From assembly GCA_035275405.1 (NCBI GenBank), contig DATEMU010000003.1:992001-1056000 (forward strand): a stretch of 64,000 nt of DNA. The letters are read 5' to 3'. The notes under the pieces were generated by a model. The model worked only from the letters and a program-made list of their open reading frames with translations, searched no databases and had not been told where the DNA came from. The position numbers were made by a program, and so were the translations under genes. The stretch comes from Phycisphaerae bacterium (GTDB lineage: Bacteria; Planctomycetota; Phycisphaerae; UBA1845; UTPLA1). This document shows positions 1-64,000 of the stretch, piece by piece; position 1 is the first letter of the stretch; every line of letters starts with the position of its first letter.

Positions 1-81
1 TGGCCGTTTCTCCCGCTATTGCCCGTTGCGCACCTTTGTCGTAGGTTCATTATGCGCGGTGCAGGTTGAGGATGCGGCAGG

Positions 82-1254
82 ATGCGAATCGGTTATTTCG
101 ATTGTTTCAGCGGCGCGGCGGGCGACATGATCCTCGCGGCGCTGGTTTCCGCCGGCCTCGACGAAGCCGCCCTGCGCGCCGAACTCGCCGGGCTCAACCT
201 GGCCGGCTACGAATTGGAGATCGCAGCCGTGAAGAAGCAGGGTTTCGCGGCGACGCATGTTCGCGTGCGGCTGACCGACCAGCCGGGCCATCGTCATTTG
301 CACCACATCACGAAAATCATCGACGATTCAGCTCTATTGGGGGCGATTAAGGACCGCGCCAAGCGCGTCTTCACGCGCCTCGCCGAGGCGGAAGCCAAGG
401 TCCATGGAACGAGCATCGAGAAGGTCCATTTTCACGAAGTCGGCGCGGTCGATGCCATCGTCGACGTCGTCGGGGCGGCCATTGGCGTCGAACGGCTGGG
501 ACTGACCCGGATCATCTGCTCCCCGATCCCGACCGGCAGCGGCGTGGTACAGTGCGAACATGGAACCATGCCGATCCCCGCGCCAGCCACGGCCGAACTC
601 TTGCGCGGCGTTCCTCTCGCGGCTTGCGACGAGCCGGGCGAGTTGATAACGCCGACGGGCGCGGCGATTCTTACCACGCTGGCGGACAGCTATGGACCCC
701 TGCCCGCTATGCGGATCGCACAGATCGGCTATGGCGCGGGAACGCGTGACGGCAAGACCCGGCCCAACATCCTGCGCCTTCTCGTGGGGGAATCCGAGGG
801 TTCGAGCGACGAGTGCGACGAAGTCGTCCTGTTGGAAACGAATCTCGACGACGCCACGGGAGAGCAGATCGCGCACGCATTCGAGGTCCTCTTCGCCGCC
901 GGGGCGCTCGATGTCTTCACGATCCCCATTTTCATGAAAAAGGGCCGTCCGGGCGTGCTGCTTTCCGTACTGGCGCCGCTGGAGCGGGCTCCTGCCTGCG
1001 AGGAGGCCTTGTTCCTGCACACCACGACTTTCGGAATCCGGCGGCAGACTTGCTCCCGTACCAAGCTCGCCCGGCAGGTCGAGACCGTCACCACGCGCTT
1101 TGGGCCGATTCGGGTCAAGATAGGTCGCCGCGGCGGACGAATCTTAATAGTGGCCCCGGAGTACGAGGACTGCGCCGCGGCCGCCCGGTCGCACCACGCG
1201 GCCCTGCGCGAAGTTATGTTTGAGGCCGAAACGGCGTGGCGGCGGCAAGCGTAG
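82..1254 (+). CDS. larC: LarC, nickel-pincer nucleotide cofactor biosynthesis protein
   Basis: 390 aa. LarC is the CTP-dependent cyclometallase that puts nickel into the pincer nucleotide cofactor of lactate racemase (LarA) and related LarA-type racemases. Family motifs seen: the N-terminal DCFSGAAGDM block (residues 7-16), the HFHEVGAVD block (116-124), CEHGTMPIPAPAT (158-170) and the C-terminal-domain start ETNLDDATGEQ (252-262). In Lactiplantibacillus the two halves (LarC1/LarC2) are joined by a ribosomal frameshift; here both lie in one continuous frame. No larA, larB or larE is visible in the window, so the enzyme receiving the cofactor must be elsewhere. The ATG follows a GAGGATGCGGCAGG stretch. 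The next gene begins 43 nt downstream, after a perfect GC hairpin. Confidence 0.93.
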   Translation: MRIGYFDCFSGAAGDMILAALVSAGLDEAALRAELAGLNLAGYELEIAAVKKQGFAATHVRVRLTDQPGHRHLHHITKIIDDSALLGAIKDRAKRVFTRLAEAEAKVHGTSIEKVHFHEVGAVDAIVDVVGAAIGVERLGLTRIICSPIPTGSGVVQCEHGTMPIPAPATAELLRGVPLAACDEPGELITPTGAAILTTLADSYGPLPAMRIAQIGYGAGTRDGKTRPNILRLLVGESEGSSDECDEVVLLETNLDDATGEQIAHAFEVLFAAGALDVFTIPIFMKKGRPGVLLSVLAPLERAPACEEALFLHTTTFGIRRQTCSRTKLARQVETVTTRFGPIRVKIGRRGGRILIVAPEYEDCAAAARSHHAALREVMFEAETAWRRQA

Positions 1255-1276
1255 CGGCCGGCCCCCGTGCCGGCCG
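1255..1276. repeat. GC-rich perfect hairpin between larC and next gene
   Basis: An 8-bp perfect inverted repeat (CGGCCGGC / GCCGGCCG) around a CCCCGT loop starts on the base after the larC stop. There is no T-tract, so it is not a classical intrinsic terminator. Similar hairpins occur at 21664-21679, 29537-29555 and 57987-58002. Confidence 0.6.
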
Positions 1277-1297
1277 TGGAACGCTGGATTCCCACCC

Positions 1298-1891
1298 ATG
1301 TCGCCGAAATTGCTTCTCGCCGCCGACGCCTTCACCCCCAGCACGCGGCAAGTGGCGATCATGGCGCTGCTCGCGGCCACGATTCTCTACGCGTATTGGT
1401 ATTCCCGGCGAAGAATGGCCCGCGCAAAATGGCCGGAGATTCGGAGGACGGAATTGGATTCCGGGGCGTCCAATGCCGCGGCCCGCAACGAACTCGCCAC
1501 CCTCGTAAAACAGCTCGACGACCTCTCGCGCCAGGTGGAAGGCCGCCTGGAAGCCAGGGTCGCTGCTTTGGAGCAATCGATCCACAACGCCGACCAGCGG
1601 ATCGCCGTCCTGCGCACGCTCCTCGTTGCCGCCCAATCCGCCGGTGTCCAAATCGAATCGGGACGTGTCGAAAAGAACCCCGCGTCCTCAAGCCTCAAAC
1701 CTCAAGTCGAAGACTCGACGCGGCGAGCCTCAAGCCTCCTGGACCCCCGCACCCGCCGCATCTACGAACTGGCCGACGCGGGCCGCACGGCCCCGCAGAT
1801 TGCCCAGGAGCTTCAGCAGCGAATCGGCGAAGTCGAACTGATCCTCAATCTGCGCGAGACAGCGCAGCATGCCAACGACCGCGCGGCGTAA
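1298..1891 (+). CDS. Membrane-anchored coiled-coil protein, unknown function
   Basis: About 197 aa from the ATG at 1298. An in-frame upstream start at 1220 would overlap larC and cross the hairpin, so it is rejected. Residues about 19-36 form one hydrophobic transmembrane helix (IMALLAATILYAYWY) followed by Arg/Lys. Residues about 55-100 are heptad-rich (Leu, Ala, Glu, Arg) and probably coiled coil. The last 40 residues (RRIYELADAGRTAPQIAQEL and following) resemble the helix-turn-helix-like tail of DUF2802/DUF6115-type bacterial membrane proteins, in which a cytoplasmic domain scans for 'IAxxL...GEVELIL'. The role is unknown. The gene follows larC on the same strand and may be cotranscribed with it. 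Confidence 0.7.
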   Translation: MSPKLLLAADAFTPSTRQVAIMALLAATILYAYWYSRRRMARAKWPEIRRTELDSGASNAAARNELATLVKQLDDLSRQVEGRLEARVAALEQSIHNADQRIAVLRTLLVAAQSAGVQIESGRVEKNPASSSLKPQVEDSTRRASSLLDPRTRRIYELADAGRTAPQIAQELQQRIGEVELILNLRETAQHANDRAA

Positions 1892-1924
1892 GCACCGGTG
1901 CCGGATCACTCTCGAAAATGAAGC

Positions 1925-3946
1925 CTAATTCGACAGCCCGCTCTTGTCGGCGCTGGCGGCGGCCTCCTGCCGATGCGCGAGCGTCACGTCGAACGTGCTC
2001 AGGCGGCAGAGCGGGTCTTCCAGGAAATGCACCTGCAGCGCGTGGTTGCCGGGACTTATGCGGCGGAGATTGAGTACCAGAGGGATAGAAATCTCCTTCT
2101 CCGGTTCCAACAACAGCGGCAATTTGGGACAAGCCTTGGGATCCGGGTTGATCTGGCTTCCGTTAATACGGATGACCGGCCAGCAGGAGAGGCGCGATCC
2201 GGATTTGTTCCTCAGCTTGAGTCTGGCACCGGCATTGCTTTCAAAGTAACTGAGGCCGAAGTCGGTCGTCGCGGCGGCGAAGGCCCATTCGCGCGGGCCC
2301 TCCAACGCGATTTCGATCGGTAGCGGTGGCGGGATCGCCTGCGGATCGACGGAGGCGACGATCCGCACTGCCCCCTTGTCCGGCAGATCGTACGCCACGT
2401 CGCAGGCCCAGTGTTTTCCGCAGTCTATTGCCTGCACCAGCCGCCCCGGGGCGACGTCCGGCTTGCGGCCATTGGGGGCCTTCGCAATGCGCAGCCAGAC
2501 GTGCGCGTTCTCGAAGCTCTGATTCAGGGCATTCTGTATCGTCACGGCGAGCGTCGAGAGCGTGCCGTCGTTGGGACCGTCGAAGTAGGCCCGCAGCCGG
2601 CCGGTGGGGATCGAATGCTGCAAATTCTCCGGCGCGCTGTCGTTGGGATAGGCGAAGGCGAGTTGGTCATCGTCCACCTCGATGACGCGATAGTGCGAAA
2701 AGCCCGTCGCCCGGTCGCGCAGGGACGTGCTGGACTCGTGCGTGCGAACGAAGGAGAGGCCGTCGATTCCTTGCAGCTTCTCGGCGAACTCCTTGAAGTC
2801 CCAGTCCGTCGCGCCACCGGTCAGGATTAGCTTGATCTTGTGATCGCGGATGAAGTCCTGGACATTGCCGCCCTCGCGCCAGATATCCAGCAGCCCCAGT
2901 TCGTCGCTGTTGGAGGCGATGAAATTGAAGCGCTTGTTGCGATTGCGCTTCAGATCCGCTTCCACCCATTGTACCTGACTGAAGTCCTGATCGATCGGGT
3001 TGCCGGGGTGATCGAGCAGCAGCAGTCCGTGATAGTTGCCGTAGTCGATCGTGCCGATGGGTTTGCTGGCGACGAAGCGCGTGAAGCTCGCCTCGTGATC
3101 GTGCGATCCGCAGAGCATGAAAACCGGCGCGTTGAAGCGCTCGAAGAACTTGAGCACCTTCGGCCAGCTCGACGCGTCGTCCCGCGCCCGCGCCCATTCC
3201 GTATAGTCGCCCGTGGCGATAATGAATTCGGGGGCCAGAAGATTGATCTCGGCGGGGAGCATTTCATCGAAATTCGGCGCGGTCAGGTCGCCGATGTTCA
3301 TGTTCGATAAGTGGACAAAGCGAAACTTGTCCTTAAAGGTGTCCACGATCTTGACGCTGCGCGGCGCGGAATAGACCGCGCCATCCGCCTTCACCTGGAT
3401 GTCGTAGAGTCCCGGCGCGATGGTGGCCGGCACTTGCAGGATGAGACTGCAATATTCGTTGTTCACATAGGACGGCGGCGTCGTCGGCTTCAGAGGTACG
3501 CGGATCGACGTTTCGATCGAGTGCAGAAGTGCGAAGCTGACATCGCCCTTCACCTCCGGCGTCAATCGCATGACAAAGTAAAACGTTTCGCCGGGCGTCA
3601 CGAAGATCGGTCGGCCCTGTGAAGGCTCGCGGATGACCGCGGAAGGCCCGTCATCAACGGCGGGGGTCTTCATGATCGAGGCTTGAGCCTCAATGGTCCG
3701 CCGGGTCGGTCGTTCGGAAGGAGTCTCACCAGGCTGGGATGGCGCGGGCCGATCTTCTGAAGGCCCCGATTTCGTCTGTTCGCCTGAGTCGCGCGTCGCC
3801 GAAGGCGGCCCGCTTTCGTCATTGGCAGGCGATTTTTCGGCCGATCGAGGTTCTTCACCTGCGGATTGAGCGGTCGCGATATCCGCGGCGCGCATCAAGA
3901 ACAGGACGCATAGCCCGACGACCATTCCACTCGGCAGCCTTGCCAT
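1925..3946 (-). CDS. Secreted metallophosphoesterase-like protein with degenerate active site
   Basis: 673 aa. A signal peptide covers about residues 1-26 (hydrophobic core, then ATAQS), followed by a Pro/Ser/Glu-rich low-complexity linker (about 30-95) and a beta-sandwich-like segment (100-200). Residues about 208-450 have the layout of calcineurin-type metallophosphoesterases: HLSNMNIGD (212-220) where DxH is expected, TGDYTE (245-250) for GDxxD, CGSHDHE (279-285) for GNHD/E, and TGGATDW where GHxH is expected. Several metal ligands are therefore missing, so it may be catalytically dead or highly divergent. The C-terminal 200 residues look like two beta-sandwich domains. The ATG has a GGGAG Shine-Dalgarno 5 nt upstream. 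It is convergent with the preceding plus-strand gene and divergent from the next. Confidence 0.7.
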   Translation of the reverse strand: MARLPSGMVVGLCVLFLMRAADIATAQSAGEEPRSAEKSPANDESGPPSATRDSGEQTKSGPSEDRPAPSQPGETPSERPTRRTIEAQASIMKTPAVDDGPSAVIREPSQGRPIFVTPGETFYFVMRLTPEVKGDVSFALLHSIETSIRVPLKPTTPPSYVNNEYCSLILQVPATIAPGLYDIQVKADGAVYSAPRSVKIVDTFKDKFRFVHLSNMNIGDLTAPNFDEMLPAEINLLAPEFIIATGDYTEWARARDDASSWPKVLKFFERFNAPVFMLCGSHDHEASFTRFVASKPIGTIDYGNYHGLLLLDHPGNPIDQDFSQVQWVEADLKRNRNKRFNFIASNSDELGLLDIWREGGNVQDFIRDHKIKLILTGGATDWDFKEFAEKLQGIDGLSFVRTHESSTSLRDRATGFSHYRVIEVDDDQLAFAYPNDSAPENLQHSIPTGRLRAYFDGPNDGTLSTLAVTIQNALNQSFENAHVWLRIAKAPNGRKPDVAPGRLVQAIDCGKHWACDVAYDLPDKGAVRIVASVDPQAIPPPLPIEIALEGPREWAFAAATTDFGLSYFESNAGARLKLRNKSGSRLSCWPVIRINGSQINPDPKACPKLPLLLEPEKEISIPLVLNLRRISPGNHALQVHFLEDPLCRLSTFDVTLAHRQEAAASADKSGLSN

Positions 3947-3997
3947 AATCGCTCCCTCGAATTTCGGTTCCTATGGTCTCTTTTTTCACGATTTTTG

Positions 3998-4025
3998 TTG
4001 TGATCCCAATGAAGGGCGTTATTAT
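3998..4025 (+). promoter_or_regulatory. Candidate sigma70-type promoter for the dehydrogenase gene
   Basis: TTGTGA at 3998-4003, a 16-nt spacer, then TATTAT at 4020-4025, within an AT-rich intergenic patch. It would give a leader of roughly 185 nt before the ATG at 4218. No start-site data support it. Confidence 0.4.
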
Positions 4026-4029
4026 ACCG

Positions 4030-4043
4030 TGTGACAGGTCACA
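4030..4043. promoter_or_regulatory. Palindromic operator candidate
   Basis: A perfect inverted repeat TGTGAC-AG-GTCACA lies immediately after the candidate -10 box, so a bound protein would cover the transcription start. The half-sites resemble CRP/FNR half-sites (TGTGA/TCACA) but the spacing is 4 nt rather than 6, so the regulator is unknown. Confidence 0.4.
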
Positions 4044-4217
4044 AGGCTATGTTTTCATTCTGTCGGCCAAGTGACCCAATGACGGAACGTATCACGCGGG
4101 TTGTGGCACAGCGACCCTAAACCTCATTCCCGGTTTGGCGTTGCGCCATCGATCGGTTGCAGTGGGCCCCGCGGGATGTGAATTCCTGCCCACATGTCTC
4201 TCTTTGAGGTGCAAGAC

Positions 4218-5183
4218 ATGAGGGGAGACAAGTCCTACAAGATCGTTGTGGCGGAGCCCTTTTCGCCCGAGGCGATCTCTCGTCTCGAACAGATTGGTCA
4301 AGTCACCGTACTCCAGGATGCCGCTCCCGAGACGATGATGGCGGCGCTCCCGAACGCGGATGCGCTCCTGGTTCGTTCCAAGGCGCACGTTACCGCCCGG
4401 ATTATTGACGCCGCGCCGAATCTGAAAGTCATCGGCCGGGCCAGTGCGACGGCGGACCATATCGATCTTCGCGCCGCCCGGCGCCGAAACATCAGCGTCG
4501 TTTACGCTCCCCAGGTCGCGGTATCTTCGACGGCCGAATTCACACTCGCGATGATCATGGCGCTCCATCGCCGGCTGCATTTCTTCGATCGGCAGATTCG
4601 CGAGGGACAGTTTGACGTACTGCGGACACCCGCCGGACGGGAAATGAGCCGTGAAACGCTCGGGCTATGGGGCCTCGACCCGATTGCGGAACGTCTGGGC
4701 GTCCTTTGCACTGCCGCGTTCGGATTGCGCATCCTTTACCACGACCCCGCCGGGCGCGATCCCGTCGATTTCAAGGGCGAGGCCGTCGATCTCGATCGGC
4801 TGCTGGCCGAGTCGGATTTCCTCTCGCTGCATCTGCCGCACTCGGCTGAGAACAAGGCCATTCTCAACGCCCAGCGTTTGGCGAAGCTCAAACCGACCGC
4901 CATCGTGGTCAATACCTCCCGGGGCAGCTTGATCGACACTATCGCCCTGGCGCAGGCTCTCAAAAAAGGCGATATCGCCGGCGCCGGCCTCGACGTATTC
5001 GAGATCGAGCCCCTTCCCGCCGACCACCCGATCCGCCGCGCCCCGCGTTGCATCCTTACACCGCACGTCGCCGGGGCCACGCTCGACGCCTCCAGCGAGC
5101 GCTTCAACGTCGCCGACGACGTAGTACGCGTCCTGACCGGCGAGCCGCCGCAGTTCCCCGTCCCGCTGCCCGACCAACCATAG
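4218..5183 (+). CDS. D-isomer-specific 2-hydroxyacid dehydrogenase (SerA-like), divergent NAD loop
   Basis: 321 aa. The fold and motifs match the D-3-phosphoglycerate dehydrogenase / 2-hydroxyacid dehydrogenase family, NAD(H)-dependent enzymes that interconvert 2-keto and D-2-hydroxy acids. The catalytic Arg (NTSRGS, R235), Glu (DVFEIEP, E264) and His (TPHVAG, H283) are all present. The Rossmann glycine loop, normally GLGRIG, reads GLDPIA (residues about 152-157), losing two of three glycines, while the downstream Asp (ILYHDP) is kept. At 321 aa it matches short-form enzymes and lacks an ACT domain. The ATG at 4218 is preferred because GAGG lies 8 nt upstream; an in-frame ATG at 4194 is the alternative. 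The substrate is uncertain: phosphoglycerate is only one possibility. A terminator follows. Confidence 0.8.
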   Translation: MRGDKSYKIVVAEPFSPEAISRLEQIGQVTVLQDAAPETMMAALPNADALLVRSKAHVTARIIDAAPNLKVIGRASATADHIDLRAARRRNISVVYAPQVAVSSTAEFTLAMIMALHRRLHFFDRQIREGQFDVLRTPAGREMSRETLGLWGLDPIAERLGVLCTAAFGLRILYHDPAGRDPVDFKGEAVDLDRLLAESDFLSLHLPHSAENKAILNAQRLAKLKPTAIVVNTSRGSLIDTIALAQALKKGDIAGAGLDVFEIEPLPADHPIRRAPRCILTPHVAGATLDASSERFNVADDVVRVLTGEPPQFPVPLPDQP

Positions 5184-5238
5184 CGGCAGATTCTGCTTAA
5201 TTTCCGGAACCCGCCTGCATCCACCGGCGTCAAACAAC

Positions 5239-5260
5239 CGTAGCCACGCGGCTACGTTTT
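5239..5260 (+). terminator. Rho-independent terminator after the dehydrogenase gene
   Basis: A 7-bp stem CGTAGCC / GGCTACG with an ACGC loop is followed directly by TTTT. It lies 55 nt after the stop and just before the next gene's GAGG ribosome-binding site. Confidence 0.6.
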
Positions 5261-5271
5261 GAGGTGCCGCC

Positions 5272-5895
5272 ATGGATTTGAGTCGTCCATCGACACTGTT
5301 TTGCCTGGTCCTCTCGCTGGTCACGGCAGTAGGTATCGGGCACTACCGCAAGTCCCGCAAAATTCATGAATTTCATGGCACGTTGCGTCACGGCTTCGCG
5401 TGCATCCCGGAAGATCCATGTGGGGAGGCGTTGCTCGTGACGCCCGCCGGGAGCTATGAGTTGAGTTTTGCCCGATGCCCGGAGTGGCGGGCGCAGTTGC
5501 CGGCCTTAAGAGGTCAGGAAATCATCGTTCGCGGCACGTTGCACATCTGGCCTCGTGGTTCTCGATTTCAACGCGACCGCCTTCGGTACTGGCGGGATCG
5601 GTTCCGGCTCTGGCTGGGTCGGCCAGTAGCGGTCCATCGCCGAATTCGCGTCCACGAACTGTGCCTGGTCGGACCGGCAAAGACCGCCGTTTCATTGGAG
5701 CGTCAGGGCCTTCGAATCACCCATTGCTTGACGCGGCCGAACCATTTTCCTACCTTCTCGTACATTCCCCAAGGGGGGAATCGCAACAACGACTACGGAG
5801 ACCCACACCATGGCGGTCAAGATCGGCATCAACGGCTTCGGGCGAATCGGCAGAATGGTCGCGCGGGCGATGGCCCTGCGGCAGAACGAGTTTGA
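5272..5895 (+). CDS. Hypothetical membrane-anchored protein, overlaps gap start
   Basis: 207 aa. It starts at an ATG with GAGG 7 nt upstream. Residues about 9-25 form an N-terminal hydrophobic helix (signal anchor or signal peptide); the rest is rich in Arg, Trp and His with no recognised motif. The frame runs 86 nt into the GAPDH gene, and its last roughly 28 residues (NRNNDYGDPHHGG and after) are simply another frame of the gap start. The true protein may therefore end before this, with a mutation having removed its stop. Function unknown. The good ribosome-binding site argues that it is translated; the odd tail lowers confidence. Confidence 0.5.
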   Translation: MDLSRPSTLFCLVLSLVTAVGIGHYRKSRKIHEFHGTLRHGFACIPEDPCGEALLVTPAGSYELSFARCPEWRAQLPALRGQEIIVRGTLHIWPRGSRFQRDRLRYWRDRFRLWLGRPVAVHRRIRVHELCLVGPAKTAVSLERQGLRITHCLTRPNHFPTFSYIPQGGNRNNDYGDPHHGGQDRHQRLRANRQNGRAGDGPAAERV

Positions 5896-6865
5896 AATTG
5901 TGGGCATCAACGACGTCGGCCCGCCGCCGAAGATTCATGCTCACCTGTTCAAATACGACACCGTCCACGGCACCTGGCAGGGCGAGGTCGGCCACACAGA
6001 GAATGCACTAATCGTCAACGGACGCAAGATACGCGTGACCGGCGAAAAAGACCCGACGAAGCTGCCGTGGAAGGAACTCGGCGCTACGGTCGTCATCGAA
6101 TCGACCGGCGTCTATACCGCCAAGCGTGACGCCGCCAAAGGCAAGCCCGGCTACGATGACCACATCACCGCCGGCGCTCGAAAGGTCATCCTCTCCGCCC
6201 CCGCGAAGGACACCATCGACGCGACGGTCGTCCTCGGCGTCAACGACGAATCGCTCAAGCGCGAACACACCTTTGTCAGCAACGGTAGCTGCACGACGAA
6301 CTGCCTCGCCCCGATCGTCAAGGTCCTGGCCGACAACCCCCAGATGTTCGGCGAGAACATCACCGGCATGATGACGACAGTCCATGCCTACACCAACGAT
6401 CAGAAGATTCTCGACCAGGTGCATGGCGACGATTTGCTGCGGGCCCGGGCGGCGGCGATGAACATCATCCCCTCGAGCACCGGCGCGGCGAAGGCGATCG
6501 GCCTTGTCGTCCCGAAGAAGTCCATTCAACTCGACGGTTTCGCCCTCCGCGTGCCGGTCATGGACGGCAGCGTCGTCGATCTCACAGTGGCCCTGGAAAA
6601 AGAAGTCGAAGTCGAGGCGGTTAACGCCCTCTTCAAAAAGGCCGCCGCGGAGCCGCGTTTCAAGGGCATCCTGCAATACTGCGAAGACCCCCTTGTCTCC
6701 AGCGACGTGATCAACAACCCCTACAGCTCGATCTTCGACGCGACGCGTACGATGACGGTGCCCAAAGGCAAGGGCAAGGTTCTAAAGCTGTTGAGTTGGT
6801 ACGACAATGAGTGGGGTTTTTCCAACCGCGTCTGCGATTTGGCGATCCGCCTGGCGGCATTTTGA
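5810..6865 (+). CDS. gap: Type I glyceraldehyde-3-phosphate dehydrogenase
   Basis: 351 aa, a little longer than the usual 330-340. It catalyses NAD-dependent oxidative phosphorylation of glyceraldehyde 3-phosphate in glycolysis. Seen: the NAD-binding NGFGRIGRMVARA (8-20), the Asp after the second strand (GINDVG, D35) that favours NAD over NADP, the catalytic Cys in SNGSCTTNCLAP (C161), and the C-terminal SWYDNEWGFSNRV helix start. A GGAG lies 8 nt before the ATG. There is no pgk or tpiA next to it, unlike many bacteria; neighbours are unrelated. Confidence 0.97.
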   Translation: MAVKIGINGFGRIGRMVARAMALRQNEFEIVGINDVGPPPKIHAHLFKYDTVHGTWQGEVGHTENALIVNGRKIRVTGEKDPTKLPWKELGATVVIESTGVYTAKRDAAKGKPGYDDHITAGARKVILSAPAKDTIDATVVLGVNDESLKREHTFVSNGSCTTNCLAPIVKVLADNPQMFGENITGMMTTVHAYTNDQKILDQVHGDDLLRARAAAMNIIPSSTGAAKAIGLVVPKKSIQLDGFALRVPVMDGSVVDLTVALEKEVEVEAVNALFKKAAAEPRFKGILQYCEDPLVSSDVINNPYSSIFDATRTMTVPKGKGKVLKLLSWYDNEWGFSNRVCDLAIRLAAF

Positions 6866-6913
6866 CGATCGTCCGGTGCCAGATCTGCACTTACTACGGG
6901 AAATCGAACTGGT

Positions 6914-7819
6914 TTAGAACCGGATCGAAAGGCCCCAGTTCACGAAGAAATCCGGGGCTTCCTCGTTCAGGCCCAAGCCAATGGCAAGATCAAGCTGGAT
7001 GTTGTCGGTGATGAGATAGACCGGCCCGCCGTTAAGGTTGTGCTGGCAGTCCGTATGGTGCGTGCTCGGATAAATCCCGAAGTACTCAATGAAGAAGCTG
7101 AGTTGGTCACTAACGCTGTAGGAGCCCGCCAAAGACGCGGCGGTTTGCGAGAAGCGCGATCCTTCCGGGTCGGTGACTGACGCGATCGAGCCGACGCCAT
7201 AAACAAGAAACTTGCCGGTTACCGGATAATTCCAGGCAAGCAGCAACGAGGGATCGACATCGTCGCTGGTCTTCGTGCGGCCTCCCGTGGGAAGGGACAA
7301 CGCGGGTACGACCGAGAGGTTCGGCAGGTAATTCGTATCGTCGTGCTTTAATAGGGGAGCCTTGAAGCCGACGCTCATGTCCGTCGCCCCATCGTCATGC
7401 TGGTGGTTGGTAAAAGTGCGACCTCCGGGGGTCACATCCCGGAACTTTGACTCCGTCAGAGACATCCCGCTCCAGCCGACTCGAAATTCCAAGTCATCGA
7501 GCAAGCCGACGCGCAGGGACGTGCCCGGCACGAGGTGATTTTGGGTTTCGGTGTGCTTCTCCTGGTCATAGGAGTAAATATGCCCGATCTCCAGGTGCGC
7601 GTGACCGCGCGGCACGAGAAAGGCCGTATTCGAGAACCCCGGCCGGTCTGTGGCCAGCGGACCCTCCAATTTGGCCGGCTCGGGCCAGATGAAAAACGCC
7701 GGGCCCGACTCCGGTTCAGACGATGGTTGACTGGTTGGCGCCTCCGGTTGCGATTGAGCAAGGCAAAGCGACGCCGCCATCATGAATACGAGCCCCGAGA
7801 TACACCGTTGCAACTTCAT
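6914..7819 (-). CDS. Outer-membrane beta-barrel protein, MetA/phenol-type transporter family
   Basis: 301 aa. The signal peptide is about residues 1-21 (FMMAASLCLAQ). A short Pro/Ser/Glu-rich spacer is followed by alternating beta strands such as HAHLEIGHIYSYD, LRVGLLDDLEFRVGWSG and LSVVPALSLPTGGRTKT, ending in an aromatic residue (FVNWGLSIRF), as expected for Bam-inserted barrels. The pattern is that of the 'putative MetA-pathway of phenol degradation' porin-like family. The substrate is unknown. It is encoded downstream of the K+ importer on the same strand with a 56-nt gap, so they may share a transcript. Confidence 0.72.
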   Translation of the reverse strand: MKLQRCISGLVFMMAASLCLAQSQPEAPTSQPSSEPESGPAFFIWPEPAKLEGPLATDRPGFSNTAFLVPRGHAHLEIGHIYSYDQEKHTETQNHLVPGTSLRVGLLDDLEFRVGWSGMSLTESKFRDVTPGGRTFTNHQHDDGATDMSVGFKAPLLKHDDTNYLPNLSVVPALSLPTGGRTKTSDDVDPSLLLAWNYPVTGKFLVYGVGSIASVTDPEGSRFSQTAASLAGSYSVSDQLSFFIEYFGIYPSTHHTDCQHNLNGGPVYLITDNIQLDLAIGLGLNEEAPDFFVNWGLSIRF

Positions 7820-7875
7820 TCACATGGCTCCTCCGCACATCTGCGGTTCGACAGCATGATCCTCGCGACTTCCTG

Positions 7876-9900
7876 TCATTGCCTCACACGTACGGGCAGA
7901 ATCACCATCGTCTTGTCGTGCCACTGTAACCGCCGCTGAATCGTGAACGCCGTCTGGTTGTGCAATAGTCGCTGATACCAGCGATCCCGCTGGAAAATAA
8001 GTTGGCCGGAAAAAAAGACGCATCGCGAAAATTCCCTGCCGATCGCCAGACAGAGTTCCTCAGCCTCACTGACGACTTCCGTGCCGACGGAACACCGGAA
8101 ATCCGCCGCGAAACCCAGGCGCTGCGCCAGTTCGACATATTTCTTGAGCGCGGCTTCGGTACCGGACCTCAGGGCATCAATCTCCTCTCCTCCCTTGAAC
8201 GCGCCGGAATCGATAACTCCCACCGATACAAAGATAAAGTTCTTGAACTGATGCGGAAAGGAGCGAATCACGTGGAGCACCGTATGCACGCCGATGCCGC
8301 CATACGAGCCCACCAGAATAACGGCCGTAGGGTTCGCGGGGTCCGGTTGACGGTCGATCACCCCTGCCGGCGCCGGTATTTTTTCGATCGGCCCCAGGTC
8401 GCTATCCAGCCGTGTCAAGTGCGATTGCACGCTGGCATAGTGTCGACGGATCATGAAACACGTCGCGATGAATGCGCCGGTGACAAGCAACGTAATCCAT
8501 CCTCCTTCGAGAAACTTCTCGTAAATCGTCACCATGAGAATCGTCAGGCACATCGTCAGCCCAATGATGTGAATGGAAATCTTCCGCTTCCAAAGCCGGT
8601 TTTTTCGGCGTTCCCCAAAGTAAAGGTGGCACATGGAGGTCTCAGTCATCGAAAAAGTGATGAACACATTGATACTGTACATGACAACGATCTGGCGAAC
8701 GTCACCGTGTGTGTAAAAGAGCGCAGCGAGAGCGGTGAGCCCCATCAACAGAATTCCGTTTTGCGTGGTGAGTCGGTCCGACAACGCCGCAAAACGACGG
8801 GGTACCCACGAGTCGTTGGCCATGTTCGCCAGAACCCGTGGGCCGTCCACGAATCCGGCCTGCGCCGCGACGACGAGGATCGCGCCCTCGGCGAGCATCG
8901 TCAGGATGACAAACGTCGACCCCAGCGGCACGACGCCGACGAATTTCTCGGCGAGCACCGCATTCATGGTCTTTCCCTCGACCGCCGTAACCCCCCAAAG
9001 CAAATAACAAAGCAAGAGACCCGACGCCGTAAATGCCAGCGACGCGGCCATGTAAAACATGGTTCGCTTGCCGGTCTGCACCTTTGGATCGCGCATGATG
9101 GCCAGGCCGTTGGAGACGGCCTCGATGCCCGTATAGGTGCCCCCGCCCAGGGAATATGCGTGCAGGAATAGCAGCAGCATCCCCCCCATACCCAGGGTGG
9201 TCCATCCGCCGGCAAATCCGCTCCCGGCCGCATGAAAAGTTTCCGGCAGTTGTGGCGCATGCGCGATCACGCCGCCTGCGATCAGGACAACATGAGTTAC
9301 CACAAAGAGCATAAAAATGGGACTGAGTATCAACACGGATTCCTTCACACCGCGAAAATTCAGCACGATGAGCCAGACGATAAGGACGACTTCGGAGGGC
9401 AGCTTCCAAACGTGCCAGTGCGTGGGCAAAAAGCTGAACAGCGCATCGCCCGCAGCGGCGATGGAAATCGTGATCGTCAGCACATAGTCCACGATCAAAG
9501 CGCTGCCGGAAACGAGACCGGCCCGTTGGCCAAGGAGCTTGGAGGCGACGACGTATCCGCCGCCTCCATGAGGAAAATGCTCGATGACGCGGCTGTAGGC
9601 AATGGCGATGATGATGACGGTGGAGGCCATCACAACGGCCAGACCAAGGGCGAGATAGGTGTGTCCGCCCAATGTCTTGAACGCCTCTTCCGGCCCGTAA
9701 CACGAGGACGACAGTCCGTCCGCGCCGAGGCCGACCCACGCCAGGAATGGAATCAGCGAGAGTCGGTGAAAGAGGGAACGATCCGCGAGATCGCGCGGTC
9801 GCCCGATAAGGCGACGGCCCATGCGCGCAAGGATCCCCGGCGAATCGGTTTTATAAGAATTTATTGAAGGACGACCGCCCGACGAACTGTTACCGTCCAC
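7876..9900 (-). CDS. kimA: KimA-type potassium/APC-superfamily importer
   Basis: About 674 aa from a GTG at 9900, which has GGAGG 9 nt upstream; ATG 9822 is the alternative. The N-terminal RRLIGRPRDL, then GADGLSSSCYGPEEAF (residues about 59-74), then HFPHGGGGYVVASKLLG and GSALIVDYVLTITISIAAAGDA match KimA/YdaO, the Bacillus high-affinity K+/H+ symporter of the APC superfamily. About 12 transmembrane helices follow, then a soluble C-terminal domain (last roughly 160 residues, starting near TAVILVGSYGGIGVH) resembling the universal-stress-like domain of KimA. KimA is known to be turned off by c-di-AMP, and this gene has a c-di-AMP riboswitch in its leader (9961-10090), which independently supports the call. 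The protein starts with a hydrophilic Ser-rich tail of about 25 residues. Confidence 0.87.
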   Translation of the reverse strand: MDGNSSSGGRPSINSYKTDSPGILARMGRRLIGRPRDLADRSLFHRLSLIPFLAWVGLGADGLSSSCYGPEEAFKTLGGHTYLALGLAVVMASTVIIIAIAYSRVIEHFPHGGGGYVVASKLLGQRAGLVSGSALIVDYVLTITISIAAAGDALFSFLPTHWHVWKLPSEVVLIVWLIVLNFRGVKESVLILSPIFMLFVVTHVVLIAGGVIAHAPQLPETFHAAGSGFAGGWTTLGMGGMLLLFLHAYSLGGGTYTGIEAVSNGLAIMRDPKVQTGKRTMFYMAASLAFTASGLLLCYLLWGVTAVEGKTMNAVLAEKFVGVVPLGSTFVILTMLAEGAILVVAAQAGFVDGPRVLANMANDSWVPRRFAALSDRLTTQNGILLMGLTALAALFYTHGDVRQIVVMYSINVFITFSMTETSMCHLYFGERRKNRLWKRKISIHIIGLTMCLTILMVTIYEKFLEGGWITLLVTGAFIATCFMIRRHYASVQSHLTRLDSDLGPIEKIPAPAGVIDRQPDPANPTAVILVGSYGGIGVHTVLHVIRSFPHQFKNFIFVSVGVIDSGAFKGGEEIDALRSGTEAALKKYVELAQRLGFAADFRCSVGTEVVSEAEELCLAIGREFSRCVFFSGQLIFQRDRWYQRLLHNQTAFTIQRRLQWHDKTMVILPVRVRQ

Positions 9901-9908
9901 CGTCGAAA

Positions 9909-9933
9909 ACCTCCGAAATCCGCCATGAGAGGT
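9909..9933 (-). promoter_or_regulatory. Possible SD-sequestering hairpin of the riboswitch expression platform
   Basis: ACCTC (9933-9929) can pair with GAGGT (9913-9909), which includes the Shine-Dalgarno of the GTG start. GAGGAG at the end of the aptamer (9966-9961) could compete for the same ACCTC. This suggests translational rather than terminator control; there is no T-tract. The perfect palindrome CGCGAATTCGCG (9944-9955) lies between. Inference from base pairing by eye only. Confidence 0.35.
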
Positions 9934-9960
9934 AGATCTCTGGCGCGAATTCGCGAGATT

Positions 9961-10090
9961 CTCCTCTTCGACGCCTACGAGGTTAGCTGACGGACTCGGG
10001 CAGAAGATTTGCCCTACGGTCGCTACGGCGACCGATTCGCCCCAGGGAAATCGGGTCCCCCGTTCTCGCAATTACGAGATTCGGCGAGCA
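9961..10090 (-). promoter_or_regulatory. ydaO/yuaA-type c-di-AMP riboswitch
   Basis: Read on the minus strand, this leader carries the conserved blocks of the ydaO aptamer in order: CGCCGAATC (P1 5' side), AACGGGGGACCC, TGGGGCGAAT, a GGTCGC/GCGACC hairpin, TAGGGC...GCCCGAGTCCG, and GTCAGCTAACCTCGTAGGCG closing P1 with GGCG (9975-9972), then GAAGAGGAG. The class binds two c-di-AMP molecules and generally switches downstream genes off; K+ importers and cell-wall hydrolases are its usual targets. It sits about 60-190 nt upstream of the KimA-type gene on the same strand, so gene and RNA support each other. The in-frame TTG at 10071 lies inside the aptamer and is not a start. Confidence 0.93.
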
Positions 10091-10107
10091 ATGGCTATAT
10101 AGCTGCA

Positions 10108-10135
10108 ACTGTAGGCCGGAGAACCAAAAAGTCAA
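10108..10135 (-). promoter_or_regulatory. Candidate promoter for the riboswitch-kimA transcript
   Basis: Minus strand: TTGACT at 10135-10130, a 16-nt spacer, TACAGT at 10113-10108. It predicts transcription starting about 10 nt before the aptamer P1 stem, which is a sensible geometry. Confidence 0.4.
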
Positions 10136-10192
10136 TTGTTGGCAGAATGGCCCGGAAAAACGTCGAATTTCGGGAATGCGTGGCCGGCGTCG

Positions 10193-11563
10193 CTAGCGGT
10201 TGTTGTTCGACGAGCTGCCCGAATTGCCGAAGCGGCTGCCGCTTTGGCGAGATCCAAATCGGCTTCCGCCGGACCGGCTGCTACCCGAGCCAAAGCTGCT
10301 GTTGGAACCGCCGAAGCTGCCTCCGGATCCAAAACTGTTGGACCCGCCGGACCGGTTGTTGTTACCGAATCCTCCCCGGTTCCCGAATCCCCCGCCGCCG
10401 AAGCCCGAATCATTGAATCCGCCGGTGCCGCCGAATTGGCCGGAGTCGTTGTCATTGCGACCGCTGCGCGACCGCGAACGATTCGACGACCCTCGCATAC
10501 TATTCGACCGCGACGAACGCATCGAACTATCGCCGCTCGACGACAACCCCCCGCCGGATGAGGAGCCGCCGCCCTTGCTACTGCCACTATATGGTCCGCC
10601 CACAACCTTGGGCCGTTTCGCTCGGGCCTCTGCGAAGATCTTTTCCTGACGCGCCTGGGCCAGTGCCGGATACTGCTCCAGATGGGCCTCGAGATAGGTC
10701 GCCCGATCAGGCATCGACGGCCCCGAAATGGCCGCCGTCTCCTGGTAACGCCGTTCAAAGACAGCGTGCTCCTTCAGAAAGGTCACCAACTCGGTCGGGG
10801 GGAGAAGCAGGTCGTGCGGAAGCACCTGGCGATGCTGCGCATACCAGTAATCAACGGCGCCGCGAAACCCGTCGGGGTTCCGCTCGCGCTCCCATTGGTC
10901 CACGACCTGCGCCGCCAGCTCGGGATACTGATCCGCATTCGCCAGGACGTACGCCGCCTGTTCACCGGTCGGGAAGTGAAGACCGGGTGTGCCCACGGGC
11001 TCTTTCGCCTCGATCGCACTGCTTGGCACAGTCTGGATGACCGCGCGGAGCTGCGTCCCCGCCGCTTGGTCGCTTGCCAACCGCTCGTGCCAGGCCTTGG
11101 CGGAGGCCGCCGACTGCTCTGCCCGTTTCAGGCCGACTTGATCGGCCATTTGCCGGACCGTGTCGCGCTCTTTCGCATACATCTGGCCCAGCAGGCCGGC
11201 GGCGACGATCCGGTCTCCCACCTTCTTCAACAGCGGCGGGTTCGCCAGCAGCAGGCGCGCCGCCTCCGCCGCCGTCGGGGGATACTCTGACAGGAGCTTT
11301 TCCGCGGCGCCCGGGGTTGAAATGTCCAGGTACTTGAGCCGTACCAATAGCTCTGGATGCTGTGCTGCCTCCAGCACCGCGTTGCGAATCTCCGCCGGCT
11401 GGGCCAATAGCTCATCGAGTAGCTCTCGGGCCGATCCACTCGCGGCGCTGGCCTGCGAATCGAGGCTGGACTTGAGATAGAACAACTCCTGCGCCTCGAC
11501 CGTGCCCACGAAAAGCCCAGCCAAGACTATCACAACAAGGTTCGCAGATGGTCGGTTTTTCAT
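10193..11563 (-). CDS. Secreted protein with long Gly/Ser/Asn/Phe-rich tail
   Basis: 456 aa from the ATG at 11563, which has GGAGG 8 nt upstream. The signal peptide (about 1-24) ends near VGTVEAQ. Residues about 30-310 are helical and rich in Ala, Glu and Leu, with repeated segments built around 'hP.LL..L.' and 'YP.LA' (ADQYPELAAQ, EQYPALAQA), reminiscent of DUF3300-like secreted proteins without clear homology. From about residue 313 the chain becomes low complexity: Gly/Ser blocks, an SR-rich patch, then GGFG, GFGNRGG, NNNRSGG and FGS repeats to the end. Such FG/RG-rich tails suggest an intrinsically disordered surface or matrix protein. Function unknown. On the minus strand a perfect TATAAT (11654-11649) lies about 85 nt before the ATG. 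Confidence 0.75.
   Translation of the reverse strand: MKNRPSANLVVIVLAGLFVGTVEAQELFYLKSSLDSQASAASGSARELLDELLAQPAEIRNAVLEAAQHPELLVRLKYLDISTPGAAEKLLSEYPPTAAEAARLLLANPPLLKKVGDRIVAAGLLGQMYAKERDTVRQMADQVGLKRAEQSAASAKAWHERLASDQAAGTQLRAVIQTVPSSAIEAKEPVGTPGLHFPTGEQAAYVLANADQYPELAAQVVDQWERERNPDGFRGAVDYWYAQHRQVLPHDLLLPPTELVTFLKEHAVFERRYQETAAISGPSMPDRATYLEAHLEQYPALAQARQEKIFAEARAKRPKVVGGPYSGSSKGGGSSSGGGLSSSGDSSMRSSRSNSMRGSSNRSRSRSGRNDNDSGQFGGTGGFNDSGFGGGGFGNRGGFGNNNRSGGSNSFGSGGSFGGSNSSFGSGSSRSGGSRFGSRQSGSRFGNSGSSSNNNR
10196..10560 (-). repeat. Low-complexity coding repeat (Gly/Ser/Asn/Phe)
   Basis: Imperfect short repeats in DNA and protein encode runs of GGFG, GSGG, NNR and SRS in the tail of the secreted protein. 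On the plus strand they appear as CCG/CCGAA-rich repeats. Such stretches tend to change length between strains. Confidence 0.6.
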
Positions 11564-11767
11564 GACAGTCGCCTCCGGGGCCGGCCTCAAGCGATGAACG
11601 AAAAAAGGCCGATCCTTGCATAGACCGGGCGCGCGAACCGGCACCGATATTATATACACATCGGCCGCCCGCCGGTCGCAGAACCATAAGGATCAATCGC
11701 CCGCGACTGCTTGCCACCCTGTACGTTTTGAAACCCAGCCGCGCGGGCCCAACAGGAAACCTCACTC

Positions 11768-11920
11768 ATGAGCCAAGGCCTCCTCTGTGACGGCATTAAC
11801 CTGCTGCTTGACGTGTACCAGTCGATCGTCGATGTCTTCTTTTTCTGGCTGAGCTTCGTTGGCGTCAGCGCCCCCGACATCACCGCCGGGATCGGCTCTT
11901 ATCTCGGTTGCAATCTTTAA
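11768..11920 (+). CDS. Small hydrophobic protein (50 aa), unknown
   Basis: 50 codons from ATG 11768 to TAA 11918-11920. AGGA lies at 11754-11757, 10 nt upstream. The peptide begins MSQGLLCDGI, has a hydrophobic core rich in Leu, Val, Phe and Trp (about residues 11-33, VDVFFFWLSFVGV), and ends GSYLGCNL, with Cys at positions 7 and 48. It fills the gap between two minus-strand genes and has its own orientation, so it is not a shadow of them. It could be a small membrane protein. No family recognised. Confidence 0.45.
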   Translation: MSQGLLCDGINLLLDVYQSIVDVFFFWLSFVGVSAPDITAGIGSYLGCNL

Positions 11921-11947
11921 CCCTGTCCATCCTTCCGTCCGGCGGTC

Positions 11948-14671
11948 TCACTGCGTCGGTGCCGGTGGCGCCGCCTCCAACCGCCCGCGCCATTCGGCCG
12001 CTTTCTCAGCCTTGCCGGTGTTCGGTTCGGCGGCATCCCAGGCTTCATAGAGTCGAATGAGGCGAGGCAGCGCGTCCATGAGGCGCACTTTGGGCGTTTG
12101 CGGATTCTTCTCCAACGCGACATAGCTTTCGGTCAATAGCGGCTCGGCCTCCGTGTAGTTCTGCTGCGCGGCCAGGGCCTCGCCGAGCATGCTCCGCGCG
12201 TAAGCAATGAGCCAGTCGTCGGGCTTAAGCAACTCCTCCCGAAGCCCCAGGCAGGAGCGGATGATGGGTTCGGCCTCGGTGTACTTCTTCTGGCGGAGAA
12301 GGCACAGGCCGATGCGGCCCTGGGCCTTGGCGACATCCGGGTGCCGGTCTCCATGCAACTTCCTGGCGACCTCGAGCATTTCGCGGAGGATCGCCTCGGC
12401 GCTTTCCTGGTCGCCCTTCGCCTCGAAGAGTTCCGCGAGGTTTCCCAAGCCCTGTGCAATGTAGGGGTGAACGTCGCCGAAGTTGCGACGAAGAAGAGTC
12501 AAGGCCTCTCGATAGAGCGGCTCGGCGGCATCATAATCCTTCTTGTGCGTGAGCGCTTTGGCGGTGTTGTTCAAGCTGGCGGCCACGTCCGCGTGATCTG
12601 GGCCGAGCAGCTTGCGGCGCAGGGCCAGCGCCTGTCGGTGAAGCTCGATGGCCTCGTCGTGACTCCCGCGAGCGTCGAGAAAGACGCCGAGGTTGTTGAT
12701 GGAGGTGGCGGTGTCCGGGTGTTCGTCGCCGAGGACCCGCACGCGCAACGCCATGGTCTCGCGAAAGAACGGCTCCGCCTTTTCGTGGTCGCCCCGCTGC
12801 AAATAAAGACTGGCAAGGCTGTTCAGGCTGAATGCGACGGCCGGGTGGTCCGGCCCCAATACCCTGCGGCGAGTTTCAAGCACGCGGAGGTTGATCGCCT
12901 CCGCCTCGTCCAGCTCTCCCTTTTCGGCAAGGACCACGGCGATGTTGTTCAAAGCCGCGAAGTACTCCTCGCTCTCCTCTCCGGTGTCCTGGCGTGCGAC
13001 GTCGGCCGCTTCTCGATAGAGAGATTCGGCCTCCTCGCGGTCGCCGCGGATCTTGCGGAGGATGGCCAGTTCATTCAGGCTGAGGCCGAGGCCGTTGTCG
13101 GGTTCTCGGGGCAGACGTCGAAACATAGCGACGGAATCACGGAGAGCGGCCTCTGCTTCCTCGTAGGCGCCTTTCCCTCGCAGGGCCTCGCCGATGCCGT
13201 AAAGGATTTGCGCGGTCGGCGTGCTATCACCGGGTGATTGCCGCTGGGCGAGTTCAAGGGCTGGGCGATTCGTCGCCTCGCAGTCGGCGTAAAGCCCAAG
13301 GTCGAAATACGTCTTCCCGATGGTTTGGCGAAGCGCGATCTCCACGTCCGGTTGCGCGGCAAACGACCCTTCGTCGATCTTACGCCTCGCTGCGTCCAGA
13401 GCCTGCTTCACGGTCATGTCCGGACTTCGGGCGACGGCCGGGTCGGCCGAGGCCAGCATCTCCGTCAAGAAATTGTTGATCGCCTGGGCCTTGGCGGCCT
13501 CAGCGGTCTCGCGCTGTCCGGCGGCGACGGCTTCATCACGCTGAAATGCCGCCCGTCGCCAAAGCCAGAGAGAGAGTACGGTCGCCACGGCGAGCAGCAA
13601 TAAAAAGGCGGTTGCCGCGGCAACAGTCGTCCGGTGGCGATGTAATGTCTTGCGAATCACATAGACCGTCGAATCGCGCCTTGCCTCGATCGGCTCCTGG
13701 CCCAGATAGTGCCTTACGTCACGGGCCAACTCGCCGACGGATTGGTAGCGGCGCGGGGGGTCCTTAGCGAGACACCTGAGAACAATGGTCTCCAGATCGT
13801 CGTCGACTTCCGGCGCGATGCTGCGCGGGCGGACCGGCTCGGCGCCGCGTATCGCCGCCAGCGCCTGCTCCAGGCCGCCCACCGTCGAATAAGGCAGGCG
13901 ATCGGTCAGCAGTTGGTAGAGGATGACGCCCAAAGAATACACGTCGCTGCGAATATCCACTTCACCATGCAGCCCCCGGGCCTGTTCCGGCGAGGCCCAG
14001 GGGAGCGAGCCGATGAACTGGCCAGTCTGCGTGGCGCCGTGAACGGAGTCCATGTCGATTTCGGACAGCTTGGCCAGACCGAAATCGAGAATCCGCGGCT
14101 CGCCCGCCGCATCCACGAGGATGTTCCCCGGCTTCAAGTCCCGGTGAATCACGCCGCGCAAGTGGGCGGCCGTGACGGCATCGCACACCTCCGCGAACAA
14201 AAGCAGCCGCGCTTTCAGGTCAAGACCGTGCTCGCGCGCGTAGCGGTCCAGCGGGCGGCCCTCAATGAAGTCCATGACGAGATAGTGGCTGCCGGACGCG
14301 CTGCCTCGATCGAGAATCCCGATGATGTTGCGATGCTGAAGTTGGGCGAGGATGCTCACTTCCCGCTCGAAGCGGAGCCGATCGGTCTCGCCGGCAAAGG
14401 GCCCTTCCCGCAGGACCTTTACCGCGACCGTTCGCCGCGTGGATTCCTGCACGGCCTCATAGACGACGCCCTGCCCGCCGCGATGGACCTCACGAAGTAT
14501 TTCGTATCCCGGCAGCGCCGGCCGAGATCCTTGCCTGGACACGCGGCCCAATGGCTCGGCGTTCGACGACCCGCCGGTAGGAATACCCTGGTGGACGGCC
14601 TGCTCGAATTGCCGGCGCGCCGCGGCGATCAAGTCCTGATGTCGGCGGTCCGCACCGATGGTGTCGAACAA
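11948..14671 (-). CDS. Ser/Thr protein kinase with transmembrane helix and TPR array
   Basis: 907 aa. Hanks-type kinase domain at about residues 55-320: glycine-rich loop VHRGGQGVVYEA (62-73), AVKVL (K85), catalytic HRDLKPGN (H176-N183) and DFGLA (196-200) all intact. A transmembrane helix follows at about 350-372 (AATAFLLLLAVATVLSLWLW). The C-terminal roughly 500 residues are tandem TPR units with the kinesin-light-chain style pattern (YxxAExLxREALxLRRxxLGxxHPDVA), probably extracytoplasmic and sensing or docking partners. The start is TTG 14671, supported by a perfect AGGAGGT (14683-14677) 5 nt upstream. It lies 69 nt downstream of an ECF sigma factor on the same strand, a pairing common in Planctomycetota; the kinase may control that sigma factor. 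Confidence 0.9.
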   Translation of the reverse strand: MFDTIGADRRHQDLIAAARRQFEQAVHQGIPTGGSSNAEPLGRVSRQGSRPALPGYEILREVHRGGQGVVYEAVQESTRRTVAVKVLREGPFAGETDRLRFEREVSILAQLQHRNIIGILDRGSASGSHYLVMDFIEGRPLDRYAREHGLDLKARLLLFAEVCDAVTAAHLRGVIHRDLKPGNILVDAAGEPRILDFGLAKLSEIDMDSVHGATQTGQFIGSLPWASPEQARGLHGEVDIRSDVYSLGVILYQLLTDRLPYSTVGGLEQALAAIRGAEPVRPRSIAPEVDDDLETIVLRCLAKDPPRRYQSVGELARDVRHYLGQEPIEARRDSTVYVIRKTLHRHRTTVAAATAFLLLLAVATVLSLWLWRRAAFQRDEAVAAGQRETAEAAKAQAINNFLTEMLASADPAVARSPDMTVKQALDAARRKIDEGSFAAQPDVEIALRQTIGKTYFDLGLYADCEATNRPALELAQRQSPGDSTPTAQILYGIGEALRGKGAYEEAEAALRDSVAMFRRLPREPDNGLGLSLNELAILRKIRGDREEAESLYREAADVARQDTGEESEEYFAALNNIAVVLAEKGELDEAEAINLRVLETRRRVLGPDHPAVAFSLNSLASLYLQRGDHEKAEPFFRETMALRVRVLGDEHPDTATSINNLGVFLDARGSHDEAIELHRQALALRRKLLGPDHADVAASLNNTAKALTHKKDYDAAEPLYREALTLLRRNFGDVHPYIAQGLGNLAELFEAKGDQESAEAILREMLEVARKLHGDRHPDVAKAQGRIGLCLLRQKKYTEAEPIIRSCLGLREELLKPDDWLIAYARSMLGEALAAQQNYTEAEPLLTESYVALEKNPQTPKVRLMDALPRLIRLYEAWDAAEPNTGKAEKAAEWRGRLEAAPPAPTQ

Positions 14672-14676
14672 GTCAG

Positions 14677-14683
14677 ACCTCCT
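14677..14683 (-). promoter_or_regulatory. Perfect Shine-Dalgarno selecting a TTG start
   Basis: AGGAGGT on the minus strand, 5 nt before the TTG that opens the kinase gene. It fixes an otherwise unattractive start codon. Confidence 0.7.
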
Positions 14684-14740
14684 GCGATGGCGCGGCTTCT
14701 TCCGCGCTCTATTTGAGATGCGACAAACGGGGCGATTCCT

Positions 14741-15376
14741 TCACGCGCTGGATCCGAACCAGGCCGAGGCGGTTCCCAACAACTCGCCCAGTCGCTCGTG
14801 GGCCCGGGCCCGAAGCATGTGCACCGCCCCAGTTGAACGGCTCATCGTCGCTGAAACTTCCGCGATGGTCTTGCCTTCCAGGTCGTAGAGCCTCACCGTA
14901 GCGGCATAATCGGGCGGCAATCGGTCAATCGCCGCTTGTAGCAGTTGCTGGATGTCATTTCGGGCCGCCAAGCGGCTGGGCGTGGTGGTCGTCGCCGCAA
15001 TCTGCTCGTAAAGCCCGACGAAGGAATCGGACGAATCCCGCTGCTGAATGCGCTTCGACGGCGGCATCTGCTTCTGTCGTTCGAGGCCCCGAATGGCATC
15101 CCGCAGATTATTTTCCGCGATCCGCCGGAGCCACGCTTCAAAGGAACCGGCCTGTTCGGGTCGAAAGGTGGAGATCTGGAGAAAGGCCTCCAGATAGGTG
15201 ATCTGCATCACGTCGCCCGGTTCAATCATGGACCGCCACGATCGCCCGATCTTCAGATTCGCCTCGACGCGGGGGCCGTAGATCGCCAGAAGCTCGCTCA
15301 GACCGTCGGCGTCACCCTTAACGGCGCGGTCGACCAGCGCGGCAACGCAGACTTCATCTGGCGGTTGGGATATCAT
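14741..15376 (-). CDS. ECF-type RNA polymerase sigma factor
   Basis: 211 aa from ATG 15376. Region 2 lies around residues 30-95: DVMQITYLEAFLQISTFRPE, then SFEAWLRRIAENNLRD. Region 4 covers about 140-200: DRLPPDYAATVRLYDLEGKTIAEVSATM, then SRSTGAVHMLRARAHERLGELL, a helix-turn-helix that contacts the -35 box. This is the planctomycete 'sigma-70 family, ECF' type found next to protein kinases. The linker between regions 2 and 4 is long and Gln/Ser/Thr-rich. It is upstream of the Ser/Thr kinase gene on the same strand and divergent from the fibre-like gene. A TTTCCGGAAA palindrome (15412-15421) lies 36 nt before the start, position-wise a possible operator. Confidence 0.9.
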   Translation of the reverse strand: MISQPPDEVCVAALVDRAVKGDADGLSELLAIYGPRVEANLKIGRSWRSMIEPGDVMQITYLEAFLQISTFRPEQAGSFEAWLRRIAENNLRDAIRGLERQKQMPPSKRIQQRDSSDSFVGLYEQIAATTTTPSRLAARNDIQQLLQAAIDRLPPDYAATVRLYDLEGKTIAEVSATMSRSTGAVHMLRARAHERLGELLGTASAWFGSSA

Positions 15377-15555
15377 CGCTCCGGCACACTCCAACGGCCA
15401 TTCTAACCCCTTTTCCGGAAATAACCCGAATCCGCGTGTATCCCGCCGTGCCCGCATCGCATGGAACGGAAGGGAGGGGTTCCGCGGTCGCTGCCGCAGA
15501 AAACACCTTCTCACGGTAAATCGGACCGGAAGTTCAGAAAAACAGGGAGAACGTC

Positions 15556-17145
15556 ATGAAACGAATGAACTGGATAGCGCTGTTTATTACCGGCGTCATC
15601 GGGCCCACAGGCCTGCTTTTCGGACAGGGCACTGTTTTCACCTACCAGGGGCAGCTCAAGGACGTCGGCTCGCCTGCCAACGGCCCTTACGACATGATCT
15701 TTCGCGTTTTTGACGCCGACATGGCCGGGACACAATCCGGGGTCGATTACCCCCTCGCCGCCGTGCCGGTCGCGGATGGCCTGTTTACCGTCAATCTCGA
15801 TTTCGGCCCCGCCATCTTCACCGGCGCCCCGCTGTGGCTGGAAATCGAGGTGAATACCGTCGTGCTCGCGCCGCGACAGGCGATCACAGGGACGCCGTAC
15901 GCCCAAAAGGCCGCCTCCGCACAAGCCTGCAATGTCGCGGACTACGCATCCGCCCCGTGGGTGACTTCCGGCGCTGATCTCTATTACAACGACGGCAACG
16001 TCGGAATCGGTACCGCCACACCCACGGCCAAGCTGGAGGTCGTGGGCACCCCCGGTGTCGACGGGATCAAGTTCCCGGATGGCACGCTCCAAACGTCGGC
16101 GACCACCGGCGCTGCCGGTTTTTGGTCGGCGAGTGCTGCGAACATTTTCAGCAACAACGCCGGAACCGTAGGCGTTGGGACCGGCACGCCTGATGCGAAG
16201 CTCCACGTCGCCGGCGGCCCAGTATGGACATCCAACGGATGGACGAAGTCTCTGGCGGTCAACAATGCGGCCGCGATCGAGCTGGGCTACGGCAGCGCGA
16301 CCCGATTCGGCATCGGCTCGTCGTCAAACGGCCTGTATTTCTTTCGTACCGCAACGGAAGCCGTGGCCGACGCGGCACATTACTTCATGTCCGCCGATTC
16401 CGCCGGGCGCATCGCCATGGGTGACATCGTGGGTTCGTTAACCGCAAAGCTGGAGATTTTTGCTACAGGGGACGGAGCTGAACTGCTTCGACTAAATACC
16501 GAGCGCCCGTGGGTGTTCAAACAAGCATACACCGGTTCGGGCGCTGCGCTTCGACTGCAAAACGTCGGCGGCGGGTCGAAAAACTTCGAAATTACCTCCA
16601 TAGGCGGCACAAACGTGGCCACATTTTGGACCAACGACACCGACCCCCGGGTGGGCATTGGGACCACCGCGCCCCAAGCGATGTTGGATGTCAACGGCAC
16701 GACACGCATCAAGGTACTCCAAATCACCGGCGCGGACCTGGCCGAAAAGTTTCCCACCACCGGCGAGAAGGTTGCCCCCGGGACGGTCATGGAAATTGAT
16801 CCCGAGCATTCCGGCCTGCTCCGCACGGCACGCGGCGCCTACAACCAGCGCGTCGCCGGCGTCGTCAGCGGCGCGAACGACTTTCCCGCCGGAGCCATCC
16901 TCGGCCATCTGCCCGGCAACGACGACGCCCCGCCGATCGCGCTCTCCGGTCGCGTCTGGACCTACTGCGACGCCAGCGGCGCCCCCATCGCTCCCGGCGA
17001 CTTGCTGACGACCTCCGCCACACCGGGTCATGCCATGAAAGCCCTCGATCGCGAGCGCTCGCACGGCGCGGTCATCGGCAAGGCGATGTCGGGGCTCGCG
17101 CGCGGCGAGCGCGGTCTGGTGCTCGTACTGGTCAACCTTCAATAG
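15556..17145 (+). CDS. Secreted fibre-like surface protein with 'NVGIGTxxPxAKLxV' repeats
   Basis: 529 aa. Signal peptide at about 1-23. The N-terminal domain (about 25-125: TVFTYQGQLKDVG, YDMIFRVFDAD, LDFGPAIFTG, PRQAITGTPYA) is a beta-rich module common in Planctomycetota and other environmental bacteria. Three copies of the 'VGIGT.TP.AKL.V' motif follow (about 148-162, 204-218, 366-381); this motif is widespread in long secreted or tail-fibre-like proteins. The C-terminus (about 390-529, ending RGLVLVLVNLQ) resembles peptidase-G2-like or trimerisation domains of fibre proteins. Probably a secreted or surface adhesin-like trimer. AGGGAG lies 7 nt upstream of the ATG. It heads a run of three secreted-protein genes on the same strand. 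Confidence 0.72.
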   Translation: MKRMNWIALFITGVIGPTGLLFGQGTVFTYQGQLKDVGSPANGPYDMIFRVFDADMAGTQSGVDYPLAAVPVADGLFTVNLDFGPAIFTGAPLWLEIEVNTVVLAPRQAITGTPYAQKAASAQACNVADYASAPWVTSGADLYYNDGNVGIGTATPTAKLEVVGTPGVDGIKFPDGTLQTSATTGAAGFWSASAANIFSNNAGTVGVGTGTPDAKLHVAGGPVWTSNGWTKSLAVNNAAAIELGYGSATRFGIGSSSNGLYFFRTATEAVADAAHYFMSADSAGRIAMGDIVGSLTAKLEIFATGDGAELLRLNTERPWVFKQAYTGSGAALRLQNVGGGSKNFEITSIGGTNVATFWTNDTDPRVGIGTTAPQAMLDVNGTTRIKVLQITGADLAEKFPTTGEKVAPGTVMEIDPEHSGLLRTARGAYNQRVAGVVSGANDFPAGAILGHLPGNDDAPPIALSGRVWTYCDASGAPIAPGDLLTTSATPGHAMKALDRERSHGAVIGKAMSGLARGERGLVLVLVNLQ

Positions 17146-17178
17146 GCGGATCGTCAACAGGAGATACGGAGCGACATC

Positions 17179-18696
17179 ATGAAAATCACTGAATATACAC
17201 TTGCAACTGCCCTCGTGTTGCTAACCGCCCAGATGGCCTTCGGGCAGGCGTTGCCGAACTCGGCCGCGAAGGAGCAATGGGCCGCGCCCCTTTCGAAGAC
17301 TTCAACGGTCACAGACCCGCTTCCCATCGAGTTGTTTGCCGAGCTGCGGCCGGCTGCAAAGGACTTGTTGAAAGTGGCGGACCTGGAGTTGCTTCAGATC
17401 GCGCCCCGCGATGGAAACGGTGAGAAGTTGGTGGACGTGGCCCTCGACGGGCAGATGCACGCCATACGTCTGACGCCGTACACCATGCGCTCGGAAGATT
17501 TCCAGGTTCTGGTCCCGGACGCCAGCGGCGCCCTCGTTCCAACAGAAATCCCCGATGCCCTTACGTATCGCGGATACTTGACCGCCGAACCACAGAGCCA
17601 GGTCGCCGCCTCGATTATCGATGGGAAGTCCCACATGACGATCCTTCGCGCTGACGGCGAAATTTGGAACGTCCAGCCAATCCAGACCGGCGCTCTTCGA
17701 GCGGGACTGCCGGACGACCTCCACGCCGTCTATAAGGCCCGCGACGTAATCGGCGGAGAAGGGGACTGCGGCGTTGCCGGGCTGCCGGTTCAGATCCCAT
17801 CGCCGAACGGCGGGGGCGAGCCGGCCGTAATTCCCGAGGGCGGCGGTCCTAGAATCGCAAATCGGCGCTGTAGGATCGTGTTTGACACCGATGTCGAATT
17901 CTACCAGGCGAACGGATCATCGATCAGCGCCACGGTCACTGACATCGAGATGATCATGAACCAGGTCGGCCTGATCTACCAGAACCAGGTCGCCATTTCG
18001 TATTACGAGACGGCCGTCATTGTGCGAACGGCCATACCGCAGCCGTATTCGTCCTTTAATGCCGACACGCTTCTCTGCCAGTTCGGAGAAAATTGGAACA
18101 ACAACCTCCCGAGTTTTCCGCGCAACGTGGGTCATCTTTTCACTGGCAAAGACCTGAATGGTACGACCGTGGGGCTGGGCTGGATCGGCGCAATCTGTGC
18201 CGGGAATTTCAATAACTGTAATCCCAGTGGCAGCAGCCTGGCCTACTCCCTGGTGCAATCGCAATTCAGCACGACCCTGGCCTCACGGGTGCAGGACTCA
18301 GCCCACGAACTCGGGCATAACTGGAACGCGTGCCACTGCAACACCGGCGGCAACTGCGGCGGCGGCACGTCCAACCCCAACAACTGCGGGATCATGACGT
18401 CAAACATTTCCGGCCAATCTACGTTCGACGCGGCCGCCATGACTGCCATTACGTCATGGCGAGACAGCGCGAGCTGCCTCGACGCGTGGCAAAACCCCAC
18501 CTATGTCAATTGGTCCTACGTCGGCACATCGACGGGGAGTGTGTTTCAGCCGTGGACAACCGTTGGCTCGGGCGTCTATTCCGCGCTGGTCGGAGGCGAG
18601 ATCGTTGTGCAAGCCGGGAACTACGTTGAGAACCTGACCATCCACAAGCCGCTCACGATTAACGCCATCAATGGAACGGTAAGGATCGGTAACTGA
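17179..18696 (+). CDS. Secreted metzincin (reprolysin-like) zinc metalloprotease
   Basis: 505 aa. Signal peptide at about 1-22 (LVLLTAQMAFGQ). A propeptide-like region precedes the catalytic domain (about 230-440). Zinc site HELGHNWNACH (H376, E377, H380, H386) followed by a Met-turn CGIMTS. In canonical metzincins the eighth residue is Gly (HExxHxxGxxH); here it is Asn. The domain is Cys-rich (CHCNTGGNCGGGTSNPNNC), implying disulfides. The C-terminal about 65 residues (SYVGTSTGSVFQPWTTVGSG to the end, with AGNYVENLTIHKPLTI) form the start of a parallel beta-helix-like module found at the ends of many secreted planctomycete proteins. Follows the fibre-like gene by 33 nt; GGAG before the ATG. 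Confidence 0.82.
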   Translation: MKITEYTLATALVLLTAQMAFGQALPNSAAKEQWAAPLSKTSTVTDPLPIELFAELRPAAKDLLKVADLELLQIAPRDGNGEKLVDVALDGQMHAIRLTPYTMRSEDFQVLVPDASGALVPTEIPDALTYRGYLTAEPQSQVAASIIDGKSHMTILRADGEIWNVQPIQTGALRAGLPDDLHAVYKARDVIGGEGDCGVAGLPVQIPSPNGGGEPAVIPEGGGPRIANRRCRIVFDTDVEFYQANGSSISATVTDIEMIMNQVGLIYQNQVAISYYETAVIVRTAIPQPYSSFNADTLLCQFGENWNNNLPSFPRNVGHLFTGKDLNGTTVGLGWIGAICAGNFNNCNPSGSSLAYSLVQSQFSTTLASRVQDSAHELGHNWNACHCNTGGNCGGGTSNPNNCGIMTSNISGQSTFDAAAMTAITSWRDSASCLDAWQNPTYVNWSYVGTSTGSVFQPWTTVGSGVYSALVGGEIVVQAGNYVENLTIHKPLTINAINGTVRIGN

Positions 18697-18716
18697 TTAC
18701 CGGGAGGTTATGGACG

Positions 18717-19163
18717 ATGTTTCGCATGCGAAGCTCAATCATCACGATCGCCGCGGCTACGGCTTGTCTATTCACAGCGCGGCTAGCGTTCGGACAATTC
18801 GAGATTGACTGGCACAGCATCGACGCCGGCGGGACTACGGCCCCAAACGCCAGCACCGGCGGTTCGTTTGCAGTGGCCGGCACGATCGGCCAGCCCGACG
18901 CCGGTCCCGCGACCGGCCCCATGATCGGCGGGACCTTCGAAGTGCGCGGAGGCTTCTGGCTCGTCCCGCTCGCCTGCCATTGCCCCGGCGACATGAACGG
19001 CGACAACACCAAGGATGGTCTCGACGTACAGAAACTCGTCGCCTGCCTGACGGCGAGTGGCGGCTGTACTTGCGCCGACGTGGATGCCGTCAGCGGCGTG
19101 ACCCTCGACGACGTGACGGTCTTCGTCGACGACCTATTGACGGGCGGCGTGTGCCCCAAGTAA
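18717..19163 (+). CDS. Small secreted protein with dockerin/EF-hand-like C-terminus
   Basis: 148 aa. Signal peptide at about 1-22 (ending LAFGQ). The middle (25-85) has the FEIDWHSIDAGGT...FAVAGTIGQPDAG pattern common in Planctomycetota and Verrucomicrobiota secreted proteins. The C-terminus (about 87-145) reads PGDMNGDNTKDGLDVQKLV, then DVDAVSGVTLDDVTVFVDDLL: two Asp-rich calcium loops of dockerin/EF-hand type. GGGAGG precedes the ATG. It comes 20 nt after the protease gene, so cotranscription is likely and the three products may work together outside the cell. Confidence 0.75.
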   Translation: MFRMRSSIITIAAATACLFTARLAFGQFEIDWHSIDAGGTTAPNASTGGSFAVAGTIGQPDAGPATGPMIGGTFEVRGGFWLVPLACHCPGDMNGDNTKDGLDVQKLVACLTASGGCTCADVDAVSGVTLDDVTVFVDDLLTGGVCPK

Positions 19164-19175
19164 AGCGTACGCCGG

Positions 19176-19922
19176 CTAGCGGCCATGTCGCTTGACGAAC
19201 GCCGCATAGTCCTCCGGCGTGTCGATCCCTATGGTGGCCTGATTGACTAAACCGACAGCAAGCGGATAGCCGTTTTCCAGCACACGAAGCTGTTCGAGCT
19301 TTTCGTCTAGTTCGAGCGGCGTAGGCGGCAACGTCGCGAGCTTGAGAAGAAACTCGCGGCGGTAGGCGTAGATCCCCAAGTGCAGCAGCCATCGGTGCGG
19401 CTCCGTCGGGCGACCTCCCGTGTCGCGGGGAAAGGGAATCAGGGCGCGGGAAAAATACAACGCCCGGCCACGAGCATCGCATACAACTTTCACCGCGTTT
19501 GGATCGCTCGGGTCGGTGTCCTTCGGAAAAGGGCACGCCAGGGTGCCGATAGGAATGTCCTTGTCGGCGGCCATCAAGTCCACGAGTTGGTCGATGTACG
19601 CGGGGTCAATTTCTGGTTCGTCGCCCTGCACATTGACAATCACGTCGGCAGTCAGCCCGGCCGCCACTTCGGCCACGCGATCCGACCCGCTGGGGTGATC
19701 GGCCCGCGTCATCACGGCTTTCCCGCCGAATGACCGCACCGCATCCGCAATCCGCGGGTCATCGGCGGCGACGATCACATCGCCGAGTCGCGCCGCCCGG
19801 CGGGCCTGTTCATAAACATGCTGGATCAGGTACTTCCCCGTCTCCTTGGCGAGCAGTTTTCCGGGGAACCGGCTGGAGGCATAGCGGGCAGGAATGATCG
19901 CAACCGCCTTCACGGTAGGCAA
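19176..19922 (-). CDS. kdsB: 3-deoxy-manno-octulosonate cytidylyltransferase (CMP-KDO synthetase)
   Basis: 248 aa, the usual length. It activates KDO with CTP to CMP-KDO for lipid A inner-core synthesis, implying an LPS-type outer membrane. Seen: IPARYASSRFPGKLL at the N-terminus (substrate loop), NVQGDEPEI (metal and CTP site), HLGIYAYRREFL, and TPLELDEKLEQLRVLENG near the C-terminus, ending in IGIDTPEDYAAF. TTG 19922 with GAGGA just upstream is the likely start; a GTG 9 nt further in is the alternative. The frame stays open far upstream, but that stretch antisenses the glutathione peroxidase gene and is not coding. Divergent from the peroxidase gene. Confidence 0.94.
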   Translation of the reverse strand: MPTVKAVAIIPARYASSRFPGKLLAKETGKYLIQHVYEQARRAARLGDVIVAADDPRIADAVRSFGGKAVMTRADHPSGSDRVAEVAAGLTADVIVNVQGDEPEIDPAYIDQLVDLMAADKDIPIGTLACPFPKDTDPSDPNAVKVVCDARGRALYFSRALIPFPRDTGGRPTEPHRWLLHLGIYAYRREFLLKLATLPPTPLELDEKLEQLRVLENGYPLAVGLVNQATIGIDTPEDYAAFVKRHGR

Positions 19923-20060
19923 CGTATCCTCGCCATTATGCGATGTCAAAGCGGGCGGTCGAGCCAGGAGGGGCGGCGCAGACGTTTTCGGCGCTCCCGC
20001 TATAATGGCGGGCGGCGGGTCATCGAGCGTGCCGAGCCTGGGAAACATCGGAGGCGAATT

Positions 20061-20762
20061 ATGTCCGCAAGATCGTTGTTCAAAATGCCCGTCGCGAGTT
20101 TTTGCGCTATCGCGGCCGTCATGCTGGTATCCGAGGTCACCTGGAGCTACCCGCCCAGCGGTCACATGAGGAAAAAGCCCAAGGCCAAGCCGGCGAAGAA
20201 AGGAAGCCTTCACGACATGCCCGCATTGAGCTTCAAAATGAAGGACATTGACGGCAAGGAGCAAGACCTCCGGCAATACTACGGCAAGGTCGTGTTGATG
20301 GTGAACACGGCTTCGAAATGCGGCTACACGCCGCAATACAAGGGGCTGGAAGAAATCTACGAGAAGTACAAGGATGAGGGTTTGGTCGTTCTCGCCTTTC
20401 CGGCCAACGAATTCGGCAAACAGGAGCCCGGCAGCGATTCGCAGATCAAGGACTTTTGCACCACGAAGTACGACGTGACGTTTCCGATCTTCAGCAAAGT
20501 GAAGGTCAAAGGTGACGGTCTATGCGCTCTTTACAAGTATCTCACGGCCACCGACGCCGGCCACAAGTTCGGCGGCGAGATTACCTGGAACTTCAACAAG
20601 TTCCTCGTCAACCGCAAGGGCGAATTGATCGGCCGGTTCGACACGAAAAAGGCTCCTGAAAAAGGCGAGGTCCTGGCCGCCATTGAAAAAGCCCTGGCCG
20701 AACCCGCGCCGGAAGATGCCGCCGGTGCGGAGAAGAAGCCGGCCAAGCCGAAGAAGAAGTAA
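20061..20762 (+). CDS. Glutathione peroxidase-family thiol peroxidase, exported
   Basis: 233 aa. It starts at ATG 20061 with GGAGG 6 nt upstream. The N-terminal hydrophobic segment (about 9-29) is a signal or anchor, followed by a Lys/Pro-rich spacer (36-48). The GPx domain has the full catalytic set: C87 in NTASKCGYTP, Q121 in FPANEFGKQEPG, W176 and N177 in WNFNKFLV. The catalytic residue is Cys, not selenocysteine. C133 (KDFCTTKYDVTFPIF) sits in the region of the resolving Cys, suggesting a thioredoxin-dependent 2-Cys mechanism. It detoxifies hydroperoxides in the periplasm or at the membrane. The tail is Lys/Pro/Ala-rich. metF follows after 13 nt. Confidence 0.9.
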   Translation: MSARSLFKMPVASFCAIAAVMLVSEVTWSYPPSGHMRKKPKAKPAKKGSLHDMPALSFKMKDIDGKEQDLRQYYGKVVLMVNTASKCGYTPQYKGLEEIYEKYKDEGLVVLAFPANEFGKQEPGSDSQIKDFCTTKYDVTFPIFSKVKVKGDGLCALYKYLTATDAGHKFGGEITWNFNKFLVNRKGELIGRFDTKKAPEKGEVLAAIEKALAEPAPEDAAGAEKKPAKPKKK

Positions 20763-20775
20763 GCTGCCCTGACGC

Positions 20776-21684
20776 ATGAGAATCCGCGAACTGCTTTCCA
20801 CCGGCCGACCCTGCTTTTCCTTCGAGTTCTTTCCCCCCAAGACCGACGGGGGATTGGAACAGCTCCGCGCCTCCGTTCGCGCCCTTCGCGATCTGAAACC
20901 GACGTTTGTTTCGGTCACCTATGGGGCAGGGGGGAGCACCCGCGATCGCACGATCGACCTCGTCGCCGAGATTCAGCGGCACTATGGGATTGAGGCGATG
21001 GCGCACCTGACCTGCGTCGGGGCGTCGCGCGACGAGATCGCGGCCGTGCTCGATCGCCTGCGGGCCGCGCATGTGGACAACGTCCTGGCGCTTCGCGGGG
21101 ACCCACCCAAGGGGCAGGAGAAATTCGAGCAGGCCCCCGGCGGATTTCGCTACGGCAGCGAACTGGCGGCGTTCATCAGGTCCGCGCATCCGTTTTGCCT
21201 GGGCGGCGCCTGTTACCCCGAGGGGCACGTCGAATGTCTCGCGCCCAATGGCTCGCGCGATCTGGGCCGCGATCTGGAGAATCTGCAACGGAAAGTCGAC
21301 GCCGGCGTCGAGTTCCTGATTACCCAGCTCTTTTTCGACAATCAGGCCTACTTCGATTTCGTCGCCCGGGCCCGCGCCGCGGGCATCGGCGTGCCGATCA
21401 TCCCCGGAATCATGCCGATCACCAACGTTGAACAAGTGCGGCGGTTTACGCAAATGTGCGGCGCCTCCATTCCGCCGACGCTGCTGGCCGAACTCGATCG
21501 CCTCAAGGACAACGACGACGCGGTATTGTCGCAGGGTGTGGCCTATGCCACCGCGCAGTGTCTCGACCTCTTGCAGCGCGGCGCGCCGGGCATTCACTTC
21601 TATACGCTCAACAAGTCCTCGGCGACCCGGACGATCCTGACCGCCTTGCGCACCATCTGGCCCCCGGCCGCACGGCCGGCGTGA
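20776..21684 (+). CDS. metF: 5,10-methylenetetrahydrofolate reductase
   Basis: 302 aa, the usual bacterial length. FAD enzyme that makes 5-methyl-THF for methionine synthesis. Seen: FSFEFFPPKT (E17 is the catalytic Glu), SVTYGAGGSTRDRTI, HLTCVGASRDEI, DNVLALRGDPP and QLFFDNQAYFDFV, then PIIPGIMPI. It starts 13 nt after the peroxidase gene on the same strand, so it is likely in one transcript with it. A perfect 7-bp GC hairpin sits in its last codons (21664-21679). Confidence 0.97.
   Translation: MRIRELLSTGRPCFSFEFFPPKTDGGLEQLRASVRALRDLKPTFVSVTYGAGGSTRDRTIDLVAEIQRHYGIEAMAHLTCVGASRDEIAAVLDRLRAAHVDNVLALRGDPPKGQEKFEQAPGGFRYGSELAAFIRSAHPFCLGGACYPEGHVECLAPNGSRDLGRDLENLQRKVDAGVEFLITQLFFDNQAYFDFVARARAAGIGVPIIPGIMPITNVEQVRRFTQMCGASIPPTLLAELDRLKDNDDAVLSQGVAYATAQCLDLLQRGAPGIHFYTLNKSSATRTILTALRTIWPPAARPA
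21664..21679. repeat. GC-rich perfect hairpin at the end of metF
   Basis: CCGGCCG-CA-CGGCCGG, a perfect 7-bp inverted repeat overlapping the last metF codons. Same style as the hairpins at 1255-1276, 29537-29555 and 57987-58002; no T-tract. Confidence 0.5.
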
Positions 21685-21714
21685 GAAGTAGTCCGTGTGT
21701 TCGCGTGCGGTTCC

Positions 21715-23388
21715 ATGACGGACGCTTTTAACCAGCAACCGCGACCACATCAATCATCACAAGCGGACCTCCAGCAGCGCGCGGCGACTGTGCCCACGGC
21801 GAGGAAGCGCGCGAACCTCGTCTATTGCGCAGTGCTGGTTGGGGTCGCGTTCGCCGTGTCCTACAACGGCGATATCGACGGGCCGCTGGACCTGTACCAC
21901 GAGGGAGACCGCGTCGCGCACTACGACACCGTCAAGGCCGGGGGATTACCTTTTCGTGATTACTTCGTACAGCACGGGCTCGGGGAAGACGTCCTCAAGC
22001 CGCTGACGGCCTTCAAGCTATGGGGAGAGTCGATCGCATCGCTACGCCGACTGGGACAGAACACTTTCGTGTATCGAGGATATCTGCCGGCGCTCGGCGC
22101 GGCGGGGGTCGTGTTCGCAGGTTGCGTCCTGTTGGGCGGTGGTTGGCCGGCAGCCGTGCCGTTCGCATTGGTTGTCGCGGGCCTGTACGAGGTGAGTGAG
22201 CGGCCGATGCTGGGGTTCATGGCCGTCGCAGCGCTGGGAGCCTATCTCGGCAGTGGCCGACGGTTCTGGCTCTTTCTTGCTGGATGTGCGACCGGGCTTG
22301 CGGCGCTCTACAGCCTCGAAGTAGGTCTGTCGACTGGCGCGGCAGCCACGCTTTGGTTGTTGACGGATCGGTATGTGGGCTCCGGTCGCTGGAAGCCGCG
22401 AATCATCGCCCTGGCCATATTTCTTGCGGGACTCGGCGTCATCCTCGCGCCGATGCTCATCTGGTGCCAAGGAAAGGGCATCATCCCCGACCTCCTGGGC
22501 AACCTCTCACTGCAGTTGTTCAGGCGAGGCGAATTGTGGGACGCGGAGTATCCGCTGCCTGCGTGGCGCGCGAGCGAATCCTTCATCGACAATCTGCACG
22601 TTTCGATCGGCGTCATTTCGCTTTTCTATTTGATTCCGTTGACCTATGGTCTGGGCATCGTCCTGGGGCTGGTCGCGCGCGGCCGGACGTCCTCAAAGAT
22701 AAAGTCCGCGACGTTGTTGTGCGCCCTTTTCGGCGCCTGCCTCTGGGCCAGCGTGATCGGGCGGCCGGACTTGTGGCACCTCGCCTATGCGATCGGCCCC
22801 TTTTTCCTTTTGGTGCCCCGCCTCGTGGGAATGGTCCGCGAGCGAGGGGCGGATCTGAAACGGTCACGCGTCCTGGTGTATTTTCTGCTTGCGCTCCCCT
22901 GCGTCTTCGTTTTCGAGTTTGGCGAAGGCGGAAGTCTTGGACGACGGTTCGCGGGCCACGAAAGCATGATCCTGCCGTCGCATCTGCGGAAGGATGATCG
23001 CGAACTCGTGGAATCGACCCTCCCACGGCTAAACGGGCTGCGCATTCCCGCCGATCAGGCGGCGACGCTCGAGGCGCTGGTGCATTACATTCAAGCTCAC
23101 TCCAGCGCGGAGGACCCGATACTCGACTTGAGCGATCAGGGAATGATCTACTTTCTCTCCGAGCGCCGCTGCCCGTCGCGGTTTCACTTTCTGTCCCATT
23201 GCAGCAGTCCGTCCCTGAAGCAGGAAATGCTCGACGAGGTCCGCGCCGCCGATCGACTTCCTCGGCTCGTTATCCTCCCCGGTCCGAACCCGCCGCAGGA
23301 AGACGTCATCGGCGACTTCCTGCGCGCCAACTACGTACGAGCGATACAAATCGGCCCGTACCAGGTCCTCCGGCTCGCGGTCCCTTGA
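21715..23388 (+). CDS. Polytopic membrane protein, possible GT-C-like glycosyltransferase
   Basis: About 557 aa from ATG 21715; a GTG at 21697 is possible. A hydrophilic N-tail (about 30 aa) precedes 8-10 transmembrane helices (about 35-390). After helix 1 comes a loop with DGPLDLYHEGDRVAHYDTVKAGGLPFRDYFVQHG: the acidic and 'G..PYRDY...HG' pattern is typical of GT-C fold sugar transferases and ArnT-like or DUF2029-like proteins that use lipid-linked donors. The last roughly 150 residues are soluble, probably periplasmic (LEALVHYIQAHSSAEDPILDLSDQ and after). The function is inferred only from this topology. It is followed by rfbD, so a role in surface polysaccharide is possible. Confidence 0.62.
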   Translation: MTDAFNQQPRPHQSSQADLQQRAATVPTARKRANLVYCAVLVGVAFAVSYNGDIDGPLDLYHEGDRVAHYDTVKAGGLPFRDYFVQHGLGEDVLKPLTAFKLWGESIASLRRLGQNTFVYRGYLPALGAAGVVFAGCVLLGGGWPAAVPFALVVAGLYEVSERPMLGFMAVAALGAYLGSGRRFWLFLAGCATGLAALYSLEVGLSTGAAATLWLLTDRYVGSGRWKPRIIALAIFLAGLGVILAPMLIWCQGKGIIPDLLGNLSLQLFRRGELWDAEYPLPAWRASESFIDNLHVSIGVISLFYLIPLTYGLGIVLGLVARGRTSSKIKSATLLCALFGACLWASVIGRPDLWHLAYAIGPFFLLVPRLVGMVRERGADLKRSRVLVYFLLALPCVFVFEFGEGGSLGRRFAGHESMILPSHLRKDDRELVESTLPRLNGLRIPADQAATLEALVHYIQAHSSAEDPILDLSDQGMIYFLSERRCPSRFHFLSHCSSPSLKQEMLDEVRAADRLPRLVILPGPNPPQEDVIGDFLRANYVRAIQIGPYQVLRLAVP

Positions 23389-23462
23389 GGCGGCACTGGC
23401 CGCGCGGGTAGGATCGGCGCCGCGATACAGATATCAGCGCAGTGCGCGTAGAGGAATGGACT

Positions 23463-24335
23463 GTGCAGGAACCCAGAAAGCGGGTCATCATCACCGGGGC
23501 CGGCGGGCTGCTGGGCACACGCGTGAATGGCGCGTTTCGTGCGAATGGCGATTGGGATGTTCACGCGCTAAGCCATGCGGACCTCGATATCACTCAGGAG
23601 GATCAGGTCGCCCGGGTATTCGCAGAGGTACGCCCGGATCTCGTCGTCCACTGCGCCGCCTATACGCGGGTCGATGATTGCGAATCGCATCGCGCATTGG
23701 CCGACGCTGTCAACGGCGAGGGCGCAGGGATTGTCGCCCGCAAGGCCGCCCTGTCAGGCGCGAGATTGATCCATTTTTCCACGGACTATGTCTTCGAAGG
23801 CGATGCTCGCCGACCCTACCGGGAGGAGGATCCACCGGGCGATCCCGAAAAACTCTCTGCCTACGGCCGCTCAAAATTGCTCGGCGAAGAGCGCGTCCGG
23901 GCCGCTTGTCCCGACGCTCTGATCGTGCGGACTGCATGGGTCTATGGGCCGGACGGCGCTTGTTTTCCAAGGACCATTTTGAAAGCGGCTCGCGAAAAAC
24001 CCGAACTCCGCGTGGTGAACGATCAGACCGGAACGCCGACCTATGCGATGGATCTGGCTCAGGCCATCCTCCGGCTGGCGGAGACTGACGCGCGGGGAAT
24101 CGTCCACGTAACGAACACGGGGCAATGTACGTGGTATGAATTTGCGTGCGAGCTCGTGCGGTTGGCGGGACTCAACGTCCGCGTGATTCCTGTGACGACG
24201 GAAGAGTTCCCGCGGCCGGCCCGGAGGCCGAAATACTCGGTCCTCGATAATTCGCGTCATGTGCAACTGACCGGCGCGCCGATGCGATCGTGGCGCGAGG
24301 CAGCGGCCGATTACGTCCGCGACTTCGAGCGCTAA
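23463..24335 (+). CDS. rfbD: dTDP-4-dehydrorhamnose reductase family protein
   Basis: 290 aa from GTG 23463 with GAGG 8 nt upstream. The last step of dTDP-L-rhamnose synthesis reduces the 4-keto group with NAD(P)H. Seen: GAGGLLGTRV (Rossmann loop, about residues 11-20), DLVVHCAAYTRVDDCE, IHFSTDYVFEGD, the YGRSKLLGE active-site motif (Tyr-xxx-Lys), RTAWVYG, and VNDQTGTPTYAMDLA, all family hallmarks. No rfbA, rfbB or rfbC is adjacent. The last 4 nt overlap the convergent lipoprotein gene, so the two stop codons interlock. Confidence 0.9.
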   Translation: MQEPRKRVIITGAGGLLGTRVNGAFRANGDWDVHALSHADLDITQEDQVARVFAEVRPDLVVHCAAYTRVDDCESHRALADAVNGEGAGIVARKAALSGARLIHFSTDYVFEGDARRPYREEDPPGDPEKLSAYGRSKLLGEERVRAACPDALIVRTAWVYGPDGACFPRTILKAAREKPELRVVNDQTGTPTYAMDLAQAILRLAETDARGIVHVTNTGQCTWYEFACELVRLAGLNVRVIPVTTEEFPRPARRPKYSVLDNSRHVQLTGAPMRSWREAAADYVRDFER

Positions 24336-25243
24336 TCGTCGTCCGGCCTCCCGGGAATGATGACGATGTCGGGATTCAACAACGTGAAATTGAACACGAA
24401 CACCGGGTGGTCAAAGGCGGCGCGCATAATCTCGCCCATGATGATGAACGGCGTGCAAAACGCGATGATCATCACCTTCGTAGCCGCCACCACCAGGTCA
24501 ACGTAAAAGTGAATCATGGCCTCCATGATTCGGCCCATCAGCTTAACCATGAAGAACCCGACGCTGGCAAAGCCGTATTGAAACGAAAAGACGAACAGCG
24601 AAAGGGCCACCGGCGAATTCGCGCCGTACTTATCCAACGCCCCCGAGTCCAAAGCGCTCTGAATCAGCTTGCCCGTCTCCGGGTCATCGGGTAACGGGTT
24701 CGTTGAAATCTGAATGCCGGTCAGTTCCTCGATCTTCCGGGCGAGTTCAGCCAGTGCCTCCAGAAGGTCGACGTCGAACGCGATCGTATGCGTGTCCTCG
24801 AGCCCGGCGAAGTGCATATGGATTTGCCCGGCCAGCCGCGTGTCGGTCACGGTGTCGTAAGAAATGTCCACGCGCGAGCCGTCAAAGCTCGTTGCGGACT
24901 TGAGCAGCGTCTTTCCCGAGAATTGACCGAAAACCGCGGACGCTTCCTTCCCCTCCGCGTCGCGCAACACTGCGGCATCGAGCGTCTCGATGGTGCCGTC
25001 GTCCTTGAAGGTGCCATAGGCGAAGGCGGATTTGCCGTCGACCAGTCGCAGGCCGCCAAGGACCTTCGCGGCGGCGTCCGTGTTGATCAAAAAGCCAGTG
25101 GGGTTGGAGAGGTCGACCGAATCCTGCCCGTCGCCCCCGAATTGCACGCTTTGGCAACCCGGCCCGCCGAGGATCATGATTCCTCCGAGCATCGCCGTGA
25201 TGAACTGTCCGCCGATGGAGTAGGGGAGTTTCGCAATCCGCAT
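24332..25243 (-). CDS. Putative lipoprotein with C-terminal hydrophobic region
   Basis: 303 aa. It starts at ATG 25243 with GGAGG 8 nt upstream. The N-terminus has a signal with a lipobox-like end (MLGGIMILGGPGC, Cys at about 30). The middle (about 45-150) is beta-rich with repeated Gly/Asp/Thr turns and IHMHFAG. The last 100 residues carry long hydrophobic stretches (LSLFVFSFQYGFASVGFFMV, EAMIHFYVDLVVAATKVMII), possibly amphipathic or membrane-inserted helices, and end GRPDDD. No family recognised. Convergent with rfbD (4-nt overlap). Confidence 0.6.
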   Translation of the reverse strand: MRIAKLPYSIGGQFITAMLGGIMILGGPGCQSVQFGGDGQDSVDLSNPTGFLINTDAAAKVLGGLRLVDGKSAFAYGTFKDDGTIETLDAAVLRDAEGKEASAVFGQFSGKTLLKSATSFDGSRVDISYDTVTDTRLAGQIHMHFAGLEDTHTIAFDVDLLEALAELARKIEELTGIQISTNPLPDDPETGKLIQSALDSGALDKYGANSPVALSLFVFSFQYGFASVGFFMVKLMGRIMEAMIHFYVDLVVAATKVMIIAFCTPFIIMGEIMRAAFDHPVFVFNFTLLNPDIVIIPGRPDDD

Positions 25244-25400
25244 GGGCGACCTCCTGTCAATGCGAGACGGCGGGAATTGTGCGCGGCCGTGACTCGTCGG
25301 TCAAGATAGTGTTTCGGCAGAAAGCAACCGTGGGCGGTTATTTCAACTCATCGCTACATGTCGAGTCGAGATATAGGGAGTCTTCGGTGTCGCCTTCGTG

Positions 25401-26078
25401 TCACCAATCCACGTCGATACGAACGGATCCGCGCCGCCACCAGGGCCGACACTCATAATACGGGCGATAACGGACGAAGGGGCGATAGATCACCACGGGA
25501 GGCGGCGGCCGATAGACCACGACCGGCGGCACGGGGGGCGGCGGGGGCGGACCCTCGAAGACGGGCTCCTCGTAAGCCACTACTTCCTCGACGAACTGCG
25601 GCGGCAGTCGACCGACCTTCACGCACGTGGAGTCATCATCCAGAACTTTGCCGGACGTCCGGCAGATCACTTCCCCGCAGACGCGCAAGTCAAAGGGATC
25701 TTCGATGAGTGTTTCCCCGAGACGGACGGTTATTTCATCCTCCAGCTCGGCCTCATCATCATCGCAGCGCGACCGAAATTCGAGCGGTGCGGAGACTCGG
25801 ACGACTTGTTCGGACGCATCCACCAATTCACGACCGCGGTAAAGCGGCGTCAGCACCAGCTCAAACGCGTCCCGGGGATGAACGTCTTCCAGTTCGATCT
25901 CATATCGGATTGACAGACACCAGTCGGTTCCCGTCCAGTCGAGTCGCGCGCACAACGAATCCAAATCAGCCTCGGCACAGGACGAGCGGCAATCATCATC
26001 GGCCCCGGCCCGTGGAGTCGCCGCAAAAAGCACGAACCCGAATGCCCCTACAGTTGCCAACCTGACGACGTTAGACAT
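25401..26078 (-). CDS. Secreted Cys-containing protein with Pro-rich tail, unknown
   Basis: 225 aa. The signal peptide (about 1-26) ends ATPRAGA. The mature part starts DDDCRSSCAEADLDSLC, with Cys pairs suggesting disulfides, then an acidic beta-rich domain (60-160: VRVSAPLEFRSRCDDDEAELEDE). The C-terminus (about 175-225) is Pro-rich (PPPPPPVPPVVVYRPPPP), then Tyr/Arg/Trp-rich (YRPYYECRPWWRRG). AAGGAG lies 10 nt before the ATG. No family recognised; probably an envelope structural protein. Confidence 0.6.
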   Translation of the reverse strand: MSNVVRLATVGAFGFVLFAATPRAGADDDCRSSCAEADLDSLCARLDWTGTDWCLSIRYEIELEDVHPRDAFELVLTPLYRGRELVDASEQVVRVSAPLEFRSRCDDDEAELEDEITVRLGETLIEDPFDLRVCGEVICRTSGKVLDDDSTCVKVGRLPPQFVEEVVAYEEPVFEGPPPPPPVPPVVVYRPPPPVVIYRPFVRYRPYYECRPWWRRGSVRIDVDW

Positions 26079-26323
26079 GGGAATGCACTCCTTCCGTGCG
26101 CCGACCGATTATAGGCCCCGAGAAACGAGACCTGAGTTTAGTACCTATCTGGCAAGACCCATGGGGACACGGAGAAGTTAGGTCGGACCCTCCGTGTAGG
26201 CGACAATTCGACTCTGATTGTGCGACTTAGGGGAGCCGCGTGGAACTCTGCCTTTGACCTGAATAATTCGAAAGGTCGGTCTGGCTAGTATTCTGACATG
26301 CCGCGGGGCGGACTGGAGATGTC

Positions 26324-26560
26324 ATGAAACGCATAGCAACAGCCCTGGCATTTGGGATTCTGACCACGTCGCTCCTGGCCTCAACCGGGTGCGCCTTCTT
26401 CACGACGAAGCGCGTTGCCACAACAGTCGGCAAGCACGTCGTGAAGAAGGGCTATGAAAAGTTCAAGGAAGACCGGGAAGAGAAGAAACGGCAAGAGCAG
26501 GAGCAGCGCGTCGAGCAGACGTCTTACGAGGAACCGGAATCACCGGACTCGGCTCGCTGA
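26324..26560 (+). CDS. Small lipoprotein with charged C-terminus
   Basis: 78 aa. Signal peptide with lipobox LASTGC (Cys about 23), then a 'FTTKRVATTVGKHVVKKGYEKFK' helix, then a highly charged Glu/Lys/Arg/Gln helix (EDREEKKRQEQEQRVE). GGAG 5 nt before the ATG supports the start. Probably a small periplasmic coiled-coil lipoprotein. Function unknown. Convergent with the TPR lipoprotein gene (3-nt gap). Confidence 0.65.
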   Translation: MKRIATALAFGILTTSLLASTGCAFFTTKRVATTVGKHVVKKGYEKFKEDREEKKRQEQEQRVEQTSYEEPESPDSAR

Positions 26561-26563
26561 TCC

Positions 26564-27538
26564 CTACGACCTGCCGCGCATCCGCGCCAGATCCGCCTCC
26601 GCCGCGATGTGCCCGAACGCCGGCCAGTACCAGAGGGCCGCGACTCTTTCAAACGTCTCGACGGCCTTGGCCCGGTCGCCGTTGTAAAGATACCAGTTGC
26701 CCACGCCGTAGCCCATCGTGACGAGGTCGACGTCACTCGCGTGCGCGACATTCAGCAGGTCCTCGGGCGTCGCCAGCCCCTTGTACATGAGCAGCCGCTT
26801 GTGGTAGGCCTGGTTCTCGATGATGTCCATGTCCGGCGTGATCGGCTCCAGCACCTTCGCGGCCTCCTCGTCCCGGTCCATCCGCCGCAGCGTCATGTAG
26901 AGCCAATCACTCGCGGCGACGAGGTTGTCGTCGTACTGGCCGCAGTGCTTGAGCGTCTCCTCAAACGCCGCGCGGGCCCCATCGAAATCGCCCTTGAGAT
27001 ATTTGGCGAGTCCGAGGTGGTACCACACGTTGAAGGCCGTCGTCGTCAGGGGGATGTTTCGCGCGTTGGGCATGCCGTCCGGCTCGATCTCATCGGGCTG
27101 GCCCGTGATGAGCCGCGAGGCGGTCGTCAGGTCGGCGATGGCCTTGTCGAACTGCCGGATGGTGAGATACCGATGACCGCGATGGCGATAGAGCGGGGCG
27201 TACGAGTGGTGGGATTCTATGCCTTTGGAAAAGACCTCAATGGCCTCCGTCATCCGCCACAGGTATGCCAATCTCCTCCCGACCCACACGATCTCCTCGG
27301 GATCATTGGGGTGGAGGGCGAGGCGACTGCGCGCGGCCTCCAACTCGGCTTCGAGCCTGGGCCGATCTTCCGCGGGAGGCGTGGCGTACAAAGGCCTGCC
27401 GAGGAGGGACAGCGCCTCCGCCGGGCGATAGTCGCTGGGAAAGCGCTTGCTGTCCGTCTGTGGCGGAGGATTCGCTTCGATGCACCCTACGAGCGCCGAA
27501 ACCAGAATGAGGATGCGATACCTTTTGGGCCGTCTCAA
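26564..27538 (-). CDS. TPR lipoprotein, unknown function
   Basis: 324 aa from TTG 27538, chosen because the next 19 residues form a lipoprotein signal (RRPKRYRILILVSALVGC). The frame is open further upstream, to 27700, but that part runs through an inverted-repeat DNA element (27549-27631), and its translation (VQGWQGLAAKRAGRV...) is repeat DNA rather than protein. The mature region has a TPR fold: RHRGHRYLTIRQFDKAIADL, YHLGLAKYLKGDFDGARAAFE, VGNWYLYNGDRAKAVETFERV. It probably sits in the periplasm. No obvious ribosome-binding site precedes the TTG, so the exact start is uncertain. Confidence 0.65.
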   Translation of the reverse strand: MRRPKRYRILILVSALVGCIEANPPPQTDSKRFPSDYRPAEALSLLGRPLYATPPAEDRPRLEAELEAARSRLALHPNDPEEIVWVGRRLAYLWRMTEAIEVFSKGIESHHSYAPLYRHRGHRYLTIRQFDKAIADLTTASRLITGQPDEIEPDGMPNARNIPLTTTAFNVWYHLGLAKYLKGDFDGARAAFEETLKHCGQYDDNLVAASDWLYMTLRRMDRDEEAAKVLEPITPDMDIIENQAYHKRLLMYKGLATPEDLLNVAHASDVDLVTMGYGVGNWYLYNGDRAKAVETFERVAALWYWPAFGHIAAEADLARMRGRS

Positions 27539-27548
27539 TCGCCAGTTC

Positions 27549-27631
27549 GGGTGGCACGGTCTCGCAGCAGCGAGGCCGTGGTGCGCATTTCCAACACGGC
27601 CTGCCCGCTTCGCGGCCAGACCCTGCCACCC
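27549..27631. repeat. Folded inverted-repeat element (REP/MITE-like), 83 bp
   Basis: The ends are inverted repeats: GGGTGGCACGGTCT on the left, and on the right the reverse complement of GGGTGGCAGGGTCT. Inside lie two perfect or near-perfect hairpins, CTCGC-AGCA-GCGAG (27560-27573) and CTGcCCGC-TTC-GCGGcCAG near 27601-27619, so the whole can fold into a cloverleaf. It lies between the tRNA-Tyr side and the TPR lipoprotein. Probably a non-autonomous mobile or REP-like repeat; copies elsewhere in the genome are expected but cannot be seen here. Confidence 0.6.
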
Positions 27632-27932
27632 CTGAACCCGCACGTTTAATTGAGACATCGCACTACAATCCCGCATGGTTGTTCCAAATCCGCCGATCAA
27701 TTGACGGCCGCGGCCTCAACTCACAGCGACCGTCAGAGCGCAGCCCGGGGGCGGAGCCCCCATCAATGGTATCGGAATTCAGGGCGCGGGAAGGTGAAAG
27801 TCGCGAAAGAACCGCGGCCGGAAGTGGGCTTGATTTTCAGGATGAAACGGCGGATATTGCATGGCTCGCGTTGCGGTCGGCGACCGGCCGATCCCACGCG
27901 GTAACAGCCCGTCACGGCGGTCTGTAAATAAG

Positions 27933-28015
27933 GGGCGTGTGTCCGAGTGGCCAAAGGAGACGGGCTGTAAACCCGTTGGCTTATGCCTTCGCTGGTTCGA
28001 ATCCAGCCGCGCCCA
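27933..28015 (+). tRNA. tRNA-Tyr(GTA)
   Basis: 83 nt, class II. The acceptor stem GGGCGTG pairs with CGCGCCC (one G-U), the discriminator is A at 28015, and the CCA is not encoded. Anticodon stem ACGGG/CCCGT with loop CTGTAAA gives anticodon GTA. A long variable arm and the T-arm GCTGGTTCGAATCCAGC are present. Confidence 0.96.
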
Positions 28016-28123
28016 GTTGTTTCGGTTGATCCGTAGGTCGGACCTGGACTTGCATCGGGTGTCGCGGGCGGCGGCCCCTCACGTCCCTTTGTCAACGCGT
28101 TCCCCAAGAGTGAGACGGTCCCG

Positions 28124-28735
28124 ATGCGGATGAACCTCCCCAACCAGATCACCGTCGGCCGGTTCTTCCTCTCGATCATCTGTCTCTTGCTGCTAGCCGC
28201 CTATGACGATACTCGCCGCGGTGAGCACCTGTGGATGCTGGACACGGCGTTCTACCTCTTCATCATCGCCGCCGTCTCCGACATCCTCGACGGCTACTTG
28301 GCCCGCCGTCAGAACCAGGTCACCGCCTTCGGCCGCATTCTCGACCCCTTCGTCGACAAGATCCTGGTGTGCGGCGGATTCATCCTGCTCCTGAGTTCGG
28401 GTTTCGATGATTCTAACGGCACGAGCGTCACCGGCGTGGCGGCCTGGATGGTCGTTGTCATCGTCGCCCGCGAGCTACTCGTCAGCGGCCTGCGCGGCTT
28501 TTCCGAGTCCGCCGGCAGGCCCTACGCCGCCAACTATTGGGGCAAGGTCAAGATGGTTGTACAGTGCGCGACCGTGCCGTTGATCATCCAGACCGTCGGG
28601 CGCTGGCGGGACATTGAGTGGATCATGATCTGGCGGACCGTCATGATCTGGCTCACGGTCGTCGTGACCGTCGCCTCCGTCGTCTCCTATCTCGCCGCCT
28701 CGCGCGACGCCCTCGCGGAGCAGTCCCGTGGGTGA
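28124..28735 (+). CDS. pgsA: CDP-diacylglycerol-glycerol-3-phosphate 3-phosphatidyltransferase
   Basis: 203 aa. First committed step of phosphatidylglycerol synthesis at the inner membrane. The CDP-alcohol phosphatidyltransferase signature is intact: D53-xx-D56-G57-xx-A60-R61 ... G70-xxx-D74-xxx-D78. There are six hydrophobic helices. Its last 8 nt overlap the GTG of the next gene, so pgsA and uppP are likely translationally coupled; both act in lipid metabolism of the envelope. Confidence 0.93.
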   Translation: MRMNLPNQITVGRFFLSIICLLLLAAYDDTRRGEHLWMLDTAFYLFIIAAVSDILDGYLARRQNQVTAFGRILDPFVDKILVCGGFILLLSSGFDDSNGTSVTGVAAWMVVVIVARELLVSGLRGFSESAGRPYAANYWGKVKMVVQCATVPLIIQTVGRWRDIEWIMIWRTVMIWLTVVVTVASVVSYLAASRDALAEQSRG

Positions 28736-29531
28736 TTCCCTCCGTGCCGTTATCCTGGGCATCATCGAGGGCCTGACCGAGTTCCTGCCGGTCTCCAGCA
28801 CCGGCCACATGATCCTGGCCATGTCCGCGATGGGGATCGACGGCGAGAAGGACCCGTGGTCGAGCTTCCTTTACGTCATCCAGATCGGCGCGATCCTCGC
28901 GGTAGTCGTGTACTTTTTTCAGCCGCTGCGGCAACAGCTCCTGCACCGGCCGGATCGCGGCTGGTCGAATCACATGCTGACGAAGCTCGCCGTCGGGACG
29001 CTCCCCGCCGTCGTCATCGGCCTGCCGCTGAACGACATCGCCGAGAAGTACCTGGAAAAGCCCATGCCGGTCACGCTCGCGCAGATCGGCGGCGCGATCG
29101 TCATGGTCCTGATCGAGCGCCGCCATCGCGGCGACACCGGCCCCGGTGTGGAGGCAATAACGCTTCGCCAGGCCCTTTGGGTCGGCCTGGGGCAATGCGT
29201 CGCGATCATCCCCGGCACTAGCCGCTCCATGGCGACGATCATGGGCGGTCTCCTGGTCGGCATGTCCCGCCGTGCGGCCGCCGAGTTCTCCTTCTACCTG
29301 GCCATCCCGACGCTCCTCGGCGCAGGCCTGCTCCGGGCCTTCAAACATCGCCACGCCCTGATGGGAGCCAACGCCCTGACGCTGGCCATCGGTTTCGGAG
29401 TAGCGTTCATCGTCGCCTGGATCGTCGTAGCCGCCTTCATGGCCTACATCCGCACCCGACCCCTCTGGCCCTTTGCGATCTATCGCGTTCTGCTGGGACT
29501 GTTCCTAATCGGCTGGTTCGTCTTGAGCTAG
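28728..29531 (+). CDS. uppP: Undecaprenyl-diphosphatase
   Basis: 267 aa, GTG start overlapping the pgsA end by 8 nt. It recycles undecaprenyl diphosphate to undecaprenyl phosphate, the lipid carrier for cell wall and surface polysaccharides; resistance to bacitracin is the known side effect of the family. The BacA/UppP motifs are seen: EGLTEFLPVSSTGH (E14-H27) and PGTSRS (about 162-167). Eight transmembrane helices. A GC hairpin follows the stop (29537-29555). Confidence 0.95.
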   Translation: MGDSLRAVILGIIEGLTEFLPVSSTGHMILAMSAMGIDGEKDPWSSFLYVIQIGAILAVVVYFFQPLRQQLLHRPDRGWSNHMLTKLAVGTLPAVVIGLPLNDIAEKYLEKPMPVTLAQIGGAIVMVLIERRHRGDTGPGVEAITLRQALWVGLGQCVAIIPGTSRSMATIMGGLLVGMSRRAAAEFSFYLAIPTLLGAGLLRAFKHRHALMGANALTLAIGFGVAFIVAWIVVAAFMAYIRTRPLWPFAIYRVLLGLFLIGWFVLS

Positions 29532-29536
29532 TGTGG

Positions 29537-29555
29537 CGCCGGCTCTCAGCCGGCG
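29537..29555 (+). terminator. GC hairpin after uppP, weak terminator candidate
   Basis: CGCCGGCT-CTC-AGCCGGCG, an 8-bp perfect stem with a 3-nt loop, followed by TTGTT rather than a clean T-tract. It could terminate weakly or protect the mRNA 3' end. Related in style to the other GC hairpins in the window. Confidence 0.45.
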
Positions 29556-29795
29556 TTGTTCCGAATTACGCATTGGTCTTGGGGGGCTAAGGGGGAAATT
29601 CTACTTTATTGACATCTCCACCGCCCGCTGATAGCCTCGTTCCGCACAGGCATATCCCAATTCCAGGACTTTCCGTGGCGATTTGGTGGTCTTCATGACC
29701 GACTATCGACAGGAATGCCACAAAAACTGTAGACTGGGTTTTTCTGCGGAGCATTGCTGTCCCTATTTTCCTACAAGAAAGTGAAAGTGGATTAC

Positions 29796-31139
29796 ATGCC
29801 ATCGAAACTGATCACCACATTCGTCGCCAGTGTGATGCTCTTAATCGACGCCGGCTGCTCCAAAGAGCCTAATGGCGTCAAGACCGGGGCTATTTCCAAC
29901 AATCCACGCGGTCCGACGATTACCGAATTGACAGCCTTACCGCCCCACGCCAAACCGGGCGAGTGCTGGGCCAAGGTGTATGTGCCACCTACCTACACGA
30001 CTGTCAAGGAACGCGTCCAGGTTCGAGCGGCGTCCGAAAGGCTCGAAGTGGTGCCCGCCGAGTACGAATGGGTCGAAGAGCGGATCATGGTTAAGGAGGC
30101 CTCCTCGGAACTGGTGATCGTGCCCGCCGAATTCGCCGTCCGCGAGCGGACGATTGAAACCGCTCCGAGCCACACTGACTGGGAGGTTAAGGAGTCCGCC
30201 GATTGTGATGTACCCAGCAGCCAGCCGGCGAGGGATGTCTTCTGCCTAGTCGCGCATCCGCCGGAGCAAAGGACCGTTCGCGAAGAGTACCTAGTCAAGC
30301 CGCCAAGCGTTGAGGAACGAACCATTCCTGCCGAGTATCAAACCGTTCGCAAGCAGCGTCTGGTCCGGGCCGCCACCATCAAAAAGGTAGCGATTCCCGC
30401 CGAATTCGCCGAAGTCGAGCGCACCGTCAAGGCCAGCGAGGCAAGGATCGCCTGGAAGCGGGTCGCCTGCGAAGGCCACCTATTAGAGACAGATAACTTA
30501 AACAGCCAAATACCGAGCTTTGAGTGGCCGCCACCGGCTTATTCTGCGATCGCTCGCCTGCCACGATCTCTCATCTTGCGGGATTGCCATCAATTGCCAG
30601 TAGACCGCATAACTCTTAGTAATGTTGGTGACTGTATTGTGGACGCACTGACCAACGCAGGGTATCCAAGATATAGCTATTATCAGTTGACCTCCGGACC
30701 CGGCGAAATTCCTTTTGGATTTGCGATCGCCGCTCAATTAGAGCGAATCAAAGATGATGGCAGTCCGGAGGAAGGAGATAGACGTTTTGAGTTGTCCATT
30801 CGGTCTCCTAGTAAGTTCAGCGAATACATTCACTCGCTCTTTCGCGCCACGAGTGGCCGATACAGGGTCATTGTGTTCATGGTCACGTCAAGTCCAATAC
30901 CAGGTTCGACTGTCCAGGCATCTGAATCTGTTGCAGGGAAGTGGCCAATTACCGGTGCGAGCGATCTGCCGGATCTCATCAAGCAGATCGAATTTGAGGA
31001 ACGGTTCCAGTGTTCTGCCCTAATCTACGAGTTCGTAAGGCCCACGGCGGATGACGAGAATGCTGAGCCTGTGCCGGCAAGCAAAATCCCGGGCATCGAC
31101 CATCTTCGGAAGGCCAAGATTCCACTTGGAGGACTCTAA
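29796..31139 (+). CDS. Lipoprotein with four 'PAEY/F' repeats and a distinct C-terminal domain
   Basis: 447 aa from ATG 29796 (an in-frame upstream start at 29754 would give a non-signal N-terminus). Lipobox LLIDAGC (Cys about 21). The N-terminal part (about 55-215) contains four repeats of the type 'VkxAsxxxxVPAEYexVxeR': the PAEY/F cores are at nt 30052, 30121, 30324 and 30394. Similar repeats occur in bacterial envelope lipoproteins. The C-terminal half (about 230-447; DCHQLPVDRITLSNVGDCIV, AGYPRYSYYQLTSGPGEIPFGFAIAAQLERI) is unlike the first half, clearly richer in A/T, and unrecognised. The stop and the next start share TAATG, so the next gene is translationally coupled. Confidence 0.68.
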   Translation: MPSKLITTFVASVMLLIDAGCSKEPNGVKTGAISNNPRGPTITELTALPPHAKPGECWAKVYVPPTYTTVKERVQVRAASERLEVVPAEYEWVEERIMVKEASSELVIVPAEFAVRERTIETAPSHTDWEVKESADCDVPSSQPARDVFCLVAHPPEQRTVREEYLVKPPSVEERTIPAEYQTVRKQRLVRAATIKKVAIPAEFAEVERTVKASEARIAWKRVACEGHLLETDNLNSQIPSFEWPPPAYSAIARLPRSLILRDCHQLPVDRITLSNVGDCIVDALTNAGYPRYSYYQLTSGPGEIPFGFAIAAQLERIKDDGSPEEGDRRFELSIRSPSKFSEYIHSLFRATSGRYRVIVFMVTSSPIPGSTVQASESVAGKWPITGASDLPDLIKQIEFEERFQCSALIYEFVRPTADDENAEPVPASKIPGIDHLRKAKIPLGGL

Positions 31140-31660
31140 TGTTGCTTGAGATGAAGAAGTGCAAGCAATGGCTAGCGATAGTGTGGTTCATTGGGGCCGC
31201 AATCATCTCTAGCGTCGTGATCGTTCAGAGCATTCTTGGGCGATACGGCAATAAGGAAAGTGAGGCCATTGGTTGGCTCTTGCCGACTGTTATGCCCACC
31301 CTCTCATTGATGATTGCAGTATTTGCAGCAGAGGCGCTAAAGCCTGGGAGAAAAGGTGAACGCGTTGATTCTTTCATGTTTTGGCTAAATGTTGCAATTT
31401 CTGTTTTCTATTTGTCGGTGGTTGCAGCGACGATTTTTCTGTCCCCCTTCGCTACAATAGGCCCGCTTGCACTGATGAAGATGTCAAACCTATGGCTTGG
31501 TCCATGCCAAGGATTGGCGGCTGCGGGGTTAGGAGTGTTCTTTGTTAATTCTCAAGTGGCTGGCTCGGTGGGCGGCGGGTTTCCGGTTCAGTCTTATTCG
31601 AAATCTCCTTCGGAAATACGAGTAGAAGATTCACGGGAAGCAAATAACGAGGAAAGGTAA
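31139..31660 (+). CDS. Four-helix membrane protein, unknown, coupled to the repeat lipoprotein
   Basis: 173 aa. The ATG overlaps the previous stop (TAATG). Four transmembrane helices are seen (about 10-28, 45-65, 83-105, 115-140), with a positively charged loop (ALKPGRKGERVDS) and a hydrophilic C-tail rich in Ser/Glu (SYSKSPSEIRVEDSREANNEER). No conserved catalytic motif. Base composition is distinctly more A/T-rich than flanking genes, suggesting recent acquisition. The coupling implies it works with the lipoprotein. Confidence 0.62.
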   Translation: MLLEMKKCKQWLAIVWFIGAAIISSVVIVQSILGRYGNKESEAIGWLLPTVMPTLSLMIAVFAAEALKPGRKGERVDSFMFWLNVAISVFYLSVVAATIFLSPFATIGPLALMKMSNLWLGPCQGLAAAGLGVFFVNSQVAGSVGGGFPVQSYSKSPSEIRVEDSREANNEER

Positions 31661-32423
31661 GGTGTCAGGATGAATTACCTACGTAGAAAACCAAAGGCGG
31701 ATAATTCGGGCCAGCGGGGCTGAAGAAAAAAGTCTGTACTATTCTTGGCGGATGAGAACCCTCGCCGTGCAGGTTGTCGCGCCGAGCGTGCAGCCCCGCC
31801 CGATTTTGGTCCCTCAACTTTTTACTTGACTTCCGCCGAATCGATGTTAGGATAATGTTCGGAAGGATGGTGACGTCGGGGACCGGCGCTATTCCCTTGG
31901 TGTGCCTCGCCGCGATGTCGGAATTTCCGCGCCCATGATCGCAAGCCCTCCCATCGAAACGAAGTTTCGCCCCTCCGGCCCTGTGTGCCTCAGTGCCTAC
32001 GTGCCTTTGTGCCTTTCGCCAGCGATCTTCAGACGATCCTGTCCGAAGTCTTCCGCTTTCTTCCGGTATCTTCCGGCCAAAAAACATCTGCGCCGAGGAG
32101 TTCACCCGCCGAGGCGGACGCCATCTGCGGTTTCTTCCTCAGGTCTCAAGCCTACTCGTTCCGTTCGTTTCCGCTCGATTTCGGCCCCCCGGGGGGGCGG
32201 GGAGGGGTACCCCCGCATCGAACTAGACAAGTCAGGTCGAGATAAACGCGCTTTCAGCAATCGTATGCTATCCTTTTATACGGACCCCCTAACCGAAGGC
32301 TCTAAGGGGTGTCTATAGCGATGTACGCCCGCTCGCGTGAGCGGTCTGACAACGACTGGGCCTGTCCTGCGGGGGAGACGAGGCAGGCCGGTCGCGTGAT
32401 CATCGGTGATAAGGAGATCTGTC
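31661..32423. other. Intergenic stretch with no convincing gene
   Basis: Open frames here (for example 31902-32318) have repeat-like translations and no ribosome-binding site. The stretch holds a four-copy tandem 8-mer (31985-32016), a small CGAAAC-GAA-GTTTCG hairpin near 31956, and, before the secreted Gly/Tyr-rich gene, an AT-rich promoter-like patch (about 32255-32280) and two leader hairpins: CCGCTC-GCGT-GAGCGG near 32330 and GGCCTG...CAGGCC near 32360-32390. Confidence 0.5.
31985..32016 (-). repeat. Tandem 8-bp repeat GTGCCTNN x4
   Basis: Four exact-length 8-mers in a row: GTGCCTCA, GTGCCTAC, GTGCCTTT, GTGCCTTT. The same 8-bp family recurs at 39004-39089. On the minus strand it reads as AGGCACNN units, a style of dispersed repeat often seen between genes in environmental bacteria. 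Confidence 0.6.
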
Positions 32424-32810
32424 ATGTCGGCTCATCGGATCAGAATGTTCGGAATCGGCGCGGCCGCCGCGTTGGCACTGGGCTTGTGGCAGACGGACAC
32501 CGCAAAGGCCGGCGGCTGGTGCGGCGGTGGCCGCGGCTTCAGCATTGGTTTTGGCTACGGGGGAGGCTACTACGGCGGGGGCTATTACGGCGGGTGCGCT
32601 CCCGCGTATTATTCTGCGCCCTGTTACCCTGCCTATTACGCAACGAGCTATTACTATCCCCGACCCTACTACCGACCGGCATATAGCTTTGGATTCAGCT
32701 ATGGCCACGGCGGCGGCTATTACGGCCACCACCGAGGCTGGGGCCATCGGGGCTACGGCGGCCATCGCGGCTACGGTCACCATGGCCACGGCCGGCGCGG
32801 TCGCTGGTAA
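32424..32810 (+). CDS. Small secreted Gly/Tyr/His-rich protein
   Basis: 128 aa. It starts at ATG 32424 with AAGGAG 9 nt upstream. The signal peptide is about 1-29 (FGIGAAAALALGLWQTDTAKA). The mature chain is low complexity: GYGGGYYGGGYYGG, YYSAPCYPAYY, YYYPRPYYRP, then HGGGYYGHHRGWGHRGYGGHRG and a basic end. Similar proteins are common in Planctomycetota; they may form a disordered envelope layer or bind metal through His. A strong terminator follows. The leader has two hairpins that might regulate it. Confidence 0.7.
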   Translation: MSAHRIRMFGIGAAAALALGLWQTDTAKAGGWCGGGRGFSIGFGYGGGYYGGGYYGGCAPAYYSAPCYPAYYATSYYYPRPYYRPAYSFGFSYGHGGGYYGHHRGWGHRGYGGHRGYGHHGHGRRGRW

Positions 32811-32853
32811 GTCGCGCGCTGCGGTCCGAACGGTCTTTGGAGTATCATTAAAA

Positions 32854-32879
32854 AGCCCAGGGAGGTCCCTGGGCTTCTT
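32854..32879 (+). terminator. Rho-independent terminator
   Basis: A 10-bp perfect stem AGCCCAGGGA / TCCCTGGGCT with a 2-nt loop (GG), preceded by AAAA and followed by TCTT. It lies 43 nt after the Gly/Tyr-rich gene. The flanking A-run may also serve the opposite strand. Confidence 0.75.
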
Positions 32880-33091
32880 GCTGCGCCAAGTAAATGAAAG
32901 ACGCCGCCGCCCAGCCTTGGGTGAGGGGACCGCTCGCACAACTCGTCGAGTAGTTTGGGAGATTGGCGATCGAGCCGCGGTCTGAGCGATCCTTGGTCCT
33001 CACCGTGTCGGGATTGGAGAGGTGCAGGGCCGGGGCGAACGGCGTCTTTCCAGAGGGAAGGTTCCGCCAACGTCAGGACATGCCGATCGCG

Positions 33092-33208
33092 TTATGCGAA
33101 GGGCGAAGTTGTCCCGAACAAACGGGTGAGGATCTCCTGAACGAAACCCCACAGGGTTTCAAACAGGGGTGAGATGCCGGCGAACAATCCGCCGAGATCA
33201 AAGTCCAT
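33092..33208 (-). CDS. Small hydrophobic/amphipathic peptide (38 aa), unknown
   Basis: 38 codons from ATG 33208 to TAA at 33094-33092. AGGAG lies 8 nt upstream, a clear ribosome-binding site. The peptide begins MDFDLGGLFAGI; then PLFETLWGFVQEILTRLFG is a strongly amphipathic helix. It lies alone in a 650-nt gap without other genes. Possible roles of such peptides include membrane-binding regulators or toxins; nothing in the sequence decides. Compare with the 50-aa ORF at 11768. Confidence 0.45.
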   Translation of the reverse strand: MDFDLGGLFAGISPLFETLWGFVQEILTRLFGTTSPFA

Positions 33209-33463
33209 AACAATACTCCTTGGTGAGCCCGAACGGGTGTGTGCCCGGCCCCCAGACCGAGCGTATGAGGATTGTCTTGAGCAAAGTCCGTGCCACAATG
33301 CGGAGGACATCCCAAGGTGCTCTTATTTGGCCAGAAACGCGGGATTTGGATCGCCCCGCTGGGAAATTTTCCCCAGCCCTATGCGCCGATGTCGGGAATC
33401 AGGGAGCCATTATCCGGACCGCCGGGCACATGCGTTCTGCTAGTTTTTTTAGACGCGCGGCGC

Positions 33464-34372
33464 TCAGCACGGAATCTCTTCGATGACCCGGGGGGCCTCG
33501 ATTTCGACTGCCAATGATCCGGGAGCGAAATGAGCGCCCACCAGGTTGGCGTCGTCCAGCCAATCTCGGCTTAGACGAAGCAGGCCCAATTCAATCAGCT
33601 TCACTTCCGCGCGTTGGATCTGCCACGGCGGGTGTTCCACGCGCTGTTCCCGGATGAGCCCGCCGTCGTGAATGAAGGCCGTATCGCGTTCCATCAGAAA
33701 CTCATCCAGCGATCCCGCTTCGGCCGGGCGGGGCGGTGGCGAGTTGGCCACGCTCGCCTCATAAGAAAAAGCCATGCCCGTCTGAGCGTCGACCACGCGT
33801 CCGTGAAGTTGTCCGAGACAATCATGTTCCTGTTCTATGTGACCGTTGTAAAACGGCAGGCCCGCCGTCATTCGGGCCAGGCTCGCGCCGATCTCGCTCG
33901 GCATCCATTCGCCGAGAAAAAAAATGCCCGGCCGGGTCTTGTGTCGCACATAGGTGCGAATATTCAAGGTGGGTTCGGGGATAACGGCTCTGACCAACAT
34001 CTCACCGAGAGACCCCGTCCCGGTCGGCCGCGTGTGGCACATGCGGAGGACAAAGACGCTGACGTACGCCGCCCCGCAGAAAAAATCAGGTTCAAAGGGG
34101 GAAACATCCAGCGTGGCTTGTGGAACTCGAAAGTGAATGGCGAGGACATCCTTCCACTCGGATTGCAACACGGTGGTTGCGCCATCGGGATCTGGTTTCC
34201 GGTTTCCCATTGGGAATACCCCGTCGACCCGGGCTCCTTCGATCGCCGGAACTCCTTTCATTGTGAGCATACAGCGATGCACATAACGCACGGATGAAAA
34301 AGCGGTGTCGAAGTCGTGAGAAGCCCGGCCGTCCAGCGACGGATCGCGTCGTCGGAAGACACCTATGATCAT
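33464..34372 (-). CDS. DUF2071/YqjF-like protein
   Basis: 302 aa. The ATG overlaps the upstream stop by 4 nt (ATGA), so it is translationally coupled to the membrane protein gene. Segments such as WKDVLAIHFRVPQATLDV, FEPDFFCGAAYVSVFVLRM, LNIRTYVRHKTRPGIFFLGEW, and LPFYNGHIEQE follow the order seen in DUF2071 proteins, relatives of the acetoacetate decarboxylase fold (conserved 'yV...g.pGiyF..l' block). The biochemical role is unknown. The true start might be a later Met (MLTMKGVPA) because the first 35 residues precede the usual domain. Confidence 0.6.
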   Translation of the reverse strand: MIIGVFRRRDPSLDGRASHDFDTAFSSVRYVHRCMLTMKGVPAIEGARVDGVFPMGNRKPDPDGATTVLQSEWKDVLAIHFRVPQATLDVSPFEPDFFCGAAYVSVFVLRMCHTRPTGTGSLGEMLVRAVIPEPTLNIRTYVRHKTRPGIFFLGEWMPSEIGASLARMTAGLPFYNGHIEQEHDCLGQLHGRVVDAQTGMAFSYEASVANSPPPRPAEAGSLDEFLMERDTAFIHDGGLIREQRVEHPPWQIQRAEVKLIELGLLRLSRDWLDDANLVGAHFAPGSLAVEIEAPRVIEEIPC

Positions 34373-35943
34373 TCATCCGTTTGGGGGCCGCGCGAGTACA
34401 CATCGAACCCCTCGACGTGGCCCATCGGCAACCAATGATTCGGCCCGGTGGGCGCCTCTGCGGACTCGGAATGGACGAATAAGAATTCGACCTCGGGAAC
34501 CAGCGCGTCACCGGTTGGATCGGCGAGATCGCGCGGCGTTTGAATGACGCGTCGTCGGGCGAGGTAGCTGCCGCCAAGCAGCGTCGTTTTGGCGTCGTTG
34601 CGCGGCCGAATGTAACCGGCAAGCGATGCGCCGGGCGGAAGATTCGCATCCTGCCAATCCGCGATCCGCTGCATGGCCGCGACACGGAATTCCGCCTTTT
34701 CACGCTGTCGGGCGAGGGCAGGCACAGCCAGGCCCAGCTCGCAGAGGTGGGCGATAAGAATCCCGGCCAGTGCAATCGTGACGATTCTCGACGCCCTCGG
34801 GCGCGCGGCCAGGGCGCGTTGCGCGTTCTGCCCGGCCCAGATGAGGTAGGCAAAGAAGAACGGCAGCAGCGGCACGACCATCCGCGGCCCTTCGTCGTAG
34901 GGCCAGAAGCAGAGCATTCCCAGCGTTGCCATACAGTAGAAGTCGACCGGGCTGCGCACGCGCCAACATCGCCAAACCGTCACGAGGATCATGGCTCCGC
35001 CGATCAACCAACCGGCGATCGCCGCGGTGGATCCCTGAAACGACCGCCATCCCAGGCGCGGCGGCACCAGCGCCGAATGAATGTCCCGCAGTCGCATAGG
35101 ACCAAAGCGCGACAGCCGCTCGATTTGCAGCGCCAATCCTTCGGAATCGCTGTGTTCGCTGGGCCGCGCGGTCTGCCAGGCGCGGCCGTAGCTATTGCCG
35201 CGAGGATAGTGGGATTGGCGAAGCTCCCAACCGACCAGGGGCACGGCGAAGACCGTGGCGAAGAGAATCGTCTCGGCGACACGATGACGGAGGCCGGCGC
35301 CGGGCCGCAAGAACAGCGCCAGCCCCATGATCGGCGCGAGGACAATTCCCATCGTCCGGACCAGGGTTGCGGCGGCACACAAGAGGCCGAGCGCGACAAT
35401 CGTCGACCAGCCTGTCTTCGCTCGGGCGCGCCCTGACTCCACCAGCAGAAGGCTGCCCAGGATCAGCGGCATGAAAGCCGCTTCGGACAGCAAGGCGGCA
35501 GATTGCGCCGACATGGCCGGGCTGGTCGCCAAGAGCACCGCGGCCAGCCACGCGCCTACCGTACCAAGGTGACGCCGAAACAACAAAAAAGTGAATGCGC
35601 CAGACGTGATCCAACACGCAAGATTCATCCACCGAACCGCCAGGAACGGCAAATCGCCCAGCGAGAGCAGCGGGGCCAGCAGCGTCGGAAAGCCCGGGGG
35701 TACGATCATGCGGAGCGGTGTATATCCACCGGTCTCATAAAGGCATCGCGCCGCGTCGAGGTAAGTAAAGCTGTCGGGCGTGAGTCGGCTCCACGCGCCC
35801 AATCCCGGTAGACCGGCGGCGAGCGTCGACGCGACGATGGAGACCAGCGCAATCGCGTTGCGCGGGATGGCGGGGTCGGCCGGGGCCTGGATGGAAAGCC
35901 CGGCGTTGCGGCGCGCGAGCAAGGTCGCGGGAAGAAAGTTCAT
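34369..35943 (-). CDS. Polytopic membrane protein, GT-C/PMT-like glycosyltransferase
   Basis: 524 aa. 10-12 transmembrane helices. After helix 1, LTPDSFTYLDAARCLYETGGYT gives the acidic loop with D-x-x-x-Y-L-x-x-A typical of ArnT/PMT-type GT-C enzymes that take sugars from lipid carriers. The helices are rich in Leu, Ala and Trp. The C-terminal about 130 residues are soluble (ADWQDANLPPGASLAGYIRPR...), a topology usual for these enzymes. The ATG overlaps the end of a 72-codon frame, and its stop overlaps the DUF2071-like start (ATGA), forming a coupled group. Sugar and acceptor unknown. Confidence 0.7.
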   Translation of the reverse strand: MNFLPATLLARRNAGLSIQAPADPAIPRNAIALVSIVASTLAAGLPGLGAWSRLTPDSFTYLDAARCLYETGGYTPLRMIVPPGFPTLLAPLLSLGDLPFLAVRWMNLACWITSGAFTFLLFRRHLGTVGAWLAAVLLATSPAMSAQSAALLSEAAFMPLILGSLLLVESGRARAKTGWSTIVALGLLCAAATLVRTMGIVLAPIMGLALFLRPGAGLRHRVAETILFATVFAVPLVGWELRQSHYPRGNSYGRAWQTARPSEHSDSEGLALQIERLSRFGPMRLRDIHSALVPPRLGWRSFQGSTAAIAGWLIGGAMILVTVWRCWRVRSPVDFYCMATLGMLCFWPYDEGPRMVVPLLPFFFAYLIWAGQNAQRALAARPRASRIVTIALAGILIAHLCELGLAVPALARQREKAEFRVAAMQRIADWQDANLPPGASLAGYIRPRNDAKTTLLGGSYLARRRVIQTPRDLADPTGDALVPEVEFLFVHSESAEAPTGPNHWLPMGHVEGFDVYSRGPQTDE

Positions 35944-36158
35944 GAGGGCAGGGTTCCGATGTCGCGCAGGACGGCTGCGGCGATCCTACTTTCATCGGCG
36001 ACGCCGCGGCGGCGCTGGACCGGGACGTCTGGTTTCGCCTGGAAAGATCCCTGTCTCGTCTCTTGGAAGAAAGCAAACTCCACGGCAAAACCGGCGGCAA
36101 GCAGATGAGTGACGCAGGCGTGGCCAATTCGGCGTCGCCGTACGTCTTCGGGCCGCAT
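35940..36158 (-). CDS. Possible small coupled protein (72 aa), doubtful
   Basis: 72 codons from ATG 36158, with TGA overlapping the next ATG (ATGA). The peptide is rich in Arg and has LLAAGFAVEFAFFQETRQG and AAAVLRDIGTLPS. No Shine-Dalgarno is visible before the ATG and no family is recognised. The 4-nt overlap with the membrane protein is the only support. It could be the remnant of a longer gene. Confidence 0.3.
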   Translation of the reverse strand: MRPEDVRRRRIGHACVTHLLAAGFAVEFAFFQETRQGSFQAKPDVPVQRRRGVADESRIAAAVLRDIGTLPS

Positions 36159-36233
36159 CTGTTTAGGTTTTTTGGGTAAAAACCGCCCTCAGACCACCTC
36201 CACCTTTCTTGCCAACCGAGTACAATTCCCTCC

Positions 36234-36779
36234 ATGGGCCGATCGCGACGATTTTTTCGTGGCATGACCTGGGCCGGTGGCATTTCCTGCTTCCTGCTCT
36301 TGATCGCATGGTGGTGGTCCACGCGAAACTCGGCAATGTACATACGTGACAATTGGCGAATCAATCTGTTCAGCGGGCAGTTGTCCTACGAGCAAAACCA
36401 GCTGATTGCCGCCATTACCGCAATTCGGAGTCGGTCGTCCCCATTTCAATCGTCGAGTGGCCCGACACCGAACGCGACAACAAGCATCTGGTCGGTGGTC
36501 CCGGTGCCAAGCGGTTTGGACAGCACCTACGGGTTCCGCGGATGTCATATTGAATTCGGTCAATGGGATAACACCGTCATCCTGCCGATGTGGATGAGCT
36601 TTTCGATGGCTGTCCTGGGTACAGGATTTTGTGCGTGGATGAGTCGGTGGCGGCTGCGGCGCGGTTTCTGTTCGGAATGCGACTACTGTCTGACCGGCAA
36701 CACCAGCGGGGTATGCCCCGAGTGTGGGTCCGCCGTTGCAGTTTCAAATCCCGTCCAGGCCCCCCTCACATTGACGTGA
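36234..36779 (+). CDS. Small membrane protein with C-terminal CxxC zinc ribbon
   Basis: 181 aa. A transmembrane helix at about 10-28 (GGISCFLLLIAWWWS) and another at about 118-137. Between them lies a soluble domain with no known motif. The C-terminus has CSECDYCLTGNTSGVCPECG (about 145-165): a C-x2-C ... C-x2-C zinc ribbon of the 'CxxCgYdLtGn.sg.CPECG' type, very common at membrane protein ends in Planctomycetota and one of the taxonomic hints here. Role unknown. Confidence 0.65.
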   Translation: MGRSRRFFRGMTWAGGISCFLLLIAWWWSTRNSAMYIRDNWRINLFSGQLSYEQNQLIAAITAIRSRSSPFQSSSGPTPNATTSIWSVVPVPSGLDSTYGFRGCHIEFGQWDNTVILPMWMSFSMAVLGTGFCAWMSRWRLRRGFCSECDYCLTGNTSGVCPECGSAVAVSNPVQAPLTLT

Positions 36780-36823
36780 AATAGACCGTCTCACAGTAAT
36801 CAAACACCACAGCTGTAATGGGG

Positions 36824-37375
36824 TCAGCCGCGGGACGCGTCTGGGACATGCAGTTCCTTGTAGAAAATGACCGCGTCGTGCGGGGTAACGCCATCCGGGT
36901 CGAAGGCATAGCGGGGGATTGAGCCCACCGGGGTCCAGCCGGTCCGTCGGTACAACTGCTCGGCCGCGCCGCCGCGCTTGGCGTCCAGGGTGAGGAGGCG
37001 ATAGCCCGCGCCCCGCGCGGTGTCCTCGATCGCCTGCATAAGCCGTCTTCCCAGACCCGCGCGGCGGCCGCGCCGGTGGACCAGGAGCTTCACAACCTCC
37101 GCGCGGTGCGGCTGGTTCGGCGCCCAGGCCGGTTGAAGCTGGACGCTCCCGACGATCCCCTCGGCGTCGCGGGCAACAAGGAAGATCGCACGATCGTGGG
37201 ACGCGGCAAGCGTCTGCCGCCACCACTCCTCGGCTCCCTGAAGCGGGAGCGGCGCGAGAAAACTCACCGCCGCCCCGGATTCGACCGCATCGACGAGCAG
37301 CGCGCCGAGGTCCCGGACGTCGGCATCACTGACGGGCTGGGCCAATTGCTCGATTGAGGTCAGATGTTCGGTCAT
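36824..37375 (-). CDS. GNAT family N-acetyltransferase
   Basis: 183 aa from ATG 37375. GNAT fold: residues about 70-140 contain GIVGSVQLQPAW (beta 4), AEVVKLLVHRRGRRAGLGRRLM (the Q/RxxGxG/A acetyl-CoA loop) and YRLLTLDAKRGGAAEQLYRRTGW (beta 5 and helix 4 with the family's LY..GW). It transfers an acetyl group from acetyl-CoA to an unknown amine. It stands alone between a zinc-ribbon membrane protein (convergent) and the PQQ-propeller gene (divergent). Confidence 0.88.
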   Translation of the reverse strand: MTEHLTSIEQLAQPVSDADVRDLGALLVDAVESGAAVSFLAPLPLQGAEEWWRQTLAASHDRAIFLVARDAEGIVGSVQLQPAWAPNQPHRAEVVKLLVHRRGRRAGLGRRLMQAIEDTARGAGYRLLTLDAKRGGAAEQLYRRTGWTPVGSIPRYAFDPDGVTPHDAVIFYKELHVPDASRG

Positions 37376-37527
37376 GGCGGGCTCACAATGGGCTGACCGG
37401 ACAATCATAAACGAGGTTGAGGCGTGGGGCTTTGGGACTTCTGGGGAGGCGAAAAAAAGCCCGCTACGGCGCAGCGTGAGAAACGCCCCTCTTTCGCGTA
37501 TTCTCCCCTAACCGGAGGACGCCGACC

Positions 37528-38994
37528 ATGTACATGAACGCTATAAGGTTGCTCGCGCTGACGATGATCGTGGGGCTGGCCATTTCGGCGGCGCTCCTGG
37601 CACAGGAGAAAAAGAAGTCAGCGGAGAAGAAACCGGGGGCCGCTGCCCGACAAAAGAAGCCGGGCAACGCTGCTCAACCGTCGTCCAAGGGTACCAACTG
37701 GCCGACGTTTCGCGGGCCCAATGCTTCCGGCGTCGCCGATGGGCATGCGCTGCCCGCTGAATGGAGCGTTCCCGAGAAAGACAACGTCAAGTGGATGACC
37801 GAGATCCCCGGCCTCGGCCTGTCCAGCCCGGTCGTCTGGGGCAAGCGGCTCTTTGTGACGACCGCCGTCGGCGGCGAGGGCTCGACGGGACTCAAGGTCG
37901 GTCTCTACGGCAACATCGATCCCGTCGAGGACGACAGCGTCCACCAGTTCATGCTCTATTGCCTCGACAAGAAGACCGGCAAGGTTCTGTGGAAAGAAAC
38001 GTGCTACGAAGGCGTGCCCAAGATCAAGCGCCACACCAAGGCGTCGCACGCGAATTGCACGCCCGCGACCGACGGGAAGCACGTCGTCGCGTTCTTCGGC
38101 TCCGAAGGGCTCTACTGTTACGACATGGTGGGCAAACAGCTCTGGAAGAAGGACCTCGGTCTGCTCGACGCCGGCTATTACGTCGTGCCCAAGGCGCAGT
38201 GGGGATTCGGCAGCTCGCCGGTCATTCACGACGGCCTCGTGATCGTCCAATGCGACGTGCAGAAGGGCTCCTTCCTCGCCGCGTTCGATGTGAAGACCGG
38301 GGACGAGAAATGGCGGCAGGATCGCGACGAAGTGCCGACCTGGAGCTCACCAACGATTGTGGAGACCGGCAAGAAGAAGCAGGTCGTTGTCAACGGGTAC
38401 AAGCACATCGGCGGGTACTCGCTGGACGACGGCAAACAGCTCTGGAAGCTCAAGGGCGGCGGCGATATCCCGGTCCCCACTCCCGTTGTGGCCCACGGCC
38501 TGATCTTCATTACCAACGCGCATGGCCAACTCGCCCCGATCTACGCCATCAAGCCGACGGCGACTGGTGACGTATCGCTGGAGGGAAGCGAGACATCAAA
38601 CGAGGGCGTCGCTTGGGCGAAACTCCGCGAAGGCATCTACATGCAAACGCCGCTCGTTTATGGCGATGAGCTCTATATGTGCCGCGACAACGGCGTCCTG
38701 TCCTGCTACGACGCAAAAACAGGCGAGCAGCATTACAAACAACGGCTGGGAAAGGGCCGTTCGGGATTCACCGCATCCGCCGTCGCCGGGGACGGCAAGG
38801 TCTATTACACCAGTGAAGAAGGGGACGTGTACGTCGTAAAGGCCGGGCCGAAGTTCGAAGAGCTTTCGCAAAACCCGCTGGGCGAGGTCTGCATGTCAAC
38901 GCCGGCAATCTCCAAGGGCGTGATCTTCTTTCGCGGGCAGAATCACGTGATTGCCGTCGGCGACGGCTCTCAACAAACCAAGACGGCGCAGTAA
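37528..38994 (+). CDS. Secreted PQQ-like beta-propeller protein
   Basis: 488 aa. Signal peptide at about 1-25 (LALTMIVGLAISAALLAQ) then a Lys/Ala-rich linker. From about residue 57 (NWPTFRGPNASGVADG) the WPxFRGPxxxGxA motif opens the propeller typical of planctomycete PQQ-like repeat proteins. Further blades contain 'YCLDKKTGKVLWKE', 'YCYDMVGKQLWKKDL', 'AAFDVKTGDEKWRQ', and 'SCYDAKTGEQHYKQ'. The role is unclear: these proteins are often periplasmic scaffolds (BamB-like) without PQQ. GGAGG is 7 nt before the ATG. A CACAGAG repeat pair follows the stop. Confidence 0.82.
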   Translation: MYMNAIRLLALTMIVGLAISAALLAQEKKKSAEKKPGAAARQKKPGNAAQPSSKGTNWPTFRGPNASGVADGHALPAEWSVPEKDNVKWMTEIPGLGLSSPVVWGKRLFVTTAVGGEGSTGLKVGLYGNIDPVEDDSVHQFMLYCLDKKTGKVLWKETCYEGVPKIKRHTKASHANCTPATDGKHVVAFFGSEGLYCYDMVGKQLWKKDLGLLDAGYYVVPKAQWGFGSSPVIHDGLVIVQCDVQKGSFLAAFDVKTGDEKWRQDRDEVPTWSSPTIVETGKKKQVVVNGYKHIGGYSLDDGKQLWKLKGGGDIPVPTPVVAHGLIFITNAHGQLAPIYAIKPTATGDVSLEGSETSNEGVAWAKLREGIYMQTPLVYGDELYMCRDNGVLSCYDAKTGEQHYKQRLGKGRSGFTASAVAGDGKVYYTSEEGDVYVVKAGPKFEELSQNPLGEVCMSTPAISKGVIFFRGQNHVIAVGDGSQQTKTAQ

Positions 38995-39003
38995 TGAGTC
39001 AAC

Positions 39004-39091
39004 CGCAGAGGCGCAGAGACACAGAGAGTTGATTAAGATCATCATTTGAACTTCCTCTTTCGTCTCGGTGCCTCTGTGTCTCTGTGGTGAA
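39004..39091. repeat. Inverted repeat of 8-bp CAGAG units between convergent genes
   Basis: Left arm: CGCAGAGG, CGCAGAGA, CACAGAGA (39004-39027). Right arm: GTGCCTCT, GTGTCTCT, GTGGTG (39068-39089), the reverse-complement family. Over 25 nt the arms match at 20 positions; four of the five differences are G/A transitions. It probably acts as a two-way terminator between the propeller and TPR genes. The 8-mer family also appears at 31985-32016. Confidence 0.6.
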
Positions 39092-39096
39092 CAGCG

Positions 39097-41118
39097 TCAC
39101 TTGCTCTGCTGCCGGCTTAGCCCTTCGTAGTTCGCCCTGGCCACTGGATGATTCGGCGCGATCCGCAGCGCCGCCTGGTATTCGGCAAGGGCTTCGGTCG
39201 TCTGACCGCGGCGGGCGAGGATGTTCCCGAGGTTGATGCGCGCGTCGGGAAAGGATGCGTCGGCGCGGATCGTGTCGCGATAGTAGGAGACGGCCTCATC
39301 CGTTCGGCCGACGGCATCGAGCGAAATCGCCATGTTGTAGAGCGCGTCGCGGTGGTTCGGGCGGATCGCCAGGGCCTGGCGGTAAAGGTCCATTGCGGCG
39401 GCATGGTCTTTGTCTTGTTGGGCGACGATGACGCCGAGGTTGATGTACGCCTTGACCAGCGACGGCGCGACGCGTATGGCCGCGCGATATTCCTCTTTCG
39501 CCTGCTGATAGCGGCGCTGTTCGCCAAAGACGCGGCCCAGTTCGTAATGGGCGCGACCGAAGTGCCGGTCCAGTTCGAGAACGCGGCGGTACCCGAGAAT
39601 CGCGTCCTCCACCCGGCCGGTTTCGTACAGCGTGTTTGACAGATTGTAGTGCGCCGAGGCGAAGACGGGGTTGACGTCGATGGCCTTGTGAAACTCGCCG
39701 ATCGCAGCCTGCTTATCACCGGACTTGGCCAGCGCGCAGGCGAGGTTGTAGTGGGCCGACGCCGCCGGCGGACCGTTCCGCGTGGCGTGGGTCCAGAGAG
39801 TGAGCGCGCTGCGCCAGACAAGACACTGTCGCCAGGTTAGGACGCAGAGTGTCACGACGATGACAGTGGACGCAACCCCCACGACCGGCCGTACGTTGTG
39901 GATCGGTCGGGTCCACACGAACGCCGCGATGCCGCCGATCAGGATGCTCCATCCGATCGCGGGCAGATAGCTGTATCGGTCGGCGACTTCCTGCGGCCCG
40001 CTTTGCGCAAAGCCCAAAACAGGCAAAAGGAAAATGACATGGCAGAGGGCGACGGCGGCCAGCGCGGGAAAGCGTCGTCGAAGGAGCGCGACCGTGGCGG
40101 TGAGCCCCAATAGAACGATCGCCGAAACGATGTACTTCGCAGCCAGGACATTGAGCGGCAGGCGCAGCTCGTAAATTGGGGATAAGTTTAATGGCAGAAG
40201 AGACTTATAAATGTAGAAAACCAGCCCGTAGGCCGCCTGGGCGATGCGGCCGTCCATCCCGTGGCGGGAAAGTTCAATGGCCGCGCCGACATCTTTTTGT
40301 GCGATTGGCGCAAGGATGGCGGCGGCGGCGGCGAGGGCGATGAATGGAATCTTTTCCAGCCAAACACCGCGGACCGCGCGATTGACGTAGCCGCGCCCGC
40401 CGCCCAGGCGCTGGAGTGGATAGACGTCAAGAACCAGGAGGATAAGCGGAAGTGTCACGCCCATGGCACGACTCAGGAGCGACAGCAGGAAGGCGGCGAC
40501 CGCCGCGGCGAGCAGCTTCCGGCGGCTTTGCCCAGCCGCCTCGTTCGCGCGGAAGTAGAGAAGGACCGTCGCGAGGAGAAAGAAGGAGCTGAGCACATCG
40601 CGGCGTTCGGTGACCCAGGCGACCGACTCGACACGGAGGGGGTGGACGGCGAAGAGCAGGGCGGCGATAAACGCGCCGGCGTCGACCGCGCTGCGGCGGA
40701 TGGCATTGCCCATCCCGAGGTTCAACAAGCGTCGAGCAATCAGTAATACCAGGACGGCGTTGGCGGCGTGCAGCAGGAGGTTCGTGAGGTGATAGCCCCG
40801 CGGGTTCTTGCCCCAGATCACGTAGTCCAGGCCGAGCGTGACCCACGAAAGCGGCTGATAGTGGCCCATGTGAAACGTGGTGAACATCCATCGCAAATTG
40901 GAGATACCCAGCCCGCGAAAGTCGCGGTTCTCGAGGATGTTCTTCTCATCGTCGTAGTTGAAATCGTTGGACAGGCAGGGAAGAAACGCAATGAAGACGA
41001 TCGCGGCGATAGCCACTGACAACCAGGCCGTCGCCCCGCGATGCGTCTGGGGCTCGTCGGTGCGCGGACCCCCGCCGGATTTTTCGCGGGCGTGACGGTT
41101 TCGGCGCGATGCCTTCAT
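39097..41118 (-). CDS. TMTC-like membrane protein with TPR array
   Basis: 673 aa from ATG 41118. About 10-11 transmembrane helices in residues 30-420; the loop after helix 1 reads NDFNYDDEKNILENRDFRG (acidic D56-D57), the GT-C style catalytic loop of TMTC/ArnT proteins. The C-terminal about 250 residues are TPR units in tandem (AHYNLACALAKSGDKQAAIGEF, AHYNLSNTLYETGRVEDAILGY, AYINLGVIVAQQDKDHAAAMDL, ALYNMAISLDAVGRTDEAVSYY). This matches the GT-C plus TPR architecture of eukaryotic TMTC O-mannosyltransferases and bacterial homologues, so a protein-glycosylation role is possible but unproven. Ends 5 nt after the CAGAG repeat. Adjacent to an ABC transporter operon. Confidence 0.78.
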   Translation of the reverse strand: MKASRRNRHAREKSGGGPRTDEPQTHRGATAWLSVAIAAIVFIAFLPCLSNDFNYDDEKNILENRDFRGLGISNLRWMFTTFHMGHYQPLSWVTLGLDYVIWGKNPRGYHLTNLLLHAANAVLVLLIARRLLNLGMGNAIRRSAVDAGAFIAALLFAVHPLRVESVAWVTERRDVLSSFFLLATVLLYFRANEAAGQSRRKLLAAAVAAFLLSLLSRAMGVTLPLILLVLDVYPLQRLGGGRGYVNRAVRGVWLEKIPFIALAAAAAILAPIAQKDVGAAIELSRHGMDGRIAQAAYGLVFYIYKSLLPLNLSPIYELRLPLNVLAAKYIVSAIVLLGLTATVALLRRRFPALAAVALCHVIFLLPVLGFAQSGPQEVADRYSYLPAIGWSILIGGIAAFVWTRPIHNVRPVVGVASTVIVVTLCVLTWRQCLVWRSALTLWTHATRNGPPAASAHYNLACALAKSGDKQAAIGEFHKAIDVNPVFASAHYNLSNTLYETGRVEDAILGYRRVLELDRHFGRAHYELGRVFGEQRRYQQAKEEYRAAIRVAPSLVKAYINLGVIVAQQDKDHAAAMDLYRQALAIRPNHRDALYNMAISLDAVGRTDEAVSYYRDTIRADASFPDARINLGNILARRGQTTEALAEYQAALRIAPNHPVARANYEGLSRQQSK

Positions 41119-41131
41119 GCGCAGTCCGCGA

Positions 41132-41878
41132 TCAGGTGCAGCACGCCTCCGCGAGAAATTCGCGCGTCTGGGGATGCTCCGGCGACTCAAAAATCTGCTC
41201 GGGCGGCCCGGATTCGATCACCCGGCCCTCCGCCATGACGTGAACCTGGTGCGCCGAGCGCCTTACGAACCCCATCGCATGGCTGACGACAAGCATCGTT
41301 TGACCGCCCGCCGCAAGATCGGCCATGACCGCCAGTACTTCGGCTGTCATCCGTGGATCGAGGGCGCTGGTCGGTTCGTCGAAGAGAATCGCTTCGGGTT
41401 CATTGGCCAGCGCGCGGGCGATGGCCACGCGCTGCTGCTGACCCCCGGAAAGCGCCGCGGGCTTGTGGTGCAGCTTGTCGCCGAGGCCTACGCGATCGAG
41501 CAGCTTCTTCGCACGGTCAGCGGCTTCCTCGCGCGGGAGGCCCAGGGCATATTGCGGTCCGCTCATGACATTTTCGAGGGCGGTAAAGTGCGGAAAGAGA
41601 TTGAATTGTTGAAACACCATACCGACGCGGCGTCGCAGAGCCGCGTAAACGCCGTTGGAGGATTCGCCATTCTCGCCGGGCGAAAGCGTCAGATCGGCGA
41701 CATGGACCGCCCCCGAATCAAAGGGCTCCAGGGCGTTGATGCAGCGCAATAGCGTGCTTTTGCCGCCGCCGGACGCCCCGACCACAACCGTCGCCTGGCC
41801 GCGCTGAACGTCCAAATTGACGCCGCGAAGCACCTCGGCGCCGGCATAGTTCTTGCAAAGCCCCTCGACGCGAATCAT
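41132..41878 (-). CDS. glnQ: Polar amino-acid ABC transporter ATP-binding protein
   Basis: 248 aa. Cytoplasmic ATPase of an amino-acid importer. Walker A GASGGGKST (34-42), signature LSGGQQQRVAIARAL, Walker B ILFDEPTSALDP, and the switch His in VSHAMGF: all intact. It matches the GlnQ/HisP/ArtP group. It follows the fused binding protein/permease gene on the same strand by 47 nt, so the two form one importer operon. Confidence 0.93.
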   Translation of the reverse strand: MIRVEGLCKNYAGAEVLRGVNLDVQRGQATVVVGASGGGKSTLLRCINALEPFDSGAVHVADLTLSPGENGESSNGVYAALRRRVGMVFQQFNLFPHFTALENVMSGPQYALGLPREEAADRAKKLLDRVGLGDKLHHKPAALSGGQQQRVAIARALANEPEAILFDEPTSALDPRMTAEVLAVMADLAAGGQTMLVVSHAMGFVRRSAHQVHVMAEGRVIESGPPEQIFESPEHPQTREFLAEACCT

Positions 41879-41925
41879 TTTGTATCAGTGACTCCCACAG
41901 GGCTGGCGCAGCCCGCTCCAAAAAA

Positions 41926-43443
41926 CTAGACGGCTACTGGTTTACCGTGGATGCTCAAATGTCGCTCCGCCCGCCGCACTACCCATGATAGCGGGTAACT
42001 CATAGTCAAGTATAGCAGCGCTGTCATCGCGGCCACGGTCAGCACGGCGTTCGTGCTGTTGGCCAGCATGTTGTACTGCTTGGTCAGCTCGACGACGGCG
42101 ATCACCGAGCAGACGGATGTGTCCTTGAAGAGAGCGATGAAGTCGTTGGTGACCGGCGGGATCACGATACGGACCGCCTGGGGGACGATGACCCGCCGCA
42201 GTGCGGTCACGCGGGACATGCCCAGGGCGAGGGCCGCTTCCATCTGTCCGCGGGGGATAGCCTGAAGCCCCGCCCGGTAGATTTCGGCCTCGTAGGCGGA
42301 GTAGTTGATAGCGAGGCCGGCGATGGCTGCCGCGATGGGGTTGAGCGGGATGTGCAGGAGCTTGGGCAGGAGGAAGTAGATGACGTAGAGCTGCAGGATG
42401 AGTGGCGTGCCGCGAAGGACCTCAACATAGACCACAAGAAGCGGTCGAAACAGCGCGGGGCCATAAAGGCGGCCGAGGGCGACGAACAAGCCGACCACGA
42501 TGGCAATGGGCATGGAGAGGACGGAGAGCAGGACCGTGACGCCGGCGGCCTTAAGCAGGATCGGGCCGTATCGTCGGATCGTTTGTCCGAACGACATTTC
42601 GGCTGTTTCAGTCAATCGCGGCGCGGCGTCAAGCAAACCGTCCTGGGAACGATTCCAGAGTTCGTAGCGATCGTAAACGCCTTTGAGCTTCCCGGTCTTG
42701 TGCAGGCGTTCAATGGCGACATTGAGGGCGTCGGCGAGGCGGTTTTCTCCTTTTCGGAGATACATGACATAGTAGCCCTGACCGACAGCCGGGCCGACAA
42801 AACGCAAGCTGCGGCCCTGCGGCCGATCGCGGTAGAAGATGGCAATCGGCAGGTCCTGGAGCGTCGCGTCGTGGAGACCGGACTGGACCTGCGCCATCGC
42901 GTTCGTGTTTCCGTCGTATTCGAAGAGTTCGACGGTGTTGCTGAAGTGCTCCCGCAGATATGTCGCCGCCGCCGATCCGCCGAGGACGCCGACGTGATAG
43001 CGCGATCCGGCAGGGGGGTGGTCAAGATCCTCGACGGTCCTGAAGCGAAGATCGTCCTGCCGCGCCAGAAGCTGAAGCTCGTAAATGTAGTAGGGCCGGG
43101 TGGCGAGCAGTCGCGTCGCGCGTTCTGGCGTCCATTCGTAGCCGTTCAGGACGACGTCGATGGACCCATTTTCAAGAAACTCCGGCAGAGTATCCCAATT
43201 GCATTGCTTGAATTCCGCGCGGACGCCGAGCTCCGCCGCGAGCAGAGCGGCCAGATCGACCTCAAACCCGACGACGCGGTCGGCATTGGCCGGGTCGGGA
43301 TAGACGTAGGGCCCGCCGCCTTCCTGGTCCGCGCCCCAGATGAGTGTGCCGCGAGCGCGGAGGTCATCGAGTCCGTCGGCCCGCGCCGTGGTGGCGACGG
43401 AACATGCCCATATTGCTGCAAAGCTGGCGCCAAACCGTATCAT
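41926..43443 (-). CDS. Fused amino-acid ABC transporter: substrate-binding protein plus permease
   Basis: 505 aa from ATG 43443; the frame is open upstream but only this ATG gives a signal peptide (RFGASFAAIWACSVATTARA). Residues about 22-265 are a SBP of the SBP_bac_3 type (RARGTLIWGADQEGGGPYVYPD, VVGFEVDLAALLAAELGVRAEF, YHVGVLGGSAAATYL). Residues about 285-490 are a HisM/GlnP-type permease with the ABC loop EAALALGMSRVTALRRVIVPQA. In the Lactococcus GlnP type, SBPs are also joined to the permease, with the permease's first helix following. The amino acid is unknown; the pattern Asp/Glu/Gln/Arg is possible. Confidence 0.9.
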   Translation of the reverse strand: MIRFGASFAAIWACSVATTARADGLDDLRARGTLIWGADQEGGGPYVYPDPANADRVVGFEVDLAALLAAELGVRAEFKQCNWDTLPEFLENGSIDVVLNGYEWTPERATRLLATRPYYIYELQLLARQDDLRFRTVEDLDHPPAGSRYHVGVLGGSAAATYLREHFSNTVELFEYDGNTNAMAQVQSGLHDATLQDLPIAIFYRDRPQGRSLRFVGPAVGQGYYVMYLRKGENRLADALNVAIERLHKTGKLKGVYDRYELWNRSQDGLLDAAPRLTETAEMSFGQTIRRYGPILLKAAGVTVLLSVLSMPIAIVVGLFVALGRLYGPALFRPLLVVYVEVLRGTPLILQLYVIYFLLPKLLHIPLNPIAAAIAGLAINYSAYEAEIYRAGLQAIPRGQMEAALALGMSRVTALRRVIVPQAVRIVIPPVTNDFIALFKDTSVCSVIAVVELTKQYNMLANSTNAVLTVAAMTALLYLTMSYPLSWVVRRAERHLSIHGKPVAV

Positions 43444-43533
43444 CAGTGTTCGAAGTCTCCCGCTCGACGCGAACGCGAAATTCCATCTTAGCCGACCACC
43501 AATCGATCGTGCTACTGCGCCGGGGAGTGGTTC

Positions 43534-43542
43534 TGCTAAAAT
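43534..43542 (+). promoter_or_regulatory. Extended -10 candidate for the GT-C gene
   Basis: TGCTAAAAT, an extended -10 element, 15 nt before the ATG at 43558. No matching -35 box is visible. It predicts a very short leader. Confidence 0.3.
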
Positions 43543-43557
43543 GCCGCCGGGTGACGG

Positions 43558-45633
43558 ATGGCCAAGACGATCGTTGAGAATCGCCCGCGCGCCGGCCGCG
43601 GTCAGCCGGCGGGCGACGCGTCGTCCGGCCGACAAGTCGCCTCGTCAGCATTGAAGGCCGCCACGCCGGCTCCGTTTGCCGTGCGCATCGTCCTGGGCAT
43701 CTGTCTGGCGGGGCTTCTGGTTCATATCGCGCTGTGCAGCTTTCAGTGCGACGATGCCTTCATATCCTTTCGCTACGCGCGGAACTTCGCCGACGGCCAC
43801 GGCCTGGTCTTCAACCCCGGCCACGATCGGGTCGAAGGATACACGAATTTCCTGTGGGTGCTCATTTTGGCGGCGGGAAGCTGGGCGGGAATGCCGCCGG
43901 AATCGCTGGCCAGCCCGCTCTCCATCCTGTTTTCGTTGGGCTTGGCGGTCTGGCTGTTGTGGTTCTGCGATCGGAACCGGCCCGTCAGAGTCAGTCCATG
44001 GTGGCTCGTGGTCCCCGCGGCGTTTCTGGCGACGAATCGCAGCTATGCCGTATGGTCCACCAGCGGGCTGGAAACGAAGCTCTTTGAGATGTTGGCTGTT
44101 GGCGGGGTGCTTAGCACGCTGGACGAGATGAAGGCGATGCGCGAGGGCAAAACGCGCTTTCCGATCAGTGCCTTGCTGCTGGCTCTCGCGACGCTGACGC
44201 GGCCGGACGGCCTGCTCATCTCCGCCTGTGTCATCGGAACGCGGATCCCGTTCCAGATCATCGACCGAAGCATCCGAATCCGACCGCTCGCCATCGGGAC
44301 ATTGGTCTTTGGCGGGCTGGTGGGCGGGCATTTTCTGTTCCGCAAAGCGTACTACGGTGACTGGCTACCCAATACCTATTACGCCAAAGTCAGCGGCCAG
44401 ACTTGGTGGGAGATGGGCGGCAAGTATCTGGCGGGGTTTGCCCTCGAATATGGGCTGGTTTTCTGGTTGCCGCTTCTGGTCGCCGCGGGTGTCAGCCTGT
44501 ACCGGTTGAGGCGAGCGGACATTCTGCTGGTCGTCCTTGCGGCGGTCGTCCCCCATGCACTCTACATCGCGGCGATCGGTGGCGATCACTTTGAATATCG
44601 ACCCCTGGATATCTACGTTCCGCTCTTGTTGGTACTTCTTTTCTATGGCTGCACCATCGTGAAGTCCCGTCCGGCGACCATCGTCGCGGCGGCCTATTTG
44701 GCGCTCTGCGGGACCGTGAGCCTGACCATTCCAATACTCACGCGCCTCGACTTTCCCGGCGACTATCGCGCGGGCTTTCCGGGGATCACGCCGCGCGAGG
44801 ATGACCGACGGGAGCTGATCGATTTAGCCGCGCACCCGACCCTGGCTGAAACTCCCGGCGTTGGCGGGTACCTCCGACTGTACAACGACGTCATGCGCGA
44901 TATAAGCCGCCATTTTGTCGGCCTGCGCAAGGAGGAACACGCCCTGTTCCTCGCGACCGCCAAAAAGCAGGGCGAGTGGTTGCGAGAACTCGTTGACTCC
45001 GCGAAGCTGCCGCACGACGTCCACATCGCGGTAGGCTGCGTCGGAGCGATCCCGTATTACAGCGGGGTCCGCACCTTGGATCGCCTGGGTCTGACCGACC
45101 GCGAGGTGGCCCGCCGCCCCTCGCCAGAGGGCAAAATCCGCATCATGGCCCACGACAAGGCGGCCGATCCGCGCTACGCCGTGGAACGCGGCGTCGATCT
45201 GTGGGCGGCCGATACGGTTCACCTGATCTTGCCCACCGGTCATCCACGACTATTTCACTACGCCTATCTTTCGAAGACGGGAAGGATGACGCCGTTGATC
45301 GCCGACGTGGGCCACGGCCGGTTCATCCTTGCGTTCGCAATGCAGGGGATCGACGTGCTCCAGCGACGCTGCCCCAATCTGCGGTTCTTTCCGGCATCCC
45401 AATACTTGACGATTGAAACCAGGGCGAGCGGCGGTCGGTTTACACCGGTTCCTCGCGACGAGCAGCTCGATATTCCTTACGACATTCACTACGCTGTGCT
45501 TGGGCACAAAATGATCACCAAGTACGGCGATCTGGAAGGGGCCAGGAGGCACCTGGATCGGGCGCTGGCGATAAACCCGAAGAACTCCGAAGCGAGGCAA
45601 CTGTTGCAGGCGCTGGTGAATCAATCGAAGTAG
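43558..45633 (+). CDS. Membrane GT-C glycosyltransferase (arabinofuranosyltransferase/AftB-like)
   Basis: 691 aa. After a Ser/Arg-rich N-tail come about 10 transmembrane helices (45-420). The first periplasmic loop is CDDAFISFRYARNFADGHGLVFNPG (DD at 65-66) then RVEGYTNFLW: the DDAxIxxRYA...EGYTN signature of the mycobacterial AftB / terminal arabinofuranosyltransferase-like family, which take polyprenyl-linked sugars. The C-terminal domain (about 430-650) is soluble and extracytoplasmic, ending in a short TPR-like stretch (GDLEGARRHLDRALAINPKN). It probably adds sugars to surface glycans or proteins. Divergent from the ABC transporter. Confidence 0.8.
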   Translation: MAKTIVENRPRAGRGQPAGDASSGRQVASSALKAATPAPFAVRIVLGICLAGLLVHIALCSFQCDDAFISFRYARNFADGHGLVFNPGHDRVEGYTNFLWVLILAAGSWAGMPPESLASPLSILFSLGLAVWLLWFCDRNRPVRVSPWWLVVPAAFLATNRSYAVWSTSGLETKLFEMLAVGGVLSTLDEMKAMREGKTRFPISALLLALATLTRPDGLLISACVIGTRIPFQIIDRSIRIRPLAIGTLVFGGLVGGHFLFRKAYYGDWLPNTYYAKVSGQTWWEMGGKYLAGFALEYGLVFWLPLLVAAGVSLYRLRRADILLVVLAAVVPHALYIAAIGGDHFEYRPLDIYVPLLLVLLFYGCTIVKSRPATIVAAAYLALCGTVSLTIPILTRLDFPGDYRAGFPGITPREDDRRELIDLAAHPTLAETPGVGGYLRLYNDVMRDISRHFVGLRKEEHALFLATAKKQGEWLRELVDSAKLPHDVHIAVGCVGAIPYYSGVRTLDRLGLTDREVARRPSPEGKIRIMAHDKAADPRYAVERGVDLWAADTVHLILPTGHPRLFHYAYLSKTGRMTPLIADVGHGRFILAFAMQGIDVLQRRCPNLRFFPASQYLTIETRASGGRFTPVPRDEQLDIPYDIHYAVLGHKMITKYGDLEGARRHLDRALAINPKNSEARQLLQALVNQSK

Positions 45634-45641
45634 ATCGGTAG

Positions 45642-45989
45642 TTATTTAGTGGAGTCCTTCTTCGAGGACGACGGTTTGGACTCGTTCCCCGAGGACTTGC
45701 CCGGGGTATCGGCGGTCGTTGTACTATCCGTCTTCTTGTCGCCGCCGCTCGACTCCTTCGCCGGACTGTCGGACTTGGCCTTCTCCTTGTAACTCTCACT
45801 GCGATAGTCGGTCTGGTAGAAACCGGAGCCCTTGAACAGTACCGCGCCGCCCGTGCTGATCAGCCGTCGCACCGGTTGAATCTCGCCGCACTTTTCGCAG
45901 CGCGATCGGCGCAGCGGGGCTGATTTGATGGACTGAAAAACATCGAAGACGGTTCCGCACGTCTTGCATTCGTATTCGTACGTCGGCAT
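45642..45989 (-). CDS. FmdB-family zinc-ribbon regulatory protein
   Basis: 115 aa. The N-terminal FmdB/CxxC_CxxC_SSSS domain MPTYEYECKTCGTVFDVFQS...CEKCGEIQPVRRLIST...FKGSGFYQTDY has two CxxC pairs that bind zinc. The C-terminal 50 residues are a disordered Ser/Lys/Asp tail, as usual in the family. The role is poorly known; members lie beside chaperone or metabolic genes. It ends the chaperone run: 3 nt separate it from grpE on the same strand. Convergent with the GT-C gene. Confidence 0.9.
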   Translation of the reverse strand: MPTYEYECKTCGTVFDVFQSIKSAPLRRSRCEKCGEIQPVRRLISTGGAVLFKGSGFYQTDYRSESYKEKAKSDSPAKESSGGDKKTDSTTTADTPGKSSGNESKPSSSKKDSTK

Positions 45990-45992
45990 ACC

Positions 45993-46628
45993 TTAGGCCT
46001 CGTCGGACGAATCTGGCGGTTCCGCGGCCACAGTCACCCGCGCCGGCCGCAGCACCCGTCCGTGCATCATGTAGCCCCTCTGCAATTCGCTTGTGACCGT
46101 CCCCGGCGCCAGATTAGAGGTCGTATCGGACATCATCGCTTCGTGAAACATCGGATCGAACGGCTTGCCGACGGCATCGATCGGTTCGACGCCATGATCG
46201 CGAAGAACCTTGTAGAGCTGATCGGCAATCAGCTTGATGCCGGCAATGACCGTATCCTTTTCGTGCTCGGCGGTCATCGAGGCGATCGATCGTTCAAAGT
46301 TGTCGGCGATGGGAAGCAGTTCGCGCACCAGCCCCATGCCGGCGAGTTTCAGGGCCTCGGAGTGCTGCTGGTGCAGCCGCTTGGGAATATTGGCGCACTC
46401 GGCCTGGGCGCGGAGCAGCTTGTCCCGGAGCTGGTCGCGCTCGATCCGCAACGACTCGATGGTTTCGATAGAGGCGTCGCGGGGCGGAGTCGAGGATTCC
46501 GCTGTGCTTTCCACGTCCGCCGGTTTCTGCGGGTCGGCCGCATCGACGTCCGCCGCAAAATGCCCGACTTCCTCCGGAGCCGTGACCGTAATGTTGTCCA
46601 CCGAGATATTGTCTTTCTTATGGCGCAT
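45993..46628 (-). CDS. grpE: GrpE, nucleotide exchange factor of DnaK
   Basis: 211 aa from ATG 46628. The N-terminal Asp/Pro/Ser-rich disordered region is followed by the long coiled coil (about 75-125: ETIESLRIERDQLRDKLLRAQAE), the dimerisation helices (RELLPIADNFERSIAS), and the C-terminal beta domain (FDPMFHEAMMSDTT, VTSELQRGYMMHGRVLRPARVTV), a clear GrpE. It drives ADP release from DnaK. No dnaK is in the window; dnaJ lies 58 nt upstream on the same strand. Confidence 0.96.
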   Translation of the reverse strand: MRHKKDNISVDNITVTAPEEVGHFAADVDAADPQKPADVESTAESSTPPRDASIETIESLRIERDQLRDKLLRAQAECANIPKRLHQQHSEALKLAGMGLVRELLPIADNFERSIASMTAEHEKDTVIAGIKLIADQLYKVLRDHGVEPIDAVGKPFDPMFHEAMMSDTTSNLAPGTVTSELQRGYMMHGRVLRPARVTVAAEPPDSSDEA

Positions 46629-46686
46629 CGGATGACTCAGTCCGTCCAATAGATTGTTGCGCGGCCGTCGGTCGTTTGCCGTGGAG

Positions 46687-47835
46687 TTATTCGCCCAGGG
46701 TGCTCCAGAACTCCTTTAGCTTCTCCAGAAAGCCCTTGCTTTGTGGCAGCACGCGGCTGTCCTCCGTCTTCACAAACTCACGCAGCAATTCCTCCTGCTT
46801 CTTGCTGAGTTTTTGGGGTATTTCGATCAGGACCCGTACCACCTGATCCCCTTTCCGCCGCGAGCGAATGTCCGGCAGTCCCATCTTCGCGAGGCGGAAC
46901 ATCTCGCCGTGCTGTGTGCCGGGAGGGACCGTCACTTCGGTCTTTCCGTCCAGCGTCGGCACTTCCAATTGCGTGCCAAGCGACGCCTGCGTAAAAGTGA
47001 TGGGAACATCGCACAACAGGTCGTTGCCATGCCGCTGGAGGAAGGGGTGCTCCTTGACTCGAATGTAGCAGTGCAGGTCGCCGCGCGGCCCGCCTTGCTC
47101 GCCCGGCTCGCCCTCGCCGCGAAGGCGGATCATCTGGCCGTCGTGAATGCCCGCCGGAATCTTGACAGTCACGACGCGGTGCTTGGGCATCTTGCCGGTG
47201 CCTTTGCAGTCTTTGCACGCCTTGCTGAACGAACTGCCGCGTCCCCGACAATCCGGACAGGCCGTGACGAAACGCGTGGAAAAAAAGCCCATGCCGCTGG
47301 CCCGCTCGACTTGCCCATAACCGCCGCACGTCGAGCAGGTGTGGACCTTCGTACCGGGTTCGGCGCCCTTGCCTCCGCAGTGGTCGCAGTAATCGCTGCG
47401 CGTGAATTCCAGTGACCGCTCGCTTTCTTTCGCGACATCGGCCAAGGAAAGGATTAACTCCGTCTGCAGATCGATGCCGGCGTCGCGCCGGCCGCCGAAG
47501 GATCCGCCAAAGATGTCGCCGAAGATGTCGCCGAAGACGCTGAAAATGTCGTCCGGCCTCATGCTGGAGAAATCGTGACCGGCGAATCCGGACAGGCCCG
47601 CATGGCCGTAGCGATCGTAGCGATTGCGTTTTTCGTGGTCAGCGAGGATCTCGTACGCCTCGGACGCTTCCTTGAATTTACGATCGGAGTCGGGATCTTC
47701 GCTGGCCCGATCGGGATGGAACTTCATCGCCGCCTGGCGATAAGCGCGTTTGATATCGTCGGCAGTCGCCTCGCGGCTGACGCCGAGCACTTCGTAATAG
47801 TCGCGTTTTTGGGCCACGTTCGTCGCCATTGCCAT
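46687..47835 (-). CDS. dnaJ: DnaJ co-chaperone
   Basis: 382 aa. J domain with HPD at 40-42 (KFHPDRAS), a Gly/Phe-rich linker (about 90-115: HDFSSMRPDDIFSVFGDIFGDIFGGSFGG), four CxxCxGxG zinc repeats (CDHCGGKG, CSTCGGYG, CPDCRGRG, CKDCKGTG; about 149-210), then the C-terminal substrate-binding domains (VPPGTQHGEMFRLAKMG). Stimulates DnaK ATPase and holds unfolded clients. It is downstream of the second groEL on the same strand. Confidence 0.97.
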   Translation of the reverse strand: MAMATNVAQKRDYYEVLGVSREATADDIKRAYRQAAMKFHPDRASEDPDSDRKFKEASEAYEILADHEKRNRYDRYGHAGLSGFAGHDFSSMRPDDIFSVFGDIFGDIFGGSFGGRRDAGIDLQTELILSLADVAKESERSLEFTRSDYCDHCGGKGAEPGTKVHTCSTCGGYGQVERASGMGFFSTRFVTACPDCRGRGSSFSKACKDCKGTGKMPKHRVVTVKIPAGIHDGQMIRLRGEGEPGEQGGPRGDLHCYIRVKEHPFLQRHGNDLLCDVPITFTQASLGTQLEVPTLDGKTEVTVPPGTQHGEMFRLAKMGLPDIRSRRKGDQVVRVLIEIPQKLSKKQEELLREFVKTEDSRVLPQSKGFLEKLKEFWSTLGE

Positions 47836-47878
47836 CCCGTCGCGCGATTTCGGTGCCGGTCAGCGCGAGCCTAAACGA

Positions 47879-47910
47879 CAATCGGGACGAGCCCCTGCCC
47901 GTCCCGATTG
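47879..47910 (-). terminator. Terminator hairpin after the second groEL
   Basis: An 11-bp perfect stem CAATCGGGACG / CGTCCCGATTG with a 10-nt loop, just after the groEL stop on the minus strand and before dnaJ. Only a weak T-rich run follows (TCGTTT), so it may attenuate rather than fully stop transcription. Confidence 0.6.
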
Positions 47911-47931
47911 GAAGCAAACGGTCTCTACTTC

Positions 47932-49554
<1,623 letters not shown>

Positions 49555-49598
49555 GTGCGTATTCCTTTCCATCTCAGCCGAGGGCGGCTGGGCAAACT

Positions 49599-49898
49599 TT
49601 ATTTCTCGATGATCGCCAGCACGTCGCTCTCGCGGAGCACCGTGTATTTCTTGCCGTCCACATCGACTTCGGTGCCGGAATATTTGCCGTAGTACACCTC
49701 GTCGCCGATCGTGACGGACATCTTTCCGCGATTGCCGGAATCCAGCATCTTGCCCGGCCCGGCCGCAAGGACGGTTCCCCGCGTCGGCTTTTCCTTCGCC
49801 TGTTGCGGGAGAATGATCCCGCCGGCGGTCTTGTCCTCGGCCTCGTGCTGCTCAACGACGATACGATCATCCAGGGGGGTAATCTTCAAACGTGCCAT
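49599..49898 (-). CDS. groES: GroES co-chaperonin
   Basis: 99 aa from ATG 49898 with GAGGAG 9 nt upstream. Lid of the GroEL chamber. Seen: [26 protein letters not shown] (mobile loop around KTAGGIILP), [35 protein letters not shown], and [12 protein letters not shown]. It lies between two groEL genes on one strand, so one GroES is likely shared by two GroELs. Confidence 0.96.
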
Positions 49899-49949
49899 TT
49901 CTTTGACTCCTCTTATTTTGGAATTCGTAGCTCGAGATTCGAAATTCAA

Positions 49950-51641
49950 TTACATCATCCCGCCCATGCCACCCATGCCACCCATGCCGCCCATGCCGCC
50001 CATCTCGTCGTCATGATCGTGGCCGCCGGGCATGCCGCCCTCGTCCTTGTCCTTGGGCTTCTCGGTGACGCAGCAGTCCGTGGAGAGCAGGATGCGAGCG
50101 ACGCTGCTGGCATTTTGAAGTGCCGTTCGGACCACCTTCGTCGGATCGATCACGCCGTCCTTCACGAGATCGGTGTACTCCTCCGTCAGGGCATTGAAAC
50201 CGAACGCGCCCGGCTTGCCTTCGACCTTGTGCAGCACGACGCCCGGCTCGACGCCGGCATTTCTGGCAATGGTCATGATCGGGGCGGTCAGGGCTTTGCG
50301 GATGACTTCCACACCGATCTCTTCGTCATGGCTGACCGTCTTGACCTTGTCGAGCGCCGAGCGCGAGCGGATCAGCGCGACGCCGCCGCCGGGAACGATA
50401 CCTTCTTCGATCGCCGCGCGAGTCGCGTGCAGGGCATCTTCGTAGCGGGCCTTCTTTTCCTTCATCTCTGCTTCCGTCGCCGCCCCGACATGAATCTGGG
50501 CAACGCCGCCGGCCAGCTTGGCCAGCCGCTCCTGGAGCTTCTCCTTGTCGTAATCGCTGGTGGTGACCTCGATCTCCCTGCGGATCATCTCGATGCGGCC
50601 GGTGATGTCCTTGGACGAGCCGGCGCCTTCGATGATCGTCGTGTTATCCGCGTCGATCCCGATCTTTTTGGCCTGGCCCAGGTCGGTGATCGCCACGCCG
50701 TCGAGTTCGATGCCGAGGTCCTTGAAGATCGGCTTCGCGCCGGTCAGGATGGCGATGTCTTCGAGCATCGCCTTGCGGCGATCGCCGTAGCCGGGCGCCT
50801 TCACAGCGGCGACTTGCAGGATGCCGCGGAGCTTGTTCACGACGAGCGTCGCCAGGGCCTCGCCCTCGACATCCTCGGCAATGATCAATAGGGGTCGCTT
50901 CGTCTTGGAGACTTTCTCGAGCAGGGGAATCAGCTTGGTGACGTTGCTGATCTTCTCTTCATAGACGAGGACGAACGCCTTCTCCAGCTCACATTCCATC
51001 TCGTCCGGGTTGGTTACGAAGTGCGGCGAGAGATAGCCGCGATCGAACTGCATGCCTTCGACGACATCGACCGTCGTCTCCAGGCTCTTGCCTTCTTCGA
51101 TGGTGATCACGCCGTCCTTGCCGACCTGCTTGAAGCAGTCGGCCAAACGCTCGCCGACCTCGCGGTCGTTGTTCGCCGAGATGCTGGCGACGCGGATGAT
51201 GTCCTCGACGTTCTTGGCGTCGGCCTTGACGGGGCGGGACTGATCCTTGAGGGCTTCGACGACGGCGTCCACGGCCTTCGCGATGCCGCGGCTGATCGCC
51301 ATGGCGTCCGAACCGGCGGCGACGTTGCGCAGGCCTTCCTTGAAAATCGCTTCGGCGAGGACCGTTGCCGTCGTGGTCCCGTCACCCGCGGCGTCAGAGG
51401 TCTTGCTCGACGCCTCCTTCACGAGCTGCGCGCCGAGATTCTCATACTTGTCCGAAAGCTCGATCTCCTCGGCGACCGTCACGCCGTCCTTGGTGATCGT
51501 CGGGGCGCCCCAGCCCTTGTCCAGGATCGCCGTCCGCCCGCGCGGGCCAAGAGTCGATTTGACCGCTGCGGAGAGCTTCTCGACGCCCGCCAAAAGGGCG
51601 GCCCGGGCATCCTCGTGAAACGTCAGTTGCTTTGCTGCCAT
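49950..51641 (-). CDS. groEL: GroEL chaperonin, primary paralogue
   Basis: 563 aa, ATG 51641 with GGAGG 10 nt upstream. Ring-forming 60-kDa chaperonin. ATP-site [26 protein letters not shown], and the hinge and apical segments are intact. The C-terminal tail ([20 protein letters not shown]...) ends in the GGM repeat that lines the cavity floor; before it is a His/Asp-rich stretch not usual in Enterobacteria. groES follows on the same strand 51 nt on, the reverse of the canonical groES-groEL order. Confidence 0.97.
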
Positions 51642-51740
51642 TGATGTAGGCCTCCAGGGAATGCGTTAATAAGGGGTTTCAGATGGTCGGTTCTTCACTT
51701 CTTGCCAAACCTCAGGATAGAGAATCCCTCACCCGACGAT

Positions 51741-51760
51741 AAAGCAAGAACCATGCCCAA
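51741..51760 (-). promoter_or_regulatory. Sigma54-like -24/-12 element upstream of groEL
   Basis: Minus strand: GGGCATGGTTCTTGCTT, with GG and GC separated by the 10 nt expected of the TGGCACG-N4-TTGCW consensus. The predicted start is about 90 nt before groEL. A fair sequence match, but a 20-nt degenerate site can arise by chance, and no rpoN is in the window. No CIRCE inverted repeat is seen here. Confidence 0.25.
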
Positions 51761-51897
51761 GAACGACGGGGAGCAGGATCGACGTATCTTGTTGTTTGAT
51801 AAAGGTTTAGTCGCGAGACAGGATATGCCCGAATTGGAATTCCCCTGCCACTGCGGCAGTTGAGAACCAAGGGTACTGCCGTTGTGTCAGGGACCGC

Positions 51898-52374
51898 CTA
51901 CCACGCAAAGTGAGCAAATGCCTTGTTCGCGTCGGCCATGCGGTGGACATTGTCGCGGGTGTTCATCGCCGCGCCCTGGCGGTTGAAGGCGTCGATAAAT
52001 TCCGACGCCAGGCGCTGGTCCATCGGCCGGCCCTTCTTGGCGCGGGCGGCTTCGAGAATCCAGCGGATCGCCAGCGATTGGCTGCGCCGAGGGTTGACCG
52101 GCATGGGGACTTGGTAGTTGCTGCCGCCGACGCGGCGGCTGCGAATCTGGATGTTCGGGCGGACGTTGTCGACGGCGGTCTCAAAAATCTCGATCGGCGG
52201 CACGTCGGCAATCTTCCGTGAAACGGCGTCGAGGGCCTTGTAGAAGATCTGTGACGAGACGGTCTTCTTGCCGCTCCACATCATGCAGTTGATAAACTTG
52301 CTGGCCAGGCGGCTGTTGTACTTCGCGTCGCCGCGCAGCTGCTTGCCGGAGTTGGTCCATTTCTTAAACGCCAT
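51898..52374 (-). CDS. rpsG: 30S ribosomal protein S7
   Basis: 158 aa from ATG 52374. It binds the 3' major domain of 16S rRNA and starts assembly of the small-subunit head. Seen: DAKYNSRLASKFINCMMWSGKKT, KALDAVSRKIADVPPIEIFETAVDNVRP, VRSRRVGGSNYQVP-type segment (IRSRRVGGSNYQVPMPV), and NTRDNVHRMADANKAFAHF. It lies 75 nt downstream of rpsL. The usual fusA and tuf do not follow. Confidence 0.97.
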   Translation of the reverse strand: MAFKKWTNSGKQLRGDAKYNSRLASKFINCMMWSGKKTVSSQIFYKALDAVSRKIADVPPIEIFETAVDNVRPNIQIRSRRVGGSNYQVPMPVNPRRSQSLAIRWILEAARAKKGRPMDQRLASEFIDAFNRQGAAMNTRDNVHRMADANKAFAHFAW

Positions 52375-52449
52375 ATCGAACACCTCGGTGGGGCGGGCTT
52401 TGCCGCCATTCTCTCTCTCGGCGGGTGAAACCCGCACGACGTCGTCGGA

Positions 52450-52845
52450 TTACGCCTTCTTCCTCTTGGTGCCGTACTTGCTCCGCGACTTGTTTCGCCG
52501 CACGCCGAATTTATCCTGGTCTTCGACGCTCGCACAGTCGAGCACGCCGCGAACAATGTGATAGCGAATGCCGGGAAGATCGCGGACGCGGCCGCCGCGG
52601 ACCAGCACGATCGAGTGTTCCTGGAGGTTGTGGCCGATGCCCGGGATGTAGGCCGTCACTTCGCGGCCGTTGGACAGCCGCACACGGGCGACCTTGCGCA
52701 GGGCGGAATTGGGCTTCTTCGGCGTCATCGTCTTGACGATGAGGCAGACGCCGCGCTTCTGTGGCGAGTTGTCCAGGTCCTTGGACTTGCTCTTGCGCAC
52801 TTCATGCCGTCGCGGGTTGGCACACAGTTGATTGATCGTGGGCAT
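52450..52845 (-). CDS. rpsL: 30S ribosomal protein S12
   Basis: 131 aa. Decoding-centre protein; the streptomycin site region [15 protein letters not shown] is intact, with the loop [28 protein letters not shown]. The N-terminus [21 protein letters not shown] differs slightly from the common MPTINQLVRKGR form. The C-terminus is basic ([11 protein letters not shown]). It is downstream of rpoC on the same strand, as in the canonical rpoBC-rpsLG order. Confidence 0.97.
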
Positions 52846-52938
52846 GTCGTTCTCGATATACCTTTCTGGCCGTCCCCTCCGCTGGCAGGACGGTGGAAAA
52901 CCCTACAGTTTACGTGACGGCCGCGGGATCCGTCAACA

Positions 52939-57363
<4,425 letters not shown>

Positions 57364-57439
57364 CGTTTCCTTACCTCTGCGGCCTTGTCACAGTTGGCCG
57401 CGGCAAAAACTTTGAACCGCTTTCGCGTTGATTCGTCCC

Positions 57440-57958
57440 TTACTTCTGCACGGCTGCGACCGGGGCCGCCCCCGCCGTCGCAAGCCCCGCGCTCTTGCCG
57501 GCAATCGGCGTCACATTGAGCATCATGGGCACGACGCCGGCCGCTCGTCGAAAACCCAGCTCCTCGCAGAAATCCACTTCCGTTCCATACGCGGCGGCGT
57601 CGATCCGCTCGCAGCCCTGGTCGGCCAGCGTGCGGATCACCAGCTCCGCCATCTGCCGGGCGATCCCGAACTGATCGTGCTCGATGCGCCCATCAATGTG
57701 CGTCACGGCGCCGGGACCCTGCCGGGCCGGATCCAGCTTGCACTCCGTCAAATAGCCGCGAACCCCGTCAGCCAGGCCGCGGGCAATCCCGATGAGCCGG
57801 CCATCGCCTTCCCGGGCCGTCACAAAGCAGACGGAGTTGTCCACCATCCTCGACAGCTTGTCGACCGATTGCGGCATCAGGCATCCCTGGGCGTCGTAAA
57901 ACGCCTTCAATTCGCCGATGTCGATCTTGTCCACGACTTCACACTTGATCTGGTTCAT
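57440..57958 (-). CDS. GNAT-like acetyltransferase gene between rpoB and rpoC
   Basis: 172 aa, ATG 57958 with GGAG 9 nt upstream. The layout matches a GNAT: residues about 45-65 SVCFVTAREGDGRLIGIARGLADG (beta 2-3), a central segment with GYLTECKLDPARQGPGAVTH, ARQMAELVIRTLADQGCERIDAAAY (helix 3 and beta 5) and the C-terminal FCEELGFRRAAGVVPMMLNV (the 'Y/F..LGF' end). The acetyl-CoA Q/RxxGxG/A loop is weak, so the activity is inferred. It lies 77 nt before rpoC and 62 nt after rpoB, both on the same strand, an unusual interruption of the rpoBC operon. A product that acts on the polymerase is an attractive idea but unproven. Confidence 0.7.
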   Translation of the reverse strand: MNQIKCEVVDKIDIGELKAFYDAQGCLMPQSVDKLSRMVDNSVCFVTAREGDGRLIGIARGLADGVRGYLTECKLDPARQGPGAVTHIDGRIEHDQFGIARQMAELVIRTLADQGCERIDAAAYGTEVDFCEELGFRRAAGVVPMMLNVTPIAGKSAGLATAGAAPVAAVQK

Positions 57959-57986
57959 GATCGAACGCTCCTTCGCAAGGGCGTCG

Positions 57987-58002
57987 GGCCGCTCCAGCGG
58001 CC
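57987..58002. repeat. GC hairpin between rpoB and the GNAT-like gene
   Basis: GGCCGCT-CC-AGCGGCC, a perfect 7-bp stem with a 2-nt loop, 18 nt after the rpoB stop on the minus strand. No T-tract follows. It could stabilise the rpoB 3' end. Confidence 0.45.
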
Positions 58003-58019
58003 GGGCGTCGGGCCACCAA

Positions 58020-61000
58020 TCAAATTAACCTGCCTTTTTCGAGCTGGATGTTCATCCCCAGCCCGCGGATTTCATTGCACAACACGTCAAAGGACACGGG
58101 CGTGCCCGCCTCCAGCGTGTTCTCGCCCTTGACCATCGACTCGTAAATCTTCGTCCGGCCTTCCACGTCGTCGGACTTGACCGTGAGCAACTCCTGGAGA
58201 ATGTACGCCGCGCCATACGCCTCCAGGCCCCAGACTTCCATTTCGCCGAACCGCTGGCCGCCGGTACGGGCCTTGCCGCCGAGGGGCTGCTGCGTAATCA
58301 GCGAGTAGGGGCCCGTCGCGCGGGCATGAATCTTGTCATCCACGAGGTGGTGCAGCTTCATCATGTAGATGTAGCCGATCGTCACGGGCTGATCGAATCG
58401 GTCTCCGGTTCGGCCGTCGAAGAGGTTGATCTTGCCTCCGTAGGGCATCTTCGAGAGCATGAGGCCCTGTTTGTCGGCCACGGCGACGGCCTTGGGATCG
58501 GCGGCGAGGGTCTCGACCTTGCGATTGGCCTCCTCCACCGCGGCGTGCAGTTCTTCTTCCCGGCATCCGTCAAAGACCGGGGTGATCGCCTGGAAGCCGA
58601 GGATTTTCGCGGCCCAGCCCAGGTGCGTCTCCAGAATCTGCCCGACGTTCATGCGCGACGGCACGCCCAGCGGGTTAAGCATGATGTCGACGGGCGTTCC
58701 GTCGGCGAGGAAGGGCATGTCCTCGACCGGGAGGATCTTGGCGATGACGCCCTTGTTTCCATGACGGCCGGCCATCTTGTCGCCGACCGAAAGCTGCCGC
58801 TTGGTGGCGGTGTAGACCTTGACCATTTCGAGGACGCCGGAGGGCAGTTCGTCGCCGCGTTTGATCTGGGCGATTTTCCGCTCGCGCTCCTCGATGTGCT
58901 CGGCGATGCGCGGCCAATAGCGATTGTAGATCGGCTCGCACTCGTCGCGCTTGTTGGCCGGCTTGACCCACTTCACATTGAAGCGCCAGTTCTGCTTGTC
59001 GTCGCAGATCTGTTCCATGACGACGTCGGGATTGTCGCTGCGCCCGACGACCTGCTTGGTCTCGGGGTCCACGATGGGCTGGCCCGCGACGGCTTCCATC
59101 TCCTCGAGCATCTTTCGGAAGACGGCGATAATGCGAAGGTTCGTCGTGTTCTTGTAATCCTTGATCCGTTTCTGCACGAGGCGCTTCTGATCTTCGGAAA
59201 GATGGGTGCGCCGGCTGAACCGCTTGGCGTCGATCACGATGCCGGAGATGCCGCTGGGCACTTCCAGGGAATCGTTCTTCACGTCCTCGCCGGCGCGGCC
59301 GAAGATTGCGTGCAGCAGCTTTTCTTCGGGCGACAGCTCGCTCTTGCTCTTGGGCGAGACCTTGCCGACGAGAATGTCGCCGGGCTGCACTTCTGTCCCA
59401 ACGGTGATGATTCCGTTCTCGTCGAGGCTGCGCAGCGCCCGCTCGGAGACGTTGGGGATATCGCGGGTGAATTCCTCGCGGCCGAGCTTCGTTTCGCGAA
59501 TTTCAATCTCGTGCTCGTCGATGTGGATGCTGGTAAACGTATCGTTCTGAACGAGCCGCTCCGAAATCAGGATGGCGTCCTCAAAGTTGTAACCGTCGTA
59601 CGTCATGAACGCGACGAGGACATTGCGCCCCAGCGCCAACTCACCGTTTCGCGTGGCCGGACCGTCGGCGATGATCTGTCCCTTCTTGACCTTTTGGCCG
59701 AGCTTGACCAGCGGAATTTGATTGAGGCAGGTTCGCTCGTTGAGCCCCTGGAACTTCCGCAGTTCGTACTCTTCCGTGTTGTCCAGCACGATCCGCGACG
59801 CATCCACGAAGGTGACCGTGCCATCGGTCTGGGCGTGGACCACCATGCCGCTGTTGTCCGCCACCACGCGCTCCATGCCGGTCGCCACGACCGGCGGCTC
59901 CGTAATCAGGAGCGGTACGGCCTGCCGCTGCATGTTCGAGCCCATCAGCGCGCGGTTGGCGTCATCGTGTTCCAGGAACGGGATCAGGCTGGCGGAGACG
60001 CCGACGGTCTGCTTGGGAGAGATATCGATATATTCAATCTCGTCCTTGGTCACGAGGGCCAGATCACCCCGAATCCGCGCCATGATATGGTCACCCGTCA
60101 CGCGGCTCGCCTTCGGGTCCACCGCATCCGGCGGCGCCAGCACCGTCTTCATCTCCTCGTCGGCACGCAGGAACTCGTGTCCGCCGTTGACGCTCCCGCC
60201 CTTCTCCACCTTGCGATAGGGGGTAATCAAGAACCCATACTCATCGACGGTCGAGTAGATGCTCAGCGACGCGATCAGACCGATGTTCGTGCCTTCCGGC
60301 GTCTCGATCGGGCAGATGCGTCCGTAATGGCTGATATGCACGTCGCGGACCTCGAAGCCCGCCCGCTTGCGGTTCAAACCGCCGGGGCCGAGGGCCGAGA
60401 GCCGCCGCTCGTGCGTGAGCTGGCTCAGGGGATTGGTCTGGTCGACGACCTGCGACAACTCGCCGCGGCCGAAGAAGAACTCGATCGCCCCGGAGATTGC
60501 CTTGGAATTGATCAGCTCCGGGATTTTCCCGAGCTGGTCGGGCTCGCGCATGCTCATGCGCTCCTGCACCGTGCGGCGGAGCTTCAGGAAGCCCTTGCGA
60601 ATCTCATCGCAGGCCAGTTCGTCAATCGTTCGCAACCGCCGATTGCCGAGGTGGTCGATGTCGTCCTCCGCGACGATGACGCGGGTCTGCCGCCAGCCGT
60701 ACTCGTGGACATTGCCGACCGATAGCAGTTCCTTGTTGCCGTGCTTCTGAAGCACGGCGGAGACGCTCTCAAACGGCTCGAAGGCGGAGTGCTTGATGCC
60801 GCTGCCGAACAGCTCGCGCCATTCCGCCTCGATCGTCGCCTCGCCCGAAGCCGTGAGCCGCTTCGAATCCGCCTCGTTAAAGGTGTAAATCACCCCCGGC
60901 CGCGGGTAGTAGTTCATGAAATCGACCTGCACGACCTCTGGCTGGCCGTGCTTCGATGCCGCCAGATAGGCTTCTATCCCCTCCAGCAATCGCGAGGCGC

Positions 61001-62489
61001 GCGTCCGAATCGTCGCCACGATGTAATCGCGGGCCAGCTTCGTCACGTCCGAATCGCGGTCCTGCTTGCCCTTGCCGAGAAGCTGGCGCATCAGGTCGAG
61101 GTCGATCGAACCGGTCGGAGCCCATTCCGTCGGAGCATCGCAAAGGCTGCGAAGCTGGCGGTAGAGTTCCTTGACCACATCGATCGGCTGCAGTTTCTTG
61201 CGCCCGTCCCGGATCGAATCCAGTTGTCCGAGGACCACGCCCTCCTTGGGGTCTTTGACGGGCTGGTTCTTGGTCAAATAGCCGCTCAGTTGATCGGCCA
61301 GCTCGCGCGTCCAGCGGAGCATGCACAATTCAAACGGCACCCGCTGCGGCACCGAAAAACCAATCCGCTCCTGGCTGCGCAGGTCGAGCAGGTATCGCAA
61401 ACACGCGACGAAGTCCGCCGCCGTCAATGTGTTCAGCGAAGTCGGGATCGAGAGCCCGAACTTGCGGTTGATGCGGAATCGACCGACCCGGCCCAGGCGA
61501 TAGCGATTCGCGTCGTAGAATTTCTCGTGGAAGAGCTTGACCGCCTTGTCGAGCTGCGCCGGGTTGCCCGGCCGCAGACTCTTATAAATCCGCATCAGCG
61601 CGTCTTCATGGCTGTGGCTGCCGTCTTCGGCGAGGGTATTGAGGATCAGCGGGTCGCCGACCTTGTCGATGACTTCGAGTTGCTTGATGCTGCTGCCCTG
61701 AATCCGGGCCACGGCGTCGCCGACCTGGCAACCGGCCCGCACCAGCGGCTCGGCGTCTTCGCTCTCATCGAGGCGGACCTCGGACACGACATACATATCG
61801 GCGCGAAGATTGGCCACGCGGATCGTCTTCGTGGGATAAAACTCGCGGATGATGTCCTCATCCTTCCCATACCGAGGGTCCATCGCCCGCAGGAAACTCG
61901 TCGCCGGGATCTTGCTTGACTGGTCGATTCGGACGGCCATCACGTCCTTGCGCGTGATATTGATCTCCACCCAGCTCCCGCGCTCCGGAATGATGCGGCA
62001 CGCGTGCAGCGGCCGGTCCGCCTCCAGCGTCTCTTTGATGAAGTCCACGCCGGGCGAGCGGTGAAGCTGCGACACGATGACGCGCTCGGCCCCGTTAATG
62101 ATGAACTCCCCGCCGCCGATCATGATCGGGATATCGCCGAGGTAAATCCGGTCTTCGAAGATCTCGTCCTTATCCTTGCGGTGCAGCTTGCAGCGGATGC
62201 GCAGCGGCATCCCGTAGGTCAGGCGAAGCTGCCGGCACTCGTCCGGCGTGTAGCGCGGCTTGCCCAGCGAATAGTCGAGGTACTCCAGGACGATGTTCTC
62301 GTCATAACTGGAGATCGGGAAAACTTCCCGCAACAGGCCCTCAAGACCGGTCGGAGTCCGGTGCTCGGTCAGCGTGCCCTCCTGAAGGAAGCGCTTGTAG
62401 GAGCCAACCTGAATCTCGATCAGATTCGGCATGGCCATCGCGTCGCCGAGTTTGCTGAAAGAACGAATCTCTTTGGTGACGATCATCAT
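58020..62489 (-). CDS. rpoB: RNA polymerase beta subunit
   Basis: 1489 aa, longer than E. coli (1342). Two ATG codons in tandem (62489, 62486); AAAGGG lies just upstream, so the second may be used. Core segments are in order: [91 protein letters not shown] near the C-terminus. The rifampicin-site region reads [34 protein letters not shown], where [16 protein letters not shown] is the standard form. No rplJ/rplL precede it; a di-heme protein gene does. Confidence 0.98.
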
Positions 62490-62925
62490 GCACCCTTTGA
62501 ACAGACCAGCGTGTGTGGTGTTGAAGCGGCTTCGATGTGCCGCGCTGCGGCGCGGACCGACCCGTTCGCGCGCGCGGAGCGGGCGTGGGGGAGGCCACTC
62601 TGTCGAAAAGAGGACCCGGAACGATTCGCCAACGGCGAGTACGTCATCGAGGAGCGCGCGGTCGAGCCGACGTTAAGTACCCAGGGACTGTCCTCCGCGG
62701 AGGCCATCTGGCGTCCAGCCGACCAGTCCCACACCCGATCAGCCAATTCCCGCCTCCGCGGCGGAGAAGTCAGTCAGTATAAGCGAGTTACGGGAAGGTG
62801 CCAGTGGAAAAATATTAGGCGCCGAAAACCTACATAAATATAGTGGCAAAAATAAGATATGATTCGGCCCTTGTTTTTCCTTTGGTCCTATTCGACCCTT
62901 ATGGCCCTGGCGTCCTTTTTCATTT
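62490..62925. other. Long rpoB leader and AT-rich intergenic region, no gene
   Basis: No frame with a ribosome-binding site is seen. The minus-strand leader of rpoB (about 280 nt) has a perfect GC hairpin CCGCGC-CGCA-GCGCGG near 62540-62555. The outer part (62805-62925) is AT-rich. Nothing resembles a ribosomal protein L10/L12 leader that I can recognise. Confidence 0.5.
62776..62804 (-). promoter_or_regulatory. Candidate promoter for rpoB
   Basis: Minus strand: CTGGCA (62804-62799), 17-nt spacer, TATACT (62781-62776). -10 matches 5 of 6 and -35 4 of 6. It gives a leader of about 280 nt. Confidence 0.45.
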
Positions 62926-63750
62926 CTACTCCAACCCCTCCCCATCCAGCAAAAAACCATCGTTCCGGTGCGCCTTGCAATCCAGTCCGCGCTTCGGCGT
63001 CTTTTTCTTTTCGCGTTTGATCGCCGCTATCTCCTTCTTCAATTTCTTCACTTCTTCCGGTGTCACCTTGTCTATCGCATCCGCCGGCGCATGAAGTAGC
63101 CGCAGCCTCTGCCAAAACGTCGCCGCCGACCCTTTCGGCTTCTTCGTACGTACTTGCAATAGCCGCGCGAGGATCGACACTCGCTCTGCCGACTTACGCG
63201 CCTCCCGATCGTCTTTCGCCTTTGGCGCGCCCTTCGCCCCGCGGCCGGTCTTGGCCAGCAACTCGCCAAATTCGTTGTGCGGTTTGCGACCCCGACCTTC
63301 GCCCGGCCCTCCGTCCTTGTGACAAATGTTGCAGCTCACGACCGACTGAATCCGTTCGGCCGTCTCGGCGTCCGGTTTGTCTTTCGCATTGGCCGGGCTC
63401 TTCCGCGCCAGGATCTCCACCCAGTTCGGCACGCCGTCGCCATCCACATCTCGATCGTCCGCCGCGGTCTCATCCCCGTTTTGCTTCCGCCCGCCCTTCG
63501 CGTCGCGCTCCAGCCGCGCAATCCGGTCGGCCAGCGGCATCGACTTGGGCTGCGCCGCAATCCGCTCGCCATAGGTGTTTAGCTTGTTCCCCGCAGCCGT
63601 CGTATGACACGACACACACGACGCCATCCGGCTGATCAGTAGCACCCGCACCTGCTCATAGTGCCGCTCCTTCGCCGACGCCGGCATGACTTGAACCAGG
63701 AAACTCAGCCCAAATCCGATGACAAAAAGCAGGTAATTCCGCCCCGACAT
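62926..63750 (-). CDS. Secreted di-heme c-type cytochrome-like protein with calcium-loop motif
   Basis: 274 aa. N-terminal signal (about 1-26, FVIGFGLSFLVQVMPASA). Two CxxCH heme motifs: CVSCH (45-49) and CNICH (140-144). Between them a TSP3/EF-hand-like loop DVDGDGVPNW (101-110). The C-terminal about 90 residues are Lys/Arg-rich and likely coiled coil (EVKKLKKEIAAIKREKKKTPKRG). Likely a periplasmic electron carrier or heme-binding protein; partner unknown. GGAGG lies only 1 nt before the ATG, so the start is not firm. It is upstream of rpoB on the same strand with a promoter between them. Confidence 0.75.
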   Translation of the reverse strand: MSGRNYLLFVIGFGLSFLVQVMPASAKERHYEQVRVLLISRMASCVSCHTTAAGNKLNTYGERIAAQPKSMPLADRIARLERDAKGGRKQNGDETAADDRDVDGDGVPNWVEILARKSPANAKDKPDAETAERIQSVVSCNICHKDGGPGEGRGRKPHNEFGELLAKTGRGAKGAPKAKDDREARKSAERVSILARLLQVRTKKPKGSAATFWQRLRLLHAPADAIDKVTPEEVKKLKKEIAAIKREKKKTPKRGLDCKAHRNDGFLLDGEGLE

Positions 63751-63910
63751 GCCTCCATATTAGAGCCAGTAGCTTCAATCTCAAAGAGCAGGTAGCGAGA
63801 TCGAGGAGGGCGGGAGTCTTTGCTTACCGGCCTCCGGATTTCTTGCCTTCCTCCGACCCCTGCCTCCGCCAATCCTGTAAATCTCGTAAATCCAGTCATT
63901 TCCCTCTGCC

Positions 63911-63942
63911 CATTCCGCATTCCGCATTCCAACTTCCGCATT
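63911..63942. repeat. Short tandem repeat CATTCCG/CATTCC
   Basis: CATTCCGCATTCCGCATTCC, then AACTTCCGCATTC: three near-exact 7-mers plus a fourth diverged one. Flanked by TGTAAATC-type repeats. Such runs are frequent intergenic repeats in environmental genomes. Confidence 0.5.
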
Positions 63943-63945
63943 CGC

Positions 63946-63974
63946 TTGACCCCTCGTCCATTCCCCCTTAATAA
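63946..63974 (+). promoter_or_regulatory. Strong sigma70-type promoter at the right edge
   Basis: TTGACC (63946-63951), a 17-nt spacer, TAATAA (63969-63974). Near consensus. An ATG stands at 63981, about where transcription should start, suggesting a leaderless mRNA. Confidence 0.5.
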
Positions 63975-63980
63975 ATCCCC

Positions 63981-64000
63981 ATGGCCACCGACCCCATCAC
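63981..64000 (+). CDS. Partial CDS starting at the window edge
   Basis: Only six codons are visible (MATDPI), cut off by the end of the window. The ATG is 6 nt after a near-consensus -10 box and has no Shine-Dalgarno, which fits a leaderless start. Too short to name a product; it may also be chance. Confidence 0.3.

Follow-up and report, generated by a model that had tools for sequence, protein, structure and literature searches.

A ydaO-class c-di-AMP riboswitch ahead of a kimA-type potassium importer gene in a planctomycete, with a probable translational expression platform

The stretch of DNA analyzed here (64,000 nucleotides of a Phycisphaerae genome, hereafter the window) carries on its minus strand a kimA-like gene (7876..9900), which encodes a K+ importer of the APC superfamily with a cytosolic C-terminal domain and begins with a GTG codon at 9900, with the sequence GGAGGTT located 7 nt upstream. 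The gene lies directly behind a c-di-AMP riboswitch aptamer of the ydaO/yuaA class (9957..10096, same strand), at a distance of 56 nt from aptamer to start codon. On the other side of the aptamer, a promoter-like site, TTGACT-N16-TACAGT (10108..10135, minus strand), was identified by a consensus scan with 9/12 matches (0.2 expected in shuffles), and transcription from this candidate promoter would begin just 5′ of the aptamer. The interval 9909-10135, which the initial annotation had assigned to the riboswitch, spans the region from this site to just before the start codon. The next gene upstream is 10193-11659(-), whose product has no Pfam match and carries a long, low-complexity C-terminus rich in Gly, Ser, Asn, and Arg.

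A phmmer search of the PDB with the importer matched a single distinct solved sequence, Bacillus subtilis KimA (PDB 6s3k, E=2.7e-60), and Pfam assigned the AA_permease_2 family; the C-terminal HMMER stretch is weak when taken alone. Residue roles reported for KimA (PMC10284832) were mapped onto an alignment of 77 relatives, in which the four residues of the K+ site (D36, Y43, T230, and Y377) as well as the two of the gate (Y118 and N237) are invariant and also retained in the window's protein, in agreement with the KimA-type importer proposed from the sequence at the outset. The nearest relatives are found in Planctomycetota metagenome-assembled genomes (69% identity for L007, 63% for L008 and L009), which bears out the planctomycete origin surmised in the initial annotation, and L007 has the same leader sequence as L139, which comes from a member (G399) of the same family as the window's genome. 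The aptamer sequence of L009 likewise recurs in G115, a genome of the same phylum. Among the c-di-AMP contacts, R337, H579, N580, and Q581 are kept and S582 is replaced by Thr; since most of the c-di-AMP-binding residues are kept, c-di-AMP may also inhibit the window's KimA protein directly, besides acting on its RNA. A gene that combines an RNA switch with most of the KimA c-di-AMP pocket makes control at the RNA and protein levels comparable within one system.

Across the alignment, R337, which contacts a c-di-AMP phosphate, is rarer in KimA proteins encoded behind a riboswitch than in those without one (3/15 versus 33/62; Fisher p=0.024), as is the second phosphate contact, Q581 (1/15 versus 26/62; Fisher p=0.014), both comparisons being uncontrolled for phylogeny and including some loci without upstream DNA. 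KimA genes could thus be subject to either RNA control or protein control and rarely to both, with the window's gene among those that would have both.

A whole-window Rfam cmscan returned two matches, one tRNA and RF00379 (ydaO/c-di-AMP). The latter covers the full model (1-134/134) at 10096-9957(-) and scores 100.6 bits (gathering score, 38; E=1e-22), and the five conserved ydaO blocks described earlier are all present on the minus strand in the order first stated. A structure alignment of 24 compact planctomycete copies was scored for the RF00379 helices and the loop-tail pseudoknot. Standard pairs fill 92.6% of its cells (83.0% when shuffled), 17/33 pairs are changed on both sides (11.1 when shuffled), and the covariation score reaches 0.321, compared with 0.141 for shuffled and at most 0.127 for slid versions. 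Two-sided changes occur in 7/7 pseudoknot pairs, formed in the window by the loop strand PK5 (TCTTC, 10003..10007) and the tail strand PK3 (GAAGA, 9965..9969), while the other helices are 68-100% paired. The same loop-tail complementarity is present in the 108-nt ydaO crystal construct (PMC5393176). The covariance-model score and the pairings kept in relatives, both named beforehand as decisive, therefore confirm the element as a genuine copy of the known c-di-AMP riboswitch class, far above chance, and its ligand would accordingly be predicted to be c-di-AMP.

The organism was presumed in the initial annotation to use c-di-AMP, and a search for a DacA/DisA-type protein indeed located a putative CdaA-like diadenylate cyclase encoded in its genome (L006:6328-7242, minus strand), with 130.3 bits for the DAC domain (PF02457) and E=2e-40 to a diadenylate cyclase in the PDB. 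Its motif reads LHDMGV instead of LHDGAV, a departure that we count against the mechanism proposed below. The cyclases of the window's order (L006, L158-L187) mostly carry LHDMGV or LHDLGV and keep the motif Asp and the RHR motif, and other planctomycetes often carry LHDGAV, which includes the catalytic DGA. The genome further encodes a PgpH-like 7TMR-HD protein (a 762-residue frame) and three DHH proteins. At the level of the phylum, DAC proteins were found in 361/392 genomes and the riboswitch in 46/392; in the window's order, 21/114 genomes carry the riboswitch. The frames downstream of 51 riboswitch copies in the phylum sample were grouped as TrkH-like (20), KimA-like (14), permease+Usp (6, a KimA-like architecture), KUP (2), and SPFH/Band_7 (3 or 4, L114 being uncertain), with the remaining copies left without a group, and Pfam confirmed TrkH, K_trans, AA_permease_2+Usp, and Band_7 in the representatives tested. 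Judged by these downstream genes, the ydaO class in Planctomycetota serves mainly K+ uptake, within a regulon that comprises TrkH, KimA, KUP, and KimA-like permeases.

In the window's leader, the minimum-free-energy (MFE) fold forms a long hairpin in which the sequestering strand S5 (GAGAATCTC-G-CGAA, 9950..9963, minus strand) pairs with 9917-9905, the 3′ arm (9905..9917, minus strand) that contains the Shine-Dalgarno sequence GGAGG (9914-9910), leaving the latter buried. Folding of growing prefixes revealed an alternative: before the Shine-Dalgarno sequence is included, AGAGG (9967-9963) pairs with CCTCT (9932-9928, the anti-pseudoknot strand A3 on the minus strand), and once it is included, the sequestering hairpin wins. 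The sequestering hairpin reaches -41.7 kcal/mol, compared with -34.6 kcal/mol when helix A is forced, and it is the minimum-energy state of the isolated leader with or without the pseudoknot tail. This counts against the mechanism proposed below, in that the ON state must be kinetic or ribosome-aided. Blocking the tail raised the cost of opening the Shine-Dalgarno sequence in some relatives but not all, the mixed signs likewise counting against the mechanism. In two other KimA leaders (L107 and L110), the pseudoknot tail itself overlaps the Shine-Dalgarno sequence of the gene, a simpler direct masking design.

An intrinsic terminator, the mark of a transcription-terminating ydaO platform, was sought by a scan that returned 0 terminator-like sites in 9800-10300. 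A real riboswitch that acts on transcription nevertheless retains a minor share of the probability, whether through Rho in the untranslated leader or through a missed terminator, given that termination of transcription is how the riboswitches of B. subtilis kimA and B. thuringiensis kdp work (PMC6488665, PMC9960051), that kimA relatives from other phyla (L015, L026, L027, and L061) show T-tract hairpins behind the aptamer when inspected by eye, and that a block of translation can in itself expose RNA to Rho. Apart from the empty scan, what makes this reading unlikely is that the Shine-Dalgarno sequence lies in a species-specific helix, a feature superfluous for a switch that acts on transcription alone.

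The evidence for that helix comes from a swap test on 12 KimA-type leaders (mean identity 0.65, maximum 0.79), in which strands at fixed positions were exchanged between species, a permutation scheme that does not fully remove shared ancestry. S5 pairs better with the Shine-Dalgarno region of its own species than with swapped ones (-16.1 versus -12.7 kcal/mol, p=5e-5), and the same holds for PK3 and A3 (-11.6 versus -10.2 kcal/mol, p=5e-4). The pseudoknot, used as a positive control, gave p=0.006, control pairings gave p=0.34 to 0.83, and the result persists after dropping the window's leader. Two observations count against it: leader L217, which lies outside the set of 12, did not favor its own partner strands, and a shuffle test of the tail against downstream sequence was weak (4/63 leaders with p<0.05; Fisher p=0.013). 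The same swap test rejected direct pairing of the tail with the kimA Shine-Dalgarno sequence (p=0.34) and CCTCT (A3) as its mask (p=0.83).

The initial annotation had proposed that the Shine-Dalgarno sequence is masked by the aptamer's ACCTC. Its translational part stands, in that a platform without a terminator points to translation, whereas the mask that covaries is the strand 9963-9950 and not ACCTC. Direct masking of GAGGT by ACCTC (9983-9979) is indeed suggested by a complementarity of ~6 bases, but the ACCTC strand is near-invariant because it is paired inside the aptamer, its pairing with the Shine-Dalgarno sequence is no better within than between species (p=0.46), and ligand binding would keep it in the aptamer and so free the Shine-Dalgarno sequence, the opposite of an OFF switch; we regard this reading as highly improbable.

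Taken together, the riboswitch in the kimA-type leader is probably a translational OFF switch. In the c-di-AMP-bound state, the aptamer pseudoknot would retain the tail GAAGA (9969-9965), so that strand 9963-9950 would be available to the Shine-Dalgarno region 9917-9905 and, by pairing with it, would block ribosome entry. Without ligand, the tail would instead pair with CCTCT (9932-9928) in a hairpin that, according to the prefix folds, would form earlier in transcription and cross the sequestering helix, so that the Shine-Dalgarno sequence would stay free. Because the tail-A3 and S5-Shine-Dalgarno helices cross, they are mutually exclusive, which would give the translational OFF switch, and high c-di-AMP would lead to less K+ import. 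The direction of switching is a prediction, with a very slight chance that the same aptamer turns expression ON; the literature treats the known c-di-AMP riboswitches as OFF switches (PMC9960051), and both the fold model and the nature of the target, a K+ importer, suit the OFF direction.

A whole-genome search recovered the riboswitch of the window and one second copy outside it (G000:C15:770904-771070(-), 63.2 bits; equivalent to L005:8905-9071(-), L002), which precedes a gene for a 659-residue SPFH/Band_7 (flotillin-like) protein. Six relatives also carry the riboswitch before SPFH/flotillin-like genes (L143, L147, L149, L152, L222, and L223), and six copies of this type, when rescanned, scored 42-63 bits, above the gathering score. 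In 6/7 SPFH leaders of the order, an ATG lies 5-8 bases after the pseudoknot strand CGCTGGAG and opens a mini-ORF (4-27 codons) that stops short of the main gene, whose start is located ~160-290 bases downstream; in the seventh (L147), TTG occupies the ATG position. Shuffled leaders showed this layout in 0.55 cases on average and reached six in 0/5000 trials. The CGCTGGAG strand looks like a Shine-Dalgarno sequence for the mini-ORF, and PK5 can pair with it in 7/7 leaders, with GGAG at least partly covered in most of them. These leaders can be read as placing translation of a leader ORF under c-di-AMP control, in a layout like that of the Mycobacterium tuberculosis B12 and Mbox riboswitches. 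Four further SPFH-type-like copies (L146, L148, L219, and L220) had no target of a known group within 1.5 kb. Three leaders with the same aptamer type (L142, L144, and L145, the last two preceding TrkH) contain a conserved 9-codon frame, V-K-E-H-D-x-x-L-S-stop, which starts inside the pseudoknot strand and may encode a leader peptide or may merely reflect the RNA pairing.

Among the papers we searched, none links c-di-AMP riboswitches with SPFH proteins, and we found one published precedent for a translational ydaO platform, a reporter study (PMC9960051). We would tentatively suggest, at somewhat less than an even chance, that the planctomycete leaders hold two translational designs for which the class offers little or no precedent, namely, a three-strand exchange at the kimA Shine-Dalgarno sequence and the use of PK3 as the Shine-Dalgarno sequence of a mini-ORF before SPFH genes. 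By the latter, c-di-AMP would control a leader peptide and, perhaps via Rho, a membrane-organizing protein that is not known as a c-di-AMP target. The relatives analyzed here supply comparative evidence on the possible workings of a translational ydaO platform.

Riboswitch-based control of K+ uptake by c-di-AMP is known mainly from Gram-positive bacteria. The element in the window belongs to this known class, and Planctomycetota are absent from the phyla named in the class statement of PMC6488665. Since kimA was formerly called ydaO (PMC9960051), the arrangement with a KimA gene is not unusual for the class, and the B. subtilis ydaO/kimA riboswitch (RF00379) shares the aptamer class, the target gene family, and the K+ logic. 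It differs in using an intrinsic terminator, whereas here none was seen, the Shine-Dalgarno sequence lies in a covarying hairpin, and the host is a planctomycete. The B. thuringiensis kdpFABC riboswitch, of the same class, also represses a K+ uptake system (PMC6488665), but through transcription termination and with Kdp in place of KimA. The M. tuberculosis B12 and Mbox riboswitches precede a small upstream ORF, as does the SPFH-linked second copy, and for Mbox a translational platform together with Rho-dependent termination has been reported (PMC11260477, PMC12810186); these have other ligands and other aptamers, and the likeness concerns the L002-type leaders, not the element in the window. 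Similar in its proposed mode of action is the Corynebacterium glutamicum nlpC c-di-AMP riboswitch, which according to reporters acts on translation and for which the full-length mRNA level was reported to be equal with and without c-di-AMP. There, the proposal is that CTCC switches partners, from an upstream GGAG in the ligand-free state to the GGAG of the ribosome binding site once ligand is bound (PMC9960051). The nlpC target is a cell-wall peptidase, whereas the target here is a K+ importer, and in the planctomycete leaders covariation with the Shine-Dalgarno sequence and pairing with the tail fall to two different strands (S5 and A3, respectively), with comparative statistics in support of both helices.
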